A DNA stretch of 64,000 nucleotides, from NCBI RefSeq assembly GCF_031157375.1, contig NZ_JAVIFV010000001.1, positions 868,001-932,000 on the forward strand. The letters are read 5' to 3'. Both the position numbers and the translations under genes were made by a program. A model generated the notes under the pieces. That model was not told the origin of the DNA and searched no databases. It saw only the letters and a list, made by a program, of their open reading frames with translations. Of the stretch, positions 1 to 64,000 are shown in pieces. Each line of letters starts with the position of its first letter. The first letter of the stretch is position 1. The DNA is from Sphingosinicella sp. LHD-64. Its GTDB lineage: Bacteria > Pseudomonadota > Alphaproteobacteria > Sphingomonadales > Sphingomonadaceae.

Positions 1-2214
1 GGCCAGCGTCGTCAGGCCGCGCGAGTAATTGGTGATATAGGCCGGGCACCCGTCCGGATTGTCGCTCCGGCAGTCCGGCCCGTATTGCGAAAGGAACGAG
101 TTCGGCAGGGTCGAGGTCGACACGGTGACGAAGCCGGTGGTCGGCAACGCATTGGCCTCGCCGAACGACGGGATGCGGAAGCCGCGTGAATAGGTGCCGC
201 GCAGCGTGATCTCCGGAATCGGCCGGAAGATGATGCCGGCCTTCGGCGAGAAGGAGTCCTGTCCGCTCGAGTAACGGTCGTAGCGGCCGGAGACGTTCAC
301 CTCGACCTGCTCGATGATCGGCGCGTTGACCTCCGCAAAAGCCGAATAGACCGTGCGGTTGCCCGAGGTGCCGAACGCGTTCAGCGTGAAATAGCGCTGT
401 GTCGGGCCATCCGTGTCGGGGTTGGCGCTGGGCGCGTCCACCGCCTCGTACCGGATTTGCGCACCGAAGCCGAGCTCGAGCGGGCCGCCGGGCAAGTCGG
501 CCAGCGCAGTGCTGAGATTGACCTGGGCCGCATAGAGATCGGACGAGGCATTGGTGACATTGTCGGGGGAGACGAAATCCAGGATGTCCTGATCGTTGAG
601 CTCGGGATTCACGAAGTTGAACGTGCCCTGCGCGATCGCGGTCAGCATGTTGGCGATGTAGACATAACCTTGCTGGAGGCGACGCAGGTCGTTGTGCATT
701 GCCGTCGCTTCGACGCTGTAGTCCCAATTGTCCCACAACGTGCCGGAAATGCCGAACGCCGCGCGATACACGCGACTGCGGGTCTCGTTATACACGGGGT
801 CCTGGATCGGCCGGCCGAGAATGCGGGCGACCTGGCCCTGCGCCGCGAACGGATTGTTCGGATTGAGAACGCCGTTGGTGGCATCGCAACCAGTATTGGT
901 GCCGCGCGCGTCGCCGACGCCGTTCGGGCACACGTAGACCGGCAGGGTCAGTGCGAAGGATCCCGGCGCCAGTGCCGCCGACGGACCGGCGGCCGTCGAG
1001 AACGGCCGGAACAGGATGCCTGCATTCGCCTGGCCGCGGAACACCGGCGGCGCGCCGGTGAAGTTCACGGTGCTCTGCTGGAAATTGACCATCAGATAGG
1101 CTTCGGACGAATCGCCGACCTGGACCGTGAACCGGCCAGACCCGCCGAACCGCTCGATGTTCGGCGCCACCACGCCATAGCGATTGGTGATGTCCACCGT
1201 ACAGACCGGGGTGTTGATGGGGGCCACCGCATTGGCGGCGTTCGCGATCTCCTCCGGCGTCAGGTTGTAGCCGGGGCCATATTGGCAGCCGGCCGCCGGA
1301 TTCAGCAGCTCGTACCGGCTGCCGGGGATCGTCGCGTTCGTGCCGGTGTAGGGCCGGACATAGACGTCATATCCGACCAGGAAGCCTTCGAGCTGACCGC
1401 TTTCGGGATCCCGCGAGTTGACGATGTTGTTGGGACCGCATTCGCCCTCGAAGCAGATCGCGGTCTGATCGTCGGTGTTGAACGGATATGGGAGCTCGCG
1501 GTTGTAGACCGCCTCGGAGCGGTAATAGAAGCCGCTCAGATAGGCATTGAACCCCTGGCTCGCGAGATCGCCGATGCCGGCGGTCAAGCTCAGACGGTAA
1601 TTGGCAGCGTCGCCGTCCTGCGAGATGCCCGCCTCGCCGCGGGCCCGCACGCCCTGGAACTCACGCCGGGTGATGATGTTGATCACGCCCGCGATCGCGT
1701 CGGCGCCATAGGTCGACGACGCGCCGTCGCGCAGCACCTCGATCCGCTCGATAATGTCGTCGGGGATGGTGTTGAGGTCGACGAAGTTGCGGGAGCCGTC
1801 GTCCGCCAGCGGATAGTAAGCGGCGCGCTGGCCGTCGAACAGGACCAGCGTGGAGTTGGTCGAGAGGCCACGCAGGGACGCGGCGGACGCGCCGGCGGCG
1901 AAGGCGCCGTTGGCGGTGAAGGAATTGGTGAGCGCCGGACCGTTGTTGGACGTGAGCTGCTGGATCGCGTCCTGGACCGTGTTGATGCCGCGCCGGTCGA
2001 GATCGTCGCTGGTAACGACGGTCACCGGAGACGGCGTCACCTGGGTCCGGAACAAGGTGCCCGTGACGACGATCTCGTCTTCCGGTCCGGCACCGACTTC
2101 GGGTGCGGGCGGAGCGATGTCGGTGGTTTCCTGGGCGTATCCCGGCGAGGCGGCGCCGGCGAACCCAAGCAAGAGTGTCGAAGCAAGAAGATGGCGACGA
2201 AGATTCGTCCTCAT
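1..2214 (-). CDS. TonB-dependent receptor, N-terminal part (runs off left edge)
   Basis: Outer-membrane gated channel that would import a substrate using energy from TonB-ExbBD. I translated the minus strand myself: it is open for 738 codons from an ATG at 2214 to the window edge. A signal peptide (about residues 1-28, ending GYAQ) is followed by a TonB-box-like EIVVTG and a plug domain with the motif [21 protein letters not shown]. The residues read near the edge are barrel sequence with Cys-containing loops, so only the C-terminal strands are missing. The long plug insertions suggest the large receptor class of about 900-1000 residues. The gene is monocistronic in this view, with a 350-bp upstream region holding a promoter and a possible LacI-type operator. 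The substrate is not identifiable; the operator style hints at a carbohydrate. Confidence 0.92.
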
Positions 2215-2566
2215 ACGAAGCCCCCTAGCAATGCGGCAAAGCCGCTTCCTCACCTCACTTCGTCGTCGCTGTTTTGTAGCTCATCTGGCGAAGCGTTTTG
2301 CGAGTCGGTTTCCCGCCGACCTCACTGGACTTGGCTAACCAACGATAATTCGTCGTACAATGAAAGTTATCTTCGAGTCTTATTATGCAACTTAGCTGTA
2401 GCGCTTTTGTCACAGTTCGATCGCGCTACGCGTTGGCCGGCCTCGACCGTTGGCTTGGCGCGACCTGTCTCGCGCGTCCGGCGGGAGCGACGCGTGAGTC
2501 ATTTGGGTGGAGGTCAGACGGTTGCCGGGACCTTGGATGCCGGACCGTAAATGCAGGCGGACGCCG
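2215..2566. other. Intergenic region between gltD and the TonB-dependent receptor
   Basis: This 352-bp stretch has no convincing gene. It is richer in A and T than its surroundings between about 2270 and 2410, as expected for the promoter region of the receptor gene. The half nearer gltD (2480-2566) shows no strong terminator hairpin. Open frames across it continue from the strand opposite the receptor gene and do not look like proteins. Confidence 0.6.
2382..2410 (-). promoter_or_regulatory. Putative promoter and LacI-type operator for the TonB receptor
   Basis: On the minus strand a -10-like CATAAT (2382-2387) lies about 170 bp before the receptor start. Just upstream is TGTAGCGCTTTTGT (2397-2410, plus-strand reading), an AGCGCT-centred site resembling LacI-family operators of the type TGNTANCGNTANCA. 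A GTGACA sequence overlaps the same site and could be a -35 element, but the spacing (about 20 bp) is long. The match is imperfect, so this is a candidate only. Confidence 0.35.
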
Positions 2567-3955
2567 CTAGGCGGTGATCGCCTCTGCCATCAGATGCGCA
2601 TGGACTGCCGCCGCGCATTCGCGGCCTTCGCGGATCGCCCAGACGACGAGGCTCTGCCCGCGGCGGATGTCACCGCAAGCGTAGATGTTGGCCCGGGAGG
2701 TTTCGTAGCGGCCGAGGTCGGTCGAAACGGTGTCGCGAGGAGTGAGGTCGACGCCGGCCCGGGTGGCGATGCCGGGCTTCGGTGTGCCGGTGAAGCCCAT
2801 GGCGAGGAGGACGAGGTCGGCCTTCAGCACGATTTCCTTGCCGTCCTGTTCGCAGACCAGGGTAGTGACGCGGCCATCCTCGCCGTCGAGGCGGGAGGTG
2901 ACGACGGAGAATTCGCGCTCGGCGCCCTCCTCCTGCGACGAGGAGGTGCGCAGCTTCATCGGCCATAACGGCCAGGTGAGCGCCTTGTCCTCCTTGAGCG
3001 GCGGCTCGGGCAGGATTTCGAGCTGGGTGACCGAGGCGGCGCCCTGGCGGTTGGCGGTGCCGATGCAATCGGAGCCGGTGTCGCCGCCGCCGATCACGAT
3101 GACATGTTTGCCCGTGGCGAGGATCGGCGCGTTCGCCTCGGGCAGGCCGGCGACGCGGCGGTTGGACTGGGTCAGATAGTCCATTGCGTAGTGAACGCCG
3201 TCCAGTTCGCGGCCGGGCACGGGCAGGTCGCGCGGCTGCTCGGCGCCGCCGGCCAGGACCATCACGTCGTAATCATCCATCAGCCGGTCGACCGAGACGG
3301 TGACGCCGACCTCGATATGCGGGCGGAAGATGACGCCCTCGATCTCCATCTGGGTGATGCGGTGGTCGATCAGGTCCTTGGCCATCTTGAAGTCGGGGAT
3401 CCCGTAGCGGAGCAGGCCGCCGACCCGGTCCGACTTCTCGAACACGGTCGGCGAATGGCCCATGCGGGCGAGCTGCTGCGCGCAGGCGAGGCCGGCCGGG
3501 CCGGAGCCGACGACGGCGATGCGCTTGCCGGTGCCCCGGTCGGCATTTTGCGGAGTGATCCAGCCTTCGCGCCAGCCGCGGTCGACGATCTCGCATTCGA
3601 TCGACTTGATCGTGACCGGATCGTCGTTGAGGTTCAGCGTGCAGCTCGCCTCGCAGGGCGCCGGGCAGACGCGGCCGGTGAATTCGGGGAAATTGTTGGT
3701 GCTGTGGAGCCGCTCCAGCGCGGCCTTCCACTGGTCGCGGCTGACGAGGTCATTCCAGTCCGGGATCAGGTTGTTCACCGGGCAGCCGGAGTGGCAGAAG
3801 GGAATGCCGCAATCCATGCAGCGCTCGGCTTGTTTGCGCGTGGCGTCCGCAGCGAGCGGTTCGACGAACTCGTCCCAATGCTTGAGGCGCTCCGCGACCG
3901 GGCGGTAGGCGCGGTCGCTGCGGGCGATCTCCAGGAAGCCGGTCGGGTTCGCCAT
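2567..3955 (-). CDS. gltD: Glutamate synthase [NADPH] small subunit
   Basis: FAD-containing beta subunit of NADPH-glutamate synthase. It takes electrons from NADPH and passes them through iron-sulfur clusters to the large subunit for glutamate formation from glutamine and 2-oxoglutarate. The 462-residue length is usual. The N-terminal ferredoxin-like region has the cysteines C46, C49, C54, C58 and C97, C101, C105 for two 4Fe-4S clusters. A FAD-binding GSGPAG lies at about 150-155 and an NADPH-binding [10 protein letters not shown] near 280-290. A C-terminal ACGDIRRGQ motif completes the FAD site. It is the second gene of the gltBD pair, 124 bp after gltB, and the gap is largely a dispersed inverted repeat. 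Confidence 0.97.
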
Positions 3956-3977
3956 TATTCCGCCGCCTCCCCACGGC

Positions 3978-4060
3978 CGTCATTGCGAGGAGCGTAGTGA
4001 CGAAGCAATCCAGACTGCATCGCCGCCGCTCTGGATTGCTTCGCTTCGCTCGCAATGACG
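3978..4060. repeat. Dispersed inverted repeat inside the gltBD operon
   Basis: The left arm (3978-4013) begins CGTCATTGCGAGGAGC and ends GCAATCCAG. The right arm (4031-4060) begins CTGGATTGC and ends GCAATGACG. The outer parts are complementary and the inner parts differ in length (36 and 30 nt), with a 17-nt loop. From memory, both arm variants are common stand-alone intergenic repeats in sphingomonads and other alphaproteobacteria. Transcribed within the operon, the element would fold into a long hairpin between the gltB and gltD messages. Confidence 0.85.
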
Positions 4061-4079
4061 AGGAAGAGGACAGCGCGCG

Positions 4080-7000
4080 TCATTCCGCCGCCTCCATCGT
4101 GGCGAGTTCGGCCAGCGCGCGGCGATATTCGATCGGCATGACCTGGACGAACTGGCCGAGCGCGGCGGTCCAGTTGGCGAGCAGATCGGCGGCGCGTCGG
4201 CTGCCCGTCAGATCGTGGTGGCGCTGGACGAGTTCGCGCAGGCGCTCTTTGTCCTCGACGCTCTCCAGCTCGATCCCGGCGAGATTGCTCTGCGCCTCGA
4301 GCTGGCCGTCGGGATCCCAGACCCAGGCGACGCCGCCCGACATACCGGCAGCGAAGTTGCGGCCGACGCTGCCCAGCACGACAACGAGGCCGCCGGTCAT
4401 ATATTCGCAGCCGTGGTCGCCGGTGCCCTCGACCACCGCGACGGCGCCGGAATTGCGCACCGCGAAGCGCTCGCCGGCGACGCCGGAGAAGAAGGCCTCG
4501 CCTTCGATCGCGCCGTAGAGGCAGGTGTTGCCGACGACGATGTTGGCGGCCGCCTCGCGCGGCGCGGCGTCGGGCGGGCGGACGATGAGGGTGCCGCCGC
4601 TGAGGCCCTTGCCGGCATAGTCGTTGGCGTCGCCGATCAATTCCAGCGTGAGGCCGCGCGCGAGGAACGCGCCGAAGCTCTGCCCGGCGGTGCCGGTGAG
4701 GACGGCGTGGAGGCTGTCGCCGGGCAGGCCGCTATGGCCGTGACGGCGGGCGATTTCGCCCGAGGCGAGCGCGCCGCAGGAGCGGTCGACGTTGGTAATC
4801 CGCCGTTCGACGCGGACCGGAAGTGGGCCGTCCAGCGCCTTGATCAGGTGGCGGTCGATCGGCGTCCCGGCGTCGCGGGTGATGCGCTGCGTGGCGCGGC
4901 GGTCGCCTTCGCCCGCCGGGCGGTGGAGGAGCTTCTCGAGATCGACGCCCTTCGCCTTCCAGTGCGCGTCCGCCTCGGCGGCAACGAGGAGGTCCGAGCG
5001 GCCGATCAGGTCGTCGAGCTCGGCGACGCCGAGGCCCGCCATGATCTCGCGCAGCTCCTCGGCGACGTAGAAGAAATAGTTGATCACATGTTCGGGCGTG
5101 CCGGTGAAGCGGGCGCGCAGCACCGGGTCCTGGGTCGCGACGCCGACGGGACAGGTGTTGAGATGGCATTTGCGCATCATGATGCAGCCGGCGGCGATCA
5201 GCGGCGCGGTGGCGAAGCCGAACTCGTCTGCGCCGAGCATCGCGGCGACCGCGACGTCGCGGCCGGTGCGCAGGCCACCATCGGCCTGGACGACGATGCG
5301 ATCACGCAGGCCGTTGAGGACAAGCGTCTGCTGGGTCTCGGCAAGGCCGATCTCCCAGGGGAGGCCCGCATGGGTCAGCGAGGTCAGCGGCGAGGCGCCG
5401 GTGCCGCCCTCATAGCCGGCGATGGTGACGTGATCGGCCATGCACTTGGCGACGCCCGCCGCGACCGTGCCGACGCCGACCTCGGAGACCAGCTTGACCG
5501 AAATGCGCGCGGGCGGATTGACCGAGCGCAGATCGTGGATGAGCTGGGCGAGGTCCTCGATCGAATAGATGTCGTGGTGCGGCGGCGGCGAGATCAGGCC
5601 GACGCCGGGGGTCGAATGGCGGACGCTGGCGATATGCCTGTCGACCTTGTGGCCGGGGAGCTGGCCGCCCTCGCCCGGCTTGGCGCCTTGCGCGACCTTG
5701 ATCTGGAGATCATCGGCATTGACCAGATATTCCGCGGTGACGCCGAAGCGGCCCGAGGCGACCTGCTTGATCGCCGAGCGCAGGGAATCGCCATTGGGCA
5801 ACGGGGTGAAGCGATCGACCTCCTCGCCGCCCTCGCCGGTGTTCGACTTGCCGCCTATCCGGTTCATCGCGATGGCGAGCGTGGTGTGCGCCTCGCGGCT
5901 GATCGAGCCGAAGCTCATCGCGCCGGTGGCGAAGCGCTTGACGATCTCGCTCGCCGGCTCGACCGCCTCGATCGGGATGGGGGGGCCGGCAGGCTTGAAA
6001 TCGAGCAGGCCGCGGATGGTGAGCAGGCGGCGGCTGCGCGCATTCAACTCGTCGGCGAAGGCGCGATATTTGTCGGGCAGGTTGCCGCGGACCGCATGCT
6101 GGAGATTGGCGATGCTGTCATAGGTCCAGCCATGCTCCTCGCCGCCGATGCGCTGGCCGTAGAGACCGCCGAGGTCGAGGACATCGTCCTGGCTGCCCCA
6201 GGCAGACCGGTGGCGACGGGCGGTTTCCTCGGCCAGCTCGGCAAGATCCAGCCCCTCGATCGTCGTCGCGGTGCCGGTGAAATAGCGGTCGACCAGCGTC
6301 TGGGCGAGGCCGATGGAATCGAAGATCTGCGCGCCGCAATAGGATTGGAAGGTCGAGATGCCCATTTTGGACATCACCTTCAGCATGCCCTTGCCGAGCG
6401 CCTTGATGTAGTTGGCCTGCGCCTGCTCCGGCGCCTTCACCTTCCCCTGCGCGACGAGGTCGTCGATCGTGTCGAAGGCGAGCCACGGGTTGATCGCCTC
6501 CGCCCCGTAGCCGGCGAGCACGCACATATGGTGGACCTCGCGCGCCTCGCCGGTCTCGACGACGAGGCCGGTCTGCATCCTGAGGCCCTGGCGGATCAGG
6601 TGGTGGTGGACCGCGCCGGTGGCGAGCGCCGCCGGGATCGGAATGCGGTCCGCTCCCGCCGCGCGGTCGGAGAGGATCAGCACGTTGATGTCGGCGAGCA
6701 CCGCCTCGGTCGCTTCCCAGCAGAGGCGCTGGAGCGCGGCCTCGAGCGACTGGGCGTCGCCACCCTTCGGCCAGGTGGCGTCGAGGGTGAGCGTGCGGAA
6801 GGCGCCGTCGAGGGTTTCCTGGATCGAGCGGATCTTCTCCAGATCCGCGTTGGTGAGGATCGGCTGCGACGCCTCCAGCCGCTTGTGCGTGCCGGCCTGA
6901 TGGCCGAGCAGATTCGGCCGCGGGCCGATCATGGTCACCAGGCTCATCACCAGACTCTCGCGGATCGGATCGATCGCCGGATTGGTGACCTGCGCGAAGT

Positions 7001-8579
7001 TCTGCTTGAAGTAATCGTAGAGCAGCCGCGCGCGGTCCGACAGGACGGCCGGCGCCGTGTCCGTGCCCATCGAGCCAACCGGGTCATCCGCCAGGTTCGC
7101 CATCGGCGCGAGGAAGAATTTCAGATCCTCGTCGGTGTAGCCGAAGCTCATCTGGGTGCGGCGGAAGACGTCATCGTCGGGCGGGCGGCGGAGCGGATTG
7201 CAGCCGGGGGGCAGGTCCTTCAAATCGAACTGGGTCTCGGCCAGCCAGTCGCCATAAGGCTCGGCCCCGGCGAGCGCGGCCTTCACCTCGGCGTCCTCGA
7301 CCATCCGGCCCTCTTCCAGATCGATGAGCAGCATCTTGCCGGGCTGGAGCCGCCACTTGCGGACGATCCTCTCCTCGGGGATCGGCAGCACGCCCGACTC
7401 CGAGGCCATGACGACGAGATCGTCTTCGGTGACGAGGAAGCGCGCGGGCCTCAGACCGTTGCGGTCGAGCGTCGCGCCGATCTGGCGGCCGTCGGTAAAG
7501 GCGATCGCGGCGGGGCCGTCCCACGGCTCCATCAGGGCGGCATGATATTCGTAGAAAGCGCGGCGCTTGGGCTCCATCCGCGTGTCGGACCACGCCTCCG
7601 GGATCAGCAGCATCACCGCATGCGGCAGCGAATAGCCGCCGGCGATCAGCAGCTCGAGCGCATTATCGAGGCAGGCGGTGTCCGACTGGCCGTGCGGGAT
7701 GATCGGCCACATCTTGTCGAGATCGGCGCCGATCAGCGGCGATTCGAGCGTGCGGCGGCGCGCGTTCATCCAGTTCACGTTGCCGCGCACCGTGTTGATC
7801 TCGCCATTGTGCGCGATGAATCGATAAGGATGCGCCAGCCGCCAGCTCGGGAAGGTGTTGGTCGAGAAACGCTGGTGGACCATCGCCAGCGCCGATGTCG
7901 TCAGCGGGTTGGTGAGGTCCGTGTAGAAGGTCCCCACCTGCGTCGCCAGCAGCATGCCCTTGTAAACCAAAGTCCGGCTGGAGAAGGACACCATGTAGAA
8001 GTCGGGCAGGCCCGGCAGGTCACGCTTCAGCGCCTCGGCCTCCAGCGGGTTCTGGGTCTGCTTGCGGATCGCGAGGATCTTGCGCTCGAAGGCGTCCTGA
8101 TCACGGACGTTGGGGCCGCGCGCGACCACCGCCTGGGCGATGACGGGCACCGAAGCAAGCACCGCTTCGCCAAGCCCGGTGGTGTCGGTCGGCACGTCGC
8201 GCCAACCGACCAGCACCTGCCCCTCGATCCGGATGAACCGCTCGAACCGCTCGATCGCCGCCTGTCGACTCGCCTCGTCGCGCGGCAGGAAGCACATCGC
8301 CACCGCATAGTCGCCCGGCCGCGGCAGGCTGAGCCGGTTCTTCTCTGCCCAGTCGCGAAACAAGGCGTCGGGAATCTGGATGAGGCACCCTGCCCCGTCG
8401 CCCATCAGCGGGTCGGCGCCGACGCCGCCGCGATGATCGAGATTGGCAAGAATCTGGAGGCCCTGCGAAATAATCGCGTTGGAGCGCCCGCCCTTTACAT
8501 GGGCGACAAACCCCATCCCGCACGAGTCATGCTCGTTGCGGGGGTCGTAGAGACCCTGCGCGCTTGGCCCTCTCGCCAA
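4080..8579 (-). CDS. gltB: Glutamate synthase [NADPH] large subunit
   Basis: Alpha subunit of glutamate synthase: it hydrolyses glutamine, channels the ammonia to 2-oxoglutarate and reduces the iminoglutarate on FMN. The 1499 residues match the family. A short propeptide precedes C20 (motif CGMGF), which would become the N-terminal nucleophile of the class II glutamine amidotransferase domain. The FMN synthase domain follows at about 830-1200, with the 3Fe-4S motif [16 protein letters not shown]-terminal beta-helix GXGXG domain contains [10 protein letters not shown]. It is the first gene of the operon and ends 124 bp before gltD. The long open frame on the opposite strand is a codon-bias shadow. 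Confidence 0.97.
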
Positions 8580-8748
8580 ATCTGACTCTCCCCGTCCAGC
8601 GAACCTCTCCGCCGTGCTGCAGTGCGGCAGACTGACTTAGGCTGGGCGGGAGCGCAAGTCCCGCAGGCGTCAGAGCAAGAAATTGCCACGACATACCGCG
8701 TCTTTGGAGGAATCGTGCATGAATGCGGGCCGCGATGCCCGAAGAGGC

Positions 8749-10191
8749 CTAGCTCGACGGGGCGGACGCGGCCACGGCCTCCGAATCCTGCCAGCCGCCG
8801 CCAAGGGCAAGGAACAGGGTGATGAGGTTGGTCGACAGCTGCTGCTGCGACTGGGCGAGGGTGGCGTCGGTCTGGGCCAGCACCCGTTCGGCATCGAGCA
8901 CGACCTGGAAGTTCTCGCGGCCGGCCTGGTAACGCAGCCGCGCGATCCGCGCCGCCTCGGCGCCCTGGTCACGGGCGCGGCGGAGCGCACGCACGCGGTC
9001 GAGCTCGCGCGCATAGGCGGTGAGCGCGCTTTCGGTTTCCTGCAGCGCGTTGAGCCAGGTCCCCTCGAACGTCGCCATCGCCGCGTCGGCCGAAGCCTCG
9101 GCCTGGGCGACGCGGGCGCGCGCCGCCGCAATGTTCGGGAAGTTCCAAGAGATCAGCGGCCCGAGGCTGAAGCGGAAGGAATCGTCGGTGAACAGGTCGC
9201 CGGCCGACAGCGCGGTCGTCCCGACCGAGCCGCCGAGGGTGATGCTCGGGTAGAGGTCGGCGGTGGCGACGCCGACCCGCGCGGTGGCGGCGGCAAGGTT
9301 GCGCTCGACCTGGCGGATGTCGGGGCGGCGGGCGAGCAGCGCCGCGCCGTCGCCGACCGGGATCGGCTCGGCCAGCGCCGGCGGCTGCGAACAGGCCGCG
9401 ACCTCGCGCGGGAATTCGGCCGGCGGGCGACCGGTCAGCACCGCGAGGCGGAACAAGGCGGATTGCTGCGCCGATTCGAGCGTCGGGATGGTCGCGCGGA
9501 CCTGATCGAGTTGGGCGCCGGCCTGATTGGCCTCGAGTGCGGTCTCCCGGCCGCCCTCGAACAGGCGGCGGGTGAGATCGAAGGTCCGCTCCTGGATGCG
9601 CAGCGTCTCGCGGGCGACATTGAGCTGCTGGCCGAAGCTGCAGGCATCGGCATAGGCGCGCGTCGTCTCGGCGGCGACGGTGATGCGGGTGAGATCGAAC
9701 GCGGCCTGGACCGCGCCGACGTCCGCCCGGCTCGCCTCGATCGCGCGACGAACGCGGCCGAACAGGTCGAGCTGGTAATTGACGTCGAAGCCGAGGCTGA
9801 AGGTGTCGGTCGGATCGCCGACCCCGGGGACACCCGGAGGCGCGCCCTGGGCGGCCTGCTGGCCGTAGCTGTAGCTGCCCGTGGCGGTGGTGCTCGGGAA
9901 CAGGTCGGTACGCGTCTCGCGCAGCGCGGCGCGGGCGCGCGCGAGGTTCGCCGCAGCGACGCGCAGGTCGGTATTGGCGATGAGCGCCTGCTCGACCAGC
10001 GCATCGAGCCGCGGATCGCGGAACAGGCTCCACCAGCGCCCGGTCGGCTCGTTGCCGGTGAAGGCCGGTGATTCGGCGCTGACGAACGGCTGCTGGCTCG
10101 GCGCGTCCGGCGTCGGGCTCACATAGTTCGGGCCGACCGCGCAGCCGGCGAGCGCCGCGGTGCCGGCAAGGAGAGTCAAGAGACGCTTCAT
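8749..10191 (-). CDS. RND efflux outer-membrane lipoprotein (TolC/NodT-type)
   Basis: Outer-membrane channel of a tripartite drug or solvent efflux pump. The likely product is 480 residues. I chose the ATG at 10191, which gives the lipoprotein signal MKRLLTLLAGTAALAGC with lipobox LAGC followed by AVGPNYVSP, a hallmark of NodT-type factors. Two repeated outer-membrane efflux protein domains follow, with coiled-coil-rich helices (for example the ANLARARAALRETR segment). The start overlaps the RND gene stop as ATGA, so the two are translationally coupled. The frame is open further upstream, but that extension only reads through the RND gene. It is the third and last gene of the efflux operon. 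Confidence 0.95.
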   Translation of the reverse strand: MKRLLTLLAGTAALAGCAVGPNYVSPTPDAPSQQPFVSAESPAFTGNEPTGRWWSLFRDPRLDALVEQALIANTDLRVAAANLARARAALRETRTDLFPSTTATGSYSYGQQAAQGAPPGVPGVGDPTDTFSLGFDVNYQLDLFGRVRRAIEASRADVGAVQAAFDLTRITVAAETTRAYADACSFGQQLNVARETLRIQERTFDLTRRLFEGGRETALEANQAGAQLDQVRATIPTLESAQQSALFRLAVLTGRPPAEFPREVAACSQPPALAEPIPVGDGAALLARRPDIRQVERNLAAATARVGVATADLYPSITLGGSVGTTALSAGDLFTDDSFRFSLGPLISWNFPNIAAARARVAQAEASADAAMATFEGTWLNALQETESALTAYARELDRVRALRRARDQGAEAARIARLRYQAGRENFQVVLDAERVLAQTDATLAQSQQQLSTNLITLFLALGGGWQDSEAVAASAPSS

Positions 10192-13100
10192 CGAGACCCT
10201 CCGCCCTGCGGCGCTTCGTCGGCCATGACGCCCTGGTTCGGCGTGCCATAGGCCGTGGGATAGTGGCTGACCTTGGTCACCTTCTTCGGCAGGTAGCGGG
10301 CGAGGCCGCGGGTGACCACGTAGAAGACCGGCGTGAAGACGAGGCCGAAGATGGTCACGCCGAGCATGCCGAAGGCGACCGCCGTGCCCATCGCCTGGCG
10401 CATCTCGGCGCCCGGCCCGACCGCGATGACGAGCGGGATCACGCCGAAGATGAAGGCGAAGCTGGTCATCAGGATCGGGCGGAGACGGGTGCGGGCGGCG
10501 TGGATCGCAGCCTCCCACCGGTCCATGCCGTGCTCTTCCTCGGCCTGGCGGGCGAACTCGACGATCAGGATCGCGTTCTTCGCCGCCAGCGCGATCAGCA
10601 CGATGAGGCCGACCTGGGTCAGGATGTTGTTGTCCATGCCGCGGATGTTGATGCCGGTCATCGCGGCGAGGACGCACATCGGCACGATCAGGATGACCGC
10701 GAGCGGCAGCGCCAGCGATTCATACTGCGCCGCCAGCACGAGGAACACGCAGAACACCGCGACGGCGAAGACGATCGGCGCCGTGTTGCCCGCCGCCTGC
10801 TGCTCATAGGCGAGGCCGGTCCATTCGTAGGAGAAACCGCGCGGCAACGTCTGGGCGGCCATCTCCTGCATCGCGCGCAGCGACTGGCCGGACGAGATGC
10901 CGGGCGGCGTCTGGCCCGACAGCTCGGCTGCCGGATAGTTGTTGTAGCGGCCCACCTGGACCGGGCCGGCGCCGTAGCGGAAGGTCGCCACCGCGGAGAG
11001 TGGCACCATCGCGCCGGTCGACGAACGGACCTGCAGGCGGCCGACATCGGCGAGATCGTCGCGCGCGGTCGCCTCCGCCTGGGCGGTCACGCGGAAGGTG
11101 CGCCCCAAGAGGTTGAAGTCGTTGACGTAGGTCGATCCGAGATAGGTGCCGAGCGCGCTGTAGACCTGATCAGGCTGGACGCCGAGCAACTGGGCGCGGT
11201 CGCGATCGACATCCGCCTCGATCCGGGGCGAGCCGGTGTTGAACAGCGAGAAGACCTGGGCGACGTTCTGGTTCTGCTGGGCGGCGCCCATCATCGCGAA
11301 GGTCGCGCCCTGCAGCGCCTGATAGCCAGCGCCCTCGCGGTCCTGGATCATCATCGAGAAGCCGCTGCCGTTGCCGAGGCCGGGCACCGGCGGCGGCGAC
11401 AGGAAGAAGACCTGCGCGCCCTCGATCTGCCCCGCGACCGCGCCGGTCAGCGCGCCCGCAAGCTCGGCCGCGTTCTGGCCGGCGCCATGGCGATCCTCGT
11501 GGGGCGCCAGGCGGAGGAAGAGGACCGCGCTGTTCGACGCGGTGCTGAACGTCGTTCCGTCGAGACCGGCGAACTCGCCCGAACCGACCACCGCCGGGTT
11601 CTGCGCGACGATCGCGCGCGTGCGCTCCATGATCGCGCTGGTCCGCTCCAACGACGATCCGGCCGGCAGCTGGACGACGCCGATCAGGAAGCCCTGATCC
11701 TGGTCCGGAATGAAGCCGGTCGGCGTCGCATTGAGCCGCCAGATGGTGAGCCCGAGCAGGCCGCCGTAGATGATCAGCATCAGCGCCGAGCGCCGGACGG
11801 TCTTCGAGGTGAGCGCGCCATAGCGGGTCGAGAGCCAGTCGAAGCCGCGGTTGAACCAGCCCGCGCCGATCTGAAATGGCCGCATCCAGCGCGAGCCTTC
11901 CCGCGCTTCGGCGCCTTCGCCCACCTCGTGCTTCCGGTGCGGCTTGAGCAGCAGGGCAGCGAGCGCCGGCGAGAGGGTCAGCGACACCAACGTTGAAATC
12001 ACGGCCGAGGCCGCGATCGTCACCGCGAACTGGCGATAGAAGATGCCCGGGATGCCCGAGATCATCGCCGCCGGCACGAACACGGCGACGAGCACCAGGC
12101 CGATCGCGATCAGCGCGCCCGAAATCTCCTGCATGGTGAGATGCGCCGCATCGCGCGGACTGAGACCGTCGCTGATATGCTTCTCGACCGCCTCGACGAC
12201 CACGATCGCATCGTCGACGACGATGCCGACCGCGAGGATGAGCGCGAACATGGACAGCGTGTTGAGCGTGAAGCCGAGCGCCAGCAGCACCGCGAAGGTG
12301 CCGACGAGGCTGACCGGAATGGCGATGATCGGGATGATCGCCGCGCGCCAGGTCTGCAGGAACACGACGATGACGAGCACCACCAGCACCACCGCCTCGA
12401 GCAGGGTGCGCTGCACCTCGTTCACCGAGGCCTGGACATATTCGGTCGGGTTGTACGGCACCGAATATTCGATGCCTGCCGGGAAGTCCCGCGATGCCGC
12501 CTCGAGATCGTTGAGGACCGCATCCGCGGTGCTGAGCGCATTCGAGCCGGGGAGCTGCTGGATCGCGATCGCGACGCCGCGCTTGCCGTCGAAATTGCCG
12601 CGGATACCGTAATCCTGGCTGCCGATCGTGATCCGGGCAACGTCGCGCAGCCGGGTGATCGCGCCGGACGCCTGATCCGTCTTGAGGACGACATTGCCGA
12701 ACTGGTCGGGATCGGCGAGACGGCCCTGGACCTGCACCGGCAGCTCGAACGCCGGATTGCCGCGATCGAACGGCGCCTGGCCGATCGAGCCGCCGGCAAC
12801 CTGGACGTTCTGCCCGCGCAGCGCCGCGATAATCTCGTCGGCAGCGATGTCGCGCGCCGCCGCCCGGTCCGGATCGATCCAGATCCGCATCGAATAGAAG
12901 CCGCCGCCGAAGATCTGCACGTTGCCGACACCCTCGAGGCGCAGCAGGCGATCGCGGATGCGCGACTGGGCGTAGTTGCCGACATAGTCCACGTCGACGG
13001 CGGGATCGGTCGAGACCAGGGCCGCAACCATCAGGAAGTCCGACTGCTGCTTGAGCACGGTGACGCCGATCTGCCGCACCTGATCGGGCAGGCGCGGCTC

Positions 13101-13445
13101 GGCGAGCGCGACGCGGTTCTGGACGAGCACCTGCGCGGTATCGATGTCGGTCCCCGGCTGGAAGGTCACGGTGATCGTCGTCTGGCCCTGGCTCGAGTTC
13201 GAGCGCATGTACAAAAGGCCTTCGACGCCGTTGATCTCCTGCTCGATCGGCGCCGCGATCGTCTCCGCCATCGTCTCGGCCGACGCGCCCGGGAAGGCGG
13301 CGACGACCGCGACGGCGGGCGGCGCGATGTCCGGATATTGCGCGAGCGGGAGCGTAGGGTAGGCGAACGCGCCGAGCAGCGTGATGAAGATCGAAATCAC
13401 CGCTGCGAAGATCGGGCGATCGATGAAGAAGCCTGAGATGTTCAC
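10188..13445 (-). CDS. RND efflux inner-membrane transporter (HAE1 family)
   Basis: Proton-driven inner-membrane pump, AcrB/MexB-like, that captures hydrophobic compounds from the periplasm and inner-membrane leaflet. The chosen GTG start at 13445 has an AGGAG sequence just upstream and yields a 1085-residue protein beginning MNISGFFIDRPIFAAVIS, the usual N-terminus of this family. Twelve membrane segments are expected and two large periplasmic loops are visible. The motif GIVVDDAIVVVEAVEKH in transmembrane segment 4 carries the proton-relay aspartates. It lies between the adaptor gene (25 bp upstream) and the outer-membrane factor (4-bp overlap). Substrates cannot be told from sequence. Confidence 0.96.
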   Translation of the reverse strand: MNISGFFIDRPIFAAVISIFITLLGAFAYPTLPLAQYPDIAPPAVAVVAAFPGASAETMAETIAAPIEQEINGVEGLLYMRSNSSQGQTTITVTFQPGTDIDTAQVLVQNRVALAEPRLPDQVRQIGVTVLKQQSDFLMVAALVSTDPAVDVDYVGNYAQSRIRDRLLRLEGVGNVQIFGGGFYSMRIWIDPDRAAARDIAADEIIAALRGQNVQVAGGSIGQAPFDRGNPAFELPVQVQGRLADPDQFGNVVLKTDQASGAITRLRDVARITIGSQDYGIRGNFDGKRGVAIAIQQLPGSNALSTADAVLNDLEAASRDFPAGIEYSVPYNPTEYVQASVNEVQRTLLEAVVLVVLVIVVFLQTWRAAIIPIIAIPVSLVGTFAVLLALGFTLNTLSMFALILAVGIVVDDAIVVVEAVEKHISDGLSPRDAAHLTMQEISGALIAIGLVLVAVFVPAAMISGIPGIFYRQFAVTIAASAVISTLVSLTLSPALAALLLKPHRKHEVGEGAEAREGSRWMRPFQIGAGWFNRGFDWLSTRYGALTSKTVRRSALMLIIYGGLLGLTIWRLNATPTGFIPDQDQGFLIGVVQLPAGSSLERTSAIMERTRAIVAQNPAVVGSGEFAGLDGTTFSTASNSAVLFLRLAPHEDRHGAGQNAAELAGALTGAVAGQIEGAQVFFLSPPPVPGLGNGSGFSMMIQDREGAGYQALQGATFAMMGAAQQNQNVAQVFSLFNTGSPRIEADVDRDRAQLLGVQPDQVYSALGTYLGSTYVNDFNLLGRTFRVTAQAEATARDDLADVGRLQVRSSTGAMVPLSAVATFRYGAGPVQVGRYNNYPAAELSGQTPPGISSGQSLRAMQEMAAQTLPRGFSYEWTGLAYEQQAAGNTAPIVFAVAVFCVFLVLAAQYESLALPLAVILIVPMCVLAAMTGINIRGMDNNILTQVGLIVLIALAAKNAILIVEFARQAEEEHGMDRWEAAIHAARTRLRPILMTSFAFIFGVIPLVIAVGPGAEMRQAMGTAVAFGMLGVTIFGLVFTPVFYVVTRGLARYLPKKVTKVSHYPTAYGTPNQGVMADEAPQGGGSR

Positions 13446-13470
13446 GCCGGCACTCCTAACCCTGCTTCGC

Positions 13471-14661
13471 TCAGCGACCGCCCGCCGCGACCGGGGTCGC
13501 AACGGAAGCCGGGGCCGACTGCACCGGCTCGGCCGGCGCCTGCTCGTTCGACGGCGGCTGGATCCGGCCCATGCGCGGCGTCACCTTCTGGCCCGGCATG
13601 ATGCGCTGCAGGCCATCGATGACCACGCGCTCCTGCGGCGCAATGCCGCCACGGATGACGCGGAGGTTGCCGACCAGCGGACCGAGCTGGACCGGCTTGC
13701 CGGTCGCATTGCCCTCGCGGTCGACGACATAGACCAGGCGGCGGATGCCGTCGGTCGCGATCGCGGTATCCGGCACCAGCAGCGCGCGATAGCCCGGCGT
13801 GCCGGCGAGGCGGAGCTGCCCCACCATGCCGGGCTTGAGGAAGCCGTCGGGATTGGGAACGATCGCCCGGGCAGCGATCGTGCCGGAACCGGGGTTGATC
13901 GCATTGTCGAGGAAGTCGAGCCGTCCGGAATGGGCGTAGGTCGCCTCGTCCTGCAGGCGGATGCGGACTTCGCTGCCGGCCTGCCGGCCGGCATTCTGCC
14001 GCTGGTAGCGCAGCAGCAGCGCTTCCGACCCGTCGAAGGCGAAGTGCAGCGGATCGGTCGAGACGATCGTGGTCAGCACCGTCTGGTCGGCGATCACCGG
14101 GTTGCCGGGATCGACCCGGCGCTGCGAGATGCGACCGGAGATCGGCGCGACGACGCGGGTGAAGCCGAGATTGAGGCTCTGCGCACGGACGTTGGCGCGG
14201 CCGGCATTGACGTCAGCCTCGGCGGCGCGGAGCGCGGCCTGGCGCTGCTCGACCTCCTCGGTGCTCGCCGCCTGCGACTGGGCGAGCGTGCGCGAGCGCG
14301 CGAGCTCGGTGCGGGCATTGACGAGCGTCGCCTCGGCCCGCGCGAGCTGGGCACGCGCCTGATCGAGCTGCGCCTGCGCTGGCCGCGGGTCGATGGTGAA
14401 GAGCAGCTGCCCTTCCCGGACGAAATCACCGTCGCGGAAATGGACCACCTGGAGATAGCCGGACGCGCGCGGCGTCACGTTGACATCCTGGATCGCCTCG
14501 AACCGGCCGACATAGTCGTCCCAGTCGCGCACCTCCTGCTGGAGCGGCGTCGCGACGGTGACCGGCGGTGGCGGCGGCGATTCGGGCTGCGGCTCGCCCG
14601 AACATGCGGCGAGGCTCGCCGCCAGAAGCAACGGAAGGAACGCCAACCCCTTGATACGCAT
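13471..14661 (-). CDS. RND efflux periplasmic adaptor (membrane fusion lipoprotein)
   Basis: Periplasmic adaptor that links the RND transporter to the outer-membrane channel. The ATG at 14661 gives a 396-residue product with the lipoprotein signal MRIKGLAFLPLLLAASLAAC (lipobox LAAC). Next come a beta-barrel/lipoyl half (ASGYLQVVHFRDGDFVREGQ, about residues 65-85), a helical hairpin rich in Ala, Arg and Gln, and the second lipoyl half (VVAPISGRISQRRVDPGN). The C-terminus is low-complexity, rich in Pro, Ala and Val. As the first gene of the operon, it faces the TetR-type regulator gene across a 165-bp divergent intergenic region with palindromes. Confidence 0.95.
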   Translation of the reverse strand: MRIKGLAFLPLLLAASLAACSGEPQPESPPPPPVTVATPLQQEVRDWDDYVGRFEAIQDVNVTPRASGYLQVVHFRDGDFVREGQLLFTIDPRPAQAQLDQARAQLARAEATLVNARTELARSRTLAQSQAASTEEVEQRQAALRAAEADVNAGRANVRAQSLNLGFTRVVAPISGRISQRRVDPGNPVIADQTVLTTIVSTDPLHFAFDGSEALLLRYQRQNAGRQAGSEVRIRLQDEATYAHSGRLDFLDNAINPGSGTIAARAIVPNPDGFLKPGMVGQLRLAGTPGYRALLVPDTAIATDGIRRLVYVVDREGNATGKPVQLGPLVGNLRVIRGGIAPQERVVIDGLQRIMPGQKVTPRMGRIQPPSNEQAPAEPVQSAPASVATPVAAGGR

Positions 14662-14754
14662 GATCTGGTTCTTTCGAAACGGCAGGCTGGGACGCCGGAT
14701 CGGCCCGGCTTGGCTGCCGCGCCGCAGCAACGCCCTCTAGCGTCCGTTCATTGC

Positions 14755-14794
14755 ATGTCAACGGGTGTAGACATAAAAGGTCAACGACTGTTGA
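14755..14794. promoter_or_regulatory. Twin palindromes, candidate TetR-type operators
   Basis: Two perfect dyads lie in the divergent region between the efflux operon and its regulator. The first is ATGTC-N10-GACAT (14755-14774). The second is TCAAC-GACT-GTTGA (14781-14794). Both carry related TGTCAAC or GTCAAC half-sites. Position and symmetry suit binding by the adjacent TetR-family protein, controlling both directions. No footprint evidence is available; this is inferred from layout. Confidence 0.5.
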
Positions 14795-14826
14795 TTAGCC
14801 GGCCGTAACCGCTAGGATTTTGATCC

Positions 14827-15459
14827 ATGTCGTTCGGGGAAATGATCGCGCGCCGCCGCCGCAGCGCGCTGGATACACGCGCAAGCATGCTGAATGCCGC
14901 GCGCCAGCGCTTCCTGCGCGAAAGCTACGAGAATGTGGGCCTGCGCGACATCGCGAAGGACGTCGGCGTCGATGTCGCACTGGTCAGCCGCTATTTCGGC
15001 AGCAAGGAAGAGCTGTTCCGCGAAGTCCTGCACGGCAGCGACAAGGCCGACAAGTTCCAGATCGCAGTCGGGCCCGAGGAGCTCGCCTGCTACCTGACCG
15101 CGATGTTCGACGGCAAGGAGGACGAGGAGCAGCGCGAGAATCTGGAGCGGCTCGTCATCGTCCTGCGCTCATCCTCCTCGCCGCAGGCGGCGGCGATCGT
15201 CCACGAGGCGGTGCACGAGGACGTGCTCCAGCCGATCGCCGACGTGCTCGGCGGCGGCGAGGAGGCCGAGATTCGCGCCGCCATGGTGCTCACCATCCTG
15301 CTCGGGGGCGCGGTCATGCGCTCGGTCATGAGCGTCGGCCCGGACTGTGGCCAGGGACCGCCGCCGGCGATCCGGCGCAAGCTCTATGAACTCTTCCGCA
15401 CCGCGCTCAAGGAAACGCCCGACGCAGCGCAAGAGGGCGCCGTCGAGCCTGTTGCCTGA
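14827..15459 (+). CDS. TetR/AcrR-family transcriptional repressor
   Basis: Probable ligand-responsive repressor of the divergent RND efflux operon. The product has 210 residues, usual for the family. The N-terminal TetR helix-turn-helix spans about residues 17-62, with VGLRDIAKDVGVDVALVSRY followed by FGSKEELF, the signature of this family. The C-terminal ligand-binding domain is of the TetR_C type and ends with a poorly conserved Pro/Glu/Ala-rich tail. The start codon at 14827 lies 6 bp after GGATTTTGATCC and is followed directly by a Lys/Arg-rich segment. The frmA gene starts 50 bp downstream. The ligand is unknown. Confidence 0.93.
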   Translation: MSFGEMIARRRRSALDTRASMLNAARQRFLRESYENVGLRDIAKDVGVDVALVSRYFGSKEELFREVLHGSDKADKFQIAVGPEELACYLTAMFDGKEDEEQRENLERLVIVLRSSSSPQAAAIVHEAVHEDVLQPIADVLGGGEEAEIRAAMVLTILLGGAVMRSVMSVGPDCGQGPPPAIRRKLYELFRTALKETPDAAQEGAVEPVA

Positions 15460-15508
15460 TCGCCGTCGCCTCTCCTAAGGGGGACCCGCACCCGCCGAGG
15501 AGAGGCTC

Positions 15509-16620
<1,112 letters not shown>

Positions 16621-16621
<1 letters not shown>

Positions 16622-17847
16622 TGGCGGCGGCGGACCGGTACGACGTCCTGATCGTCGGCGGCGGCCACGCCGGCGCCCAGGCGGCGATCGCGCTCAGGCA
16701 GAACAAATTCGAGGGCTCGATCGCCATTGTCAGCGACGAGCCGGACCTCCCCTATGAACGCCCGCCCCTCTCGAAGGAATATCTCGCCGGCGAGAAGACG
16801 TTCGACCGGCTGCTGATCCGGCCGGAGACGTTCTGGGCGGAACGCGACGTCGGCCTGCTGCTCGGACGGCGGATCACCGCGGTCGACGCCGACGCCCATC
16901 GGGTCACGACCGAAGACGGCGCATCGATCGGCTATGGCAAGCTGATCTGGGCGGCCGGCGGGCGGCCCCGGCGGCTGGCCTGCGCGGGCCACGATCTCAC
17001 CCGCGTCCATGCGGTGCGCAGCCGCGCCGACGTCGACCGGATGATGGACGAACTCGCGACCACCAGTCGCGTGGTGGTGATCGGCGGCGGCTATATCGGC
17101 CTCGAGGCGGCGGCGGTGCTCGCAAAGCTCGGCAAAGAGGTCGTGCTGCTGGAGGCGCTCGACCGGGTGCTGGCCCGGGTCGCGGGCGAGGAGATCTCGC
17201 GCTTCTACGAGGCCGACCACCGCGACCACGGCGTCGAGCTGCGCACCGGCATCGGCGTCGACTGCATCCTGGGCGACACCGCCGCGACCGGCGTCCAGCT
17301 GTCCGACGGCGAGGTGATCCCGGCCGACATGGTGATCGTCGGCGTCGGCATTTTGCCCGCCGTCGAGCCGCTCGCCGAGGCCGGCGCCGCGGTCGGCAAC
17401 GGCGTCGAGGTCGACGATTATTGCCGCACCAGCCTGCCCGACATCTATGCGGTCGGCGACTGCGCGGCGCACGAGAACCGCTTCGCCGCCGGCAGCCGCG
17501 TCCGGGTCGAATCGGTGCAGAACGCGACCGATCAGGCGACGACGGCCGCCAAACATATCACCGGCACGGCGGAGCCCTATGCGGCGGTGCCCTGGTTCTG
17601 GTCCAACCAGTACGACCTCAAGCTCCAGACGGTGGGCCTCTCGATCGGTCATGACGAACGCGTCGTGCGCGGCAATCCCGCGGCGCGGAGCTTCTCGGTC
17701 GTCTATCTGCGCGCCGGACAGGTGATTGCGCTCGACTGCGTCAATGCGGTGAAGGACTATGTGCAGGGCCGCAAACTGGTGGCCGAGGGGATGGCGCCGG
17801 ACAAGGCGCGGCTCGCCGATGCCGGCGTGCCACTCAAGGAGCTTTGA
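16621..17847 (+). CDS. FAD-dependent ferredoxin reductase-like oxidoreductase
   Basis: Flavoprotein of the rhodocoxin/putidaredoxin reductase type, moving electrons from NAD(P)H to a ferredoxin or other partner. The ATG at 16621 shares its A with the TGA of frmA. The 408-residue product has an FAD-binding [10 protein letters not shown] (residues 13-22), a second Rossmann motif [10 protein letters not shown] for NAD(P)H near residue 158, and the FAD-contacting [12 protein letters not shown] near 275. The C-terminal reductase domain includes [18 protein letters not shown], typical of this family. No ferredoxin or P450 gene is near. The tight link with frmA suggests co-expression in aldehyde or redox stress, which is inference. 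Confidence 0.92.
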
Positions 17848-17866
17848 GCGAACGGTCATTGAAACA

Positions 17867-17951
17867 CCGTTCGGGCTGAGCTTGTCGAAGCCCTGCCCTT
17901 CTCTTCTCTCCGGAAGAAGGACAGCCCTTCGACAAGCTCAGAGCGAACGGC
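17867..17951. repeat. Dispersed inverted repeat before malate synthase
   Basis: The left arm (17867-17900) begins CCGTTCGGGCTGAGC and continues TTGTCGAAG. The right arm (17918-17951) contains CCCTTCGACAAGCTC and ends GCGAACGG. The arms are about 34 nt and largely complementary, with a 17-nt loop. From memory, this core is a very common intergenic repeat in sphingomonad genomes. It begins 19 bp after the reductase stop and ends about 17 bp before the malate synthase start, so it may act as a terminator or mRNA-end stabiliser. Confidence 0.8.
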
Positions 17952-17967
17952 GGATGAGGAGATTAGT

Positions 17968-20103
17968 GTGGAAAGGTCCGGTCTCACTGTCGACGACGGC
18001 CTCTGCGCCTTCATCGAGGACGAAGCGCTGCCCGGCACCGGCCTGTCGGCGGACGCTTTCTGGAGCGGGTTCGCCGCCCTGCTGGCCGATCTCGCGCCGC
18101 GCAACCGGGCGCTGCTCGACCGGCGCGACACGCTCCAGACCCAGATCGACGACTGGTATCGCGCCCGGGCCGGCCGGCCGTTCGACCTCGCCGCGCACAC
18201 GGCGTTCCTGACCGAGATCGGATACCTCGTCCCCGAACCGGCCCCGTTCGGCATCGAGACCGCCAATGTCGACATCGAGCTCGCCGCGACGCCGGGCCCG
18301 CAGCTCGTCGTGCCGGTCACCAACGCCCGCTACGCGCTGAACGCCGCCAACGCCCGCTGGGGCAGCCTCTATGACGCGCTCTACGGCACCGACGCGCTCG
18401 GCGACCTACCGCAGGGCGGCGGCTACGATCCGGCGCGCGGCGCGCGCGTGATCGCCCGGGCGAAGGCGCTGCTCGATCAGGCCGCCCCGCTCGACGGCGC
18501 CGCGCATGGCGATGTCCGGGGTTATCGCATCGTCGACGGAACCCTCGTCGCCGATCTGGACGGCCGCACCACGACCCTCGCCGAGCCCGGCAAGCTCGCC
18601 GGCTGGCGCGGCGATCCGGCCGCGCCGGACGCGATCGTGCTGCGCAATCACGGGCTGCACATCGAGATCGCGATCGACCGCGATCACGCGATCGGCCGGG
18701 ACGATCCGGCGGGCGTCGCCGACCTCGTCATCGAATCCGCACTGAGCACGATCGTCGACTGCGAGGATTCGGTCGCGGCGGTCGACGCGGCGGACAAGGT
18801 GCTGGTCTACCGCAACTGGCTCGGCCTGATGCAGGGCACGCTCACCGCCAGCTTTGCCAAAAGCGGCCGCACCGAAGAGCGCGCGCTGGAGCCGGACCGC
18901 GACTATGACGCGCCCGGCGGCGGCACGCTCCGCCTCAAGGGCCGCGCGCTGCTGCTCGTCCGCAATGTCGGACATCACATGTATTCCGACATGGTGACGA
19001 TCGCCGGCGTCGCCATGCCGGAAACGATGATCGACGCGGTCGTGACCTCGCTCTGCGCGCTGCACGACCTCAAGGCCGGCGACCGCAACAGCCGCACCGG
19101 CTCGATCTATATCGTGAAGCCCAAGCTGCACGGGCCGGAGGAGGTCGCCTTCGCCTGCGAGCTGTTCGGCGGGGTCGAAGACCTGCTCGGCCTTCCGCGC
19201 AATACCCTCAAGATCGGCGTCATGGACGAGGAACGGCGGACGAGCGCCAATCTCGCCGCCTGCATCCATGCGGCGCGCGAACGGCTGGTGTTCATCAACA
19301 CCGGTTTCCTCGACCGCACCGGCGACGAGATTCACACCGCGATGGAAGGCGGCCCGGTGATCCGCAAGGGCGAGATCAAGGACGCCGGCTGGATCAGGGC
19401 CTATGAGGCGCGCAATGTCGGCATCGGCCTCGCCGCCGGTCTCAAGGGCAAGGCGCAGATCGGCAAGGGCATGTGGGCGGCGCCCGACCGGATGGCCGAC
19501 ATGCTCGTCCAGAAGATCGGCCATCCGAAGGCGGGCGCGACCACGGCCTGGGTCCCCTCACCCACCGCCGCGACACTCCACGCGCTGCACTATCACGAGG
19601 TCGACGTGCTCGCCGTGCAGGACCAGCTGGCGGAGGCGCCGGTCACCGGCGAGCTCGGCGCGCTGCTGACCCCGCCGCTGGCCCGCGGGCGCAACTTCTC
19701 GGCCGAAGAAATCCGCGAGGAGCTGGAGAACAATTGCCAGGGCATCCTCGGCTATGTCGTGCGCTGGATCGATGCCGGCGTCGGCTGCTCCAAGGTGCCC
19801 GACATCCACGACATCGGCCTGATGGAGGACCGCGCCACCCTGCGCATCTCCTCCCAGCACATCGCCAACTGGCTGCGCCACGGCATCGTTACCGAGGCGG
19901 AGGTCGTCGCGGTGCTGGAGCGGATGGCGGCGGTGGTGGATCGCCAGAATGCGGGCGATCCCGCCTACCGGCCGATGGCGCCCGGCTTCGGCGGCCCGGC
20001 CTTCGCGGCGGCGAAGGCGCTGGTGTTCGACGGCGCGGCGACGCCCAACGGCTATACCGAATTCGCCCTCACGCGTTGGCGGCAGGCGGCGAAGGAGGGT
20101 TGA
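17968..20103 (+). CDS. glcB: Malate synthase G
   Basis: Condenses glyoxylate with acetyl-CoA to malate in the glyoxylate shunt or glycolate use. The product is 711 residues, the length of the monomeric G isoform (about 720). A GTG start is used, with GAGGAG about 10 bp upstream. Recognisable parts are the [13 protein letters not shown] segment near residue 265, the [11 protein letters not shown] motif with the catalytic arginine region near 330, and the C-terminal [19 protein letters not shown] region. Isocitrate lyase is not in the window, so the pathway partner must be elsewhere. A dispersed inverted repeat separates it from the gene upstream. Confidence 0.95.
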
Positions 20104-20120
20104 CCTGCGAGAACGGTATC

Positions 20121-20165
20121 GGGCGCGCCGGGTGCCGCTGCGTGCCCGCGGCCTCCGGCGCGCCC
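20121..20165. terminator. GC-rich hairpin after malate synthase, shared with peroxidase terminator
   Basis: GGGCGCGCCGG (20121-20131) pairs perfectly with CCGGCGCGCCC (20155-20165). The hairpin starts 18 bp after the malate synthase stop and also lies just downstream of the minus-strand peroxidase remnant. The left arm and its flank (GGTATCGGGCGCGCCGG) closely match the sequence at 25169-25186 behind the intact peroxidase gene. It lacks a U-tract, so intrinsic termination would be weak or bidirectional. Confidence 0.55.
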
Positions 20166-20178
20166 GTTCCCTGTCTGC

Positions 20179-20310
20179 TCAGACCGCTTCGGCGGACCTC
20201 AGCAAGCCGGCTGTCGCGAAGTCCCCCCAACTTCTTGACGCCCGACTGCCGGCAGGGCGTGTTCGCTACCCACCATCGCGACGACCGGTCCCGCTGGCCC
20301 ATGAACACGC
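20179..20310 (-). pseudogene. Remnant of a heme peroxidase C-terminus
   Basis: Read on the minus strand, the last codons before a TGA at 20179-20181 give DFATAGLLRSAEAV, matching the C-terminus DFAIVDLLRFAEVA of the intact peroxidase ending at 25232. Further upstream, in a shifted frame, MGQRDRSSRW parallels LIQGDRSSYL of the intact protein, with a KK-L-GG stretch at the place of SKKGE. The similarity covers roughly 40 codons, needs at least one frameshift, and has no open start. A hairpin like the one behind the intact gene follows. I read this as the decayed 3' end of a second peroxidase gene whose body was deleted. This is alignment by eye. Confidence 0.6.
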
Positions 20311-20352
20311 GGGAAGCCTAGGGCGCTCGCTCCGATTGATCCTGAGAACCCG

Positions 20353-20388
20353 CTGAAAAACGAAATCCAGAATCTTTTCAGATTCCGG
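20353..20388. repeat. Element shared with the upstream region of the peroxidase gene
   Basis: CTGAAAAAC...CAGAATCTTTTCAGATTCC here resembles CTGGAAAAC...CAGATTCTTTCCAGATTCC at 26898-26935, in the same orientation. In both places it lies on the upstream side of a minus-strand peroxidase sequence. The copy here lies about 45 bp from the coding remnant and just before the AraC-type gene. It may be a relic of the lost peroxidase promoter or a small dispersed repeat. Confidence 0.5.
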
Positions 20389-20486
20389 TGCGCCCGAAGG
20401 CGTTGCCTCGCACCGGAAAGCGCCGCATTCTGCGACCCGTGAGCTCGAATGGGACGACTGCGGCGCCAAGCGCGCCCGAACGGCTG

Positions 20487-21476
20487 ATGGTCTCCGCCGA
20501 GGAGGTTTCGGCGCTCACTGCCTATGCGGCCTCGCTCGGCGAGGTGCCGCCGGTGGCCGACGGGCGCCTGACCCTCGCCGACTATTTCAGGCTGGTGCAG
20601 CGCATCGCGGTCGCCGGTCAGGACGAAACCTGCCACCTCTCGCGCCGCACCCTCAAGCCAGGCACGTCGGACTTCGTCGTCGAAACCATCGGCGGCGCGC
20701 GCGACCTGGAGGATGCGATGCGCCGTATCGCGCGCGCCTACAACCTCGTCCATGGCGGCGACTACAACCGGGTGGAGCGACGGCGCGACGCGATCGCCTA
20801 TGTCGTCGACGATGCGGGCTTCCCCTATGCCGTGGGTCGAGACAGCGGCGCCGTCCATGCGTTGATGGAGGGCGTGCTCATTTTCCTCAACCTGTTGCTC
20901 TCGCGCGTGGTGGGCGCGGACCTGGAGGCCAGCCTCCGCTCGGTCCGGACCCGCCGTCACGCGCGCACCGCGCCGGACGGCTTCCTCGCCATCTGGAAGG
21001 CTCCGGTTCGCTGCGGCAGCGCCGCTTATGTGCTGGAATATGATCTCGCCGCCGCCCGCCTGCCGGTGGTGGCGAACGCCGCCGAGGCCGGCCGGGCGGC
21101 CCATGTCTACGAGGCGGTCGCCGCACTGATCGCGAAGCGCGAGCGGGCGGCCGAACCGCGCGACTTCCCCGGCCGGGTGAAGGCGGCGCTGATCAGCGGC
21201 GCGAGCGATCAGGCCGAGGTCGCCCGGCTGCTCGGAGTCAGCGTCGCGACGCTGCGCCGCCGCCTCGGCGAGGCGTCGCTCACCTACCGGAGCCTGCGCG
21301 CTGAGGTGCTGAATATGCAGGCGCGGACACTGCTCGCCGGGCGGCGGCACCCGGGCGATGTCGCCGAGCAGCTCGGCTTTTCCGACGGACGCAGCTTCGC
21401 ACGTGCATTCAAGGCGTGGAACGGCGTCACCCCTGCCCGCTATGCCGCCGGGCCGCCGGCCCAGGATCGCATCTGA
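20487..21476 (+). CDS. AraC-family transcriptional regulator
   Basis: Likely activator of the adjacent receptor-esterase genes. From the ATG at 20487 the product is 329 residues. An N-terminal arabinose-binding-like (Arabinose_bd) domain covers roughly residues 20-200. The C-terminal AraC helix-turn-helix pair includes AEVARLLGVSVATLRRRLGE and VAEQLGFSDGRSFARAFKAW followed by GVTPARY. The frame is open to a GTG at 20388 and another at 20439, but the first lies inside the element shared with the peroxidase region, so I prefer the later ATG, close to the start of recognisable domain sequence. The start is uncertain by up to 33 codons. The receptor gene follows 107 bp downstream on the same strand. 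Confidence 0.9.
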   Translation: MVSAEEVSALTAYAASLGEVPPVADGRLTLADYFRLVQRIAVAGQDETCHLSRRTLKPGTSDFVVETIGGARDLEDAMRRIARAYNLVHGGDYNRVERRRDAIAYVVDDAGFPYAVGRDSGAVHALMEGVLIFLNLLLSRVVGADLEASLRSVRTRRHARTAPDGFLAIWKAPVRCGSAAYVLEYDLAAARLPVVANAAEAGRAAHVYEAVAALIAKRERAAEPRDFPGRVKAALISGASDQAEVARLLGVSVATLRRRLGEASLTYRSLRAEVLNMQARTLLAGRRHPGDVAEQLGFSDGRSFARAFKAWNGVTPARYAAGPPAQDRI

Positions 21477-21583
21477 GCGAATTTGTCCTCCAAAACTGAC
21501 GCCGGCTGTCATCGACCGACGGCGGGGCGCGGCCGTAGGCTCCGTCACGACCGGCGCAGAATCCGGTCTCGGGGAGGAACGGC

Positions 21584-23842
21584 ATGAGACATCTCGCGCG
21601 GTGGGGGGCCGGAACGGCGGCCGGCGCGCTTCTGATCCTGGGGACCGCCGCGCCGGCGTCAGCACAAGACGCGGTGCCCCGGGTGACCGGCGCGACACCG
21701 GAAGGCGAGATCGTCGTCACCGCCCGGCGGCGCGCCGAATCGCTGCAGGATGTGCCGATCGCCGTCACCGCCTTCGACGCGAACCGGGTGTCGGAGCTGC
21801 AGGCCGACGACATATCGGGCCTGCGCTATTCGGTGCCGAACCTCTATCTGGACCAGGGCGACGGCGGCAATGCCGTCATCTACATCCGCGGCGTCGGCCA
21901 GAACGACTCGCTCGCTTTCGCCGATGCGGGCGTCGGCGTCTATGTCGATGACGTGTTCGTCGCCCGCTCCCAGGCCGCGTTCCTGGAGCTGTTCGACGTC
22001 GAGCGGATCGAGGTGCTGCGCGGACCGCAGGGCACGCTCTACGGCCGCAACACGATCGGCGGCGCGGTCAAGTTCGTCTCGACGCGCCCGGCGCGCGAGC
22101 TCGAGGGCTATCTCGAGGCGGGGATCGGCAATTTCGACTTCCTGACGCTGCGCGGCCGGGTCAGCGGCCCGCTCGCCGGCGACGCGCTGCGCGGCAAGGT
22201 CGCCTTCGCCGTCACCCGCCGCGACGGCTATAACGACAACCTCTTCACCGGCGCGGACGACGGCGACCTCGAAAGCTATGCCGGCCGCGTCGCGCTGCTG
22301 TTCGAGCCGAGCCCGCAGTTCGAGCTGCTGCTCAGTGCCGATGCCCGCCGCGACCGGCCCGACACGTCGCGCAGCCCGCACCGCGAGACGCCGATCACCG
22401 TCGCCGCGCCGGCGGTCGTCACCCTGCCTGCCCTCGACGACCCCTATGACGTCGAGACCAACGCCAACGGCCTCAACGATCTCGACGCTTACGGCGTCTC
22501 GCTGACGGCGCGCTGGCGGCCGAGCGACCGCGTGACGATCGAATCGATCACCGCCTATCGCGCGATGAACTTCGACCTCGTCCTCGATACCGACGGCTCG
22601 CCTTTGCCGGTGCTCGACATCCTGCTGCGCCAGGACCAGCGGCAGTTCAGCCAGGAGCTGCGATTGCTCTATCAGGGCAGCCGCCTCACCTTCACCGGCG
22701 GACTCTATTATTTCTACGATCGAGACATCAGCTTTTCGGGCTACGACGACGGCGCGGCGACCATCTTCGGCCTGCCGGTAGTCGCCCTGGGCTTTCCCAA
22801 CGCCCAGCTCGCCGAGACGCGGCAGATCACCAATTCCTATGCCGTGTTCGGCGATGCGACCTATGCGCTGACCGACCGGCTGAGCCTCAGCGCCGGGCTG
22901 CGCTACACTTATGAGCGGCGCAGCTCCGGCCGCACGTTCGAGAGCTATTTCGATCCGGCCATCTCGGTGACGGGCAACGAGCCCCCGTTCCTCCAGGGCG
23001 TCGGCGTGCCGGGGCAACCGATCGGCGGCCGGGCGAGCTTCGAGGCGTTCACGCCGCGCGTCTCCGTCTCCTACGACGCGACCGACGACGTGCTGCTCTA
23101 TGCCTCGGCGGCACGGGGCTTCAAGAGCGGCGGCTTCGACGGGCGCGCCGCGAGCGACTTCCAGTTCCGCCCGTTCCGGCCGGAATATGTCTGGAGCTAC
23201 GAGGGCGGCCTCAAGACGCGCTGGCTGGGCGGGCGGCTGATCGCCAACGCCGCCATCTTCTACAACGACTATACCGACGTGCAGGTCACGTCCTTCGGCG
23301 CCGACCCCGTGACCGGCGTATTCCAGAGCCTGTTCACCAACGCTGCCAGCGCCCGCGCCTACGGCGCCGAGCTCGAGCTCGTCGCACGCCCCACGCGCGG
23401 CCTCACCATCAACGCCTCTCTGGGCTATCTCGACGCGCGCTACCGCGAGTTCGAGGTGCTGGTCGGGACGGTGGTCACCGACGTCAGCGACCGGCACCTG
23501 GTCAACGCGCCGCGCTGGAACGGCAGCATCGGCGCGACTTACCGGGCGCCGCTCAGCGCCCGGCTCTCCGGCACGATCCACGTCGACGCCGCCTATCGCA
23601 GCACCTCGGCGATCGAGATCACCGACTCGCCGGTGCTGCGCCAGCCGGGCTATGGCCTCATCAACGGCTTCGTCGCGATCGGCAGCTCGGACGAGCGCTG
23701 GGAGCTGCGCGCCGGCGTCCGGAACCTCACCGACAAGGCAGTCAGGGTGCAGGGCTTCAACCTGGAGAGCTTCCCCGGCGTGCAGGTCGGCTTCTACGCG
23801 GCGCCGCGCACGTACGACCTGCGCCTGATCCTGCGCTACTGA
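21584..23842 (+). CDS. TonB-dependent receptor (siderophore/small-molecule type)
   Basis: Outer-membrane TonB-gated importer of 752 residues. A signal peptide ends near ASAQD (about residue 27). A TonB-box-like EIVVTARRRAESLQDVPIAV follows, then the plug with VERIEVLRGPQGTLYGRNTIGGAV, a hallmark of the receptor class abundant in sphingomonads. The 22-strand barrel ends with a terminal aromatic-containing strand (YDLRLILRY). GGAGGA 5 bp before the ATG is a good ribosome binding site. The esterase gene starts 1 bp after the stop, and an AraC regulator precedes it, so the three genes look like one uptake and hydrolysis unit. The substrate is not known; an ester-containing compound is a reasonable guess. 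Confidence 0.95.
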   Translation: MRHLARWGAGTAAGALLILGTAAPASAQDAVPRVTGATPEGEIVVTARRRAESLQDVPIAVTAFDANRVSELQADDISGLRYSVPNLYLDQGDGGNAVIYIRGVGQNDSLAFADAGVGVYVDDVFVARSQAAFLELFDVERIEVLRGPQGTLYGRNTIGGAVKFVSTRPARELEGYLEAGIGNFDFLTLRGRVSGPLAGDALRGKVAFAVTRRDGYNDNLFTGADDGDLESYAGRVALLFEPSPQFELLLSADARRDRPDTSRSPHRETPITVAAPAVVTLPALDDPYDVETNANGLNDLDAYGVSLTARWRPSDRVTIESITAYRAMNFDLVLDTDGSPLPVLDILLRQDQRQFSQELRLLYQGSRLTFTGGLYYFYDRDISFSGYDDGAATIFGLPVVALGFPNAQLAETRQITNSYAVFGDATYALTDRLSLSAGLRYTYERRSSGRTFESYFDPAISVTGNEPPFLQGVGVPGQPIGGRASFEAFTPRVSVSYDATDDVLLYASAARGFKSGGFDGRAASDFQFRPFRPEYVWSYEGGLKTRWLGGRLIANAAIFYNDYTDVQVTSFGADPVTGVFQSLFTNAASARAYGAELELVARPTRGLTINASLGYLDARYREFEVLVGTVVTDVSDRHLVNAPRWNGSIGATYRAPLSARLSGTIHVDAAYRSTSAIEITDSPVLRQPGYGLINGFVAIGSSDERWELRAGVRNLTDKAVRVQGFNLESFPGVQVGFYAAPRTYDLRLILRY

Positions 23843-23843
23843 C

Positions 23844-24875
23844 ATGGACGCGAGCACCCTGCGGCCCGCGCCGGACGCCGAGACCCTGGCCCTGCTCCAG
23901 GGGATCGAGATCATCACCGCCGGCTGGCGCGACCGGCTGCTGAGCGGTGACATCGCGGCGTCGCGTGCCTTCGCCTCGGTGATCTTCCGCGCCTTTGCCG
24001 GGCCGCCGCCCGCGCCGGGGCTGTGCGAGATCTCCGACCTCGCCGTTCCCGGCGGCGATGGCGAACGACCGGCGCGACTGTATCGACCCCGGGGAGAGGC
24101 GCCGCAGCCGGTGGTGCTGTTCCTCCACGGCGGCGGCTGGTCGCTCGGCGGGATCGAGGACTATGACATACTCGTGCACGATCTCGCCACCCAAAGCGGG
24201 GTCGCCTTCCTCTCCCTCGACTATCGTCTCGCGCCTGAGCATGGCTATCCCGCTGCCTTGGAGGATGTCGCGGCCGCGCTCGCTTGGCTGCGCGACGCGG
24301 CGCCGCGGTTCGGGCTGAGGACGGACCGGATCGGGCTGATGGGTGACAGCGCCGGCGGCAATCTCGCCGCGGTCACCGCCTGGCTGGAGCGCGGCAGCGA
24401 CCCCACGATCGCCGGCCAGTGGCTCATCTACCCGATGACCGACGTCAGCCGCCCGCACGAAGACTTTCCTTCACGCCTTGTCTGCGGCGACGGCGATCTG
24501 TTTCTGACGCGCGGCGCGATCGATGCCGCGCGGGCCTGGTATCTGGATCAGCGGACGGATCTGGCCGTCGATCCGCGCGTCTCGCCGCTCAATGCCGATC
24601 CCGCCGGCCTGCCGCCCACCCAGATTATCGTCGCCGGCTGCGATCCGCTCCGGGACGAAGGCCGGGACTATCATGATCGGCTTGCGGCGGCCGGTGTGGA
24701 GACCAGCTGGCGCTGCTACGACAGCACCATCCACGCCTTCCTCTCCTTCGGCGTTCTCGATGTGGCGAAGGCGGCCCGCGCCGCACTTGCACAGGACATG
24801 CGCATCCGCCTGTCCGCCGAACCGGACGCCGTGCGTGACAGGGACGGAAGCCTGAGAGCCGGGACGCAAGGCTGA
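23844..24875 (+). CDS. Alpha/beta hydrolase, HSL-type esterase
   Basis: Serine esterase of the hormone-sensitive lipase group (alpha/beta hydrolase fold 3), 343 residues. The oxyanion motif HGGGWSLGG lies near residue 95 and the nucleophile motif GDSAGGN near 168 (Ser of GDSAG). The acid in DPLRDEGRDY and the histidine in IHAFLSF complete the triad. No signal peptide is seen, so the enzyme is probably cytoplasmic and would act on an imported ester. It is coupled to the TonB-dependent receptor with a 1-bp gap. The Arg-rich C-terminal tail after DMRIRLSAEP is probably disordered. Confidence 0.93.
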   Translation: MDASTLRPAPDAETLALLQGIEIITAGWRDRLLSGDIAASRAFASVIFRAFAGPPPAPGLCEISDLAVPGGDGERPARLYRPRGEAPQPVVLFLHGGGWSLGGIEDYDILVHDLATQSGVAFLSLDYRLAPEHGYPAALEDVAAALAWLRDAAPRFGLRTDRIGLMGDSAGGNLAAVTAWLERGSDPTIAGQWLIYPMTDVSRPHEDFPSRLVCGDGDLFLTRGAIDAARAWYLDQRTDLAVDPRVSPLNADPAGLPPTQIIVAGCDPLRDEGRDYHDRLAAAGVETSWRCYDSTIHAFLSFGVLDVAKAARAALAQDMRIRLSAEPDAVRDRDGSLRAGTQG

Positions 24876-25231
24876 CGAACAGAAATATCGGACGCGCCGA
24901 TGGCGACGGGCTTGCCTTCGCGGGCCGCCAAGCGCCTTCCCTGGCTTTCCTACAGCGTATGTTTCTGTTATGTTCCGAGCTGGCTCTTTCATATCGTCGA
25001 TCCATGATGCGCCCTGCCTCGGGTCCCCAGACCCGTTTCCGAAGCCCTCATGGCCAGTGCGAACATTGGGAACATTCGCGCCGGTCTTGTCGGATGCTGG
25101 AATCGCGGGAAAGAAGTCGCGCGAGATCGTGAACTTCGTGAACTTCGCCAGAGGGAAGACCCGGAAAAGGTATCGGACGCGCCGGTGCCGCTGTGCCCCC
25201 GAAGGCACCGGCGCGCCCGCCCCCCCGTTGC
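24876..25231. other. Intergenic region between esterase and heme peroxidase
   Basis: These 356 bp lie between convergent genes and hold no credible gene. Short repeats are visible: AACATTGGGAACATTCGCG (about 25062-25080) and a tandem GTGAACTTC pair (about 25129-25146). Similar short repeats occur between genes in sphingomonads, as far as I recall. The stretch 25169-25218 forms the peroxidase terminator hairpin. Confidence 0.6.
25175..25218. terminator. Hairpin terminator of the heme peroxidase gene
   Basis: GGACGCGCCGGTGCC (25175-25189) pairs with GGCACCGGCGCGCCC (25204-25218) with one mismatch over 15 bp and a 14-nt loop. It lies 14 bp beyond the peroxidase stop on the minus strand and faces the convergent esterase gene, so it could serve both. 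The same arrangement recurs behind the peroxidase remnant at 20121-20165. Confidence 0.7.
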
Positions 25232-26722
25232 TCAGGCCACTTCGGCGAACCTGAGCAGATCGACGATCGCGAAGTCCTCGCCTTTCTTCGACGGGTCGAC
25301 CGTTGGCAGGAATGGCTCCCAGTCGGCCTCCTGGGAGAGGTAGGACGAGCGGTCGCCCTGGATCAGGCCGAGGAACACCTCGGCGACGATCCGCGCCCCG
25401 ACCGGGCCCAGCCGCTCGCCATTCTCGACCACCGAGGCCTCGCGCAGGATGTAGAACCAGAGCGGGGTACGGTCGTCGAGGCCGTGCGCCTTGAGATCCG
25501 AGAAGTCGCCCGTCGACAGCACCGGCAGGTCCATCGCCTTCGCCACCCGCTGGCCCGAAGGCAGCGAGAAGGTGAGGTGCCGGAGCAGGTTGCGCGACGC
25601 GAGCGAGGCCGGATTGGTCTTGGGATCGGGATTGGCCACCACCGATCCGGGCAGCTTGAACAAAGCGGTCGACAGCGTCGTGTCGATCTTCTTGTTCTGC
25701 TTCACGTTGCCGTCCTTGAAATCGAAGAAGGTCGGCCAGTCGATGAACCGCCGCGGCGCACGATGACCACCCGACAGGTCGTCCGGATCATTGGGATCGG
25801 ACGGCGTCGGCGTGAAGATCATCGCGAAGAAGGGCGTGTTGCCCGGATTGCCGGTGAAGTTCGCCCGGTAGGACGGCCGCACTTGGCTGTGGCCGAAGCG
25901 GTAGGCCGCGACCGAGAATTCGACCGGGATGAACGGCTCGTTGTGCCATTTGTAGAACTTGCGGCCGTTCTGCAGGATGTCGTCGACCACGGCGTCGCCA
26001 CAGGTCTTCTTCAGGAATTCGTGGACGACCATCCACTGATAGTGCCAGCGCACGATCCGCTGCGCCTCGGCGAAGATCTGGTCCGGCGCGGTCAGCTTGA
26101 TCTTGGTCTTGACGTAATCGCACACCTCGTTGTGGAATTTGAGCATCGCCAGCTGGAGTTGCGAGACGATCAAATTCTCGTCGTTCCGCGGATCGCCGAT
26201 CAGGGCGACCTTCTGGGCGTTGCGCGGCACGTCGAACTTGTCCGCGGTGCCGGTCGGCTCGACCAGGAACTTGATGCCCTTGCCGGTCGCGCTCTGGTCG
26301 TAGAGGTGCGGGCTCGCGCCCGGCCCCGACCCGTAGACATTGTCGAGGCCCAGGCTCGGCGTCCGGAAGTTCGAGATCTGCTCCGGATCCTGCTGGCGCT
26401 CGAGGCTCGATGTCGGATCGAACGTCATGTCGTGATCGAGGAACTGGCCGAGGAAGGTCATGCCCGCGGTCAGCGTCGGATTGTCGCTGTTCTTCACCTG
26501 CAGCGTCGGATCGGTGATCAGCTTGACCGGCCCTTCCGACAGCTTGTCCTTCGCGTCCATGATCCCGCCCGGCTTGCCGATGTCGAGCAGGGCCGCGCGC
26601 ACGTCCGGGGTATCGGGCGCGAAGGCCGGCAGCTTGCCGAACAGGCGGCCGAACCGCCCGGAGTCATAGTATTTGGAGCGGGGTGGAACGATGTCATGTG
26701 GATAAACGCCATGACGTGACAT
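25232..26722 (-). CDS. Animal-type heme peroxidase
   Basis: Member of the myeloperoxidase/peroxinectin-like heme peroxidase superfamily, using hydrogen peroxide to oxidise halides or organic substrates. I chose the ATG at 26722, with GGAGAAG about 6 bp upstream, giving 496 residues. Q93-FL-D96-H97-D98 in GQFLDHDMTF matches the spacing of the distal Gln, heme-linked Asp, distal His and calcium-ligand Asp of myeloperoxidase. NFRTPSLGLDNVYG and GDPRNDENL are further family motifs. The proximal histidine is H278 in AYRFGHSQVR. There is no signal peptide, so export, if any, is non-classical. It stands alone, divergent from the exopolysaccharide export gene and followed by a strong hairpin. The natural substrate is unknown. 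Confidence 0.93.
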   Translation of the reverse strand: MSRHGVYPHDIVPPRSKYYDSGRFGRLFGKLPAFAPDTPDVRAALLDIGKPGGIMDAKDKLSEGPVKLITDPTLQVKNSDNPTLTAGMTFLGQFLDHDMTFDPTSSLERQQDPEQISNFRTPSLGLDNVYGSGPGASPHLYDQSATGKGIKFLVEPTGTADKFDVPRNAQKVALIGDPRNDENLIVSQLQLAMLKFHNEVCDYVKTKIKLTAPDQIFAEAQRIVRWHYQWMVVHEFLKKTCGDAVVDDILQNGRKFYKWHNEPFIPVEFSVAAYRFGHSQVRPSYRANFTGNPGNTPFFAMIFTPTPSDPNDPDDLSGGHRAPRRFIDWPTFFDFKDGNVKQNKKIDTTLSTALFKLPGSVVANPDPKTNPASLASRNLLRHLTFSLPSGQRVAKAMDLPVLSTGDFSDLKAHGLDDRTPLWFYILREASVVENGERLGPVGARIVAEVFLGLIQGDRSSYLSQEADWEPFLPTVDPSKKGEDFAIVDLLRFAEVA

Positions 26723-27087
26723 GAGACTTCTCCAACTTTGAGGATGGCCGCCGGACCCACCGATAGGTGCGCCGGCGCGCCGACAACGGCGCCACAAAAG
26801 CGGAAGAGCGTCAGATCCCGACCCCATTCGGGCGTCCTCCCCCCGGTAACGCCACGGACGGGATAGGCCGGACAAAGTTGGCGATCTTGGCGTCCGGCTG
26901 GAAAACCGCACTTCAGATTCTTTCCAGATTCCCGGATCGGGCGGTTTCATTGCGCCGACCCGAGGCCGGCGTGCGATGGAGACGGAACCGAAAAGGCCGG
27001 GATGCCGTTTGCGCTTCCATCGGTCCGTCGCGGCGCCCTGCCGCGGCTGGAGATGGTCGTTCAACGAACGGGGACAGGGATTTTCGG
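26723..27087. other. Divergent intergenic region, peroxidase / polysaccharide export
   Basis: This 365-bp region must hold promoters for the minus-strand peroxidase and the plus-strand export lipoprotein. It contains the element at 26898-26935 (CTGGAAAAC...CAGATTCTTTCCAGATTCC) that recurs near the peroxidase remnant at 20353-20388. An open frame continues upstream from the lipoprotein through this region, but its translation is Arg/Pro-rich and does not look like protein. I see no clear -35/-10 pair. Confidence 0.55.
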
Positions 27088-27642
27088 ATGCGCTGGCTTT
27101 TCCTCTCCCTTCTCGGCCTCCTCGTCGCCGCCTGCGCCTCGCAGGATCCCTTCCCGGTCGGCACCGCCGGCGGGCAGGCGCAGGCCGGGCATCGGCTCGC
27201 ACCAGGCGAGAAGCTGCGCATCACCACCTATGGCGAGACCGCGCTGACCGGCGAGTACACGATCGGCGCGGCCGGCGACGTCGCCTTCCCGCTGGTCGGG
27301 ACGATCCAGGCGGCCGGCAAGACGCCGCAGGCGCTCGGTCAGGAGCTCACCGCCGCGCTCGCCAACGGCTTCCTCCTGAACCCGAGCGTGGTGGTCGAGG
27401 TGCTGACCTACCGGCCGATCTACGTGCTCGGCGAGGTCAACCAGCCGGGCGAGTTTCCCTATCAGCCCGGGATGACCGCGCTCGCCGCGATCGCCCGGGC
27501 GGAAGGCTTCACCTATCGCGCGCGGCAAGCCTCGATCTTCCTGAAACGCGCCGGCGAGGCCGAGGAGCGCGAGGTGACTCTGACCAGCGACCTCACCATC
27601 CAGCCCGGCGATATCGTCCGGGTGGCGGAGCGCTACTTCTAG
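27088..27642 (+). CDS. Polysaccharide export lipoprotein (Wza/GumB-like)
   Basis: Short outer-membrane polysaccharide export protein. The ATG at 27088 gives 184 residues with the lipoprotein signal MRWLFLSLLGLLVAAC (lipobox VAAC). A poly-export domain (LAPGEKLRITTYGETALTGE, about residues 38-110) is followed by one SLBB-type domain (IYVLGEVNQPGEFPYQPGMT). It is about half the size of Wza and closer to GumB-type proteins, so it probably needs another protein to complete the outer-membrane pore; the beta-barrel at 39930 is a candidate. It converges with the acetyltransferase gene, the two stops sharing the four bases CTAG at 27639-27642. Confidence 0.92.
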   Translation: MRWLFLSLLGLLVAACASQDPFPVGTAGGQAQAGHRLAPGEKLRITTYGETALTGEYTIGAAGDVAFPLVGTIQAAGKTPQALGQELTAALANGFLLNPSVVVEVLTYRPIYVLGEVNQPGEFPYQPGMTALAAIARAEGFTYRARQASIFLKRAGEAEEREVTLTSDLTIQPGDIVRVAERYF

Positions 27643-28295
27643 TTCGCGCCGTTCCCGTCGCCCTGATCGGGATGGGGGCGGAAGCCCTGCGACACGTCCG
27701 GCCAGACCCGCCGGTTGATATAGCCTTCCGAACCCTTGGTGGAGATGAGCTTCGCGGGGATGCCGCCGACCACGCCGTCGTCCGGCACGTCCTTGGTCAC
27801 CACCGCATTGGCGCCGACCGCGGCGCGGTCGCCGATCCGGATCCGGCCGATCACCTTGCAGCCGGCGGCGAGGAAGACGTCGTCGCCGAGCACCGGCGAG
27901 CCCGCATTCGGGCCACGGTTGAGCTGGCCCAGCATCGATCCGTGGGTGATGTTGCAATTGGCACCGATCACCGCATCGCCGTTGATCATCACGCCGCCGA
28001 AGCGGTTGATGAAGAAGCCGGGGCCGATCCTGGTATATTCCGGAATCGCGATCCCGTATTTGTAGCGGTAGCGCAGCAGCAGCAGCTTGAGCGGTGGGTA
28101 GAGCGTCCACCTGGTGGCGCGCCGCTGCTTCAGATAGCCGCACAGGCGCATCACCACCGTATATTTGAAGCCCGGTGTGAAGAGGTAGTGCTTCAGGAAG
28201 GCGCGCACGCGCACGCTCCCGGCATAGCGGTAGAGGTCCGACCGGATGAGGGCCCGGACCAGGCGGAATTCGGGGCGTTCCTGAAATGGCTGCAT
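27639..28295 (-). CDS. Hexapeptide-repeat serine acetyltransferase-like O-acetyltransferase
   Basis: Left-handed beta-helix acyltransferase, 218 residues, similar to WcaB-type colanic acid acetyltransferases and serine acetyltransferase. Hexapeptide repeats run from about residue 90 to 180: GPGFFINRFGGVMINGDAVI, NITHGSMLGQ, SPVLGDDVFLAAGCKVIG and AAVGANAVVTKDVPDDGVVG. The active-site-like histidine is in NITHGS. An N-terminal helical segment precedes them. Its position among exopolysaccharide genes suggests acetylation of a sugar rather than cysteine synthesis, which is inference. It is transcribed opposite to its neighbours and ends inside the CTAG overlap with the export lipoprotein gene. 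Confidence 0.88.
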   Translation of the reverse strand: MQPFQERPEFRLVRALIRSDLYRYAGSVRVRAFLKHYLFTPGFKYTVVMRLCGYLKQRRATRWTLYPPLKLLLLRYRYKYGIAIPEYTRIGPGFFINRFGGVMINGDAVIGANCNITHGSMLGQLNRGPNAGSPVLGDDVFLAAGCKVIGRIRIGDRAAVGANAVVTKDVPDDGVVGGIPAKLISTKGSEGYINRRVWPDVSQGFRPHPDQGDGNGAN

Positions 28296-28651
28296 GACCG
28301 CGCGAAACGATCCAATCCCGAGTCGGTTGCCACGTTGCAGCGCAAAAATTTCACACTGATTTCAATTACCGCGAACCGATACCGGGTAAGCCGCAGGTTC
28401 GGCCGTCAAGCAATTGTCATTAACCATATTTCAGAACGGGTCGTCGCAAGAACCGCGGAATTTGGCCGTATTTTGGAACCTGACCGGCGCGCGGCGGTTG
28501 CAGCCGTTCCGCGAAATCACGAATGACCAGCCAAGCGTTGTTGCCGAAACCGAGGGGTGCCTGAAAGTTGTGCGATGCACAATAAACCCAGTTTTCGGCG
28601 TCACCTTCGACGCATAACGAAGGGCCGCCCTGTAACCCGGTGGAGCGACAG
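28296..28651. other. Divergent intergenic region before the phosphoglycosyl transferase gene
   Basis: This 356-bp stretch has lower GC than average and no credible gene. It should carry promoters for the acetyltransferase (minus) and the phosphoglycosyl transferase (plus). It contains TTAACCATATT (28420-28430), which resembles a CtrA half-site, and the perfect palindrome TTGTGC-GAT-GCACAA (28568-28582). Confidence 0.6.
28568..28582. promoter_or_regulatory. Palindrome TTGTGC-GAT-GCACAA upstream of exopolysaccharide genes
   Basis: A perfect 6-3-6 dyad lies 70 bp before the ATG of the phosphoglycosyl transferase. Its right half extends to TGCACAATAA (28576-28585), and the same ten bases occur at 34487-34496 upstream of the GT2 gene. 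It could be an operator or part of a promoter shared by the cluster. Confidence 0.4.
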
Positions 28652-30058
28652 ATGAACGCCTATGCCGATTCCATGAAGGTCGACACGCAGTCGGTCATCA
28701 TCGACTCGTTCCCCGTCCAGCAGATGGAGCTGCCGAACAAGCAGCGCCGGCGGATCGGGCTCTACCTGATCCTCGCCGCCCTCGATGCGGCGGCCATCGC
28801 ATTGGCGCTGGCGCTGGCCAGCCTGTTCCTGTTCCACGACGCGATCGGCTGGCAGAGCGCCCGGCTGACCGGCATCATCGTGCCGCTGTTCGTCGCCTTC
28901 GCGCTGAGCCAGCGCGCCTACAGCGTCGAATCGCTCGCCAACCCGGCCAAGGGGGCGTTGCGTTCGGTTCTGTCGCTGCTGTTCGCGACCGGTATCGCCC
29001 TGATGATGCTGCATCAGGTCGGCATCCTCCATGTCTTCAACGGCTGGCTCGTCGCCTACGGCGTCGGCCTGGCGCTGCCGCTGCTGATGCTGTCGCGTGC
29101 CGGCATGCGCTTCGTGTCCGACTGGGCGTTGCAGCGCCACCCGGTGAGCGAGCTGGTGATCGCCGACGGGATATCGGTCAAAGGCGCCGCCCACCAGCTC
29201 GTCGTGAACGCGCACGGCGCCGGCCTCGCCGCCGATCTGTCCAACCCGATGATGCTCGACCGGGTCGGCCAGCTCTTCAAGAATGTCGACCGGGTGACGA
29301 TCGCCTGCCCGCCCGAGCGCGAGGAGAGCTGGACCCTGATCCTCAAGGGTGCGGGCGTCTCCGGCGAAGTGCGCGCTGCGAGCCCGGCGCTGCCGTTCAG
29401 CACCGAGCCGGTCGACATTTTCGGCGACCGCTATGCGATCTTCCGCCAGCCGACCATCCAGGAAGTCGCGCTGAAGCGGCTGATGGACCTCGCTGTCGTC
29501 GTGCCGATGATCGTCTTCTTCGCGCCGCTGTTGATCGCGATCGCGATCGCGATCAAGGTCGACAGTCCGGGCTCGATCCTCTTCGTGCAGGAGCGGATCG
29601 GGCGGGGCAATCGCATCTTCCGGATGTACAAGTTCCGCTCGATGCGGGCTGAGCAATCCGACGCCAGCGGCAATGTGTCGGCCAGTCGCGACGACGACCG
29701 CATTACCAGGGTCGGCCGCTGGCTGCGCGCGACGAGCATGGACGAGCTGCCGCAGCTCTTCAATGTGCTGCTGGGCAGTATGAGCCTGGTCGGCCCGCGA
29801 CCGCATGCGCTCGGCTCGACGGCGAGCGAGAAATTGTTCTGGGACATCGATCGACGCTACTGGCTGCGTCACGCCTGCGCGCCCGGCCTCACCGGCCTCG
29901 CCCAGGTGCGCGGCTATCGCGGCGCGACCCACCATTCGCGCGACCTCGAGAACCGGTTGGCATCCGATCTCGAATATATGCGTGACTGGTCGCTGTGGCT
30001 GGACGCGGTGATCCTGCTCCGGACCTTCGGCGTCGTCGTCCACCGCAACGCGTTCTGA
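28652..30058 (+). CDS. Undecaprenyl-phosphate phosphoglycosyl transferase (WcaJ/GumD family)
   Basis: Inner-membrane enzyme that starts the repeat unit by moving a sugar-1-phosphate to undecaprenyl phosphate. From the ATG at 28652 (GGAG 9 bp upstream) it has 468 residues; a GTG at 28640 would add four. Four or so transmembrane helices occupy the first 150 residues, then comes a CoA-binding-like region. The catalytic bacterial sugar transferase domain from about residue 260 includes KRLMDLAVVVPMIVF, YKFRSMR, TSMDELPQLFNVL and GSMSLVGPRP. The first sugar is usually glucose or galactose in this family. It starts the plus-strand run with the GT4 gene 11 bp downstream. Confidence 0.95.
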   Translation: MNAYADSMKVDTQSVIIDSFPVQQMELPNKQRRRIGLYLILAALDAAAIALALALASLFLFHDAIGWQSARLTGIIVPLFVAFALSQRAYSVESLANPAKGALRSVLSLLFATGIALMMLHQVGILHVFNGWLVAYGVGLALPLLMLSRAGMRFVSDWALQRHPVSELVIADGISVKGAAHQLVVNAHGAGLAADLSNPMMLDRVGQLFKNVDRVTIACPPEREESWTLILKGAGVSGEVRAASPALPFSTEPVDIFGDRYAIFRQPTIQEVALKRLMDLAVVVPMIVFFAPLLIAIAIAIKVDSPGSILFVQERIGRGNRIFRMYKFRSMRAEQSDASGNVSASRDDDRITRVGRWLRATSMDELPQLFNVLLGSMSLVGPRPHALGSTASEKLFWDIDRRYWLRHACAPGLTGLAQVRGYRGATHHSRDLENRLASDLEYMRDWSLWLDAVILLRTFGVVVHRNAF

Positions 30059-30069
30059 GGCTGAGCGAA

Positions 30070-31155
30070 ATGAAGATCGCCGTCACCGGCCTTCGGGGCA
30101 TTCCCGGCGTTATGGGCGGCGTCGAGACTCATTGCGAGGAGCTGCTGCCGCGCGTGAAGCGGCTGGCGCCGGAGGCGGCGATCACGGTCTTCGCACGCGG
30201 CCCCTATGTGCCGCCCGGAACGGGCGAGCATCGCGGCGTCAGGATCGTGCCGGTCGCCTCGCCCCGCTCGCGCTCGTTCGAGGCGATCATCGCGACGTTC
30301 AATTCGCTGCTGGCCGCACGGCGCGAGGGCGTACAGCTCGTCCACATCCATGCCATCGGCCCGGCGTTGCTGACCCCGCTCGCCCGGATGCTCGGCCTGC
30401 GCGTCGTCGTCACCCATCACGGCGAGGATTATCGCCGCGCGAAATGGGGCTTCGTCGCGCGCCAGATGCTCCGGCTCGGCGAGCGCTTTGCGCTGCGCTC
30501 GGCGGACCGGCTGATCGCGGTGTCGCCGTCGCTGACCGAGCGGCTGCGCAGCGCCTATCCGGCCGGTGCGGCACGGATCCGGTTCATCCCCAACGGCGTG
30601 CCCGAGCTTCCCGTCGGACAGGGCGACGCACTGGCCCGGCTCGGTCTCGCGCCGCAGAACTATATTCTCGCCGTCGGGAGGCTGGTGCCGGAGAAGGGGC
30701 TGCACGATCTGGTCGATGCGCACCAACGCGCTGGCGATCCGCGCACGCTGGTCATCGTCGGCGGAGCGGACCATGATAGCAGCTACGCGGCCGGGCTCAG
30801 GAAACGGGAGAGCGCGCAGGTCCGCTTCGCCGGCTTGCAGGATCGCGCGACCCTCCGTGAGCTGTTCGAGAATGCATCGCTGTTCGTGATGCCCTCCTAC
30901 CATGAGGGTCTGCCGATCGCGGCGCTGGAGGCGGCGTCCTGCGCGACCCCGATGCTGCTCAGCGACATCGAGCCCAACCGCGACCTCGGTCTTCCGCCGC
31001 ACCATTATTTCCCGGTCGGCGATGTCGATGCGCTCGCCGAACGGTTCCGCCGCCCCGCTGCGGATTATGCCGTGGAGCGGGAGTCCTTCCTGAGCGCCTT
31101 CGACTGGGACCGCATCTCCGAGCGCACCCTCGAAGTCTATCGCGAGGTCACTTAG
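30070..31155 (+). CDS. Glycosyltransferase family 4
   Basis: GT-B fold retaining glycosyltransferase acting at the cytoplasmic membrane face on the growing lipid-linked repeat unit. It has 361 residues from the ATG at 30070. The N-terminal domain carries GIPGVMGGVETHCEEL, the acceptor-side glycine loop. The C-terminal donor domain has AVGRLVPEKGLHDLVDA and the E-X7-E type motif in YHEGLPIAALEAASC. It is close to WsaF/WcaL-style transferases and follows the phosphoglycosyl transferase by 11 bp, so it probably adds an early sugar. Its stop overlaps the convergent pyruvyl transferase gene by 4 bp (TTAG). Confidence 0.92.
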   Translation: MKIAVTGLRGIPGVMGGVETHCEELLPRVKRLAPEAAITVFARGPYVPPGTGEHRGVRIVPVASPRSRSFEAIIATFNSLLAARREGVQLVHIHAIGPALLTPLARMLGLRVVVTHHGEDYRRAKWGFVARQMLRLGERFALRSADRLIAVSPSLTERLRSAYPAGAARIRFIPNGVPELPVGQGDALARLGLAPQNYILAVGRLVPEKGLHDLVDAHQRAGDPRTLVIVGGADHDSSYAAGLRKRESAQVRFAGLQDRATLRELFENASLFVMPSYHEGLPIAALEAASCATPMLLSDIEPNRDLGLPPHHYFPVGDVDALAERFRRPAADYAVERESFLSAFDWDRISERTLEVYREVT

Positions 31156-32159
31156 GCGGCTTTGCGTTCTTCGCCCAATAAGGCGGATGCCTCGGCGGCC
31201 GCCTCTTCGAGGCTGGCCGCCGTGCGCAGGATGTCCACCCGCCCCGTCCAGGCGTCGATGAAATTTCCGATCTTGCGGTAGCTGTTGTCGAGCGCGACGT
31301 GCGGGATGGCGAGCAGGGTCGAAAGGATGTGGCCGTGCAGCCGGTCGGTGATGACGACGCGGCCCTGCGACAGCTGCGCGATCCCGCGCCGGAGGCGCGA
31401 CAGCGCCTGACGCTCGTAATGCCGGACACGCGCGGCGTTTGGCGGATCCATCAGGCCGAGGAGACGGGTGCCGATCGCAGTGCGCCGGAGCGCGGTGCGA
31501 TCGTCCTCCAGCCAGTCGCCGGTGATCGCGCGGGGCGGGCCGAGGCGGCTCTCATAAGGCCCGGCCTTCTCGTGATCGGTGCGCAGCAGGCAGAAGATGT
31601 CGGCCGCTGCCGGCTGCCGCGCGAGTGGGCCGATGGCGAAGGCCATATCGGGGACCAGCAAGGTCTCGCAGGGGAAATTGCGGCGGGCGAAGTCGAGGGA
31701 CGGTTCGTCGCGCACGCACAGCGTGAACTTCCCGTGTCGTTCGATTGCGCGGGCGCAGTCGGCGACCGCGGACTCGCCGTCGAAGAAGATCGACTGGGGG
31801 AGCTGGACGATCCGGCGATCCGGGAAGCGTTCGAGCATCGCCAGGCGGAAATCCTGGTGCGCTTTCCAGAGCGTGCCGAAATTGCCGCCGCCGTGGAGAA
31901 GGATCGTGCCCTCCGGCGCGGCCGCCGCGAGCGCGTCGTGATCGTGCGCCCGGATCGTACTCACATAGGTCGGGGTAAGGCTGCGCCTGCGCAGCCAGGC
32001 CGTCTCGCCGAGCCAGATCGCGGAATCGCCGACATTGGCATGATCGGGATAGTCGACCAGCGCGACCGGGCTGCCGCCGATGAGGGGGGCAAGGCTTTCG
32101 TCGAGCCGCGCCTGCAGCCGGGCGATGCAGGCGCGCGAAGTTTCGGGTCCGTCAGGCAT
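31152..32159 (-). CDS. Polysaccharide pyruvyl transferase family protein
   Basis: Predicted to add a pyruvate ketal to a sugar of the polymer using phosphoenolpyruvate, giving it negative charge. The product has 335 residues. The family features seen are the N-terminal DYPDHANVGDSAIWLGE, the LLHGGGNFGTLW motif near residue 88, a central LPQSIFFD and the C-terminal VVITDRLHGHILSTLLAIPH, where the Asp-Arg-Leu-His is strongly conserved. It is the last gene of a three-gene minus-strand group (GT25, flippase, pyruvyl transferase). Its start overlaps the flippase stop by 8 bp and its stop overlaps the convergent GT4 gene by 4 bp. Confidence 0.92.
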   Translation of the reverse strand: MPDGPETSRACIARLQARLDESLAPLIGGSPVALVDYPDHANVGDSAIWLGETAWLRRRSLTPTYVSTIRAHDHDALAAAAPEGTILLHGGGNFGTLWKAHQDFRLAMLERFPDRRIVQLPQSIFFDGESAVADCARAIERHGKFTLCVRDEPSLDFARRNFPCETLLVPDMAFAIGPLARQPAAADIFCLLRTDHEKAGPYESRLGPPRAITGDWLEDDRTALRRTAIGTRLLGLMDPPNAARVRHYERQALSRLRRGIAQLSQGRVVITDRLHGHILSTLLAIPHVALDNSYRKIGNFIDAWTGRVDILRTAASLEEAAAEASALLGEERKAA

Positions 32160-33642
32160 GGCGGGCCTTTCGTTGTTTCAGCCACCAGCGGAGCTGGCCG
32201 CGGTGGCCCGGGGAGATGGCGAGGAGCAGGGCGAAATAGAGTACCGCGCCGCCGGCGACGAGCACGGCAAGCGCCGGCCAGCCGACGCTGCCGACCCGTT
32301 CCCAGCCGGCCTCGCCCGCCCAGACCGCGACACCCATCCCGGCGGCGGCGAGGAACGGCCCGCGGATCGCGGTCCAGGTGTCGGCGAAGCGGATGCCGGA
32401 GGCCTGGCGCAGGAACAGGATCTGGAGCGGCAGGGTGAGGTAGGAGCGCAGCACATAGGCGACGGCGACCCAGAACAGGCCGTGGGGCAGCGCCAGCAGG
32501 GTCAGCGCCACGGTGGTGACGAGCTGGACGATCGCAAGGGTGCGTTGTTTGCCGGAATCGCCCATCGCACCGAGCACCGGCGAAGCGAAATAGTTGAGCG
32601 CGAACGGGATGCCGATGAAGGCGAAGACCTGCGCCAGCGTGCCCGCGTCGTGCCACTTCGCGCCGAAGATCATCGGCACGGCATGTGGCGCCAGCACGCC
32701 GAAGCCGACCAGCGCCGGGAATGACAGGGTGACGCTGGCGCGCAGCGTCGCCTGATAGGCGTCGCGGAGTGCCGCGAGGTTCGACTGGAGCCGCGAATAG
32801 GTCTGCAGGCTCACCGAGGCGAAGGGCTGGATCGCGCCGTTGCCGATGATCTCGGTGGTCCGCCAGGCGACCCGATAGACGCCGACCGCCGCCGCGCCGA
32901 GCGTGGCGCCGACCAGCAGGTCCTGCAGCCGCACCAGGAAGAGGAAGATGAGCTGGGCGACGGTGAGGTTGCCGCCGAAGCTCAGATTGTCGCGCATCTG
33001 TCGGAAATCGAACGACCTGCCCGGCACCCACCGGTAGGACGCCCAGGAGAGGATCGCGCCGATCGTCTCGGCGACGAGGCGCTGGACGACCAGGCTCCAG
33101 ATGCCGAACCCCGCAAAGCCTGCCGCGATCGCCGCGCCGCCGCCGATCAGGCCGGCGAGCAGCGATCTGAGCGCGATCGTGCGGTGCCCGAACTCGCGCA
33201 GGCGCAGCGCCATGTGCGAGGCGCCGAGCGCGTTGATCACCGCGGCGAAGGGCAGCACTTGGAGCGGTCGCTCGGCCGAGGGCTGGTTCAAGAGGTCGGC
33301 GAGAAACGGTGCGGCGGCGACGAGCAGCAGCGCATAGACGAGCGCAACCGCAACATTGGTCCAGAACACCGTATCGATGAATCTCGGCGTGATCCGCTCG
33401 GCACGGGCGACGAGCTGGGTGAGGCCGCTGGTCGCGACGATCCGGCCGACCTCGGCGAAGACATAGGCCATCGCAAAGATGCCGATCTCCTCGCGGGTCA
33501 GGAGCTGGGCGAGGACGACGAAGACGGCGAAGGAGAAGAGCTGGTCGGACAAGGTGCGGGTGATCGTCCAGCCGATTGAGCGGCGGGTCTTGCCGCGGAG
33601 GTCTGGATCGAATTCCGGCACGGCCGGGGGGATATCGCTCAC
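32152..33642 (-). CDS. Polysaccharide flippase, Wzx-like (MOP superfamily)
   Basis: Multi-pass inner-membrane protein that would flip the lipid-linked repeat unit to the periplasm. I start it at the GTG at 33642 (TGAGGATC nearby), giving 496 residues beginning MSDIPPAVPEFDP. About 12-14 hydrophobic helices are visible. The first segment has RRSIGWTITRTLSDQLFSFA and EIGIFAMAYVFAEVGRIVAT, usual for polysaccharide biosynthesis (RfbX/WzxC-like) proteins. The frame stays open upstream through the GT25 gene, but the extension is Arg/Pro-rich and is not protein-like. It sits 11 bp after the GT25 gene and overlaps the pyruvyl transferase gene, so the three are co-transcribed. A second flippase-like gene lies at 47869. 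Confidence 0.92.
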   Translation of the reverse strand: MSDIPPAVPEFDPDLRGKTRRSIGWTITRTLSDQLFSFAVFVVLAQLLTREEIGIFAMAYVFAEVGRIVATSGLTQLVARAERITPRFIDTVFWTNVAVALVYALLLVAAAPFLADLLNQPSAERPLQVLPFAAVINALGASHMALRLREFGHRTIALRSLLAGLIGGGAAIAAGFAGFGIWSLVVQRLVAETIGAILSWASYRWVPGRSFDFRQMRDNLSFGGNLTVAQLIFLFLVRLQDLLVGATLGAAAVGVYRVAWRTTEIIGNGAIQPFASVSLQTYSRLQSNLAALRDAYQATLRASVTLSFPALVGFGVLAPHAVPMIFGAKWHDAGTLAQVFAFIGIPFALNYFASPVLGAMGDSGKQRTLAIVQLVTTVALTLLALPHGLFWVAVAYVLRSYLTLPLQILFLRQASGIRFADTWTAIRGPFLAAAGMGVAVWAGEAGWERVGSVGWPALAVLVAGGAVLYFALLLAISPGHRGQLRWWLKQRKARHA

Positions 33643-33653
33643 ACGTGCGATCC

Positions 33654-34406
33654 TCAGCGTGCCCAGAGCGCACGGGCGCGGCCGTGGAAGTGGAGCGCGA
33701 ACCGCTCCCGGCGCCGGGCGATCGCGCGCCTGAGCTTCAGGCGCGGCGGAATGTCGAACGCCTCGAACCGCTTGAGGCCGATCCCGCTCTCCTGCGCCCG
33801 TTCCATGATCGGGAAAGGAAAAACAGCAAGGTTGCGCACGCCGTGCGACCAGCTGCGGTCCATCTCGTCGTCGACCGGGCGCCGTATGGTGCGGAGATGC
33901 TCGACGAAGGTCGCCGCGGCACGGCGGGTGATGAGATAGCCTTGGGTGCCGAAGCAATAGCCGGAGACCTCGGTCAGCCAGCGGGTGCGGGCGCCGAAAT
34001 CGCGCTCCAGCATCCGCATCGGCGCCGGCTTCTTGTAATAGAGGCGGATATAATCGTGGCCCGCGGCCGCATGGTTCATCGCGAGGAAGGCAGCGAGATA
34101 GGCCCAGTCGACGATCACGTCGTCCTCGAGCACGACATATTGATCATGGGGGCCGGCGACGAGCTGCCGCCATGCCTCATAGTGACTGGAATAGCAGCCG
34201 ATCTCGCCCTTGGTGAGCGGCCGGCCCTTGGCGACGATCGCCTCGTCCTCGGGATAGGCGAGGTCGGGGTGGAGGCTCTCAAACGCGTCGAAGAATTCCC
34301 ACGGCAGACTCGCCTCCCGCGCCGACGCGCTGAAGGCCTGACGCCGGTCTTCGGCGTTCCTGAGGCTGATCACGAGGATTCGCGTCCTGGGTTCGGCGTA
34401 CGCCAT
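33654..34406 (-). CDS. Glycosyltransferase family 25 (LPS galactosyltransferase type)
   Basis: Inverting glycosyltransferase of the LgtB/LpsA type. The ATG at 34406 has GGGAG about 6 bp upstream and gives 250 residues; a GTG five codons earlier is possible. Motifs are ILVISLRNAEDRRQAF at the N-terminus, GEIGCYSSHYEAWRQLV near residue 70, VVLEDDVIV (the acidic metal-binding motif) and GTQGYLITRRAAATFVEHL. Family members add beta-linked galactose or similar sugars to LPS or surface polysaccharide. It heads the minus-strand group with the flippase and pyruvyl transferase genes. It diverges from the GT2 gene across a 192-bp region. Confidence 0.9.
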   Translation of the reverse strand: MAYAEPRTRILVISLRNAEDRRQAFSASAREASLPWEFFDAFESLHPDLAYPEDEAIVAKGRPLTKGEIGCYSSHYEAWRQLVAGPHDQYVVLEDDVIVDWAYLAAFLAMNHAAAGHDYIRLYYKKPAPMRMLERDFGARTRWLTEVSGYCFGTQGYLITRRAAATFVEHLRTIRRPVDDEMDRSWSHGVRNLAVFPFPIMERAQESGIGLKRFEAFDIPPRLKLRRAIARRRERFALHFHGRARALWAR

Positions 34407-34486
34407 GCCTGCTCCCGTCACCGCAAGCGCCGTCCCGGTCCGCGTTCGGCCGTTACCTCAAAGGGATGGACGCCATCTTGCCGCAT

Positions 34487-34496
34487 TGCACAATAA
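34487..34496. promoter_or_regulatory. Shared motif TGCACAATAA in the GT25/GT2 divergent region
   Basis: The ten bases are identical to the right half and flank of the palindrome at 28568-28585. They lie about 100 bp before the GT2 start and 80 bp before the GT25 start. Two exact copies in promoter positions of the same cluster suggest a common control site, though chance is not excluded. Confidence 0.3.
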
Positions 34497-34598
34497 CTGA
34501 CGAGGGCCCTATACGGCTCCCGCCGGCCGCCGAAAATGCCATGAGGCTCGGTTCGGCACCGCTTAGTCACGCGTCGTCGGATGAGGAGCGACAGGCCC

Positions 34599-35570
34599 AT
34601 GTCGCCGCGATTTTCGGTCATCATCCCGGTCCACAACAAGGTCCGGCACGTCGCCGCGACGGTCGAAAGCGCCCTCGCCCAGAGCTACGCAGCGCATGAG
34701 GTGATCGTCATCGACGATGCCTCGACCGACGGCAGCAGCGCCATCCTCGCCCGGCTCGACAATCCGCGAATCGTCAGGCTGCGCAGGGAAGTGCCCGGCC
34801 CGGGAGGCTATGCCGCGCGCAACCTCGGGATCGAGCAGGCGAGCGGCGACTGGATCGCGTTCCTCGACGCCGACGATCTGTGGGAGCCGGACCATCTCGC
34901 GAGCCTTGCCGAGGCGATCGCGCGCCATCCCGAGGCGGGCTGCGCCGCGACCCGCTTCACCCATGTGTTTGCGGATCGGCAGCAGACGTCGAAGAGTTCG
35001 CCGCTATTGGCTGCAGCCGCGGAAACACCGGCGGATTTGGAGGCCTTTCTCAGGATCTGGCTTGAGCTTGGCGAATGCCCGGTCTGGACCGGCGCCGGCG
35101 CCTTCCGGCGACAGGTGCTTCTCGACGCCGGCCTCTTTCCGGCGGGTCTTGCGACGCGTGGAGGCGACAAGGACCTTTGGCTGCGCGCGGCGGCACAGGC
35201 TCGATTCGTCCACGTCCCCAGGCCCACCGTGGAGTTCCACCGCGATGCCGACAACAAGGTCAGCAAGACGACCCGGACGACCGGCCTCCCGATCCTGGTC
35301 CGCAGCGCCCAGGCGCTGATGGCCGGCGCCTCACCCGCGGTCCGCGGCCTCCTCCGCCGTCTCGTCAACCAGCAGATCGGCCTCTACGCCCGCTTCGCCT
35401 TCAGGAGCGGCGGCATCTCGCCGGACCTCCGCGCCAACATCTATCTGCCCGAGGGCCTGGCCACCTGGCTGATGGTCCGCGGGATCGAAGTCGTCCCCAA
35501 TGGGTTACGACGCCGGATCTATGGCGCCATCAAGCACCGCGACACCGGAGCGCTGGCCGCCAATCCCTAA
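34599..35570 (+). CDS. Glycosyltransferase family 2
   Basis: GT-A fold glycosyltransferase, 323 residues from the ATG at 34599, which has GAGGAG about 12 bp upstream; an ATG six codons earlier lacks such a site. The N-terminal catalytic domain shows FSVIIPVHNKVRHVAATVES and the nucleotide-sugar motif FLDADDLWEPDH. A later WTGAGAFRRQVLLDAGLFP and GGDKDLWLRAA resemble the acceptor and catalytic base region. The C-terminal 70 residues contain no strong transmembrane segment. It starts a plus-strand run with the chain-length protein and Wzy-like genes, separated from the former by about 30 bp. Confidence 0.92.
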   Translation: MSPRFSVIIPVHNKVRHVAATVESALAQSYAAHEVIVIDDASTDGSSAILARLDNPRIVRLRREVPGPGGYAARNLGIEQASGDWIAFLDADDLWEPDHLASLAEAIARHPEAGCAATRFTHVFADRQQTSKSSPLLAAAAETPADLEAFLRIWLELGECPVWTGAGAFRRQVLLDAGLFPAGLATRGGDKDLWLRAAAQARFVHVPRPTVEFHRDADNKVSKTTRTTGLPILVRSAQALMAGASPAVRGLLRRLVNQQIGLYARFAFRSGGISPDLRANIYLPEGLATWLMVRGIEVVPNGLRRRIYGAIKHRDTGALAANP

Positions 35571-35600
35571 CCACAAGCCGGGGGCCAGGAGGAATTACGA

Positions 35601-36980
35601 ATGCCCAACGACCAGCTCGCCATCGACCGCGACGGCGCTCACCCTGCCGCGCGCCAGGCGGAACGGGACGAGATGCTGGACCTGAGGAGGATCTGGCAAG
35701 CGGCCGCCCGCAACTGGTTGCTGATCGCAGTCATCACCATCGTCGTGCTGGTCGCGACCGCGCTTCTCTACATGTCGACCAACCCGACCTATCTCGCGAC
35801 CGCGCAGCTGATGGTCGAACGCGTGCCCGACGACCCGTTCGCCCCGGCCAACAAGGACCAGCCGGTCATTCCGGCCGACTCGCCGACCGTGGACACGGCC
35901 GTGGCGGTGATCCAGTCCCCCGCCCTGCTCGGCCGCGTCGTCGATCAGCTGCGCCTGATCGAGAATCCGGAGTTCAATCCCGACCTCGCTGAAACCGCTG
36001 TGCGCAGCGGCCCGGCGGCCCCCGCCGCCGCGCGCGACCGGGCGATCCGCATTCTCGCCAGCCAGCTCGATGTCGAGCGGCAGGGCGTCTCCTATGCGAT
36101 CGACGTCAACTATGCCTCGCACGAGCCCGACACGGCGGCGCGCGTCGCCAATGCGGTGATGGCCTCCTATATCGACGGGCAACGCGAGGGCCGCGCCGGA
36201 ACCACCGAGCGGGCCGCCCGGCTCCTCGGCACCCGCCTCGAGGAGTTGCGCGGCGAGGTGGTCGCCGCCGAAAGCGCCGTCGCCAATTATCGCGCCCAGC
36301 ACCGGCTGTTCGCCGCGTCCGACACCAGCTCGATCACCCAGCAGCAGCTCTCGACGCTCGACACCCAGCTCGCGGAAGCCCGCGCCAAGCAGGCGGAGGC
36401 GGACGCGCGCATCTCCGCCGCTCGCCGCAGCGCCTCGGAGACGTTCAGCGCCTCGCTGGAATCCAGCGTGGTCAGCGGCCTTCGCCAGCAACGCGCCCAG
36501 CTCGGCGCCCAGGCGGCGGACCTCTCGGCGCGCTACGGCCCGCGCCATCCCGATCTCCTCCGCGTCAACCAGCAGGTCGCCGACATCGACCGGCAGATCC
36601 AGGCCGAGCTCGGCCGGATCGCCGCCAGCCTGTCGACCGAGGCAAACGTCGCCCGCCAGCGGACGTCCTCGATCGGCGGTTCGATCGGCACGCTGCAGGG
36701 CCGCCTCGCCGCCGACAATGCCGCCGCGGTCCGTCTCGCCGAGCTCGAGCGCAATGCGGAATCGGCCCGCTCGATCTACCAGGCGTTCCTCGACAATTAC
36801 CGGCAGGCGGTTGCGCGGCAGGGCACGGAATCGAGCGGTGCGCGGGCCATTTCCGAGGCGCAGGTGCCGGTCCTCCCGGTCGCGCCGAGCCCGTACATGT
36901 ACCTGCTGCTCGGCCTGGTCGCGGCGGCCGCCCTCTCCGGCATCGCCGTGGTGGTGAACGAGCTGAGGCGGGCGGCGTGA
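35601..36980 (+). CDS. Polysaccharide chain-length/co-polymerase protein (Wzz/GumC type, no kinase)
   Basis: Inner-membrane polysaccharide co-polymerase that sets chain length and links polymerisation to export. The 459-residue protein has two membrane helices (about residues 38-57 and 425-445) flanking a long periplasmic coiled-coil-rich region (for example RLEELRGEVVAAESAVANYR, then heptad-like stretches near 270-340). The proline-rich motif VLPVAPSPYMY before the second helix is a Wzz hallmark. There is no C-terminal tyrosine kinase domain, and no separate kinase gene is found nearby. GGAGGAAT before the ATG is a strong ribosome binding site. The Wzy-like gene follows by 23 bp. Confidence 0.93.
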   Translation: MPNDQLAIDRDGAHPAARQAERDEMLDLRRIWQAAARNWLLIAVITIVVLVATALLYMSTNPTYLATAQLMVERVPDDPFAPANKDQPVIPADSPTVDTAVAVIQSPALLGRVVDQLRLIENPEFNPDLAETAVRSGPAAPAAARDRAIRILASQLDVERQGVSYAIDVNYASHEPDTAARVANAVMASYIDGQREGRAGTTERAARLLGTRLEELRGEVVAAESAVANYRAQHRLFAASDTSSITQQQLSTLDTQLAEARAKQAEADARISAARRSASETFSASLESSVVSGLRQQRAQLGAQAADLSARYGPRHPDLLRVNQQVADIDRQIQAELGRIAASLSTEANVARQRTSSIGGSIGTLQGRLAADNAAAVRLAELERNAESARSIYQAFLDNYRQAVARQGTESSGARAISEAQVPVLPVAPSPYMYLLLGLVAAAALSGIAVVVNELRRAA

Positions 36981-37003
36981 GCGCGGTTCGGATCGGCTGA
37001 GCG

Positions 37004-38392
37004 ATGGACTCGGTCGGCGGCGGCGCGCCGTCCTTTCCGCTCCCGATCCTGATCGCGGTCACGGCGCTGCTCGCCGTGCCGCTCTATTTCGCCGCGCGTG
37101 GGCTGCGGGGAGATGCGGCGCGTTTCCTGATCGGGGCGATCTGGCTGCGCTATATCCTCAGCGTCTTCCACGTCATCACCTTCCGCGACTTCGCCGCAGG
37201 ACTCAGCCTCACCGCGATCGGATCGATCCTGGTGACCGGCCTCGGCCTGTTGCTCGTCGACAAGCGCTATCTGCTGCTGAAGGCGCTGGTCCCGGTCTAT
37301 GCGCTGATCGGCATCGCGCTGATCAGCGCCGAGCTCAACGCGGGCTTGTTCACCGCACTCGATACGGTGGTGAAATATGTCTATTTCTGCACGCTGCTGA
37401 TCGCGACCTACGAGGCGCTGAAGGACAACCTGCCGGGCGATCTGTTCCGCCGGCTCATCCTGGCCTTCGCGCCCCTGCTGGCCTTCCAGATCCTGTCGGT
37501 TGCGACCGGCCTCGTGAAGGCGTCGGAGCTGGACGGCTCGCGCTCCTATATCGGCGGCTACAATCACGAGGCGGCTTTCTCGGTCGCGCTCGTTACCTTC
37601 TTCATCGTCGTGTCGTTCGCGACCGGGCTGGCGCGCTGGCTGAAATTCACGCTGCTCGCGTCGATCTTCGCGGGCGTCGCCCTCGCCAACTACCGGACGT
37701 CGATCATCGCGCTGCTGCCGTTCGTCGCCCATGTCTTCATCAGTCGCACCGCCGGCCTGTTCCGACCCCGGCAGCGCTGGGTCCTGCTCGGCGCCGGAAT
37801 TCTGCTCGCCTTTGTCACCCTCGCCATCACCACCGCGGTCACGGGGGAGCGATTCGGCGATCTCGCCATATTTCTCACCGACCCGGGCGCCTACATAAAG
37901 CCGCAGGAGCAGTTCACGCTGGAGGAGCGGCGCCTGCTTTCCGGCCGTGCCTATATCTGGTCGGGCTATATCTATGCGTGGAGCGACTCGACCCAGTGGC
38001 AGCATCTGTTCGGCTTCGGCCCGGACAGCTGGTCGGACTGGTTCCGGGTCTATCCGCACAACACCGTAATCGCCTTCCTGTTCGAACTGGGCCTTGCCGG
38101 ACTCGCCGTTCTTCTCTGGTGGTGGGCGGCGATGTTCCGGCTGGCGAGCCGTGCCCGGCGGCCGGTCCGCACCGATCTCGTCGTCGCGCAATGTTCATTC
38201 ATCCTTTTGAATCTGGCGACGATGGCGCTATGGCAGATTGAGGGGCTGATCCTGTTCGCGCTGATCTGCGGTTACGCTTTGTTCAGCGCAGTGCATGAAG
38301 GTGCCGTCCGACGGGAAGGACGGCAGAGGTTCGAAAGCCGGGGCGATGTTGCGGGGAGGAAGCAGGTTGGAGGGCCGTCTCGAGCGGGCTGA
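37004..38392 (+). CDS. Wzy/O-antigen ligase-like membrane polymerase
   Basis: Multi-pass inner-membrane protein of 462 residues with about 10-12 hydrophobic helices, in the position expected for the repeat-unit polymerase. The large periplasmic loop near residues 285-345 includes KPQEQFTLEERRLLSGRAYI and ends GPDSWSDWFRVYPHNTVIAF; the PHN(T/S) motif after a loop is typical of Wzy and WaaL proteins. The C-terminal 30 residues (from VHEGAVRREGR) are hydrophilic and unlike a normal end of the family. A small membrane-anchored frame overlaps this tail. It lies 23 bp after the chain-length gene. Confidence 0.88.
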   Translation: MDSVGGGAPSFPLPILIAVTALLAVPLYFAARGLRGDAARFLIGAIWLRYILSVFHVITFRDFAAGLSLTAIGSILVTGLGLLLVDKRYLLLKALVPVYALIGIALISAELNAGLFTALDTVVKYVYFCTLLIATYEALKDNLPGDLFRRLILAFAPLLAFQILSVATGLVKASELDGSRSYIGGYNHEAAFSVALVTFFIVVSFATGLARWLKFTLLASIFAGVALANYRTSIIALLPFVAHVFISRTAGLFRPRQRWVLLGAGILLAFVTLAITTAVTGERFGDLAIFLTDPGAYIKPQEQFTLEERRLLSGRAYIWSGYIYAWSDSTQWQHLFGFGPDSWSDWFRVYPHNTVIAFLFELGLAGLAVLLWWWAAMFRLASRARRPVRTDLVVAQCSFILLNLATMALWQIEGLILFALICGYALFSAVHEGAVRREGRQRFESRGDVAGRKQVGGPSRAG

Positions 38393-38663
38393 GTCCGCCC
38401 GTAGTTTCTTGCCGCTGCTCGCCCGCCTTCTCCCTGCACGCCGCCCGGTCGCGCTCGCAGGCCTTGCGCAATCGAAACATACCGGCCCGCTCGACAGCGA
38501 CACTGCCCTCGAAGCGCAAATCCGCAACGTACGCGATGGGCCGGGAAAGCCCGTGTCCGGCAAGAGCCGCGGCCTGAGCGTCCCTGCCCGGGCCTGGATC
38601 GCCGTGGGCGCGGCGGCGCTGCTCTGGGTGATCATCGCCGTCGTTCTCGCTCTGATCTCCTGA
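38349..38663 (+). CDS. Possible small single-pass membrane protein
   Basis: A frame of 104 codons from an ATG at 38349 overlaps the last 44 bp of the Wzy-like gene in another frame. The predicted product is basic and hydrophilic at first, with a clean C-terminal transmembrane helix (ARAWIAVGAAALLWVIIAVV) and stop. The helix directly before a stop argues against a random frame. The N-terminal 75 residues match nothing I recognise, and the start could be elsewhere (an ATG at 38295 is also in frame). It may instead be only a chance frame in a gap between genes. If real, it would be C-tail anchored in the inner membrane. Confidence 0.35.
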   Translation: MRGGSRLEGRLERAESARSFLPLLARLLPARRPVALAGLAQSKHTGPLDSDTALEAQIRNVRDGPGKPVSGKSRGLSVPARAWIAVGAAALLWVIIAVVLALIS

Positions 38664-38751
38664 TACTCTCCACCGGACGGCAGGGTCCCACGGGCCGCCG
38701 CATCGCGCTTTCCGTCCTTGCTGCGGCGCGACATGGGCGTTCCGGGGCGCC

Positions 38752-39951
38752 ATGGAACACACTCCCGTGCCGAAACGTATCCTGTTCGTGATCAATTCTC
38801 TTGCCGGCGGCGGTGCCGAGCGAGTCATGGCCACATTGTTGCGCCATTCGGGAGACCGGCGGGATCGCTACGCCATGTCGCTGGCATTGCTGGACGAAGA
38901 AGCTTCAGCCTACGCCCCGCCGGAATGGCTGCCGGTCCATCGCCTCGATTCAGGCGGCGGTCTCGTGCGGAGCGCACGCCGCTTGCGCGCTCTCGTGGGC
39001 GAAACCCGACCCGATCTGGTGCTGAGCTTCCTCACCCGCTCCAACGTCGCCGCCTGTCTGGCAACGGCGGGGCGCGATGTTCCGTTCGCAATCAGCGAAC
39101 GGGTGAACACCAGCGCGCATTTGCCGCGAAACATCTCGGGACGTGTCAGCCGGACGCTTGTTCGACGTGCCTATCCCCGCGCGCGCCGCGTCATCGCCGT
39201 TTCCGAGGGCGTGGCCGAGGACCTCAGTGCGAATTTCGGAGTGGCGCGTGCCCGTGTTCGCGTGCTCGCCAATCCGGTCGACGGCGACCTCATCCGCGCC
39301 CGCGCGCAAGAACCGGATTCGCTGCCGGTAGATGGCCCCTATGTCGTGGCGATGGGGCGGCTCGTTCCCAACAAGAATTTCGCGCTGCTGATCGACGCCT
39401 TCGCCGATGCAGCCGTTCCGGGAAAGCTGGTGATCCTCGGCGAGGGTCCGGAACGTGACGCCCTGGAGCGCCGGATCGCCGCCCGGAACCTTGGCGGTCG
39501 CGTCCTGCTCCCCGGCTTCCTCGACAATCCCTTCCCGCTGATCGCCGGCGCCGATTGCTACGTCCTGCCCTCCAATGCCGAGGGCTTCCCCAACGGGCTG
39601 GTCGAGGCGATGGCGCTGGGGCTGCCGGTGATCTCCACCGACTGCCCGTCGGGGCCATCGGAAATCCTGGCCGAGCGCCCCCGTGGCGGCCTCACCGGCC
39701 TCGACTGCGCAGCGCATGGCCTACTGGTGCCGTGCGACGATCACGCCGCCCTGGCCGAGGGCCTGCGCCGGTATCAGGATCCCGATTTCCGTCAGCGCTA
39801 CGCCGCGGCCGCCCGGGCCCGGGCCGACGCATTCTCGGTCGCGGCCTCGGTTGGCCGTTACTGGGAGGTGATCGAGGAAGCTTTGGCGGATGCGCCCCTT
39901 GCTGCCCCCCGTACGAACGGACCTGCGCAGTGGCTTCGCGCGTCGCGCTGA
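38752..39951 (+). CDS. Glycosyltransferase family 4
   Basis: Second GT-B glycosyltransferase of the cluster, 399 residues. The N-terminal motif ILFVINSLAGGGAERVMATL is the glycine-rich loop of PglA/PglH-like enzymes. The donor domain has VAMGRLVPNKNFALLIDAFA and the conserved acidic motif NAEGFPNGLVEAMALGLPVI with a following STDCPSGPSEIL. The ATG at 38752 begins directly before VPKRILFV. It overlaps the next gene (beta-barrel protein) by 22 bp. In the order of genes it probably adds a later sugar of the repeat unit; the linkage cannot be inferred. Confidence 0.92.
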   Translation: MEHTPVPKRILFVINSLAGGGAERVMATLLRHSGDRRDRYAMSLALLDEEASAYAPPEWLPVHRLDSGGGLVRSARRLRALVGETRPDLVLSFLTRSNVAACLATAGRDVPFAISERVNTSAHLPRNISGRVSRTLVRRAYPRARRVIAVSEGVAEDLSANFGVARARVRVLANPVDGDLIRARAQEPDSLPVDGPYVVAMGRLVPNKNFALLIDAFADAAVPGKLVILGEGPERDALERRIAARNLGGRVLLPGFLDNPFPLIAGADCYVLPSNAEGFPNGLVEAMALGLPVISTDCPSGPSEILAERPRGGLTGLDCAAHGLLVPCDDHAALAEGLRRYQDPDFRQRYAAAARARADAFSVAASVGRYWEVIEEALADAPLAAPRTNGPAQWLRASR

Positions 39952-41234
39952 CCCTGCGCTGCACCGCCGTCCTGGTCTATGCGGGCGCCTCGTCCGCCGC
40001 TTTTGCGCAGGATGCGGACATCCTGAACGATTTCCGGCTCGACGACCTCGAGTTCCGCCGCGGACAATTCGTCACCGTGCGCGAGCGGCCGCAGCCGCTT
40101 TACGATCCGGTGCCGGCGCGGCTCGGCCCGGTCGAGGTGCTGCCGCGCCTGCGCACCCAGGCGATCTACGACAGCAACGTCTTCGCCGTCGGCAATGCCT
40201 CCGGCGACGTGGCGTTGCGCGGCATCGCCGACGTCGAGGCGAACTGGTCCTCGGGCGGCCTCGCCGTCGAGGCCGATGCCGAGGTCGACCGGCGTCAGTA
40301 TCTCGATTTCGGCGGCCAGAGCACGACCGACTATGCGCTCGGCACCGCGATCCGCTACACGCCGCGGCGCGGCACCGGCTTCTTCGCCGGCGCCCGGCTC
40401 GGACGCGAGACCGAGGCGCTGGTCGATCCCGCCGCGCCGCTCAACAGCGTCCAGCCCAGCCAGTACGACATCCGCTACGGCTTCGTCGGCGCGGCACGTC
40501 AGTTCAACCGGCTGCGCGTCGCCGGGCGGGTGAGCGCCGAGGACCGCAGCTACAGCGAAGGTGTCGACGCCCTCGGAAATCCGATCGACCAGAGCTTCCG
40601 CAACCGCACCCTCTACACGGCCGAGCTCGCGGCCGAATATGAGCTCGGGCCGGAACGCTCGGTCTTCGCCATCGCCTCGGTCAACCGCCGCGATTATCGC
40701 AACCGCCCGCCGCTCCAGCCGGAGCGGGATTCGCGCGGCTACCGGATCGAAGCCGGCGCCAGCTTCATGCTGACCCCCCTGATCCGCAGCCGGATCAGCG
40801 CCGGCTATTTCGCCCAGGATTTCGAAAGCCCGTTCTTCTCCACCATTTCCGGCCTCGCGATCCGGGGACGGCTCGACTATGCTGTGACCCAGCTGCTGAC
40901 CCTCAGCCTCACCGCCTCGCGCGGCGTCGAGGAGGCCTCGACGATCGGCACCGGCGCCTTCGTCGCCAGCCGCGTCGGGCTGCAGGCCGATTACGAGCTG
41001 CTGCGCAACCTGATCCTCAGTGCCGGGCTCAGCTACGAGCGCGACCGCTTCGAGGACATCGACCGCCGCTACCGCATCCGCCGTGCCACGCTCGGTGCCG
41101 GCTATCGGCTGTCGCCGCGGCTGCGCTTCGACGCCGAATATGAGGCGCGCGACCACGACAGTTTCGGCGCGTCGCCGGGCCGCGATTTCGTGCGCCACCA
41201 GGTCACTTTGGGCATCACCCTGCAAGGAATCTGA
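39930..41234 (+). CDS. Outer-membrane beta-barrel protein of the exopolysaccharide cluster
   Basis: Predicted outer-membrane barrel (putative beta-barrel porin 2 type), 434 residues from a GTG at 39930. The signal peptide (about residues 1-27) ends at SSAAFAQD. Many amphipathic strands alternate with polar loops from about residue 70, for example YRIEAGASFMLTPLIRSRIS and LDYAVTQLLTLSLTASRGVE, ending with the barrel-closing strand HQVTLGITLQGI. The start lies 22 bp inside the end of the GT4 gene, so the two are coupled. Proteins of this kind occur in exopolysaccharide clusters of sphingomonads; it may form part of the polymer exit path together with the short export lipoprotein. That role is inferred. 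Confidence 0.88.
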   Translation: MASRVALTLRCTAVLVYAGASSAAFAQDADILNDFRLDDLEFRRGQFVTVRERPQPLYDPVPARLGPVEVLPRLRTQAIYDSNVFAVGNASGDVALRGIADVEANWSSGGLAVEADAEVDRRQYLDFGGQSTTDYALGTAIRYTPRRGTGFFAGARLGRETEALVDPAAPLNSVQPSQYDIRYGFVGAARQFNRLRVAGRVSAEDRSYSEGVDALGNPIDQSFRNRTLYTAELAAEYELGPERSVFAIASVNRRDYRNRPPLQPERDSRGYRIEAGASFMLTPLIRSRISAGYFAQDFESPFFSTISGLAIRGRLDYAVTQLLTLSLTASRGVEEASTIGTGAFVASRVGLQADYELLRNLILSAGLSYERDRFEDIDRRYRIRRATLGAGYRLSPRLRFDAEYEARDHDSFGASPGRDFVRHQVTLGITLQGI

Positions 41235-41235
41235 C

Positions 41236-42267
41236 ATGCTCGACATTGCACTGACACGCCGCGCCATGATCGCCGGAGGGCTCGCCAGCCTCGCCGCCCC
41301 GGCGCTTGCCCAGACCCGCCGGACCGTCATTCAGGGCCGCACCTTCCGCGGCGACCGCGGCAACAATGTCGGGCTGATCGGCGGCGAGGCCTTCCGCGCG
41401 GTCGACAACATGTATGTGCGCAACTGCCGCTTCTTCGATCTCGGCAACGGCGCGGTGCGGGTCGCGACGCCGGTGCGCGACTTCATCCTGGAAGGCTGCC
41501 ACGTCTGGAACATGTACCGCTTCCTCGACGCCACGGCCGAAGGCGTACCGGACGCCTCGCTGCGCGACTTCGTGATCCGGCGGATGACGGCGGGCCATCT
41601 CGAGCGCGGCTTCCTGCGCCTGCGCTACCAGGCCTCGCACGGCCTGATCGAGGACGTCGTCGCCAATTGCAAGGAGACGGGCGGCTCGCGCAACTGCGTC
41701 GGCTTCGCGCTCGACGACCAGGCGAGCGACATCACCTACCGCCGGGTCCAGGCGCACGGCTTCCGCGAGGTCACGCGCGAGGCCACCGCCTACTGGAACG
41801 GCGACGGCTTCACCGACGAGCGCGGCAACAGCGCGATCCGCTACGAGAACTGCACCGCCACCAACTGCACCGACGGCGGCTTCGACCTCAAATCGGCGAA
41901 CGTGCTGATGGCCGGTTGCGTCGCGCGGTCCAACAAGCGCAACTTCCGCCTGTGGAACAGCGGCACCCTGCAGAACTGCCAGAGCCACGAGCCGCTGTGG
42001 CGCGGCGGCATCGGCGGCAAGGCGCATTTCTCCTTCCACGGCGAGGTCGGCACTTACGTGCTGCGGCGCCCGAGGGTCCGCGCGGCCCAGGGCAACGATG
42101 CCCCCGTCCTGCTCTTCGCCGGCACCAACCAGCCGGCGACCGTCATCCTCATCGACGCCGACATCGACGCGCCCTCGGCGCCGCTGATCAAGGTCGAGGG
42201 CGGGCCGGGGCCGAACGTCCAGTTCTACCCGCCGCGCGCCAGCCAGCGCATCCGCACGGCGAGCTGA
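41236..42267 (+). CDS. Tat-exported right-handed beta-helix protein
   Basis: The ATG at 41236 lies 1 bp after the beta-barrel gene stop and gives 343 residues. The N-terminus LTRRAMIAGGLASLAAPALA with paired arginines looks like a Tat signal ending near AQ. The rest repeats short strand units such as NMYVRNCRFFDLGNGAVRV, DFILEGCHVWNMYRF and IRYENCTATNCTDGGFDL, the pattern of a right-handed parallel beta-helix (pectate lyase/epimerase fold). The C-terminal helix turns are also visible (PATVILIDADIDAPSAPLIK). Family members bind, cleave or epimerise polysaccharides, so a periplasmic polymer-modifying or degrading role is likely. No catalytic residues could be assigned. Confidence 0.85.
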   Translation: MLDIALTRRAMIAGGLASLAAPALAQTRRTVIQGRTFRGDRGNNVGLIGGEAFRAVDNMYVRNCRFFDLGNGAVRVATPVRDFILEGCHVWNMYRFLDATAEGVPDASLRDFVIRRMTAGHLERGFLRLRYQASHGLIEDVVANCKETGGSRNCVGFALDDQASDITYRRVQAHGFREVTREATAYWNGDGFTDERGNSAIRYENCTATNCTDGGFDLKSANVLMAGCVARSNKRNFRLWNSGTLQNCQSHEPLWRGGIGGKAHFSFHGEVGTYVLRRPRVRAAQGNDAPVLLFAGTNQPATVILIDADIDAPSAPLIKVEGGPGPNVQFYPPRASQRIRTAS

Positions 42268-42293
42268 CCGGCAAGACCCCTTCAATTTCCCGC

Positions 42294-42324
42294 TTGACCC
42301 TCACGTTGCGTGATCCCGCATAGG
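42294..42324 (+). promoter_or_regulatory. MerR-type promoter with 19-bp spacer and central palindrome
   Basis: TTGACC (42294-42299) as -35 and CATAGG (42319-42324, a weak -10) are separated by 19 bp. The spacer holds the perfect dyad TCACG-TTG-CGTGA (42301-42313). Long spacers carrying an operator are the signature of promoters activated by MerR-family proteins by DNA untwisting. The first ATG of the MerR-like gene lies about 25 bp downstream, which implies autoregulation. Confidence 0.6.
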
Positions 42325-42348
42325 CGCTGTCCACGGATGAGGCAGGCG

Positions 42349-43101
42349 ATGCGACGGACGGTGAGCGAAGTGGCGGATGCGGCGGGCGTCAGCGTGCGGA
42401 CGCTGCACCATTATGACGCGATCGGGCTCCTGAAGCCCGCCGAGATCGGCGAGAACGGCTACCGCTATTACGGGCGGGAGGAGCTGCTGCGGCTGCAGCA
42501 GATTCTCTTCTACCGGGAGCTTGGCCTGGCCCTCGCCGAGATCGGGCCAATCCTCGACGATCCGGGCTTCGACCGGCTGAACGCGCTGCGCGCCCATCGC
42601 GCCGCGCTGGAAGGACGGATCGCCCGCGGCCGGGACCTCATCCGCACCATCGATCGCACGATCGAATCATTGGAAAAGGATGAAGAGATGGAAGACTGCG
42701 ACCTCTATGCCGGCATTTCGCCGGAGACGCGCGCCCGGTGGGAAAGCGAGGCCGAAAGGTTCTGGGGCGCCGAAGCGGTCCGCGCGGCGCAGGAGAAGGC
42801 ACGATCCTTCTCGAAGGAGAGGGTCGCCGGGATCAAGCGCGAGATGGAGGAGATCCGCGCCGATTTCACCCGGCTGTTCCGCGAACGGGCCGATCCCGGA
42901 TCGGACGCGGTGCAGGCGGTGACCGCTCGCCACCATGCCTGGGTCTCGAACAGCTGGACGCCCGACGCCGGGAGCTTCCGGGGCCTCGGACGATATTATG
43001 TCGAGCATCCCGAGTTCCGCGGCACCTATGAGGACGAGCTGCCGGGCTGTCCGGAGTTCATCGCGGAGGCGATGTCGATCTACGCGGACCGGTCGCTCTG
43101 A
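42349..43101 (+). CDS. MerR-family regulator with TipAS effector domain
   Basis: Transcription activator of the TipAL type, 250 residues from the ATG at 42349 (GAGG just upstream); the frame is open to 42310 but that would include the promoter. The N-terminal winged helix-turn-helix starts TVSEVADAAGVSVRTLHHYD and includes IGENGYRYYGREELLRLQQI. A coiled-coil dimer helix (about residues 80-115) follows. The C-terminal TipAS domain (about 120-250) has HHAWVSNSWTPDAGSFRGLG, characteristic of antibiotic-binding TipA proteins. It is monocistronic and ends in a strong hairpin. The ligand is unknown; TipAL recognises thiopeptides in Streptomyces, but homologues vary. Confidence 0.92.
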   Translation: MRRTVSEVADAAGVSVRTLHHYDAIGLLKPAEIGENGYRYYGREELLRLQQILFYRELGLALAEIGPILDDPGFDRLNALRAHRAALEGRIARGRDLIRTIDRTIESLEKDEEMEDCDLYAGISPETRARWESEAERFWGAEAVRAAQEKARSFSKERVAGIKREMEEIRADFTRLFRERADPGSDAVQAVTARHHAWVSNSWTPDAGSFRGLGRYYVEHPEFRGTYEDELPGCPEFIAEAMSIYADRSL

Positions 43102-43108
43102 GCCGGTG

Positions 43109-43142
43109 GGAGCGGCCGGCTGGATGCCGGGCCGGCCGCTCC
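43109..43142. terminator. Bidirectional hairpin terminator
   Basis: GGAGCGGCCGGC (43109-43120) is perfectly complementary to GCCGGCCGCTCC (43131-43142), with a 10-nt loop. It fills the 43-bp gap between the convergent MerR-type and NTF2-like genes, so it can end both transcripts. No clear T-tract follows on either side. Confidence 0.75.
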
Positions 43143-43144
43143 AA

Positions 43145-43573
43145 TCACAGGCTGGCGACGACGCCCGGCCGCTCGTTGTCCCAAATCATGCTGATCACCT
43201 TCCAGCCGTCCTCGCTTTTGTAGAGCTGGATCGAATTGATCCCGCGCCGGTCGAGATCGGCGTCGGGCGAACGGCGCGCCTCGTAGAGGCTCCAGACATG
43301 GGCGATGTTGCCGAAGATGTTGATGCGCCGCGCCGTCTCGATTTCGTAGAAATCGTTCTCGGCGAAGAACGGCGTCGTATCCGCCGCATAGGCCTCGCGC
43401 GCCATGATCCTGATCGCGGGCGCGCCGGCAGCGTCGACCCAGGTCCGCATCTGCCGGCTGTCCTCATGGAAGATCGCCCGCTGCCGCGACCAGTCGCGCG
43501 GCCCCGCCGGCCCGGAGATCATGTCGTAAAGCTCGTCCAGAACCTTGCCGATCTCGACCTCATCCGCGTCCAT
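43145..43573 (-). CDS. NTF2-like (SnoaL-type) protein
   Basis: Small alpha+beta cone-fold protein of 142 residues. The ATG at 43573 is preceded by GGAGGT at a good distance, so I prefer it to an in-frame codon 18 bp earlier. Motifs consistent with the fold are the N-terminal helix VLDELYDMISGPAGPRDWSR, FHEDSRQMRTW, and the C-terminal strands RRGINSIQLYKSEDGWKVIS followed by MIWDNE. Such proteins are often ligand-binding or have minor isomerase activity; this one has no assigned role. It stands alone, converging with the MerR-type gene and followed downstream by the lipid kinase on the same strand. Confidence 0.8.
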   Translation of the reverse strand: MDADEVEIGKVLDELYDMISGPAGPRDWSRQRAIFHEDSRQMRTWVDAAGAPAIRIMAREAYAADTTPFFAENDFYEIETARRINIFGNIAHVWSLYEARRSPDADLDRRGINSIQLYKSEDGWKVISMIWDNERPGVVASL

Positions 43574-43656
43574 GGCTTGACCTCCTGCCAACAGCGCTGA
43601 CGCTTCGACTGTCGCCCGTCAATCGGTTCAGGTGTCGTTCGGCTGCGTTCGCTCGG

Positions 43657-44631
43657 TTATGCCGCCAGCCGCAGGAACGGGACCGGGGCGGTGGGCGTCA
43701 GGATGATCGGGCGGCCTTCGTTCGCCTCGAACAGCTCGCCGTCGAGGATGACGCTCGACTGGCTGCCCTGGATGCGGATCTCGTCGCCGCGCTCGATATG
43801 GACGCCGTCGAGCCGGCCGCGGCCGAGGCTGCCGCGCAGCGCCGCGACGAAGGCGCGCAGCAGCGCCGGCAGGCTGCGGTCGATGACCAGCAGCTGCATC
43901 GATCCGACCGGCTGGCCGGTCACCGCCATGTTGCTGTTGAACAGCAGCCGCTGCAGCGTCGTCACCATCAGGAAGGCGAAGCGGCCCTGATACTCGCCGC
44001 GTTTCGTCACCGAGACGGTGACCGGGCGCGGCGGCATCGGCAGGAAACGCGCGGGACGGCCGATCAGCACCGCGAGCAGGCCGAGCATCAGCGTCAGCGC
44101 ATGCGCGAGCCAGTTCGGCAGGCCCAGCGGATAGATTTTGTGCCGGCAGTAGAGCATCGTGTCGGCGAGGCCCGCCCCGCCGAGGAACATGCCGAGCACC
44201 GGGCGGCCGCCTGCTTCGCCGTCGCTGAGCGCGATCAGCTCGCGGCTCACGATGTTGGGCGACATGTCGGTGCGTGCGAGCGTGAGCACCCGCTCGAGCG
44301 CCGCGATCGGATCGCCATCGGCGCCGAGATCGTGGGCGATGAGGTTGGTCTTGCCGTTGGGCAGCACGGCGACCGGCGGCGGATTCTCGCCGAAATGGCC
44401 GCCATGATAGAGTTCGGTCAGCGCCGTCTGGACAGTGCCGTCGCCGCCGTTGACGACCAGCACCTTCGGTTTCACGCGCGCGATGGTGCGCAAAGCCGCG
44501 CTGATCTGGCCGACCTCCTCCACCTCATAGTGGAAGACGTCCTTCTCCTGCGCGCAGAAGGCACGCACGCGCGGCAGCAGCGACTGGTTTCCCGTCGAGC
44601 GTGGATTGGAGAGGAGCGCGACGAGAGCCAT
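43657..44631 (-). CDS. Diacylglycerol kinase family lipid kinase
   Basis: Predicted lipid kinase of the DAGK catalytic (YegS/DgkB-like) family, 324 residues. The nucleotide-binding motif GGDGT is at residues 62-66 within VLVVNGGDGTVQTALTE. The motif VLPNGKTNLIAHDL follows where family members have PxGTxN(D/L). The C-terminal beta-sandwich includes LDGVHIERGDEIRIQG and VILDGELFEANEG, corresponding to the DGE motif. The likely reaction is ATP-dependent phosphorylation of diacylglycerol or a related lipid at the membrane. Its ATG shares its first base with the stop of the DUF2141 gene upstream, so the two are coupled. Confidence 0.9.
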   Translation of the reverse strand: MALVALLSNPRSTGNQSLLPRVRAFCAQEKDVFHYEVEEVGQISAALRTIARVKPKVLVVNGGDGTVQTALTELYHGGHFGENPPPVAVLPNGKTNLIAHDLGADGDPIAALERVLTLARTDMSPNIVSRELIALSDGEAGGRPVLGMFLGGAGLADTMLYCRHKIYPLGLPNWLAHALTLMLGLLAVLIGRPARFLPMPPRPVTVSVTKRGEYQGRFAFLMVTTLQRLLFNSNMAVTGQPVGSMQLLVIDRSLPALLRAFVAALRGSLGRGRLDGVHIERGDEIRIQGSQSSVILDGELFEANEGRPIILTPTAPVPFLRLAA

Positions 44632-45137
44632 TAGCCCCTCACCGGCCGGATCGAGAGGCCGAAGCGGTAGTTGAGCACGACATTGACCGGCAATGTGGTG
44701 TTGCCGACATTGATCGCCACCGAGCGGGCGCTCGGACGCAGGTTGGTGAGCGACAGGCGCGGGTTGCGCGAAAAGCCGCCGCCATCGTTCCAGCCCGAGC
44801 TGCCGCTGCTGTCCATGTCGTGGCGGACGGCGATCGCATAGCTGCCGGGCTGCGGCACCGGGACGCAGATGCGCATCGCGCCGGCGCGCGTCACGGGCAG
44901 ATCGATGCGTTGCAGCCAGCGGCCACGCTCCAGGAACGAGTTGTCGGCGCGATAGAGCTGGACGCGCAGGTTGCCGGTGCGCTGCTTGAAGCCGTCGACA
45001 GTGACGAGCACCGCACCGTCATTGCCGCGGCAGGCGGCCGCGTAGGGACCGAGGACCGGCTGGGCGGCCGCCGGCGTCGCGGCGATGACGCCGAGCGCAA
45101 GACCGATGGCCACCTTAGCTGCAATCCTCTTCAACAT
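44631..45137 (-). CDS. DUF2141 domain secreted protein
   Basis: Exported protein of 168 residues from the ATG at 45137, chosen because it gives a good signal peptide (MLKRIAAKVAIGLALGVIAA, cleaved near AAAQ). The remainder matches the DUF2141 pattern: VTVDGFKQRTGNLRVQLYRA, then GAMRICVPVPQPGSYAIAVR with HDMDSSGSSGWNDGGGFSRN, and a C-terminal NVVLNYRFGL. The domain is a small beta-sandwich of unknown function, frequent in sphingomonads and Bacteroidetes. It overlaps the lipid kinase gene by 1 bp. It diverges from lptF across about 90 bp. Confidence 0.85.
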   Translation of the reverse strand: MLKRIAAKVAIGLALGVIAATPAAAQPVLGPYAAACRGNDGAVLVTVDGFKQRTGNLRVQLYRADNSFLERGRWLQRIDLPVTRAGAMRICVPVPQPGSYAIAVRHDMDSSGSSGWNDGGGFSRNPRLSLTNLRPSARSVAINVGNTTLPVNVVLNYRFGLSIRPVRG

Positions 45138-45226
45138 CCTGCTCAACTCCGGTACGCTTGTTTCGCGCCCCTCGCGTGCCACATCGGGGACGCTTGCGGC
45201 CAAAATGTGGTCATGGAACGTCAAAC

Positions 45227-46441
45227 TTGGGTGTCGCGACACAAATCGACCGCTATCTGGCGCGGCTGATCTTCGTTCCGCTGCTGGGCACGCTGGTGCT
45301 GGCGGCGATGCTGCTGCTGCTCGAGAAAATGCTGCGCCTGTTCGACTTCGTGGTGAGCGAGGGCGGGCCGGTCAACGTCGTCTGGCGGATGATGGCCAAT
45401 CTCATCCCCGAATATCTCGGTCTCGGCATCCCGCTCGGCCTGATGCTCGGCGTGCTGCTCGCCTTTCGCAAGCTCGCCACCTCGTCGGAGCTGGATTCGC
45501 TGCGCGCCGCGGGGCTCAGCTACACGCGGCTGCTGCGCATTCCCTATTTCTACGCGATCGCGCTGATGCTGGTGAACGTCGCCATCGTCGGCTTCGTCCA
45601 GCCCTATTCGCAATATGCCTATCAGGAGCTGCGCTTCGACCTGCAGTCGGGCGCGCTCGGCGCTTCGATCAAGGTCGGCGAGTTCACCAATTTCGGCCGT
45701 CGCATGACGCTGCGGATCGAGCGCAGCGAGAACAACGGCACCGATCTCTACGGCGTGTTCGTCCGCGCCGATGACCGGGGCGGGCGGACGCTGGCGGTCA
45801 CCGCCGACCGCGGCACCTTCCTCGCCACCGACGATCCCAATGCGGTCGTGCTGAGGCTCACCAACGGCCGCCTCGTCCACAACCAGCCGGGCTTTCCGGC
45901 ACCGCGGGTGCTGAGCTTCCAGCGCCACGATCTGCCGATCGACCTGCCCGCGATCGAGGCCTTTCGCGGCCGCGGCAGCCCGCTCGACGAGCTGACCCTG
46001 CCTGAGCTGGCCAAGGTCGGCAAATCGGCCGAGGCCGATCAGGCGCGCCGCGACGCCGCGCGCGCCAATTTCCACTTCCGCATGGTCGAGATCATGATGA
46101 TCCTGATGCTGCCGCTGCTTGCGGTCGCGCTTGCCGTGCCGCCGAAGCGCAGCACCTCCGGCCTCGGCATCTTCCTCGCCGTGGTGATGGTCGTCACCTA
46201 TCACAAGGTGAACCAGTACGGCGAGCAGATGGGCGCCCAGGGCCGGATCGATCCGGTCATATCGCTCTGGGTGCCCTTCCTGCTGTTCGGCGCGCTGATC
46301 CTGTGGATGTTCTGGACCCTGGCCTACAAGCCGGGCGGACAGCCGATCGGGGCGCTGGAGCGGGTCTTCGCCGCCCTTGGCAAGCGCCTCGGCAAGCTGT
46401 TCAAGCGCCGCCACCACAGGACGCTCCAGGCCGCCGAATGA
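45227..46441 (+). CDS. lptF: LPS export permease LptF
   Basis: Inner-membrane permease of the LptB2FG transporter, which extracts LPS for transport to the outer membrane. Six membrane helices and a periplasmic beta-jellyroll domain (about residues 130-250) are visible. The N-terminus [20 protein letters not shown] is the family start. No ATG is available close to it: the best candidate is the TTG at 45227 (404 residues); GTG at 45176 and TTG at 45158 are alternatives that would add an unusual basic leader. The stop overlaps the lptG start as ATGA. Confidence 0.94.
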
Positions 46442-47535
46442 TCAATCTCAGCTTCTTCCCGTCGCGCCCGATCGCGCTTTACATGGCGCGCCTGTTCATC
46501 ACGCGCAGCCTTGCCATGCTGGCGGCGCTCGTCGTCGTGCTGATGACACTCGACCTGCTCGGCAATTCCGGCGACATCCTCGCCGTCCCGGGCAATGGCG
46601 ATGCGGAGCTGTGGCGCTATGTCGGCCTCAGGGTCCCGCAGCTGATCAACCGCTTCCTGCCCTTCTCGGTGCTGCTCGGTGCGCTGATCACCCTGGTCGG
46701 CCTCAACCAGAACAGCGAGATCGTCTCGATGAAGGCGGCGGGCATCTCGGCCCACCAGATCATTGCCCCGCTGATCCTCACCGCTGCGCTCTTCGCCGCC
46801 GCCCATTTCGCGTTCAACGAGCGCATCGTCACCCGCGCCAACGCGGCCTTCGACGTGTGGGAGGCGGCCGACTGGGGGCCGGTCCCGGAGGGCAGCAATG
46901 TCCAAAGCAATGTCGCAGTGGTCCGTGGCGACGACCTCATCTTCGTGCGTCAGGTGAGCGGCCACGGCGACAGCGTCCGCCTGACCGGCGTCACCGTGTA
47001 CGAGCGCGAAGGCGGCACGATGCGCCGGATCGTCACCGCCGAACAGGGGCAGCGCGTGCCCGGCGGCTGGCGGCTCAGCCCCGTCACCCTGTTCAACGTC
47101 GACACCGGCCAGCAGGGACGGATGGCGGCGCTGACCTTCGGTCCCGATATCCGCCCGGACCAGTTCACCCTCGCCCGAGTCGACCCCGACGAGCAGAGCT
47201 TCGGCACGCTGCGCCAGTCGATCTCGGAGCTGCGCGCGGTCAATCGGCCGGTCGAATCGCTGGAGGCGAACCTCTGGCGCAAGATCGCGAGCCCGATGTC
47301 GTCGATCCTGATGCCGCTGCTTGGCGCGGTCGCCGCCTTCGGCCTTGCCCGCTCCGGCCAGGTGCTCGTGCGCGCGGTGATCGGCATGGCCCTCGGCTTC
47401 GCCTATTTCGTCGCCGACAATTTCGCGCTCGCGATGGGCAATTTCGGCGCTTACCCGCCCTTCCTGGCCGCCTGGGGTCCGTTCCTGCTCTTCTTCCTGG
47501 TCGGCGAGACGGTGCTGATCCGGACCGAGGAATGA
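46438..47535 (+). CDS. lptG: LPS export permease LptG
   Basis: Partner permease of LptF in the LPS export ABC transporter, 365 residues from the ATG at 46438, which overlaps the lptF stop. It begins [20 protein letters not shown]; the first helix and the motif [20 protein letters not shown] (coupling helix with the ABC protein LptB) are typical. The periplasmic jellyroll domain spans about 130-260. The last two helices (from [20 protein letters not shown]) finish the protein. The ynfA-like gene starts inside its stop (ATGA). LptB, LptA and LptC are not in this window. Confidence 0.95.
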
Positions 47536-47864
47536 CCTTCCTCGTCTACGCCACTGCCGCGCTGGCCGAGATCGCCGGCTGCTTCGCTTTCTGGGCCTGG
47601 CTGAGGCTCGACAAGTCGCCCTGGTGGCTGGTGCCCGGGATTGCCTCGCTGGCGCTGTTCGCCTGGCTGCTGACTTTGGTGGAGACGAGCGTCGCGGGGC
47701 GCGCCTATGCCGGCTATGGCGCGATCTACATCTGTGCCTCGCTGCTCTGGCTCTGGGCGGTGGAAGGCGCACGGCCGGATCGATGGGATCTGATCGGCGC
47801 CGCGGTCTGCCTGGCCGGCGCGGCAATCATCATTCTCGGCCCGCGACCGCCGGTCGCGGTCTGA
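47532..47864 (+). CDS. ynfA: YnfA/UPF0060 family small membrane protein
   Basis: Inner-membrane protein of 110 residues, the standard size of this family, with four hydrophobic helices and short loops. Motifs are [20 protein letters not shown] at the N-terminus and [20 protein letters not shown] in the middle, both strongly conserved, and [20 protein letters not shown] at the end. Members resemble small multidrug resistance transporters; function in this organism is unknown. Its ATG overlaps the lptG stop, so it is the third gene of that operon. The flippase-like gene starts 5 bp after it. Confidence 0.93.
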
Positions 47865-47868
47865 AGCG

Positions 47869-49386
47869 ATGAGCGAGGGGGCCGAAACACCTGCCGTCAC
47901 CCGCGGCGAAGTGGCGCGCGGCGCGGCTCTCGCCGGGCTCAGTCGCCTGGGGGCGTTGATCGAGGCCGTCGCCCAGCCGGTCTATACATGGCTGTTCGGC
48001 ATCGCGACCTACGGCCTCTACGTCGTGCTCTGGGCGGCGGTCAGCCTTGCCACCAACATTCTGACGCTGTCGATGAACAGCGCGCTCCAGCGCATCGTCC
48101 CGTCGAAGGAAAGCGAGACGGAGATCCATGGCGCGGTGAAGCTTGCGCTGGTTGTGCCGGTCGGCCTTGCCCTCCTCGTCGCCCTCCTCGTCACCATCGA
48201 GGCCCGTGACATGGCGGCGCTCGTCTCCGCCGCGCCGGAGGACGCAGAGCGGCTGCCGGCTGCCATCGCCCTCTTCGCCTGGGCCCTGCCGCTCTGGACA
48301 TTCATCGAGGTCGCGACCGCCGCGGCCCGCGCGCGTCGCGCCTTCGGGCCGGAAATCCGCCTGCGCATCTTCTGGGAGCAGATCGCGCGCATCCTGTTCG
48401 CGCTCGGCTTCTTCCTGATCGGCTTCGAGAGCCATGGGCTGATGCTCGCGCATCTTAGCTCGCTGGCACTGACCGCCGCGCTCTGCGTGCCCCTGCTCCG
48501 CCGCTACTATGATCTCGGCCAGCTCGTCCGGGCGCCGATCCCGGCCCGTGTCGTGCGCGAGCTGATGGGCACCGGCCTCGGTCTGTTTCCCGCCGACCTC
48601 TCGCGCCGCGCGCTGATCGACGCGCCCGGCATCGTGCTCAACCAGATGTTTCCGGGCGCCGCCGGCGCCACCGCTGCCGGCCTGTTCGAGATCGCGCGCA
48701 AGCTCTCGACCATCCCGCTCATCGTCCGCCAGGCGTTCCAGTACGTCCTTGCCCCGCTCTCCTCCGCCCAGGCCCGTTCCGACCGTAGCCAGATCGCGCC
48801 GCTCTACCATTTCGCCAGCCGGGTCTCGACCGCCCTCGTGGTGCCGCTCGCCGGCCTCCTCATCTTCGCCGGCGTCGACATTCTCAGCGTCTACCGCCCG
48901 GAGGCGCAGGCGGCGCTGCCGATCCTCTACATCCTCGTCGCCGCGCGCGGCGTCGAGGCGATCGTCGGCCCGGCCTCGGTGGTGGTCGAGATGACCGTCC
49001 ACCGCATCCTGCCGGCGGTGAACAGCCTGATCGCGGTCGCCGTGTGGATCGGGCTCGGCTGGTGGCTGGTGCCCGCCTATGGCGCGGTGGGCATGGCCAT
49101 CGCGGTCGGCGCGGCGACGGTGACCTCGACCTATGCAGCGACGATCGAGCTTCGCATCAGCGACGGCCTCACGCCGTTCGGCGGCCGCCTCCTCCAGGGG
49201 TTCGGCATCGCGATCGCCGGCGTCGCGATCATGGGCGCCGCCGAATATTTCGCCAACGGCCCGGTGCGCTTCGTGTGGGTTCTCGCCACCTGGGCAGCGA
49301 CGAGCTGGCTGGCGCTGCGCCACGGCCTCACCCGCGACGAGCGGCTCGCGCTTGGCGGCCTCTCCCGCAGGCTGCGGCTGGTCTGA
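47869..49386 (+). CDS. Lipopolysaccharide/polysaccharide flippase-like membrane protein
   Basis: Multi-pass inner-membrane protein, 505 residues, with about 12-14 helices of the MOP (Wzx-like) superfamily. The N-terminus GEVARGAALAGLSRLGALIE and the repeated pattern of paired helices (FPADLSRRALIDAPGIVLNQ in the middle) fit polysaccharide biosynthesis proteins. It follows ynfA by 5 bp and probably belongs to the lptFG-ynfA transcript. Since the exopolysaccharide cluster has its own flippase at 32152, this one may serve LPS or another lipid-linked sugar; that is inference. It converges with the metalloprotease gene, with the two stop codons adjacent. Confidence 0.88.
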   Translation: MSEGAETPAVTRGEVARGAALAGLSRLGALIEAVAQPVYTWLFGIATYGLYVVLWAAVSLATNILTLSMNSALQRIVPSKESETEIHGAVKLALVVPVGLALLVALLVTIEARDMAALVSAAPEDAERLPAAIALFAWALPLWTFIEVATAAARARRAFGPEIRLRIFWEQIARILFALGFFLIGFESHGLMLAHLSSLALTAALCVPLLRRYYDLGQLVRAPIPARVVRELMGTGLGLFPADLSRRALIDAPGIVLNQMFPGAAGATAAGLFEIARKLSTIPLIVRQAFQYVLAPLSSAQARSDRSQIAPLYHFASRVSTALVVPLAGLLIFAGVDILSVYRPEAQAALPILYILVAARGVEAIVGPASVVVEMTVHRILPAVNSLIAVAVWIGLGWWLVPAYGAVGMAIAVGAATVTSTYAATIELRISDGLTPFGGRLLQGFGIAIAGVAIMGAAEYFANGPVRFVWVLATWAATSWLALRHGLTRDERLALGGLSRRLRLV

Positions 49387-51819
49387 CTATTCCCCGAGCC
49401 AACCATCCTCCGCCCCGCCGATCGGCATCCCCGGCGGAATCTGCGGCGCGCGACGGGTGTCCGCGAGTGCGGCGGTCAGCGCCTCGCGGTCGCCGAGCAG
49501 GCGGCCGAGGCCCCGGCGCCAGTCCCCGTCCGTCCCGCGGCCAGACGAATCGGCGAGCTGACGGGCGAGCCGCGCCAGCCGCTCCGACAGCGCCAGCGCG
49601 ATGGTCGGCGACAAGGCGGAGTCGCGCTGCACGCGGGCGAGTTGCAGCATCGTCGTCGTCGCGACGCGGCGCTGCACCTCGTCGGGCCGATCGGCGCCGA
49701 GCACACGGTCCAGCAGACGCTCGATCAGATCCTGCGGCGTCATCTGCTGGGGATCGCCCTGATGCTGGAGCTCCAGCCGGTTGAGCCGCTCGGGGACGAG
49801 CAGGTTGGAGAGCGTCACCGCCGCTGCGGTCTCGGACGCGACCAGCGGATCGAAGATGTTGCCGCCGGCGGTGCGGAAGATCTCGATCGCCTCCTGACGA
49901 TCCTCGTTTCCGGACCACCCCGCCGACAGATAGGGCAGCAGCCCCGCCGGCACGGTGAGCGCCTCCGGCGACAGCGTGGCGAGCAGGGCATCGAGCGCCT
50001 GGCGCTGCGCCTCCGGGCCGACCACGCGCGCCGCCTCCTGCCCGTCGCCGTTGCGCGAATAGGAAAAATCGACGCCACCGACGAGCTTGGCCGCCGCCTC
50101 GACCTGATAGCGGTGCAGCAGCCAGATCGGCACGAACTTGCGCCGGAGGTGCGAGACCGGCTCGCCCGGATAAAGCGCCGTGGGCCCGAAGCGGGCCACG
50201 GCCGCCTGCCGCACCGCCATCATCCGCGTGAGCTCGCCGGACGGATCGGCCGCATCGTCCCACAGGCTGCCATTGGGCTGCGCCGAGTAAGGTGGCCGCG
50301 CTTCGCCGTCGGCGACGAAACGCAGCCCCTCGGCCAGGCCCGCCGTCATCCGCGCGTCGCCCTCCGCGTCGGTGTCCGCACCATAGAGCCAGTCGATCGC
50401 GAAATTGTCCCAACGCCCGACGCCGACGCCATAGGCGTCGGAAAGGTCCGGGGCGCCGTCGACCAGGCCGATGCGCGGTGCCGGATAGTCCATCACCGAA
50501 TAGCGCCCCTGCGTGCTGGCCGCGAAATTGTGGGCGAGGCCGAGCGCGTGGCCGACCTCGTGCGCGCCGAGCTGCCGGATGCGGGCCAGCGCAGCGCGCA
50601 CCGGATCGTTCGGTCCGCCGTTGCCGTTCTGCGCGGCGCCGACCAGCCCTTCGAAAATGAGCATGTCCTGCCGCACCCTGAGCGAGCCGAGCAGCACCTG
50701 GCCGCGGACGATCTCGCCGGTGCGCGGGTCCTCGATCACCTGGCCGTAGGACCAGCCGCGCGTCGCCCGGTTGACCCAGTGGACGACGTTGTAGCGCACA
50801 TCGAGCGGGTCGACGCCTTCGGGCAGATATTCGACCCGGAAGGCGTCGATATAGCCGGCCGCCTCGAACGCCTCACGCCACCAGCCGACGCCTTCGTAAA
50901 GCGCGGTACGGATCGGCTCCGGCGCGGCGGTGTCGATGTAGAAGGTGATCGGCCGGCGCACACGCGAACGCGGCGCAGCGGGATCGAGCTTCTCCAGTCG
51001 GAAGCGGTTGGCGAGCTCGTAGACGATCGGCTGGCCAAGCGGCTGGGAATAGTCGATCACCTGCGTGCCGAAGCTGCCCGCGCGCGGATCGAAGCGACGC
51101 GGCCGGTAGCCGGGCTCGGGCAGGCGGATGAGCGAGTGGCGGACGATGAAGGAGAGATTGCCGCTCACCGGCGAAATGTTGTTCACCTCGCTCGACGGCC
51201 GCTCGGCAACAAAGGTGAGCCGCCCCTCCATCTCGATATTGTCCGGAAACACGCGGACCGAAGCGGGATCGGCGACACTAAGATCGCCGACCAGCCGGAA
51301 CTCGCCCGCTTCGGAGCGGCGCAGCGCCTGCGCAATCCCCATGTCGTCGCGGGTCAGGAAGCCGGAGACGTCGACCAACATGCCACCGCCCGCCGTCTCG
51401 GCCGCGACATCGCCCATCCACACCGTCGAATAGGCGAAGCTCCCGCGCACGCCCGCCTGCTCGGTCGGTGTGCCGGTCGAAGCCCGGAAGCGCGGATTTT
51501 CGATTTCGGCGACGATCTTGCGGCCCATCCGCCGGAACACGAGGATCTTGGACCCGCCGGACAAGGCGCGGTCGAGGCCGATCGGCGCCGAGCCCAGGCC
51601 GGTTTCCAGCCCGGTCACGTAGAGGAAGCGCCCCGAAATGCCGCCCGCGTCCGGCGCCGGCAGCGAGAGGAGGATGCGTCCGTCGCGCCGGTCGACATGG
51701 ACCGGCAGCAGCCCTTCCTGCGCGCTGGTACCTCTCAGCACCTCGGCCGGCGGATCGATGGCCAGTGCCGGAATGGGCACAGCCGTGACGAGGAGCAGGC
51801 AGGCGAAACGCAGCGTCAT
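49387..51819 (-). CDS. Secreted zinc-dependent metalloprotease (DUF5117/DUF5118 family)
   Basis: Exported protease of 810 residues from the ATG at 51819, which gives a signal peptide MTLRFACLLLVTAVPIPALA. The zinc-binding motif HEVGHALGLAHNF lies near residue 418 (HEXXH with a third His), placing it in the metzincin-like group. A preceding beta-rich region (DUF5117, about 80-300) carries AFRVEYLPEGVDPLDVRYNV and RTWxY-like GWSYGQVIEDPRTGEIVRGQ. The C-terminal 400 residues are largely helical (DUF4953-like). It stands alone between the flippase-like and ychF genes. The physiological substrate is unknown. Confidence 0.9.
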   Translation of the reverse strand: MTLRFACLLLVTAVPIPALAIDPPAEVLRGTSAQEGLLPVHVDRRDGRILLSLPAPDAGGISGRFLYVTGLETGLGSAPIGLDRALSGGSKILVFRRMGRKIVAEIENPRFRASTGTPTEQAGVRGSFAYSTVWMGDVAAETAGGGMLVDVSGFLTRDDMGIAQALRRSEAGEFRLVGDLSVADPASVRVFPDNIEMEGRLTFVAERPSSEVNNISPVSGNLSFIVRHSLIRLPEPGYRPRRFDPRAGSFGTQVIDYSQPLGQPIVYELANRFRLEKLDPAAPRSRVRRPITFYIDTAAPEPIRTALYEGVGWWREAFEAAGYIDAFRVEYLPEGVDPLDVRYNVVHWVNRATRGWSYGQVIEDPRTGEIVRGQVLLGSLRVRQDMLIFEGLVGAAQNGNGGPNDPVRAALARIRQLGAHEVGHALGLAHNFAASTQGRYSVMDYPAPRIGLVDGAPDLSDAYGVGVGRWDNFAIDWLYGADTDAEGDARMTAGLAEGLRFVADGEARPPYSAQPNGSLWDDAADPSGELTRMMAVRQAAVARFGPTALYPGEPVSHLRRKFVPIWLLHRYQVEAAAKLVGGVDFSYSRNGDGQEAARVVGPEAQRQALDALLATLSPEALTVPAGLLPYLSAGWSGNEDRQEAIEIFRTAGGNIFDPLVASETAAAVTLSNLLVPERLNRLELQHQGDPQQMTPQDLIERLLDRVLGADRPDEVQRRVATTTMLQLARVQRDSALSPTIALALSERLARLARQLADSSGRGTDGDWRRGLGRLLGDREALTAALADTRRAPQIPPGMPIGGAEDGWLGE

Positions 51820-51937
51820 GGAAAGCACCCCCTTGTGGTTTCGCGCGGACACTAAGCTGGCATTTGCCGAGCGCAACGTCTAACGGACGCCTCGCGCGGG
51901 CGATCGCCGCGCGTCACCCGGATTTTCAGGACACCAG

Positions 51938-53038
51938 ATGGGCTTTCGTTGCGGAATCGTCGGGCTGCCGAATGTCGGCAAGTCCACCCTGTTCAACGCG
52001 CTGACCGAGACGGCGGCGGCGCAGGCGGCCAATTACCCGTTCTGCACGATCGAGCCCAATGTCGGTCGCGTCGCGGTGCCCGACCCGCGCCTGCAGGAGA
52101 TCGCGAAGATCGCGAGCTCGGCGCAGGTCATCGAGACCCAGCTCGAATTCGTCGACATCGCCGGGCTGGTGCGCGGCGCCTCGACCGGTGAGGGCCTCGG
52201 CAACCAGTTCCTCGGCAACATCCGCGAGGTCGACGCGATCGTCCACGTGCTGCGCTGCTTCGAGGGCGGCGACGTTACCCATGTCGAAGGGCGGGTCGAT
52301 CCGGTGGCAGATGCCGAGACGGTCGAGACGGAACTGATGCTCGCCGATCTCGAAAGCCTCGAGAAGCGCGTCCCCAACCTCGCCAAGAAGGCCGCGCAGG
52401 GCGACAAGGAGGCGAAGATCCAGGCGAGCGTCCTCGGCCAGGCGCTGGAGCTGCTGCGCCAGTCGAAGCCCGCCCGCCTCACCCGGCCGAAGGACGGGGA
52501 GGAGAAGCTCGCGCTCGAACGCGCCCAGTTGCTCACCGCCAAGCCGGTCCTCTACGTCTGCAACGTCGACGAGGGCGATGCAGCGAGCGGCAATGCCCAC
52601 AGCACCGCCGTCTTCGCCCGGGCCGAGGCGGAGGGGGCCGGGGCGGTGATCATCTCCGCCGCGATCGAGGCCGAGATCGCGACCATGCCGGCGGAAGACC
52701 GCACCGAGTTTCTCTCGGACCTCGGCCTCGCCGAGACCGGCCTCGCTCGCATCATCCGCGCGGGCTATGATCTCCTCCACCTCATCACCTTCTTCACCGC
52801 CGGCCCCAAGGAGGCGCGCGCCTGGACGGTCGAGAAGGGATCGAAGGCGCCCCAGGCCGCCGGCGTCATCCATTCGGATTTCGAGCGCGGCTTCATTCGC
52901 GCCGAGACGATCGCCTATGCGGACTATATCGCCTGCGGCGGCGAGGCCGGCGCGCGCGAGAAGGGCAAGCTGCGTTCGGAAGGCAAGGACTATGTGGTGC
53001 AGGACGGCGACGTCCTGCTCTTCCGCTTCAACGTCTGA
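51938..53038 (+). CDS. ychF: Redox-regulated ATPase YchF
   Basis: Universal P-loop NTPase of the Obg group that binds ribosomes and prefers ATP; 366 residues, full length. The P-loop GLPNVGKST is at residues 9-17. Switch and G3-like features are FVDIAGLVRGASTGEGLGNQ, and the G4 position reads NVDE rather than NKxD, which explains ATP preference in this family. The C-terminal TGS domain ends with FIRAETIAYADYIACGGEAG and the closing VQDGDVLLFRFNV. The intergenic space to its neighbours is short on the right (66 bp) and 118 bp on the left. Confidence 0.97.
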   Translation: MGFRCGIVGLPNVGKSTLFNALTETAAAQAANYPFCTIEPNVGRVAVPDPRLQEIAKIASSAQVIETQLEFVDIAGLVRGASTGEGLGNQFLGNIREVDAIVHVLRCFEGGDVTHVEGRVDPVADAETVETELMLADLESLEKRVPNLAKKAAQGDKEAKIQASVLGQALELLRQSKPARLTRPKDGEEKLALERAQLLTAKPVLYVCNVDEGDAASGNAHSTAVFARAEAEGAGAVIISAAIEAEIATMPAEDRTEFLSDLGLAETGLARIIRAGYDLLHLITFFTAGPKEARAWTVEKGSKAPQAAGVIHSDFERGFIRAETIAYADYIACGGEAGAREKGKLRSEGKDYVVQDGDVLLFRFNV

Positions 53039-53104
53039 CGTAGCGCACGTGTTCGTCCGGAGCGACGACACCGAGCCGACATATTCCCTGCCTAACCGGC
53101 CGCA

Positions 53105-54386
53105 ATGACCCATTTCCTTCCCAGGCTGGCGAGCGCGCTCCTGGCCATCTGCTTGCCGTTCCTTGCGGCTTGCGCGTCGGTGCCGCCCCGAATCTCCCCT
53201 GCGAGGGAGGCCAGGCCGCCGGTCACCATCCTGATCTCCATTGATGGCTTCCGGCCCGATTATCTGCGCCGCGGCCATTCGCCGCGCCTCGACGCGCTCG
53301 CCGCGGGCGGAGTCAGCGCGCCGATGCGCCCGTCATTCCCGTCCAAGACCTTTCCCAATCACTGGACGATCGTGACGGGCGATCGGCCCGACCGGCATGG
53401 CATCGTCGCCAACCGGATGGAGGATCCTTCCAGGCCGGGCGAGACCTTCGACATGCAGAGCGTCGACCCGTTCTGGTGGAACGCCGCCGATCTGGGTCGA
53501 CGCCGAACGGGCGGGCATCCGTACCGCGACGATGTTCTGGCCCGGCGCCAACGTCGCGTGGGGCGGCGCGCAGACGGTCGAACGGGCGGCGAGGATCAGC
53601 GGCGGCACACGGCCGAGCGACTGGCATCAATTCAGCATGGAGGTCTCGGCACGCCAGCGCGTGGACGCGGTGATCGACTGGCTGCGTCGGCCCGCCGCGA
53701 CCCGCCCGGCCTTCCTGACACTCTATTTCGACGCGGTCGATTCGGCCGGTCACGAGTTCGGACCGGGCGACCCTCGCACAGCGGAAGCGGTCGCCGGGAC
53801 CGACGAGGCGATCGGCCGGCTGGTCGACGAGCTGGCGGTGCTGCGGCAACCCGCCAATCTCGTGATCGTGTCCGATCACGGCATGGCGGCAACCAGCCCC
53901 GAACGGGTGATCGCCCTCGATCGGATCGCAAATCCGGCCGACTACCGGATCGTCGAGAAAGGCCCCTATGCCGCGCTGGAGCCGCAGCCCGGCCGGGAGG
54001 ACGCGCTCGCCGAACGATTGCTGCGGCCGCACGCGCACATGCAATGCTGGCGAAGGGCCGACATTCCTGCGCGCTTTCACTACGGCGCCAATCCGCGCAC
54101 GCCCTCCTTGCTCTGCCTGGCCGAGATCGGCTGGTCGATCATCCAGGATCTTCCGGCCGAGCACGTCCCTGCCGGCAGCCATGGCTATGACAATGCGGCG
54201 CCCGAAATGGCGGCGCTGTTTATCGCCAGCGGTCCCGCCTTCCGTTCGGGTCTCGCCTTGCCAGCCTTCGACAACGTCGATGTCTATCCCTTGCTCGCCC
54301 GGCTGATCGGCGTGACGCCGCGCGCCGGCGACGGGAATCCGGAGACGTTCGCGTCCGCGCTCCGTTTGCCTTCCACGGCGCGCTAG
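53105..54386 (+). pseudogene. Ectonucleotide pyrophosphatase/phosphodiesterase-like protein, frameshifted
   Basis: Two overlapping frames together encode a complete alkaline-phosphatase-superfamily NPP protein of about 425 residues. The 5' part (from 53105) has a lipoprotein signal with lipobox LAAC (C23), metal-binding D47 in SIDGFRPDY and the nucleophile T82 in PSKTFPNHWTIVTG. The 3' part, in the next frame from about 53487 to 54386, has PIWVDAERAGIRTATMFWPG, DAVDSAGHEFGPGD, IVSDHGM and GSHGYDN, which carry the remaining metal ligands. The break is at 53480-53487, where one extra base (or two missing bases) occurs. Codon style is normal in both parts, so it is a recent mutation or an assembly error. 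It is flanked by ychF and a convergent 5'-nucleotidase. Confidence 0.85.
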
Positions 54387-54394
54387 GCGCCTGC

Positions 54395-56146
54395 CTAGGG
54401 CGACTGTCGCGTGATGCGATCGGCGGGCGGCGGCGCAAGCGGGCTCGCGGCGGCGATGTAGCGCTCCAGCGCCTCCAGGTCCGACGGGCCCACGCGCGGA
54501 TCGGTGCCCTCGCGGAAGACCGTGAAATTGTCGCCCCCGCTGGCCAGGAAACTGTTCATCGTGACACGGTAGCTCGCCTCGTCCCGAAGCGGCACGCCGT
54601 CGAGGCGAAGATCGATGATGCGTTCGCCGGCCGGACGGGTGAGATCGTAGCGGTAGGTCAGTCCACGCGACGGCGCGAGCATGCCGGGGCGTGCCACGGT
54701 GTTGCTGCCGCTGTCGAACTGCTGCTCGAGCAGGGCGCGTATCTGGCGGCCGGTCATCGACTTGGTGACGAGGTCGTTGGCGAAAGGCTGGGCGGCGAAG
54801 AGCTGCCCATAGGTGAGGCTGCCGTCGGCCGCCGGGACGAGGTCGGCGCGCACGCCGGTCACGTTCATGAAGGCGATCTGCGCCCCGCCCGCGTCCGGCG
54901 CGCGGGTCGCGGCGAGCTGGGCGTCGGCGACGAGATTGCCGAGCACCGATTCGCCGGTCAGCGAGGCCTCGCGCGGCGCGGGTCCTTGCAGTCGGCCGAC
55001 GACACGCGATGTCACCCGTTGCACGGCCGCGACATAGCGGCCGACCAGCGACGCCACCCGCGGTTCGGGCGCATAGCGCGGGAAATCGTCCCGCAGCGCG
55101 AAGTCGTTATGGGCGACGCTCTGCACGATGAGATTGTCTGCGCGCCGCTCCAGCACGCGGCTGGCGGCGGGATCGATCGAAAGGTCGATGTCGGTCAGCA
55201 AGGTGCCGCTGCGCCCCGCACTGGTGACGAGGAACGGCCGGCCCGGATCGATGCGGGCATAATCGCAGACATAGGCGTTGTGCGTGTGGCCGGAGACGAC
55301 GAGGTCGACCTCGGGATCCAGTCTGGCGAGGATCGGCAGGAGCGGGCCGTCGATGCCGCCGCAGCTGTGATCGTTGTAGCCGACATCCGTCGACAGCCCC
55401 TGATGGATGACGACGACGATCGCGTCGGCGCGCTCGGCCCGCAAGCGCGGGATCAGGGCGTTGATCGTGTCGGCCTCGTCGCCGAAGGTGAGCCCGGCGA
55501 CGCCCGCGGGCGTCACGAGCGCCGCGGTCCCTTCCAGCGTCAGGCCGATGAAGCCGACCTTCACCTCGCCCGCACCCTCGCCGAAAGTGCGGATCACATA
55601 GGCCGGGAACAGCGTCTCGCCATTCTCGCGGCGGACATTGGCGGCAAGGAAGCGGAAGCGCGCGCCGGGGAAGTCCCGATCGACCTGGCAGGGCTGACGC
55701 GACGTGTGACGCTCGCAACCGCCATTCTGCATGCGCAGCAATTCCGCCGATCCGCGGTCGAATTCGTGGTTGCCGACCGCGTTGATGTCGAGGCCGATGA
55801 GGTTCATCGCGAGGATCGTCGGCTCGTCGAGGAAGGCGGCGGAGACGAGCGGCGAGGCGCTGATCAGGTCGCCGGCAGAGACCACGACATTGTTCGGATT
55901 GGCCGCGCGGCGCTCGGCGATCGCCGAGGCGAGATAGGCCGCCCCGCCTGCCGGCACGCGGACCTCGGCGCCATCCGCCGCGGTCGCCGGTACGGCCTGG
56001 CGCGGCGGCTCCAGCGCGCCGTGGAAGTCGTTGAAGGCGATGATCTTGACGCGAACGGGCGCTGCACCCGCGCGGTCCTCGATCGCACGCGGCCCGGCGC
56101 ATCCCGCCAGCGCCAGAAGAAGCGCGATCGCCAGCCTTGCCCGCAT
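54395..56146 (-). CDS. 5'-nucleotidase/2',3'-cyclic phosphodiesterase-type lipoprotein
   Basis: Calcineurin-like metallophosphatase that would dephosphorylate extracellular nucleotides. The 583-residue product starts at the ATG at 56146 with a lipoprotein signal (lipobox LAGC, C16). The N-terminal metallophosphatase domain has D40-x-H42 in FNDFHGALE, AVGNHEFDRGSAELL and SGHTHNAYVC, the dinuclear metal ligands. The C-terminal 5'-nucleotidase domain (about 380-560) contains ESVLGNLVADAQLAATRAPD and a substrate-binding SFLASGGDNFTVFREGTD. It converges with the neighbouring phosphodiesterase-like pseudogene and diverges from the MaoC-like gene, so the two phosphohydrolase genes may form a nucleotide-salvage pair. 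Confidence 0.94.
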   Translation of the reverse strand: MRARLAIALLLALAGCAGPRAIEDRAGAAPVRVKIIAFNDFHGALEPPRQAVPATAADGAEVRVPAGGAAYLASAIAERRAANPNNVVVSAGDLISASPLVSAAFLDEPTILAMNLIGLDINAVGNHEFDRGSAELLRMQNGGCERHTSRQPCQVDRDFPGARFRFLAANVRRENGETLFPAYVIRTFGEGAGEVKVGFIGLTLEGTAALVTPAGVAGLTFGDEADTINALIPRLRAERADAIVVVIHQGLSTDVGYNDHSCGGIDGPLLPILARLDPEVDLVVSGHTHNAYVCDYARIDPGRPFLVTSAGRSGTLLTDIDLSIDPAASRVLERRADNLIVQSVAHNDFALRDDFPRYAPEPRVASLVGRYVAAVQRVTSRVVGRLQGPAPREASLTGESVLGNLVADAQLAATRAPDAGGAQIAFMNVTGVRADLVPAADGSLTYGQLFAAQPFANDLVTKSMTGRQIRALLEQQFDSGSNTVARPGMLAPSRGLTYRYDLTRPAGERIIDLRLDGVPLRDEASYRVTMNSFLASGGDNFTVFREGTDPRVGPSDLEALERYIAAASPLAPPPADRITRQSP

Positions 56147-56295
56147 TGCCCGTCCCCCCCGTCCCGACTCCGGCGCAGCTTTGGCACGGCCGGCGCCCTC
56201 TTGTCACCAGCAGCCCATGCCTTTCCAACATGCCAGTTTCGTTGCAATAGGAAACGGGCTCGGCGCGGCGCCGGCATCGAGGAGGAGCATCGCGC

Positions 56296-56745
56296 GTGAT
56301 CTATTTCGAGGATCTCGAGGTCGGCAGGGATGCCTATTTCGGCAGCTACGAGGTGACGCGCGAGGAGGTGCTCGAATTCGCGGGCAAATATGATCCGCAG
56401 GCCTTCCACCTCTCCGACGAGGCCGCCGCCAAGACCCATTTCGGCCGGCTCGCCGCCAGCGGCTGGCATACCTGCGCGATGACCATGGCGGTCATCGTCC
56501 AGCATCTCTCGAAGGGCGAAGGCCAGGCCGGCCTCGGCTCGCCCGGCGTCGACGAGCTCCGGTGGCTGAAACCGGTCTTCCCGGGCGACATGCTGCATGT
56601 GCATGGCAAGGTCGTCGAGAAGACGCCGTCACGCAGCAAGCCCGACATCGGCGCCTATCGCAGCGAGATGACCGTCACCAACCAGAACGACGAGTCGGTC
56701 ATGCGCTTCACCTCGATCGTGCTGATCCGGCGGCGCCCAGCCTAG
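56296..56745 (+). CDS. MaoC family (R)-specific hydratase-like protein
   Basis: Hot-dog fold enoyl-CoA hydratase-like protein, 149 residues with a GTG start that has GAGGAG about 10 bp upstream. The active motif is seen in EFAGKYDPQAFHLSDEAAAK, with the Asp/His (D and H of the YDPQ-FH segment) typical of MaoC. Further conserved parts are FGRLAASGWHTCAMTMAV and ELRWLKPVFPGDMLHVHGKV. Members hydrate acyl-CoA double bonds in fatty acid or polyester metabolism; the exact substrate is not known. The gene converges with the downstream lipoprotein gene (10 bp between stops). Confidence 0.92.
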   Translation: MIYFEDLEVGRDAYFGSYEVTREEVLEFAGKYDPQAFHLSDEAAAKTHFGRLAASGWHTCAMTMAVIVQHLSKGEGQAGLGSPGVDELRWLKPVFPGDMLHVHGKVVEKTPSRSKPDIGAYRSEMTVTNQNDESVMRFTSIVLIRRRPA

Positions 56746-56755
56746 CATCCAGACC

Positions 56756-57313
56756 CTAGTCGCGCCGGTCACGGCGGTTCGCGCGGCGCAGGTCGCGTAC
56801 GTCACGACGGAAATCGCGGCGATATTCGCGCCGGTCGATCCGGCGGTCGGCGCGGAACTGGTCGCGCGTCACCTGCCCCTGGCGGAAGGCCTGCCGATCC
56901 GTCCGGCGTTCCTGCCGGAAGGCCCGGTCGTCGACGCGGCGGTCGCTGCGGAAATCACGCCAGTTCTCGCGCAGCTCCCGGCGTTCGGCGCGCGAATCGG
57001 CGCCGCGGAAGGTGCCGCGGCGCGCCTCCCAATAGCGACGCTGCCGGTCGTTCCAGCGATGCGGACGCCGGTAGCGATCGTACACGTAATAGCCGGTGCC
57101 CGGATAATAATAGTCGCCGTACCAGCCCCAATAGGGATTTGAGGCATAATGGCCCCAGCCGCCATAATAGGGATCGTAATAGCCGCCGGTGCCGAAGCCG
57201 ACCGATACGCCGCCATAGCCGTAGCCATGATCGTCATGCACGCAGGCGGCGAGCGACAGGCCGGCGCCGATCGCTAGGGCGACGGTGCGCCAGCGGATGA
57301 AGGAGATACGCAT
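56756..57313 (-). CDS. Gly/Tyr-rich and Arg/Asp-rich lipoprotein of unknown function
   Basis: Small exported protein, 185 residues from the ATG at 57313 (GGGAG about 9 bp upstream). A lipoprotein signal ends LSLAAC (C24). Residues 25-80 are rich in Gly and Tyr with repeated YGG, YYDPYYGG and YYYPGTGYYV patterns. Residues 85-185 are almost only Arg, Asp, Glu, Gln, Phe and Tyr with a loose repeat such as DRRVDDRAFRQERRTDRQAF. This makes the C-terminus strongly basic and probably helical or disordered. The function is unknown; similar proteins occur in sphingomonads. A TTAACCATATT motif lies upstream on the minus strand (57337-57347). Confidence 0.75.
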   Translation of the reverse strand: MRISFIRWRTVALAIGAGLSLAACVHDDHGYGYGGVSVGFGTGGYYDPYYGGWGHYASNPYWGWYGDYYYPGTGYYVYDRYRRPHRWNDRQRRYWEARRGTFRGADSRAERRELRENWRDFRSDRRVDDRAFRQERRTDRQAFRQGQVTRDQFRADRRIDRREYRRDFRRDVRDLRRANRRDRRD

Positions 57314-57388
57314 AACCGATACTCCCGAGACCAAGAATATGGTTAACGAACAGGAGGTTGCGGCGGTTCCAGCGACGTAACGGCGGGC

Positions 57389-57928
57389 TCAGTGGCCTTC
57401 GAAGGCGACCAGCGCGTGGACCGGGAAGCCCTCTTCGGAGAGTCGCGAGGAACCGCCGAGATCGGGCAGATCGATGATGAAGCTCGCGCCTGCCACATGG
57501 GCCCCGGCACGGCGGATCAGGCGGGCGGCGGCGCGGGCGCTCCCGCCGGTCGCGATGAGATCGTCGGCGAGCCAGACGCGCGCGCCGGGCGCGGCCGCAT
57601 CGACATGCATGGCGAGCCGGTCCGAGCCATATTCGAGCGCATAATCCTCGGCGATTGTCTCGCCCGGCAGCTTGCCGTCCTTGCGGATGAGCAGCAGGCC
57701 GCAGCCGAGCCGCTGGGCGAGCGCGGAGGCGACGATGAAGCCGCGCGCCTCGATGCCGGCGACGAGGTCCGGCTTCTCCCCGATCCGCAGCGCCAGCCGC
57801 CCGATCGCCGCCGCGAAGCCGGCGCCGTCGAGCAGCAGCGTGGTGATGTCGCGGAACTGGATGCCGGGCTTGGGGAAGTCCGGAATGGTGCGGATCAGCG
57901 CCTTCAGATCGTCATTGTCCGCGATCAT
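57389..57928 (-). CDS. apt: Adenine phosphoribosyltransferase
   Basis: Salvages adenine to AMP with PRPP. From the ATG at 57928 the product has 179 residues, the usual size. The PRPP-binding motif is VWLADDLIATGGSARAA near residues 118-135, a clear variant of the (V/I)DD(L/V)xATGGT motif. The N-terminal FPKPGIQFRDITTLLLDGAG and the KDGKLPGETIAEDYALEYG flexible loop are typical. It follows the cytochrome c1 gene by 26 bp on the same strand and may be co-transcribed with the bc1 genes, a neighbourhood that I recall as common in sphingomonads. The frame is open upstream into cytochrome c1, but that is a shadow. Confidence 0.95.
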   Translation of the reverse strand: MIADNDDLKALIRTIPDFPKPGIQFRDITTLLLDGAGFAAAIGRLALRIGEKPDLVAGIEARGFIVASALAQRLGCGLLLIRKDGKLPGETIAEDYALEYGSDRLAMHVDAAAPGARVWLADDLIATGGSARAAARLIRRAGAHVAGASFIIDLPDLGGSSRLSEEGFPVHALVAFEGH

Positions 57929-57954
57929 CCGGCGCCGATCCCTGTTTCGGCCGG

Positions 57955-58815
57955 CTATTCGGCGGCCTGAACGGCCTCGTCCTCGCGCTTCGGGCCGTAC
58001 CAGACGTTCTTGTAGGCCATCCGCCCGAGGATCGTGGCGATCAGCAGGAAGAGCACGACGACGATGCCCATATTCTTCCGCTGATCCGCCTTCGGCTCCG
58101 CGGCCCAGGCGAGGAAGGCGGACACGTCCTCCGCCATCTGCTCGCGGGTCGCCTGGGTGCCGTCGGCATAGGTGACCTGGCCGTCGGCCGTGATCGGCGG
58201 CGGCATCGCGATGTTGAGGTTCGCGAAATAGGGATTGTAGTGCAGCCCGGTGCCCGGACGGTTCTCCGCCGGCAGGTTGCCCGGCGGGTCCTGATAGCCG
58301 GTCAGCAGCGAGGCCATATAGGGCGCCCCGCCCTCGCGCGCCTTGACGATCAGCGAGAGATCGGGCGGCAGCGCGTTGTTGTTCGCGGCGCGCGCGGCGG
58401 TCTCGTTGGCGTAGGGGTTCGGGAAGCGGTCGGCCGGAATCGCGTTGCGGGCCGCCGGCTCGCCGGTGTCCGGATTGATCGACGGCACCTGGATCTGCCA
58501 CTGGTCGGCGATCGCGCGGACCTCCGCCTCGCTGTAGCCGAGGTCATGCAGGTCACGGAACGCGACATAGTGCAGGCCGTGGCAGGCCGCGCAGACCTCC
58601 TTGTAGACCTGGAAGCCGCGCTGGAGCTGCTGCGCGTTGTAGCGGCCGAACGGGCCGTCGAACGAGAAGGAGATGTCGCGCGGATGCTCGTGGAAGCGGT
58701 GCTCCACCGTCTCCGCCGGCGGCTCGCTGATATAGGCGATGGCGCCCCAGAGCAGCGACCAGGCGGCGACGCCGACGAAGCCGAGGCCGACCAGAAAGCC
58801 GAGAATGCGAACCAT
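57955..58815 (-). CDS. petC: Cytochrome c1 of the bc1 complex
   Basis: Membrane-anchored c-type cytochrome of ubiquinol:cytochrome c reductase, 286 residues. The covalent heme site is CAACH (C75, C78, H79). The axial methionine is in FANLNIAMPPPI, near residue 205. The protein has an N-terminal uncleaved or cleaved signal helix (VRILGFLVGLGFVGVAAWSL) and a C-terminal anchor helix (MGIVVVLFLLIATILGRMAY). The acidic loop DRFPNPYANETAARAANNNA is the usual 'PYAN' feature of c1. It is the third gene of the petABC set, 16 bp after cytochrome b. Confidence 0.97.
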   Translation of the reverse strand: MVRILGFLVGLGFVGVAAWSLLWGAIAYISEPPAETVEHRFHEHPRDISFSFDGPFGRYNAQQLQRGFQVYKEVCAACHGLHYVAFRDLHDLGYSEAEVRAIADQWQIQVPSINPDTGEPAARNAIPADRFPNPYANETAARAANNNALPPDLSLIVKAREGGAPYMASLLTGYQDPPGNLPAENRPGTGLHYNPYFANLNIAMPPPITADGQVTYADGTQATREQMAEDVSAFLAWAAEPKADQRKNMGIVVVLFLLIATILGRMAYKNVWYGPKREDEAVQAAE

Positions 58816-58831
58816 GTTAGTCTCGTCCCCC

Positions 58832-60130
58832 TTATTCGGCCGCGGCCGGCTGCAGTGCGCCCGTCGGAGCGGCGTCCGTCGTTTTCCCGTGCAGCACGCT
58901 TTCCGAGATTGAAGTGGGCAAAGGCAGCGTCCGCTCGACCATCGAGAGGATCGGCAGGATGATCAGGAAGAAGGCGAAATAGTACATCGTCGCCACCTGG
59001 CTCATCATCACATAGGGCTCCTCCGCCGGCATGCCGCCGCAGTAGAACAGCACGGCGAGCATGAGCAGCCAGACCCAGAAGAAGATGCGGAAGGTCGGCC
59101 GGTAGCTGCCCGAGCGCACTGGCGACTTGTCGAGCCAGGGCAGGAAGAAGAGCAGCAGGATCGAGCCGAACATCGCCAACACGCCCCACAGCTTCGCCGG
59201 CAGGATGAAATCGAAGGTGAAGGCGCGAAGGATCGCGTAGAACGGCCAGAAATACCATTCGGGCACGATGTGTGCCGGCGTCGCCAGCGGATTGGCCGGA
59301 ATATAGTTGTCCGCATGGCCGAGCGCGTTCGGCATGAAGAAGACGAAGAGCGCCAGAACCGTCAGCGCCGCCCCGGCGAACCAGCCGTCCTTGGCGGTGT
59401 AGTAAGGGTGGAACGGCACCGTGTCCTGCGGGCTCTTCACGTCCACGCCGGTCGGGTTGCCCGAGCCCGGAATGTGCAGCGCCCAGATGTGCAGGATCAC
59501 GACGCCCGCGATCACGAAGGGCAGCAGATAGTGGAGCGAGAAGAAGCGGGTCAGCGTCGCCTGGTCCGGGGCGAAGCCGCCCACCAGCCAGGTCTGGATC
59601 GGCTCGCCGACCAGGGGAATCGCGCCGAACAGACCGGTGATCACCTGCGCGCCCCAGAAGCTCATCTGCCCCCAGGGGAGCACGTAGCCCATGAAGGCGG
59701 TGGCCATCATCAGGAGGAAGATGACGAGGCCGAGCATCCAGACCATCTCGCGCGGCGCCTTGTAGGAGCCGTAATAGATGCCGCGGAAGATGTGGATGTA
59801 GACGACGACGAAGAAGAAGCTCGCGCCGTTGGCGTGCAGGTACCTGAGGAACCAGCCCGAATTGACGTTGCGCATGATGTGCTCGGTCGACGCGAAGGCG
59901 GTGTCGGCATTGGCGTTGTAGTGCATCGCCAGCACGATGCCGGTCACGATCTGGATCACCAGCGCGAGGCCGGCGAGGACGCCGAAATTCCAGAAGCTGT
60001 TGAGGTTGCGCGGCACCGGATAGCCGGGGCCGACCGCGTTGTAGGCGAGGCGCGGCAGCGGCAGCCGTTCGTCCATCCAGCGCATCAGCGGATGCTTGGG
60101 TTCGTAATGCTTGGCCCAGGGAAAGCTCAT
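58832..60130 (-). CDS. petB: Cytochrome b of the bc1 complex
   Basis: Inner-membrane diheme subunit of the bc1 complex, 432 residues. The quinol-oxidation (Qo) motif is [13 protein letters not shown] near residue 282. The four heme-ligating histidines sit in the helices around [13 protein letters not shown] and [20 protein letters not shown] (helix B) and [20 protein letters not shown] (helix D). Eight helices are visible. The C-terminal about 35 residues ([20 protein letters not shown] onward) are a non-conserved tail. It lies 12 bp after the Rieske gene and 16 bp before cytochrome c1. Confidence 0.97.
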
Positions 60131-60142
60131 ATCGAATAGACC

Positions 60143-60712
60143 TCAGCCGACGCGGACAGCAGTGTCGGTAGTGAATTCATATTCCGGCACTGCGAGATTG
60201 GTGGGCGCCGGGCCTTTGCGGATGCGCGCGGCGGTGTCGTAGTGGGAGCCGTGGCAGGGGCAGAAATAGCCTCCGAACTCGCCGCGATTCTCGCCGGGGC
60301 CGGCGCCCAGCGGCACGCAGCCGAGATGGGTGCACACGCCCATCGTGATCAGCCAGTTGCTGTGGCCTTCCTTGGTCCGCTCGGCGAGCGTCTGCGGATC
60401 GCGCAGCTCGCTGATCGGCACCGCGTTCGCAGCCTGCATTTCCTGCGGCGTCAGGTTGCGCACGAACAAGGGCTGCTTGCGGAAGATCGTCTTGATCGCC
60501 TGACCCGGCTGGATCTGCGACAGATCGACGTCGATCTGGGCCAGCGCCAGCACGTCCGCCGACGGATTCATCTGATTGATCAGCGGGTAGAGCAGAGCCG
60601 CCCCGCCGACGCCCGCGAAGCTCACCGCAGCGACATTGATGAAGTCGCGACGCCGAACGCCCTCGGCCTCAGCCGCCGGGGCCAGCCCCTCACTATGTTC
60701 AACCGCAGCCAT
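60143..60712 (-). CDS. petA: Rieske iron-sulfur subunit of the bc1 complex
   Basis: 2Fe-2S subunit of ubiquinol:cytochrome c reductase, 189 residues. Cluster ligands are C127, H129 (CTHLGC) and C151, H154 (CPCHGS), with disulfide cysteines C132 and C153. The N-terminus has a Tat-type twin arginine (EGVRRRDFINVAAVSFAGVG) and serves as membrane anchor. The hinge is near residue 55. It is the first gene of petABC on the minus strand. The upstream region (60713-60941) separates it from the divergent trmL gene and presumably holds the promoter of the operon. Confidence 0.97.
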   Translation of the reverse strand: MAAVEHSEGLAPAAEAEGVRRRDFINVAAVSFAGVGGAALLYPLINQMNPSADVLALAQIDVDLSQIQPGQAIKTIFRKQPLFVRNLTPQEMQAANAVPISELRDPQTLAERTKEGHSNWLITMGVCTHLGCVPLGAGPGENRGEFGGYFCPCHGSHYDTAARIRKGPAPTNLAVPEYEFTTDTAVRVG

Positions 60713-60941
60713 AACGTCCTTCGCGTGCCAGAACCCGAATACTCAGAACCCGAATACACGGAAACCGCCCCCAATCGGCCATATGGCCTAGCGGCTCGCC
60801 GGCCTGATAGACGCGTGGGAAGCGGTTTGCCAACCTCCATTTTACGCAGCCGTGACAGGGGAAATCGTCCTCATGTATAGGTCGGCCTGTCTCGAGCATG
60901 GCGTGCCTACCCTTTTTGCCGGAGGCGGATACGGAAAGGCG

Positions 60942-61400
60942 ATGCGCCTCGCCCTTTACCAGCCCGATCAGGCCGGCAACGTCGGCACGATCCTCAGGCT
61001 CGCCGCCTGCCTCGGCGTGCCGGTCGACGTGATCGAGCCCTGCGGATTCCCGTGGGGCGACAGGGCGCTGAAGCGGGCCGGCATGGACTATGCGGAGATC
61101 GCCAACGTGACGCGCCATGCGGATTGGGCGCGTTGGGCGCGGTTCGCGTCGGGTGCCCGGCGGCGAATCGTCCTGCTCACCACGTCCGGCGCGATCCGAC
61201 TCGACCAGGCGAGATTCGAGGCGGACGATATTCTGCTGATCGGCTCGGAAAGCGCCGGCGTACCGGCAGACGTCCATGCCTGCGCGGATCAGCGCGTCCG
61301 AATCCCGCAGATTCCCGGCACGCGATCCTTGAACATCGCGGTTGCCGCGGGCATCGCGCTGGCGGAAGCGCTCAGGCAGACGGGAAGGTGGCCGGAATGA
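60942..61400 (+). CDS. trmL: tRNA (cytidine(34)-2'-O)-methyltransferase TrmL
   Basis: SPOUT-class methyltransferase that modifies the wobble position of tRNA-Leu using SAM. From the ATG at 60942 (GGAAAGG nearby) the product has 152 residues, the usual size for TrmL. Conserved parts are YQPDQAGNVGTILRLAACLG at the N-terminus (with the Asn of motif 1) and the C-terminal knot region LLIGSESAGVP plus RIPQIPGTRSLNIAVAAGIA. An in-frame start 30 codons earlier exists but adds no conserved sequence. Its stop overlaps the hemF start (ATGA). Confidence 0.94.
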   Translation: MRLALYQPDQAGNVGTILRLAACLGVPVDVIEPCGFPWGDRALKRAGMDYAEIANVTRHADWARWARFASGARRRIVLLTTSGAIRLDQARFEADDILLIGSESAGVPADVHACADQRVRIPQIPGTRSLNIAVAAGIALAEALRQTGRWPE

Positions 61401-62260
61401 TCGAGCTCGATGATCAGCAGCAGGCCGCGCGCCACTGGTTCGAAGCGCTGCGGGATCGCATCTGCGCCGAATTCGAGGCGATCGAATCGGAAGCCGATAG
61501 CGGCGCCCGCTTCGAATACAGTCCCTGGAACCGCGAGGCCCCGGACGACGCGCCAGGTGGCGGCGGCGTGCGGGGGCTGATGAAGGGGAAGGTGTTCGAG
61601 AAGGTCGGGGTCAACGTCTCGACCGTCGGTGGCCGCTTTTCGGAGGAGTTCGCCAAGACCATCCACGGGGCTGGCGAGGATCCGCGATTCTTTGCCACCG
61701 GCATCAGCCTGGTCGCCCACATGGCCAATCCGCACGCGCCCGCAGTGCACATGAACACACGGTTCCTCGCCACAACCAAGCGCTGGTTCGGTGGCGGCGC
61801 CGATCTCAACCCGCCGATTCCCTATGAGGAGGACACGGCGGATTTCCACGCGCGCCTGCGCGCTGCCTGCGCCGCTCACGACCAGACCTGTTACGGCCGC
61901 TTCTCGAAATGGGCGGAGGACTATTTCTACATCCCCCATCGCGGCGTCCATCGCGGCGTCGGCGGCATCTTCTACGACCATCTCGACTGCCATGCGCCGG
62001 GCGAGGGGCCGACCTTCGAGCAGAATTTCGCGTTCACCCGCGATGTCGGGGAGGCGTTCCTCGATATCTTCCCGAAACTGGTGCGGCGGCGGATGGCGAC
62101 GCCGTTTACCGAGGCGGATCGGCAGCGGCAGCTCGAATGGCGCGGCCGCTATGCCGAGTTCAACCTGATCTACGATCGCGGCACCCTGTTCGGGCTCAAG
62201 ACCGGCGGCAATGTCGACGCGATCCTGATGAGCCTTCCGCCACTGGCGACCTGGTCATGA
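61397..62260 (+). CDS. hemF: Oxygen-dependent coproporphyrinogen III oxidase
   Basis: Aerobic enzyme of heme synthesis converting coproporphyrinogen III to protoporphyrinogen IX. The 287 residues are of family length. Strongly conserved blocks are GVNVSTVGGRFSEEFAKTI, NPHAPAVHMNTRF, WFGGGADLNPPIPYEEDTAD with the catalytic region, HRGVHRGVGGIFYDHLDC and FNLIYDRGTLFGLKTGGNVD. The start overlaps the trmL stop by 4 bp. It may be oxygen-linked in expression, but the upstream sequence gives no clear operator. Confidence 0.97.
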   Translation: MIELDDQQQAARHWFEALRDRICAEFEAIESEADSGARFEYSPWNREAPDDAPGGGGVRGLMKGKVFEKVGVNVSTVGGRFSEEFAKTIHGAGEDPRFFATGISLVAHMANPHAPAVHMNTRFLATTKRWFGGGADLNPPIPYEEDTADFHARLRAACAAHDQTCYGRFSKWAEDYFYIPHRGVHRGVGGIFYDHLDCHAPGEGPTFEQNFAFTRDVGEAFLDIFPKLVRRRMATPFTEADRQRQLEWRGRYAEFNLIYDRGTLFGLKTGGNVDAILMSLPPLATWS

Positions 62261-62302
62261 ACGCCGGCGCGCGGGCAAAATCGCCCGCGCGCCGGACGCC
62301 CG

Positions 62303-63133
62303 TCACTGGAATACCGCGCTCCGATCCGTGGTGGTCACCTCACCATAGATGCCCGGCGGCATCGACCACCAGAACAGGAGTAGCGGGACATAGAGGAGGA
62401 GGACCAGAAGCTGCGCGTTGGCCGTCGCCAGAATGGCGCCCGCGACGAGGAGCGCCAGCGTCGCGGCGATGGCGGTCAGCACGAAGAAGCCGACGATCGT
62501 CCATTGCGACGGTCCGGTGAGGCTCCATGACCGCATCAGGCCGGTGATCGGGTTGATCGTCCGCTCCGCCGCCATGACCGGGCCGATCAGGCTGAGCCGG
62601 GCGGCGATCCACAGCATACCAACCAGGAAGGCGACGTAGAAGAGGACGATCAGGAGAACCGCCCCGGCGCCCAGGCCCTGCGACGGAAAGCCGCCTGGTC
62701 CCATCGAGGCGAAGCTGACGCCCACGACAGCGATCAAAATCAGCCCTATGATCGCGAGCACAATATAGAGGACGATGACGAGGCCGATATAGAGGAGCGC
62801 GAGCATCGCGCCGCCCCCGATCGCCCAACCCAGATTCTGGGCGACCGAATCCTGGCCGCCCGTCATGCCGTGACGCCAGACCGACAGGCTCGTGCCGTAC
62901 AGCACGACCATCGCGATCAGGTAGAACAGGAAGAAGCGCCCCATCATCCCGAAGACCATCGCCGGATCGGGTGGCGCGCCGGTCATCGCCTGGCCGAACA
63001 ACGATCCGACCATCAGGAATCCGAGCAGCCCGAGCACCACGAATACGGCCACGACCATGCCCAGCATGATCAGCCAGTTGGCCTTCATGAAATTGAGCGT
63101 ACCGGAAAGAATTCCCCCAATTGTTGCTTTCAT
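62303..63133 (-). CDS. Multi-pass membrane protein of unknown function (YciC/GDPD membrane-domain-like)
   Basis: Inner-membrane protein of 276 residues with about six hydrophobic segments and many glycines. The N-terminus MKATIGGILSGTLNFMKANW and the motif AERTINPITGLMRSWSLTGP (between helices 4 and 5) resemble uncharacterised proteins annotated as glycerophosphoryl diester phosphodiesterase membrane domain or YciC-like. No catalytic residues are visible. It lies alone between hemF (convergent) and the GNAT gene (divergent). Confidence 0.85.
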   Translation of the reverse strand: MKATIGGILSGTLNFMKANWLIMLGMVVAVFVVLGLLGFLMVGSLFGQAMTGAPPDPAMVFGMMGRFFLFYLIAMVVLYGTSLSVWRHGMTGGQDSVAQNLGWAIGGGAMLALLYIGLVIVLYIVLAIIGLILIAVVGVSFASMGPGGFPSQGLGAGAVLLIVLFYVAFLVGMLWIAARLSLIGPVMAAERTINPITGLMRSWSLTGPSQWTIVGFFVLTAIAATLALLVAGAILATANAQLLVLLLYVPLLLFWWSMPPGIYGEVTTTDRSAVFQ

Positions 63134-63285
63134 GGCCGATCCCCCGTGCCATTGCGTGGCGCCGCCGACAGCGCGGCACGCTGGTCTAACCCCTTATCGG
63201 TCGTTCGGACAAGGCATGGCGGGCCGCGGCTCCGGCTGATATCACTTCGGGTAATGATTGCCATCCCGATCTCCGCCCGCCTGCA

Positions 63286-63867
63286 ATGAGCGGATCCCTC
63301 ATCTCGATCGATCCGGGCATGGTCGGCGCTGTCGTCACCTACCTCGAGATGAGGGTGCGCCCGCCGCTGCCGCCCGTCCCCGAATCGTCGCTGCGGCTGG
63401 AGCGGTGGGATCCGGTCGATCCGGCGCGGTTCCGGGCGCTGTTCAGGCGGGTGGGTGGCAAATGGCTGTGGTTCTCGCGCCTCGCCATGGATGATGCGAC
63501 GCTGCTCGCGAAGACAGCGGAGGTCAACGCGGTGATCGCGCCGGACGGTGAGGCGGTCGGCCTGCTGGAGCTCGATTTCCGAACGGCAAGCGAATCCCTG
63601 ATCCGCTTCCTCGGCCTTGCGCCCGAATATGCCGGGCAAGGCCACGGCAAATGGCTGTTCGCCGAGACATTGGCGCGCAGCTGGCGGGCGGACGTGCGAC
63701 GGGTGCGCGTCCACACCTGCACGCTCGATCATCCGGCCGCGCTCCCCTCCTATCTCCGCGCCGGGTTCAAGGCCTATGCCCGCGCCTTCGAGAGCTTCCC
63801 CGATCCCCGCCTCGCCGGCCTGTTGCCGCGCGACGCGGCGCCGCAGGTGCCGATTCTCGACGGCTAG
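63286..63867 (+). CDS. GNAT family N-acetyltransferase
   Basis: Acetyl-CoA-dependent acetyltransferase of 193 residues. The GNAT fold is supported by SLIRFLGLAPEYAGQGHGKW (motif A, with the Q/R-x-x-G-x-G/A-type acetyl-CoA loop in GQGHGKW) near residue 110, and by DHPAALPSYLRAGFKAYARA (motif B, ending in the aromatic-rich FKAY). The N-terminal 60 residues are only loosely conserved. The acceptor is unknown. It overlaps the stop of the following minus-strand gene by the four bases CTAG (63864-63867), a convergent arrangement seen elsewhere in the window. Confidence 0.9.
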   Translation: MSGSLISIDPGMVGAVVTYLEMRVRPPLPPVPESSLRLERWDPVDPARFRALFRRVGGKWLWFSRLAMDDATLLAKTAEVNAVIAPDGEAVGLLELDFRTASESLIRFLGLAPEYAGQGHGKWLFAETLARSWRADVRRVRVHTCTLDHPAALPSYLRAGFKAYARAFESFPDPRLAGLLPRDAAPQVPILDG

Positions 63868-64000
63868 GCGAACACCTCGACCGGCGCTCGCTCGCCGGCG
63901 AGCCGCAGGTAGATCCCCACGGGCACGAGCACCGTCAAGTAGGACAGCGGGATGGCCGCGACAAATCCCAGAACCATGGCGCTGGCGCCGGCCGCGGTCG
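63864..64000 (-). CDS. Membrane protein, C-terminal fragment (runs off right edge)
   Basis: On the minus strand an open frame runs from the window edge to a TAG at 63864-63866. The last 45 or so codons translate to one strongly hydrophobic segment (ASAMVLGFVAAIPLSYLTVL followed by VPVGIYLRLAG) and a short tail ERAPVEVFA. This looks like the C-terminus of a multi-pass inner-membrane protein, but the family cannot be told from this much. The stop overlaps the GNAT gene. Confidence 0.6.
   Translation of the reverse strand, partial: TAAGASAMVLGFVAAIPLSYLTVLVPVGIYLRLAGERAPVEVFA

Follow-up and report, generated by a model that had tools for sequence, protein, structure and literature searches.

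The nearest structurally characterized counterparts of the gene described here are the bacterial nucleotide pyrophosphatases/phosphodiesterases (NPPs) of PDB entries 2gsn, 2gso, 2gsu and 2rh6, together with the related 7mw8 and 7n1s. The 2gsn molecule, which we take to be the Xanthomonas NPP, is one continuous chain, and both of the gene fragments found in the window (the whole stretch of 64,000 nucleotides that was analysed) are colinear with it, over chain positions 4-97 and 93-388; the window's gene, in contrast, is divided between two frames at about chain position 97. The NPP orthologues of sphingomonads, among them those of Hephaestia caeni (locus L017) and Sphingomonas spp., are as much as 66% identical in the 3′ part and, unlike the gene in the window, occupy a single frame in every usable case. 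PDB structures of the animal ENPP family (ENPP1-7) are also matched by both fragments, with a similarity lower than that to bacterial NPP; these are intact eukaryotic ecto-enzymes, several of them with much longer chains, whereas the window's gene is broken. Threonine is given as the nucleophile of ENPPs (PMC11677397). The literature, judged by titles and the opening of abstracts, yielded no report on the present case.

One NPP gene in two reading frames

The initial annotation had proposed that a frameshift splits one NPP gene, and the profile comparison bears this out. PF01663, the type I phosphodiesterase/nucleotide pyrophosphatase family of the alkaline phosphatase superfamily, divides at profile position 89 between two frames, the 5′ piece matching positions 1-89 (E 2.9e-32, 113 bits) and the 3′ piece positions 89-342 (E 7.3e-54, 184.1 bits), each above the curated cut-off of 23 bits; no single continuous frame crosses the whole domain, its halves sitting in different frames. 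The frame break in the NPP gene is confirmed as real and not a product of chance and, as far as the sequence can tell, this would be a broken gene of the PF01663 family and not a functional member of it.

Frame 1, read from the ATG at 53105, encodes a hydrophobic N-terminal segment, which has a cysteine at residue 23 and is signal- or lipoprotein-like as judged by eye, followed by the first third of the NPP domain as far as ...DPFWWNAAD, where homology ends. Homology resumes at about 53487 in another frame as PIWVDAERAGIRTA... and continues through the stop codon at 54384-54386. Frame 1 itself stays open to 54190 (ORF 53105-54190), giving a product of up to 361 aa including a foreign tail, and blastp of the 233 residues of this tail against the 88 orthologues found no credible match (best E 0.82). 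The coordinates of these parts and of their neighbours are collected in Table 1.

Table 1. Features of the NPP locus and its surroundings, with positions counted from the first base of the window
Feature	Coordinates	Strand	Evidence
YchF-type GTPase, synteny neighbour	51938..53038	+	PF06071, PF01926; 93% identical beside NPP in G025
NPP 5′ part, in frame; D47, T82 at nucleophile position	53105..53488	+	PF01663; PDB 7mw8 12-136, 2gsn 4-97
Frameshift junction; WW-IW linker of 10 bases (53480-53489)	53480..53490	+	Orthologue linker lengths; -5 vs G025
NPP 3′ part, other frame; DSAGHE, SDHG, GSHGYD	53487..54386	+	PF01663; PDB 2gsn 93-388, E 1.4e-66
Tail of the 5′ ORF, out of frame and open by chance, non-homologous to the family	53490..54190	+	ORF; blastp of tail
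5′-nucleotidase/UshA-type metallophosphoesterase, convergent neighbour	54395..56146	-	PF02872, PF00149; 68% identical in G025
149-aa protein	56296..56745	+	Relative at most about 1 kb downstream of NPP in 55/79 genome_contigs loci (tblastn)

When the two NPP parts are numbered in series, with one X placed between them, D47, T82, D213, H217, D258, H259 and H360 are all kept, each in a column whose conservation across the 88 orthologues is 97% or higher; these residues have the metal-ligand and nucleophile roles in the family. D47, T82 and the motifs DSAGHE, SDHG and GSHGYD had been read from the sequence at the outset, and all of them are indeed present across the pair of fragments. Since the active site is divided, with D47 and T82 on one product and the other metal-ligand motifs on the other, family chemistry implies that both NPP products should be inactive.

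Relatives were taken from a set of 60 genomes to which the window's own belongs, with a match at E <= 0.001 in 12 of them, from the genomes of its genus that match at E <= 1e-50, and from the genome_contigs source, where the best 80 of 165 relatives were used. Eight of 96 loci were dropped (L001 and L015, both of them the window itself; the distantly related family members L011-L014; L016, without a match; and L077, without the 5′ part), leaving 88 usable orthologues. In every one of these 88, a single oriented open frame contains the two halves in order. A TAA inside the match of genome G025 (L008) is read as the normal end of that gene, whose ORF spans both halves and stops after 410 residues. 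Orthologues that naturally use two proteins, the finding that would have overturned the initial annotation, were thus sought and rejected (0 of 88). The window does contain an ORF with its own start codon that covers the 3′ part (53397-54386, 329 aa), as would be expected of a naturally split, two-protein NPP in which the 3′ part is translated from the ATG at 53397 or from another internal start. However, besides the uniformly unsplit orthologues, nothing in the family credibly matches the 31 residues that this ORF places before the junction (best E 0.36), and the 3′ piece would be without the N-terminal segment, D47 and T82, so that we regard a natural split as highly improbable.

Size of the indel and a plausible mechanism

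The linker between the WW and IW motifs has 10 bases in the window, as against 15 in 85 of the 88 orthologues and 12 in the other three; four of the 85 have a third W, and their linker has 15 bases when counted from the last WW. A separate alignment method gives a difference of -5 at the same point relative to the syntenic gene of G025, itself one of the 88. Because of these 15-base linkers and the -5 against G025, the most likely event would be a loss of five bases, rather than the one extra or two missing bases put forward in the initial annotation, which the same two comparisons disfavour. The frame change is identical for +1, -2 and -5, although an ancestor with a 12-base linker, as in the three exceptional orthologues, would imply -2. 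The comparison leaves some latitude in the ancestral letters, since identity to the window in the 3′ part is no higher than 61-66% even for the closest orthologues and the repeats that some orthologues have in the linker differ from one another.

The five bases would have been lost from the codons that separate the WW motif from the IW motif, a loss that would have put the last two thirds of the NPP protein out of frame. Slippage between short GC-rich repeats is a plausible route to such a loss, in which case the ancestor of the strain would have carried a tandem repeat of this kind. Among the 81 orthologues tested, a tandem five-base repeat is found in the linker of 15, and in 12 the linker becomes that of the window after some five bases are left out; seven orthologues have the tandem repeat and equal the window plus one repeat unit (L049, L055, L056, L059, L061, L062 and L063). 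Slippage is nevertheless the weaker part of the account, because L017 and L025, the nearest to the window by tree path, have no tandem five-base repeat in their linker.

A programmed frameshift or transcriptional slippage could in principle still yield the full NPP enzyme from the gene as it stands, and the coding signatures and catalytic motifs kept in both halves are what such recoding would lead one to expect. Yet a shift is needed in none of the 88 orthologues, and the conserved need in relatives that marks programmed frameshifts is therefore lacking. Moreover, there is no homopolymer longer than three at or near the junction, no familiar type of slippery site was seen there by eye, and no in-frame stop occurs close to it, frame 1 being open for some distance beyond; the chance that recoding rescues the enzyme seems very slim. 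A phase-variation-type on/off switch, in which lineage-specific recoding or repeat-length switching restores the enzyme in part of the population, is likewise scarcely credible. The reading that we prefer is a deletion, probably a recent one: the loss of five bases would have broken an NPP gene of the sphingomonad type.

Age of the break and the case for an assembly error

Conserved positions of the window's NPP were compared with those of the 88 orthologues by leave-one-out. Departures of the window number 1 in 40 strictly invariant columns (orthologue median 0; 11 of the 88 deviate at least as often), 2 in 86 columns conserved at 95% (median 1; 22 of 88) and 4 in 118 conserved at 90% (median 3; 41 of 88). 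The X placed at the junction, where the downstream frame reads the conserved P, accounts for one of them at each level; outside the junction 39 of 39 strictly invariant columns are kept, the pattern of a recent pseudogene with an inactivating change in an otherwise conserved sequence. Both parts have a coding-like GC profile over the three codon positions (.62/.57/.85 in the 5′ part and.71/.54/.83 in the 3′ part), which agrees with the normal codon use noted at the start, and in a tree of 33 rows, selected from 89, the end branch of the window (0.5) equals the tree median (0.5). The conserved columns and the branch length speak against old decay of the NPP gene. Given the conserved columns, the coding-like GC and the median end branch, either the break would be recent or the gene would be intact in the organism; the initial annotation had posed the same pair of readings, recent decay or an assembly error, and the kept invariant columns and coding-like GC support it.

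The second of these readings is that the organism's NPP is intact and that sequencing or assembly error removed bases from the consensus within a GC-rich stretch. The absence of other decay (39 of 39 columns, coding-like GC at third positions, median branch) is just as expected of an intact gene. On the other hand, the likely difference is one of five bases with no homopolymer longer than three nearby, and a five-base difference without a long homopolymer is unusual for base-calling errors.

A control survey set 400 kb of the window's genome (G000), centred on the region of the window, against 400 kb of G025. Its loose first version gave 10 junctions in G000 (251 matched G025 ORFs) and 8 in G025 (255 matched G000 ORFs), numbers that on our reading were inflated by shadow ORFs, and its 50% identity threshold excluded the NPP gene. 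After removal of overlapping shadow ORFs, the refined survey found nine frame-changing junctions in 8 of 117 genes of G000 and, in the reverse comparison, three in 117. The NPP gene is the only one of the eight in which codon-position GC, judged by eye, is normal in both fragments. In genes 352 and 103 it is less clear, and these are taken to be over-extended starts. Among the 117 genes compared with G025 there is thus no other clearly coding-type frame change, two being less clear, which also speaks against an assembly error at the NPP gene. A generally poor assembly was considered as well and rejected, the 117-gene sample having no general frameshift problem; the assembly comprises 8 contigs and is 99.98% complete.

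We consider an assembly error unlikely, though a good deal less so than recoding or a natural split. A true mutation is favoured over it, since a five-base difference without a homopolymer longer than three better fits a slippage-type deletion, and we infer that the frame change is present in the organism and not merely in the assembly. The locus would then illustrate neatly how a small deletion looks before other decay sets in. Damage of this kind is commonplace and the gene, of a secreted type, is an ordinary one; the finding has little significance beyond annotation, where the gene should be recorded as a frameshifted NPP and not as two proteins.

Other copies and genomic neighbourhood

No second close copy of NPP was found in the genome, which has one match at E <= 0.001 and otherwise only a 37-base match on contig C4. 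A family search of the genome added two PF01663 matches: one that is long and more distant, at C1:1254877-1256184, and another on C4 that is marginal, scoring 19 bits alone and 24.9 with its neighbours against the cut-off of 23. If the break is real, the strain has lost its only close NPP, and the distant PF01663 protein and the adjoining 5′-nucleotidase gene remain.

The surroundings of the gene are shared with G025, where, in addition to the GTPase and the 5′-nucleotidase (Table 1), an upstream 829-aa protein (80% identity) and the 149-aa protein (71%), putatively MaoC-like, are conserved. Of the 57 loci L017-L073, 53 have a relative of the 149-aa protein just downstream of NPP; YchF is matched in the flank of 28 of the 79 genome_contigs loci, these flanks being only about 3 kb long. 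The window contains no tRNA genes. For the 5′-nucleotidase neighbour, all NCBIfam matches are below their cut-offs. Its gene sits between NPP and the 149-aa gene both in the window and in G025 (L100), and none of the 79 genome_contigs orthologue loci, again with flanks of only about 3 kb, has a match to it. It is possibly an insertion common to the window's genome and G025.

The window's NPP is up to 66% identical to the NPP of Hephaestia, as compared with 50-61% for its genus relatives (L002, L005 and L008). In the tree its row falls into a 21-row set (99/97) that also contains Hephaestia, Sphingomonas and others and stands apart from the genus relatives, with no settled placement inside the set. 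The identity of the neighbouring YchF, in contrast, is 89-93% in G001, G007 and G025 and 78-83% in three Hephaestia loci. This discrepancy between NPP and YchF could stem from rapid evolution in the relatives or from in-place replacement of the gene. The NPP gene is also patchy within the genus, a match at E <= 1e-50 being present in five of the 26 genomes searched, the window's own counted.
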